From contig JALVUY010000143.1 in NCBI GenBank assembly GCA_027023665.1, positions 1-9,498 on the forward strand: a DNA stretch of 9,498 nt, written 5' to 3'. The position numbers and the translations under genes were made by a program. How positions within the stretch are numbered: the first letter of the stretch is position 1; each line of letters starts with the position of its first letter. The notes beneath the pieces were generated by a model. That model was not told the DNA's origin. It was given only the letters and a program-made list of their open reading frames with translations, and ran no database searches. Below are positions 1 to 9,498 of the stretch, piece by piece. This stretch comes from Methanocaldococcaceae archaeon (GTDB lineage: Archaea; AGJL01; Methanococci; Methanococcales; Methanocaldococcaceae).

Positions 1-16
1 TTTTTTGAATAATTAG
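1..16 (+). other. probable 3' end of an upstream CDS (identity not visible)
   Basis: The first bases contain stop codons in all three plus frames (TAA at 10-12, TGA at 6-8, TAG at 14-16), and the next gene's ribosome binding site begins at 16. This spacing is what one expects if an upstream gene ends here and is translationally close to the permease. NatA/NatB-type exporters are normally encoded as an ATPase-permease pair, so the missing neighbour is probably the ABC ATPase. That is inference from the family and from the remembered M. jannaschii gene order. Nothing in these 16 bases identifies it. Confidence 0.3.
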
Positions 17-25
17 GGTGAAAAT

Positions 26-1222
26 ATGAATATAGACTTCAAAAAAATATTTACAATTGGAAAGAGAGAGATTTTTAGTAATGTAAAAAGAAAACAGTTC
101 TTAATATCTACTGTAATAGTCCCTATAATTATGATATCTTTGGCTGTAATGGGTAGTTTAATGATGTTTGACATTAAAGAACTTAAAGTGGGTTATATAG
201 ATAATTTTGGCTTAGAAATTCCAAATAAAGTGGTAAAAAACAATATCGGTAATAAAACTATAACAATATACTTTATAAAATACCAAAATATAGAAAAGGG
301 AAAAGAGGACATTTTAAATAAAAAAATAGATGCTTTAATTGTTATTCCCAAAGATTATTTAAAAACTGGGAATATAATAATTTATTCAGCAACAAAATCG
401 CCAAATCCTTTAATAACCGATACATTATCTAATATTATAATTAAAAACTTACTAAAAGGGAAAGTAGATAATTTAACTTACAATAGGGTTGTAAATCCTA
501 TAAATGTTAAGATTTATTTTGTTTCTACGAAAGGAGTTGAAAAAGAATCATTTTTATCTCAACTATTGCCAATGGGCTTTGTATTTTTGCTTTATATGGC
601 TATTACATCATTATCTGGAATTATTGTCTCCTCAATTATTGAAGAGAAACAAAATAGAATTATGGAAATTCTATTGTGTTATGCATCATCAGAAAATTTA
701 ATGTTTGGTAAAATATTAGGAATATCTATAGTAGGTTTAATTCAAATAAGTATTTGGCTGATATTTGCTTTACCTGTAATTATAATATATGCGGTTAAGG
801 TTTCTTTATACTTAGTATTATTTGCATTAATTTACTTTATACTTGGATATTTGTTCTATTCCTCTTTGTTGTGCGGAATTGCCTCATTATTCTCTCATCC
901 TAAGGATGCCTCTCAACTAATATCTCCAATAATAATTGTTCAAATTATACCAATAATGTTTATGAACACTATAATGGTTAATCCAAATCATTACATCGCT
1001 AAAATTTTATCATATATTCCCTTTACAGCCCCATATACAGTAGTTTTAAGAGAAAGTGTAACTCAACTACCTTTAACTGAAATAATAATATCAACATTTA
1101 TTATGGTTGTTAGTATTGTATTATCTTTCGTTTTGTCAATAAAACTGTTTAAAATTGGAGTATTGTTATATGAGGAAAATTTAACTTTAAAAAAGGTTAT
1201 AAAAATTATATTGAACAAATAA
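26..1222 (+). CDS. ABC-2 type (NatB-like) transporter permease
   Basis: This 398-residue integral membrane protein is the membrane half of an ABC exporter of the NatB/ABC-2 class. Topology read from the sequence: a basic N-terminus, one membrane helix at about 26-48, a largely polar external domain at about 50-175, then five or so helices at about 180-204, 229-256, 260-282, 298-316 and 350-375. The cytoplasmic stretch at 206-232 (EEKQNRIMEILLCY followed by FGKILG) matches the conserved EEK-R-ME-LL-GK-LG signature of ABC-2 permeases that contacts the ATPase. GGTGA at 17-21 lies 4 nt before the ATG. The gene converges with the cdsB remnant; only 10 nt separate the two stops. The substrate is unknown: NatB exports sodium, but relatives export peptides or drugs. 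Codon use matches the rest of the window. Family confidence is high, substrate confidence nil. Confidence 0.85.
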   Translation: MNIDFKKIFTIGKREIFSNVKRKQFLISTVIVPIIMISLAVMGSLMMFDIKELKVGYIDNFGLEIPNKVVKNNIGNKTITIYFIKYQNIEKGKEDILNKKIDALIVIPKDYLKTGNIIIYSATKSPNPLITDTLSNIIIKNLLKGKVDNLTYNRVVNPINVKIYFVSTKGVEKESFLSQLLPMGFVFLLYMAITSLSGIIVSSIIEEKQNRIMEILLCYASSENLMFGKILGISIVGLIQISIWLIFALPVIIIYAVKVSLYLVLFALIYFILGYLFYSSLLCGIASLFSHPKDASQLISPIIIVQIIPIMFMNTIMVNPNHYIAKILSYIPFTAPYTVVLRESVTQLPLTEIIISTFIMVVSIVLSFVLSIKLFKIGVLLYEENLTLKKVIKIILNK

Positions 1223-1232
1223 AACACCTAAT

Positions 1233-2157
1233 TTATAATTCCTTACTTTTTAATATTTCTATTATTGCGTCATCTACTGATTTCATAGATTTTCCAATTT
1301 TTCCAATGTTTTTAATGCATTCCTCAAAGTTTTTTCCAACTAGTAGGTTGAATATATAGTAGTTAAAGAAGATAAAGTAATTGATTTAATTAGTTTTTCT
1401 TCATCTTTATTGTTAATTTCATCGTAAGCAATTATTGGTAATGTAGATACTAAACCCATATTTCCACTACCAGCAATAGCCATAGCTGGTTTACTAATAC
1501 CAATCATTCTATTATAAACACCTGAAACTGTTTTTTTACCATAACATTTAAAACATCATCATTTATATTTAAATTTATAAAATCTTCTGGAACTTCAGGA
1601 ATTGAGAGGTTATTATTTATATTTATTGTTTCTTTTATCAAATTAATTACATCTTTTGGAATGTCATCTAAATAATCTATAAAGTCTTTGAGAGTTAATT
1701 TTTTGTAAGCCTCTTTCAAAGTTTTAGGAATGCATTTTCCAGAATGACTACCCTTAGTTTCACTCTCATAAGTTTTATCCGCCTCAATATATACTTTACA
1801 ATAAACTTCAGAATCTATAACTTCAATTTTCAATTTATCTTTTATAAATTCTTCTAATTCTTCATCATATTTTATATCCTTAAATATTTCTAAACCATTT
1901 TCTTTATTTCCTAACAAACCACCAACAACTGCTGGAAGTATCCCAAATTTTCCAGTATTTGGAACTCCTACTGAATATGCATTTTTAAAAGTTCCTTTAT
2001 CTAAAATTATTTTAATTATTTTAATCTCTTTTATTGAATATACATCATCTGGCTTAGCCTTAGCAACTGTATAGCCAATTAATCCCACCTCAGTGCAACC
2101 TAATGCCTTAACAATCTCTTTCTTTAAAATTTCAGTAATTAATTCATTTTTTTCCAT
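1233..2157 (-). pseudogene. cdsB: L-cysteine desulfidase, frameshifted and internally deleted
   Basis: The intact enzyme (UPF0597/serine dehydratase alpha-like family, MJ1025 type) uses a [4Fe-4S] cluster to break L-cysteine into pyruvate, ammonia and sulfide. The start is ATG at 2157, with AGGTGA (2163-2168) 5 nt upstream. An N-terminal piece runs to a stop at 1504 and includes ALGCTEVGLIGY, whose Cys21 is the expected first cluster ligand. At the A7 run (1531-1537) one base is missing relative to the expected frame. Shifting frame restores TVSGVYNRMIG, then KPAMAIAGSGNMGL and LPIIAYDE, down to a TAG at 1340. A third frame then gives VGKNFEECIKNIGKIGK and the natural end at 1233. The three pieces total about 308 codons against roughly 390 in the family. 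The missing segment of about 80 codons should hold the other two cluster cysteines. It is the second gene after thiC and is almost certainly non-functional. Confidence 0.88.
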
Positions 2158-2162
2158 AAAAT

Positions 2163-2168
2163 TCACCT
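2163..2168 (-). promoter_or_regulatory. RBS of cdsB, overlapping thiC stop
   Basis: On the minus strand AGGTGA sits 5 nt before the ATG at 2157 and includes the thiC TGA stop (2165-2163). It favours the start at 2157 over the upstream in-frame start at 2199, which lies inside thiC and has no such motif in the right place. The overlap indicates translational coupling of thiC and cdsB. Confidence 0.75.
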
Positions 2169-3440
2169 TAAAAATTTCTCGACCATCAATAAGGCACAAT
2201 AGTCACCACAAATTGAGCACGCTCTTTTTTCTTTTGAAGGAATCTCTTCTCTCATTTTTTTTGCTTTTTCTTTATCTATTGCCAACTCATACTGCTTCTC
2301 CCAATCGTGGTTTTTTCTTGCATAAGCCATCTCTTTCTCTTTTTCCCACGCCAATTTATTACCTTTGGCAATATCTGCCGCCTGAGCCGCTATTTTAGTA
2401 GCTATAACTCCCTCTTTAACATCCTCTACTGTTGGTAGCCTTAAATGCTCGCTTGGAGTTACATAGCAAAGGAAGTCAGCCCCATAGTAACCTGCTAACG
2501 CTCCTCCAATTGCGGCTGTTATATGATCGTAGCCGGGAGCTATATCTGTAACTACTGGACCCAAAACATAGAATGGAGCATTTTTGCATAAACTCTTTTG
2601 TAATTTAATGTTAGTTTCAATATAGTTTAAAGGAATATGTCCTGGCCCTTCAACCATACATTGAACTCCTTTTTCTCTACATCTTTCTACTAATTCTCCT
2701 AATATTATAAGTTCTTCAATTTGAGCCCTGTCTGTATTATCTAATAAACATCCCGGTCTCATTCCATCTCCCAAACTTATGGTTACATCATACTCCTTTA
2801 AAATCTCTAAGAGATAGTCAAAGTTTTTATACAGTGGATTTTCTTCGTTGTGATATAATATGTATGCTGTTAAAAACGCTCCTCCTCTACTAACTACTCC
2901 CAAAACTCTACCACTTTTTTTTAATCTTTCAACAGATTGTTTAGTTATTCCACAATGTAGTGTCATAAAATCTACGCCTTCCTTTGCCTGTTTTTCAATA
3001 ACATTGAATATCAAATCTTCATTCATATCTACAACTCTTCCATACTTTTCTCTTGCAATTTTTCCAGCCTCATAAATTGGAACTGTTCCTATTGGTATAT
3101 CAACAGCGTTCATAATTGCCTTCCTAATTTCCTCCAAATTACCTCCTGTACTTAAATCCATTATAGTATCTGCTCCATATTTTTCAGCAACTTTTGCCTT
3201 TTTTATTTCTAAATCAATATCTACAAAATCTGGAGAAGTTCCTATGTTTGCATTTACTTTAGTTCTCAAATATTTACCAATACCTACTGGCTCAGTATCT
3301 CTATTAACATTTTTTGGAATAACAACATAACCTTTAGCTATAAGATTTTTAAGTTTTTCAACATCAATTTTTTCTTTTTCAGATACAATTTTCATCTCCT
3401 CAGTGATAATTCCCTTTTTTGCATCGTCCATTTGAGTCAT
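2163..3440 (-). CDS. thiC: phosphomethylpyrimidine synthase ThiC
   Basis: This radical-SAM enzyme converts aminoimidazole ribotide into HMP phosphate, the pyrimidine precursor of thiamine. From ATG 3440 it is 425 residues, the usual size of the short archaeal and clostridial form. Recognised segments include DLSTGGN, the Cys/His-containing TLHCGITK, SRGGAF, ISLGDGMRPG, MVEGPGHIPLN and LGPVVTDIAPGYDHITAAIG. The C-terminal cluster motif is CSICGDYC at about 408-415, in CX2CX3C spacing rather than the CX2CX4C of longer bacterial enzymes; this variant occurs in short ThiCs. GGTGAT (3445-3450) lies 4 nt from ATG 3440, whereas the in-frame TTG at 3452 has no site. A second ATG at 3431 is possible but worse spaced. 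It is the first gene of an operon with the decayed cdsB. No thiamine-pyrophosphate riboswitch fits in the short leader. Confidence 0.97.
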   Translation of the reverse strand: MTQMDDAKKGIITEEMKIVSEKEKIDVEKLKNLIAKGYVVIPKNVNRDTEPVGIGKYLRTKVNANIGTSPDFVDIDLEIKKAKVAEKYGADTIMDLSTGGNLEEIRKAIMNAVDIPIGTVPIYEAGKIAREKYGRVVDMNEDLIFNVIEKQAKEGVDFMTLHCGITKQSVERLKKSGRVLGVVSRGGAFLTAYILYHNEENPLYKNFDYLLEILKEYDVTISLGDGMRPGCLLDNTDRAQIEELIILGELVERCREKGVQCMVEGPGHIPLNYIETNIKLQKSLCKNAPFYVLGPVVTDIAPGYDHITAAIGGALAGYYGADFLCYVTPSEHLRLPTVEDVKEGVIATKIAAQAADIAKGNKLAWEKEKEMAYARKNHDWEKQYELAIDKEKAKKMREEIPSKEKRACSICGDYCALLMVEKFLR

Positions 3441-3444
3441 AACT

Positions 3445-3450
3445 ATCACC
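3445..3450 (-). promoter_or_regulatory. RBS of thiC
   Basis: GGTGAT on the minus strand, 4 nt before ATG 3440. It decides the start against the TTG at 3452, which would overlap this site, and against ATG 3431, for which the spacing would be 13 nt. Confidence 0.7.
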
Positions 3451-3487
3451 AATTAAAAATTCTGTAAATGTCCTATTAAAACAAAAC

Positions 3488-3496
3488 TATATAAAG
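3488..3496 (-). promoter_or_regulatory. putative thiC TATA box in the divergent thiC/ehbN region
   Basis: CTTTATATA on the minus strand matches the methanococcal TATA element. Initiation about 25 nt downstream would fall near 3466 and give a leader of roughly 25 nt before thiC, typical for this genus. The core TATATA is symmetric, so it could also serve ehbN, but that would imply a leader of about 60 nt. Assignment to thiC is inference. Confidence 0.5.
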
Positions 3497-3523
3497 TAAA
3501 TTATCATTATTAATTATGATAAA

Positions 3524-3536
3524 TTTTATAGTTATA
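3524..3536 (+). promoter_or_regulatory. possible ehbN promoter region
   Basis: The AT-rich stretch TTTTATAGTTATAG lies 45-55 nt upstream of the chosen ehbN start. Initiation about 25 nt downstream would give a leader of about 25 nt. The whole divergent region is AT-rich, so many TATA-like strings occur and this one is only the best placed. Confidence 0.3.
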
Positions 3537-3568
3537 GTTAATGTTTGTTATCTTATATTTAAATTTAT

Positions 3569-3572
3569 GGTG
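3569..3572 (+). promoter_or_regulatory. RBS deciding the ehbN start
   Basis: GGTG lies 6 nt before ATG 3579. The upstream in-frame ATG at 3516 has no purine-rich site, and its extra 21 residues are hydrophobic and unlike the hydrogenase N-terminus. ATG 3567 overlaps the motif itself. The start is therefore set at 3579. Confidence 0.65.
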
Positions 3573-3578
3573 TTGATT

Positions 3579-4712
3579 ATGAAGTGTGAAGGAGAGATCG
3601 CTATAGGTCCAGTACATCCTACAATGCTTGAACCTCATAGATTAAGATTATTTATTGAAGATGAGATTATAAAGGAGGCTGAATTAGTAATTGGCGTTAA
3701 TTATAGAGGAATAGAACTCATTATGGAAGGATTACCTCCAGAAAAAATTAGTATATTGTCAGAGAAAATTTGTGGAATTTGTTCTCACATTCATGTATGG
3801 ACTAATGTAATGGTAATTGAAAAAGGTTGTGATATAGAAGTTCCAGAAAGGGCAGAGTATATAAGGGCGATTGTTGAGGAATTTGAAAGATTACACTCTC
3901 ATATGTTATTATTTGGTCACGCCTTTGAAGTTATTGGCTTTGAGACATTGGCTTTTAGGGCATTTATGATTAGAGAGCCAATAATGCAAATTTTGAGAGA
4001 AATTACTGGTGGAAGAGTTCAAAATTCTTGCCCAATAATTGGAGGAATTAGACCAAGATGCAATATAAATGATAGTAAAATCCCATCAATATTGGAAAGA
4101 TTAGAAAAATTTGAAGAAAATTTAAATAAATTGTTGAATAGAACAATAAATGACCCAATGATTATGGCAAGAATTAAAGATGTTGGTGTTTTGGATAGAA
4201 AAACTGCTAAAAAATTGCATGCAACTGGACCTACAGCGAGAGGTTCAGGATTATCTTGTGATATGAGAAAAAAGGGGCAAGTGCCAGTATATGATAATTT
4301 TGAATTTGAAGAAGTTATATTTGACGATGGTGACGTTTTTAGTAGATTGGCAGTAAGATTTTATGAATGTTTTGAAAGTATTAAGATTATTAGGCAAGGA
4401 TTGAAAGAGTTGTCAAACTTAGATAAGAAAATATATAATCCAAACTATGAACTAAAACCATTTAAACCTATAGATGTATATAATGAGGCACAAAGAGGGC
4501 AGGTCTATTACTCTTATGGTTTAGATGAAAATGGAAGAGTTAGACAGGTAAAGGTTAGAACTCCTACTTTAACTAATTTGGCGTGTATGGAGGCAATTCT
4601 CCCTGAGCATCATGTTTCAGACGCTGAATTAATTATAGCAAGTTGTGACCCATGCTTTACGTGCACTGATAGGATGATTGTTGTTAAAACCCAAAGAGAA
4701 AATAAAAAATGA
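3579..4712 (+). CDS. ehbN: energy-converting [NiFe]-hydrogenase B large subunit EhbN
   Basis: This is the catalytic large subunit of the membrane-bound hydrogenase Ehb, which uses an ion gradient to drive ferredoxin reduction by H2 for CO2 assimilation in Methanococcales. The 377-residue protein carries both nickel-site motifs: [11 protein letters not shown] near the N-terminus (Cys65 and Cys68) and DPCFTCTDR near the C-terminus (Cys359 and Cys362). The final motif residue is Arg rather than the His found in uptake hydrogenases, as in Ech-type enzymes and related complex I subunits. Only 12 residues follow it. The N-terminal [18 protein letters not shown] is typical of the NuoD/Ech large-subunit family. 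None of the other Ehb subunits is in the window, consistent with the remembered scattered position of MJ1027. It is divergent from thiC. EhaO is the main alternative; the paralogue choice rests on remembered synteny and overall look. Confidence 0.9.
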
Positions 4713-4785
4713 TTTAGTTTATTGACTCATCATTCTATGGTTATTAAAACAAATAAAATAGAATTTGGTTCTAACTGGTAGTATG

Positions 4786-4813
4786 TTTTTTAATACTTAA
4801 CATCTTTTTTTTT
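4786..4813 (+). terminator. putative oligo-T terminator of ehbN
   Basis: A T6 run (4786-4791) is followed by a T9 run (4805-4813), beginning about 75 nt after the ehbN stop. Archaeal RNA polymerase terminates at oligo-T stretches without needing a strong hairpin. The second run is the longest T homopolymer I noticed in the window's plus-strand intergenic DNA. Confidence 0.4.
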
Positions 4814-4870
4814 GATCGTAGAATTTCATTATTTTCACCTGATATTTTCTAAAATAAAAAAACATTATTG

Positions 4871-4902
4871 TAGGGTATTTCAACCTATAGGATGTCGCCC
4901 TA
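4871..4902. repeat. twin TAGG/CCTA inverted repeats, structured patch
   Basis: TAGG (4871-4874) can pair with CCTA (4884-4887), and TAGG (4888-4891) with CCTA (4899-4902), giving two adjacent hairpins. Alternatively the outer TAGGG (4871-4875) pairs with CCCTA (4898-4902), and the central CCTATAGG (4884-4891) is itself a palindrome. The patch is visibly richer in G and C than its surroundings. It could be a double operator or part of a structured RNA. Function is unknown. Confidence 0.4.
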
Positions 4903-4925
4903 TTCTTATATCCAATTGTTAGAAT

Positions 4926-4941
4926 AATTTTTATAAAAATT
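4926..4941. repeat. perfect 16-bp AT palindrome
   Basis: AATTTTTATAAAAATT reads the same on both strands. In AT-rich DNA such a string may arise by chance, but it could also be a bidirectional TATA element or an operator. Confidence 0.35.
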
Positions 4942-4990
4942 CCATAGAATTAACCATATAAATACAATTAATGTTATTGTTATAATTATT

Positions 4991-5010
4991 TTATTTATCT
5001 TTATTTATCT
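4991..5010. repeat. tandem 10-bp repeat upstream of top6B
   Basis: TTATTTATCT occurs twice without a gap, ending 9 bp before the AT-alternating TATA region of top6B. Its position would suit an activator or repressor site, but low-complexity slippage is equally possible. Confidence 0.4.
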
Positions 5011-5018
5011 CAATGCAA

Positions 5019-5043
5019 TATATATATAAATATATAAAATATA
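5019..5043 (+). promoter_or_regulatory. putative top6B TATA region
   Basis: An alternating A/T stretch containing TATATATAAA and TATATAAAATATA lies 53-77 nt upstream of ATG 5096. Initiation some 25 nt downstream of its centre would give a leader of about 40 nt. The exact TATA register cannot be chosen by eye. Confidence 0.5.
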
Positions 5044-5085
5044 GCTAATTCAATTCTAAGATATTGACATTAAGATTATTACCGT

Positions 5086-5090
5086 GGTGA
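5086..5090 (+). promoter_or_regulatory. RBS deciding the top6B start
   Basis: GGTGA lies 5 nt before ATG 5096. The in-frame GTGs at 5084 and 5087 overlap this site, so they cannot be the start served by it. Confidence 0.7.
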
Positions 5091-5095
5091 GATGT

Positions 5096-7069
5096 ATGAG
5101 CAAAGATTTATTTAAAGAATTTAAAGAGCATTCTGTTGCTGAATTTTTTAGAAAAAATAAGCACATGCTTGGATACAGTGGGAAAGTTAGAAGTTTAACT
5201 ACTGTAGTGCATGAGTTAGTTACTAACAGTTTAGACGCTTGTGAAGAGGCAGGAATTTTACCAGATATAAAAGTTGAGATTGAGAAGTTAGGGGCTGATC
5301 ATTACAAAGTGGCGGTTGAAGATAATGGACCAGGGATTCCCTTAGAGTTTATTCCAAAGGTATTTGGGAAAATGTTGGCTGGTTCTAAGATGCATAGGTT
5401 TATTCAATCAAGAGGACAGCAAGGAATTGGAGCAGCAGGTGTTTTATTATTCTCGCAAATAACTACTGGAAAGCCATTAAAAATTATAACATCTACTGGA
5501 GATGGTAAAATTTATGAGGTTTTAGTAAAAATGAATGTTGAAAAAAATGAAGGGGAGATAGTTTCAAAAAAAGTTAGAAAAGGAAAGTGGAGAGGAACAA
5601 GAGTAGAAGGAGAGTTTAAAGAAGTTAGTTATAATAGAGGAGAATTTGGTCCATTTGAGTATTTAAGAAGGATCAGTTTAGCAACGCCTTACGCTAAGAT
5701 TATATTAAAAGATCCTTATGGAGAAGTTGTATTTGATAGAGTTGTTAAAGAACTACCAAAAAAACCAGAAGAGATGAAACCCCACCCTTATGGATTGACT
5801 ACTGATGAATTACTATATATTGCAAAAAAAACAAAATCAAAAAAAGTTTCTTCAATGCTCGTTTCTGAACTTTCAAGAGTTACAACAAAAAGAATTAAGG
5901 AACTTGAAAAATATTTGTTGAGAGATTTAATATTAAAGAAATTTAAAGATAGTGTATTTTGGAGTATGATTATACAATGCTATTTAAATATAGATATTGA
6001 TAAATATTTAACCAAATTTAAAGATTATTTAAGTAATGAAGAAATAGATACTGTAAAGATGTTAATTGCAAATCTTCCAGAAAGTTTGGATGAGTTGAAG
6101 AGATATGCTTTAAAATATATAACTATGGAATATCTATTCAGTAAGTTAAATAAAGAGGAAATAAACAATATAAAGAATCACTTTAAAAAGATACCTGAAA
6201 ACTTCATGGAATGGGCTGAAAAGAATTACTTATCTGCCTCAGTTGTTGAAGAATTAAATAAAAAAATTAAAAATATCGTAAAGCCACCAGAGGAGTTTAT
6301 TACTACTATAAAAAAGAAGGGATTAATTTCTGATGAAGAGTTAAAAAAATTAGAAAAGGATGTTAAAAATATTCTAAACAAAAATCCTAAGGAACTAACT
6401 TGGGATGAAGCGGAGATGATTGTTGATTGCCTACAAAGTATGGAGTTTATGGCCCCTCCTACAACTGGATTAAGACCAATAGGGGCTGAAAATATTGAAA
6501 AGTCGTTAAAAGAATTTTTAAATCCAGATTTCGTTAAGGCAATTACGAGAAATCCAAAAACCTATAGGAGAGGAATACCCTTTGCTGTTGAAGTGGCTAT
6601 TGCCTATGGAGGTAATGCAGGAAGGCAGAGTGATGAAGGTAGAAGAATGGAAATTATGAGGTTTGCCAATCATGTTCCTTTACTATACGATGCTTCCGCA
6701 TGCGGTTTAACTAAGGCAGTTAAAAGCATAAATTGGAGAAGATATGGTTTAAGAGGGGAAGATGCTCCAATAACAGTGTTTGTTAATCTAATATCTACAT
6801 TTATCCCTTACACATCTGCTGGAAAGCAGGCAGTAGCATGTAGTGAACACGAAAATGAAGAAATTTATAATGAGATTAGGCATGCACTTATGATTTGTGG
6901 AAGAGAGTTGGAAAAGTATTTATCAAGAATTAGAAAAGAGGCAGAAGAAGAAAAGAAAAGAAAGTATGTTATGAAGTATGCTAAGATATTTGCAGAGGCA
7001 TTGGCAAACATATTAAATAAGCCAGTTGATGAAATTGAACAGAGAGTTGTTGAACTATTATCAAAATAA
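5096..7069 (+). CDS. top6B: DNA topoisomerase VI subunit B
   Basis: This is the ATPase subunit of the type IIB topoisomerase that relaxes and decatenates DNA in archaea; it works as an A2B2 complex with the Spo11-like cleavage subunit Top6A. From ATG 5096 it is 657 residues. The GHKL (Bergerat) ATP-binding motifs are present in order: [14 protein letters not shown] (Glu40, Asn44, Asp47), DNGPGIP (from Asp76) and GQQGIGAAG at about 107-115. A lysine-rich helical middle region (about 230-420) contains the H2TH domain and an expansion. The transducer domain follows, with SAGKQAVA placing the likely switch lysine at 577. The protein ends in a charged helix, without the extra C-terminal Ig-like domain seen in Methanosarcina enzymes. 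top6A is not in the window, consistent with its separate location in M. jannaschii as I recall. ksgA follows after 72 nt. Confidence 0.97.
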
Positions 7070-7085
7070 ATATTTCTTGTATTTA

Positions 7086-7120
7086 TAATTAATTTTATGT
7101 TTGTAATTAATTTTTATTTG
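7086..7120. repeat. imperfect tandem duplication upstream of ksgA
   Basis: TAATTAATTTTATGTTTG (7086-7103) is followed directly by TAATTAATTTTTATTTG (7104-7120). The two units differ only by the ATG/TA tract in the middle. The first unit creates an in-frame ATG at 7097 that is not the real start. It may be a recent slippage duplication in the top6B-ksgA spacer. Confidence 0.5.
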
Positions 7121-7132
7121 AAACAAAAAATA

Positions 7133-7137
7133 AGTGA
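7133..7137 (+). promoter_or_regulatory. weak RBS of ksgA
   Basis: AGTGA lies 4 nt before ATG 7142, a one-base variant of GGTGA. The alternative in-frame ATG at 7097 has only A and T upstream. The chosen start also gives the conserved N-terminus [10 protein letters not shown]. Confidence 0.5.
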
Positions 7138-7141
7138 AACA

Positions 7142-7969
7142 ATGTTTAAGCCTAAGAAAAAATTAGGACAGTGTTTTTTAATAGATAAAAACTTTGTAAA
7201 TAAGGCAATAGAATCTGCAAATTTAACGAAAAATGATATTGTTTTAGAGATTGGTTTAGGAAAGGGGATTTTAACTGAAGAACTTGCTAAACATTCCAAA
7301 AAAGTTTATGTTATTGAAATTGACAAAAATTTAGAACCTTATGCTAAAAAATTAATGGAAAATTATGACAATGTTGAGATTATCTGGGGAGATGCTGTAA
7401 AATTTGATTTAAATAAATTGGATTTTAATAAGGTAGTTGCCAATCTTCCTTATCAAATCTCATCTCCAATAACTTTTAAACTGTTAAAGAGAGGTTTTGA
7501 TTTGGCAGTTTTGATGTATCAATATGAATTTGCAAAGAGAATGGTGGCAAAGGAAGGAACAAAAGATTATGGTAGATTAACAGTTGCAGTAAAAGCAAGA
7601 TCTGACCCAGAAATATTGTGTAAAGTTCCTCCAACTGCATTTAATCCAAAACCAAAGGTATTTTCTGCCTTAGTTAAAATAACTCCAAACATTGAGAAGA
7701 AGAAAAAAATAGAGAATGAAGAATTTTTTGATAATTTTTTAAGGGCAATATTTCAACATAGGAATAAATCAGTTAGGAAATCTTTAATTGATTCCTCTAA
7801 GGAATTAAATTATACTAAAGAAGAAATGAAAAAAATTTTAGATGAATTTGTGAAAAATAATCCAGATATAAAAATTTTAATGAATAAAAAGGTTTTTAAA
7901 CTTTCTGTTGATGAAATTGTCAATCTTTCAAATATACTTGTGTGCAAATTATATCCAAATAAAATATAA
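7142..7969 (+). CDS. ksgA: 16S rRNA (adenine-N6,N6)-dimethyltransferase KsgA/Dim1, altered C-terminus
   Basis: This enzyme transfers four methyl groups from SAM to two adjacent adenosines in the 3'-terminal helix of 16S rRNA during small-subunit maturation. The 275-residue protein shows [10 protein letters not shown] (from 6), the SAM-binding EIGLGKG (36-42), acidic VIEIDK (57-62), catalytic NLPY (101-104), FNPKPKV in the 160s-170s and [15 protein letters not shown] in the C-terminal helical domain. The last 11 residues after Asn264 ([11 protein letters not shown]) are encoded by an inserted inverted-repeat element. The displaced native end, KFYRFLSKG then TAG, can be read at 8047-8076. The catalytic domain is untouched, so activity is probably kept. 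It was probably once in a tight operon with coaD (5-nt gap). An in-frame start at 7097 was rejected for lack of a ribosome binding site. Confidence 0.95.
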
Positions 7970-8045
7970 ATAATGAAATTTGAATGCCCTTTTTCAAAGG
8001 CATTCATTAATACCTTATTTATTATAAACTCTTTGCACACAAGTA
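7935..8045. mobile_element. 111-bp MITE-like element with 14-bp TIRs and TA duplication
   Basis: The terminal inverted repeats are TACTTGTGTGCAAA (7935-7948) and its exact complement TTTGCACACAAGTA (8032-8045). TA flanks each end (7933-7934 and 8046-8047). The interior is a second inverted repeat: GAATGCC (7982-7988) pairs with GGCATTC (7999-8005), extended by a TTT/AAA stem around a TTC loop with one bulged C, and looser ATAAATAA/TTATTTAT pairing outside. There is no coding capacity. Excision with one TA gives CTTTCAAATAAATTC, which restores the ksgA frame into [13 protein letters not shown]. TA duplication is typical of Tc1/mariner and IS630-group transposition, so a non-autonomous derivative of such an element is the best inference. 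I do not recognise the TIR sequence and no autonomous partner is visible here. Confidence 0.8.
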
Positions 8046-8046
8046 T

Positions 8047-8076
8047 AAATTCTATAGATTTTTGTCCAAAGGTTAG
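8047..8076 (+). pseudogene. displaced native 3' end of ksgA
   Basis: Ten codons reading [13 protein letters not shown] follow the right end of the inserted element directly. They resemble the EFYRFL-containing C-terminus I recall for M. jannaschii KsgA. They are in frame with codon 264 once the 113 inserted bases (element plus duplicated TA) are removed. The present ksgA stops at 7969, so this segment is no longer translated as part of it. Confidence 0.75.
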
Positions 8077-8081
8077 ATAGT

Positions 8082-8525
8082 ATGAAAGTAGTTGTAGGAG
8101 GAACATTTGATATATTACATAAGGGGCATAAGGAACTGTTAAAGTTTGCCTCTTCATTGGGTAAATTAACCGTTGGAATAACAAGTGATAACTTTGCAAA
8201 AAAATATAAAACACATAAAATAAATGATTTAAAAACAAGAATTGAAAATTTAAAAAAATTTTTAGATAGTATAAATGCAGATTATGAAATTAAAGTTATA
8301 AATGACCCTTACGGCGATGCAATTACAGAGGATTATGATATTATTGTAGTAACTAAAGAAACTTTAAAAAATGCTGAAAAAATAAATGAAATTAGAAAAG
8401 TTAGAGGTTTAAAGCCCATAAAAATAATAGTTTTTAAACAAATTACTGCTGAAAATGGAAAACCAATATCTACGACAAGGATCAGAAAAGGAGAAATAGA
8501 TGAAAAGGGAAGATTAATAAAATAA
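8082..8525 (+). CDS. coaD: archaeal phosphopantetheine adenylyltransferase
   Basis: This cytosolic nucleotidyltransferase adenylylates 4'-phosphopantetheine with ATP to dephospho-CoA, the penultimate step of CoA synthesis. The 147-residue protein has the family signature in full: GGTFD at 6-10, the catalytic HxGH as HKGH at 13-16, and [12 protein letters not shown] at 129-140, equivalent to the ISSTRIR nucleotide-binding motif. It is of the archaeal/eukaryal PPAT type, not the bacterial CoaD lineage, though the same symbol is commonly used. The ribosome binding site is weak: AGGTTAG lies 5 nt before the ATG at 8082 and overlaps the old ksgA stop, which suggests former translational coupling. 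It now lies 112 nt after the ksgA stop because of the inserted element, so its expression may depend on readthrough or a new promoter. Confidence 0.95.
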
Positions 8526-8552
8526 TCTTTTATTAAATTTTTATTTAAAAAT

Positions 8553-8557
8553 GTGAT
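8553..8557 (+). promoter_or_regulatory. RBS of the AEC-family transporter
   Basis: GTGAT lies 3 nt before ATG 8561, within a 35-nt AT-rich gap after the coaD stop. It supports the first ATG as the start and suggests co-transcription with coaD. Confidence 0.5.
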
Positions 8558-8560
8558 ACT

Positions 8561-9475
8561 ATGGATGTAGTTCTAATTATATTAACTTTAATTATGGTTG
8601 GCTATATCTCAAAAGTTTTAAATATATTGAATGAAAAACATGCAAAAATTTTGAACAGTATTGTTATCTACTTTGCAATGCCTTCAACAATATTTTTAAC
8701 TATAATGAAAAATGTTTCCTCTAATCAAATATTAAATTTTTTAAAACTTCCATTGATTATTTGTATTTCATTTGTGTTGGTTGGAGTATTATCTTATCTA
8801 TTAGGAAAGTATATATTTAAATTGGATGATAAAAAACTAGGTGGATTAATATTAGTTTCAATGCTTGGAAATACAGGTTTCTTAGGTTATCCAGTAGTCT
8901 TGGGAATGTTTGGAGAGGAAGGATTAGCAAGAGCCATTTTTTGCGACTTAGGAAGTGTTTTTGCCACTATGCTTTTAGGCACTTATGTAGGAATAAGATT
9001 TGGAAAGAGTAAAAATAAAAGTGTTTTAAAAGAGATGATAAAGTTTCCACCCCTTTTGACTGGAATTCTTTCTATAGTATTAATAATTTTTAATTTTAAG
9101 TTAAGTTATTTACCCAACTTCCTATTAAAATCTTTAAATTATCTGTCTTCTGCAACAGTTCCTTTAATTATGATGTCCTTAGGTTTATCTTTATCTCCAA
9201 AATCTTTAAAGTTTGGAATCTTTTGGGGGTTAATAGCATCTTTATTTAGATTTATTGTATCTCCGACATTCGCTTTTTCTCTATCTGAGATAATCAATAT
9301 AAAGGGATTAGATAGAAATGTTTTATTAGTTGAGAGTTCTATGCCCTCTGCAATGATGAGCCTCGTCTTAGGAACATTGTATGAATTAGATGTTAAATTA
9401 ATTGCCTCCTCTATATTTATAACTACAACTTTATCTTTATTTGTTATAGGTCTTTGGAATTGGATTCTTTGTTAA
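8561..9475 (+). CDS. auxin efflux carrier (AEC) family membrane transporter
   Basis: This 304-residue protein is almost wholly hydrophobic and belongs to the Mem_trans/AEC family of secondary carriers. About ten membrane helices can be drawn, near 1-20, 32-50, 63-83, 93-117, 124-147, 161-180, 193-212, 217-242, 253-273 and 279-302. This is the expected 5+5 arrangement. Family hallmarks are YFAMPSTIF in helix 2, GNTGFLGYPVVLG at 103-115 in the broken fourth helix, and VESSMPSAMMSLVLG at 257-271 in its symmetry mate. Prokaryotic relatives move organic anions such as malate; nothing here shows the substrate, and a role in auxin transport should not be inferred from the name. It follows coaD by 35 nt on the same strand and may share its transcript. 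The complete gene lies in the window. Confidence 0.85.
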   Translation: MDVVLIILTLIMVGYISKVLNILNEKHAKILNSIVIYFAMPSTIFLTIMKNVSSNQILNFLKLPLIICISFVLVGVLSYLLGKYIFKLDDKKLGGLILVSMLGNTGFLGYPVVLGMFGEEGLARAIFCDLGSVFATMLLGTYVGIRFGKSKNKSVLKEMIKFPPLLTGILSIVLIIFNFKLSYLPNFLLKSLNYLSSATVPLIMMSLGLSLSPKSLKFGIFWGLIASLFRFIVSPTFAFSLSEIINIKGLDRNVLLVESSMPSAMMSLVLGTLYELDVKLIASSIFITTTLSLFVIGLWNWILC

Positions 9476-9498
9476 ATTTTTTGTTCAATGTTCTATAA
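9476..9498 (+). terminator. possible oligo-T terminator after the AEC gene
   Basis: A T6 run (9477-9482) follows the stop codon almost at once. It is weak evidence, because the window ends 16 nt later and the next gene cannot be seen. Confidence 0.25.

Follow-up and report, generated by a model that had tools for sequence, protein, structure and literature searches.

A gene-less palindromic element at a TA close to the ksgA stop in a Methanocaldococcaceae archaeon, most likely mobilized by an IS630-type transposase

Introduction

The 3' end of ksgA in a Methanocaldococcaceae archaeon contains a short, nearly palindromic sequence bounded on both sides by TA. Is this a mobile element that landed in a housekeeping gene, and, if so, which kind of enzyme moved it? 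Duplication of TA is a mark of Tc1/mariner- and IS630-type transposition. In the present study, we analyzed a window of 9,498 nucleotides (the whole stretch of DNA examined), which is contig C143 of an assembly (G000) with 266 contigs and a completeness of 81.8%, and compared it with genomes of the genus Methanocaldococcus and the order Methanococcales. An initial annotation, made from the letters of the window, had proposed a MITE-like element with a TA target-site duplication.

Results

The features of the locus are summarized in Table 1. The initial annotation described a 14-bp perfect terminal inverted repeat (16 bp with the flanking TA), a second hairpin nested inside and no ORF, and all three were recovered. 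In a pattern search, the TACTTGTGTGCAAA ends showed 0 mismatches over 14 bp, and 16 of 16 positions matched when the flanking TAs were included. The general repeat search of the window did not list this inverted-repeat pair; however, the pattern search and both folds described below do show it. The ORF list contained no ORF of at least 60 aa belonging to the element itself. It is crossed by the tail of ksgA and, in antisense, by an ORF of 142 codons.

Table 1. Coordinates of the element, its target site and the neighboring genes in the window
Feature	Positions	Strand	Basis
ksgA/rsmA ORF as now read (likely start at 7142)	7097..7969	+	TIGR00755, 282.6 bits
Predicted element-encoded KsgA tail and stop	7934..7969	+	KsgA ends KFYRFLSKG in G008 and KFYRFLSEG in G009
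Left TA of the target-site duplication	7933..7934	.	One TA at the unoccupied sites of G008/SG1 and G009
MITE without an ORF of its own, 111 bp	7935..8045	.	Copies elsewhere and empty sites
Left terminal inverted repeat, TACTTGTGTGCAAA	7935..7948	+	Pattern search
Inner hairpin, (T)GAATGCC...GGCATTC(A)	7981..8006	.	Retained in many copies whose ends differ
Right terminal inverted repeat, perfect counterpart of the left	8032..8045	-	Pattern search
Right TA of the target-site duplication	8046..8047	.	Empty-site comparison
Former ksgA end, now cut off downstream of the element	8048..8076	+	Sequence identity with L072/L093
Pantetheine-phosphate adenylyltransferase of the coaD type, next gene after ksgA	8082..8525	+	Family match

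KsgA of the window and its counterpart in Methanocaldococcus sp. SG1 share 95% identity. Deletion of 111 bp plus one TA had been predicted to restore an empty site, CTTTCAAATAAATTC, and this sequence exists letter for letter in SG1 (locus L072) and G008 (L093), which are, by their coordinates, the same place in one genome. The corresponding site of G009 (L092) reads CTTTCAAATAAATTT and differs from the prediction in 1 base of 15. In G008/SG1 and G009, the flanks of the insertion point run on through a single TA, as expected from the TA duplication that had been attributed to transposition of the Tc1/mariner or IS630 type. The 200 nt starting at 8046 are 98.5% identical to the ksgA end and the following sequence in L072/L093. 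The in-frame extension of KsgA foreseen for the repaired gene, KFYRFLSKG, is the real end of the protein in G008, and the window has an 11-residue replacement from the element in its place. As read from the sequence, KsgA is predicted to have lost its last codons, to run 11 codons into the element and to stop there. The coding sequence of this tail begins with the A of the TA target. The gap between ksgA and coaD is 5 nt in SG1 versus 112 nt in the window.

Among 11 other genomes of the genus (G013 was left out, and G003 had no ksgA match), none carried the element at the end of ksgA or within 40 nt past its stop, and none encoded a KsgA ending in the 11-residue tail of the window. The proposed comparison with ksgA orthologues therefore returned empty sites in G008/SG1 and G009 and an unoccupied position in all 11. 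Three outcomes had been set beforehand as speaking against an insertion, namely, the same repeat at ksgA in relatives, no copies elsewhere and similar KsgA tails, and none of them occurred.

The assembly contains four further full-length copies (on contigs C52, C54, C148 and C198) with similar ends and 71–74% identity to the element at ksgA; at this level of identity they do not look recent. TA is present on both sides of four of the five copies. The expectation of dispersed copies, each flanked by TA, thus held for the dispersal and for three of the four additional copies, whereas C198 has TA on one side only. Two of the five are embedded in an ORF end, another two follow a stop at 4 and 19 nt and the fifth lies in a wider gap; the four copies away from ksgA adjoin unrelated genes. 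The C148 copy occupies the final codons of a different ORF, which terminates at present in IVVCKTK followed by a stop, and exactly 110 bp and one TA are absent there in all three relatives compared (G008, G009 and G013). The C54 copy is also absent in three relatives; since their flanks have diverged, the junction is not exact and this site provides no clean empty site. Exact empty sites were consequently obtained at two of the three sites examined (ksgA and C148).

We then considered the distribution of the family. A BLAST search with the element of the window gave matches in 10 of 41 genomes, its own included; the match outside the genus (G026) spans 29 bases only and may be due to chance. 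With a covariance model, 11 of the 36 genomes of the order were positive; 10 of the 14 genus genomes are among them, and the remaining one, G024, belongs to another genus. The model was built from 46 copies and 7 of the 11 positive genomes supplied copies, leaving G006, G009, G011 and G024 as independent positives. The matches listed number at least 12 in G000, at least 71 in G012 and at least 80 each in G007 and G001, but both strands of near-palindromes are counted and these are not copy numbers. Pairs of a degenerate end pattern 86–125 bp apart, among the matches listed, number at least 19 in G012, at least 8 in G007, at least 2 each in G005 and G008 and at least 1 in G013. G007 is thus among the genomes in which copies are numerous.

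Individual copies were collected by a search for end pairs at 80 loci, with a match of at least 12 of 16 required; 59 loci gave a pair, 3 were duplicates and 18 gave none. The ends matched at 14–16 of 16 positions in 56 of the 59 pairs, and the other three were wrong picks. L064 and L143 were left out as wrong picks and L004 was re-entered by hand, which resulted in a set of 57 copies of 96–124 bp. The element at ksgA is short, lacks a transposase ORF, has matched inverted ends, belongs to a dispersed family and has empty sites as counterparts in relatives, in agreement with the initial description of a small non-autonomous element of a methanogen. One element lies within another (G012:902498-902711). 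L114 of the more distant genus member G002 has, around 1501, TATAGTTGTGTGC at both ends and an unrelated inner palindrome; ends and insides of elements may accordingly be exchangeable between family members. Three copies of G024 (L190, L199 and L206) are very similar, with TAGTCAGTGACAAAA ends, and perhaps represent a branch that was active more recently. In G008, a copy (L047) likewise provides the end of an ORF, IVVCKMK. At L047:1314-1612, a copy breaks an ORF that, by reading, resembles a HepT-type toxin and follows a nucleotidyltransferase-like ORF. Longer relatives of 195–319 bp (L128, L129 and L131) contain extra palindromes, e.g., around CATAGGGCTTCGCCCTATTGG or CCATAGAGGCTACGCCCCTATTGG, which may be additional elements that landed in the original ones.

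An IS630 element is present on contig C64 of G006 (L126:885-2039, 1155 bp with its TAs). Its transposase scored 145.7 bits with NF033545 (IS630; cut-off, 100) and 72.3 bits with PF13358 (cut-off, 28.6). A 69-codon frame with a helix-turn-helix match below the Pfam cut-off ends at 1180 and a 288-codon DDE frame opens at 1162, a layout that we take to resemble the frameshift arrangement known for IS630. The TA-flanked ends, TATAGTGTTTTTCAAAAT and TATAGTTCTTTTCAAAAT, are alike in 26 of their first 30 bases and belong to two end types of sister MITEs, GTGTTTTTC and GTTCTTTTC. The right end shares 26 consecutive identical bases with copy L139, 25 with L163 and 24 with L171. The insertion sequence with matching ends and a transposase that the initial annotation had anticipated was, therefore, obtained for sister copies but not for the TTGTGTGC ends of the window. 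Our searches found no autonomous element with ends of the latter type, and the transposase that moved the ksgA copy is, for this reason, one that we infer.

Two candidates for autonomous elements were rejected. The 5 kb between two TATAGTTCTTTTTAAA ends in G001 (L127) contain, by eye, glycosyltransferase-like and no transposase-like ORFs, and the pairing of these ends is attributed to chance. The longer relatives L128, L129 and L131 (G012 and G001; 195–319 bp) are too small to accommodate a transposase.

A selfish or domesticated palindromic repeat unlinked to IS630 may, alternatively, have been moved by another enzyme that leaves TA. In its favor, a clear IS630 gene was found in one genome of the genus only, against repeats in ten. 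DDE_3 (PF13358) matched in G006 alone among 14 genus genomes, and the window's own assembly, which is 81.8% complete, had no match; when the G006 protein served as a query, the only gain within the genus was a weak and partial match (71 residues; E 0.002) in G003. However, the G006 ends are those of sister repeats over up to 26 bases. Across the 36 genomes of the order, only G031 was added (three matches), and one of its genes, a second IS630 of the order (L210), also has TATAGT ends, with inverted repeats at 934-965 and 2018-2049 that begin TTATAGT. We regard a mover outside IS630 as improbable. Beyond the order, viral contigs provided 33 pattern stretches and no IS630 relatives. Relatives in plasmids comprised 60 records, each below 60% identity, the top-listed one being from Methanohalobium evestigatum (39%), and the DNA of the G006 element itself had no match in plasmids.

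The suggestion that the near-palindrome could form a long hairpin in RNA or a cruciform in DNA is supported by predicted folds. The RNA of 7920-8060 is predicted to fold with -35.2 kcal/mol (z -7.1) and the DNA of 7935-8045 with a z of -7.5; in both cases, none of 200 shuffles was equally good. The inner stem is also a terminator-like site on the minus strand, with 1 found versus 0.1 in shuffles. Pairing was followed in 46 aligned copies; the remaining 11 of the set of 57 have irregular or different cores and were excluded. The two stems have standard pairs in 97.0% of 1179 cells, and a slide of the alignment by one column reduces pairing to 52–53%. Changes on both sides occur in 15 of 26 stem pairs, and such cells number 99 versus a shuffle mean of 28.4, counts that shared ancestry of the copies inflates. 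In the inner stem, 8 of 11 pairs have changed on both sides. Pairing of the inner stem was no condition of the copy search. Matching ends were such a condition (18 of the 80 loci without them were dropped), which biases the pair counts of the outer stem toward matched ends.

These data bear on whether the sequence is a conserved RNA structure of the ksgA-coaD operon (a regulatory leader, attenuator or small RNA) that is palindromic by chance. The strong fold, the covariation of both arms of two stems across the family and the terminator-like inner stem are consistent with such a structure. In contrast, it is absent at ksgA in all 11 other genus genomes examined, the four other copies in the assembly adjoin unrelated genes, and Rfam gave no match in the window at the gathering threshold. 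Furthermore, mismatched cells comprise 28 G-U and 18 A-C; since G-U is not clearly more common, neither strand is favored, unlike what an RNA requirement would entail. The empty sites largely refute a conserved RNA structure, and we consider it very improbable. A scarcely credible explanation is an artefact of a fragmented assembly (266 contigs, 81.8% complete), because the 200-nt flanks on both sides of the TA junction are 91.5–98.5% identical to L072, L092 and L093 and the nearest other copy in the assembly, at 74% identity, leaves no identical copy available for mis-joining.

What, then, keeps the arms of the mobile element matched? Selection for matching ends would explain the paired change in the outer stem, and for the inner stem we tentatively prefer copying between arms, which may proceed through template switching in the hairpin or through rebirth of an element from one arm. 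Among 29 pairs of copies that are at least 85% alike in unpaired columns, 17 matched double changes stand against 71 one-sided or unmatched changes, which indicates that most recent changes are ordinary decay of one arm.

Discussion

We are highly confident that 7935-8045 belongs to a dispersed repeat family of Methanocaldococcus, carries no gene and entered ksgA at a TA close to its 3' end, most likely through the action in trans of an IS630 (Tc1/mariner-type) transposase. A transposase related to that of G006 and made elsewhere would have bound the ends of the element and joined it to the TA in ksgA, with duplication of the TA. ksgA would then read 11 codons into the element and stop, and the distance to coaD would grow from 5 to 112 nt beside a predicted hairpin. 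The insertion was presumably tolerated because only the extreme C terminus of KsgA changed. It may weaken translational coupling between ksgA and coaD or alter mRNA ends. No sign of a role that serves the host was noted, as judged by the absence in relatives and the lack of Rfam matches.

Palindromic repetitive elements of M. jannaschii, groups MJRE1-3, are reportedly the subject of Suyama, Lathe and Bork 2005 (FEBS Lett 579:5281). Judged by their description, these repeats are likely kin of the present family. According to the parts of the literature covered here, palindromic dispersed repeats of M. jannaschii, some of them fused into protein genes, were published in 2005 (PMC2229807, PMC2996958). 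They share with our family the host genus, palindromy, dispersal and fusion into genes. The IS630 partner, the empty sites with a single TA and the occurrence in other species come from the present analysis and not from that description. The view that the element is possibly undescribed is, therefore, doubtful as regards the repeats themselves. As for the link between Methanocaldococcus repeats and IS630, none was found in the part of the literature covered here, which is weak evidence of absence.

Bacterial counterparts, as described in the portions of PMC2229807 consulted, are similar. RUP of Streptococcus pneumoniae, the partner of IS630-Spn1, is a 107-bp repeat with IS630-matching ends and TA sites, as here. 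The likeness is by description; RUP belongs to another domain of life and other hosts, and the ends here fall into several matched subtypes. Correia/NEMIS and other bacterial MITEs are also shorter than 200 bp and A+T-rich, have inverted ends with a terminal TA and fuse in frame to genes; the family compared with them, again by description, is archaeal.

We tentatively extend these results to a hypothesis that is possible, but that we presently doubt: the Methanocaldococcus palindromic repeats may be one IS630-driven MITE family, the arms of which evolve in concert by arm-to-arm copying of both end and inner-hairpin sequences and yield new matched end types that new transposases can adopt, while TTGTGTGC insertions at gene ends may repeatedly give (V/L)VCK...stop tails. 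With its exact empty sites, the present analysis connects palindromic repeats in an archaeal genus with a transposase family, and it reveals a series of matched end variants from a single genus. It also illustrates how a small element replaces the C terminus of a housekeeping protein and separates two closely spaced genes. The joint drift of the two arms allows ideas on the maintenance of palindromes to be tested.

We noted that two minus-strand ORFs elsewhere in the window (1504-2199 and 2163-3452) overlap by 37 nt. The longer one resembles, by eye, ThiC (phosphomethylpyrimidine synthase).
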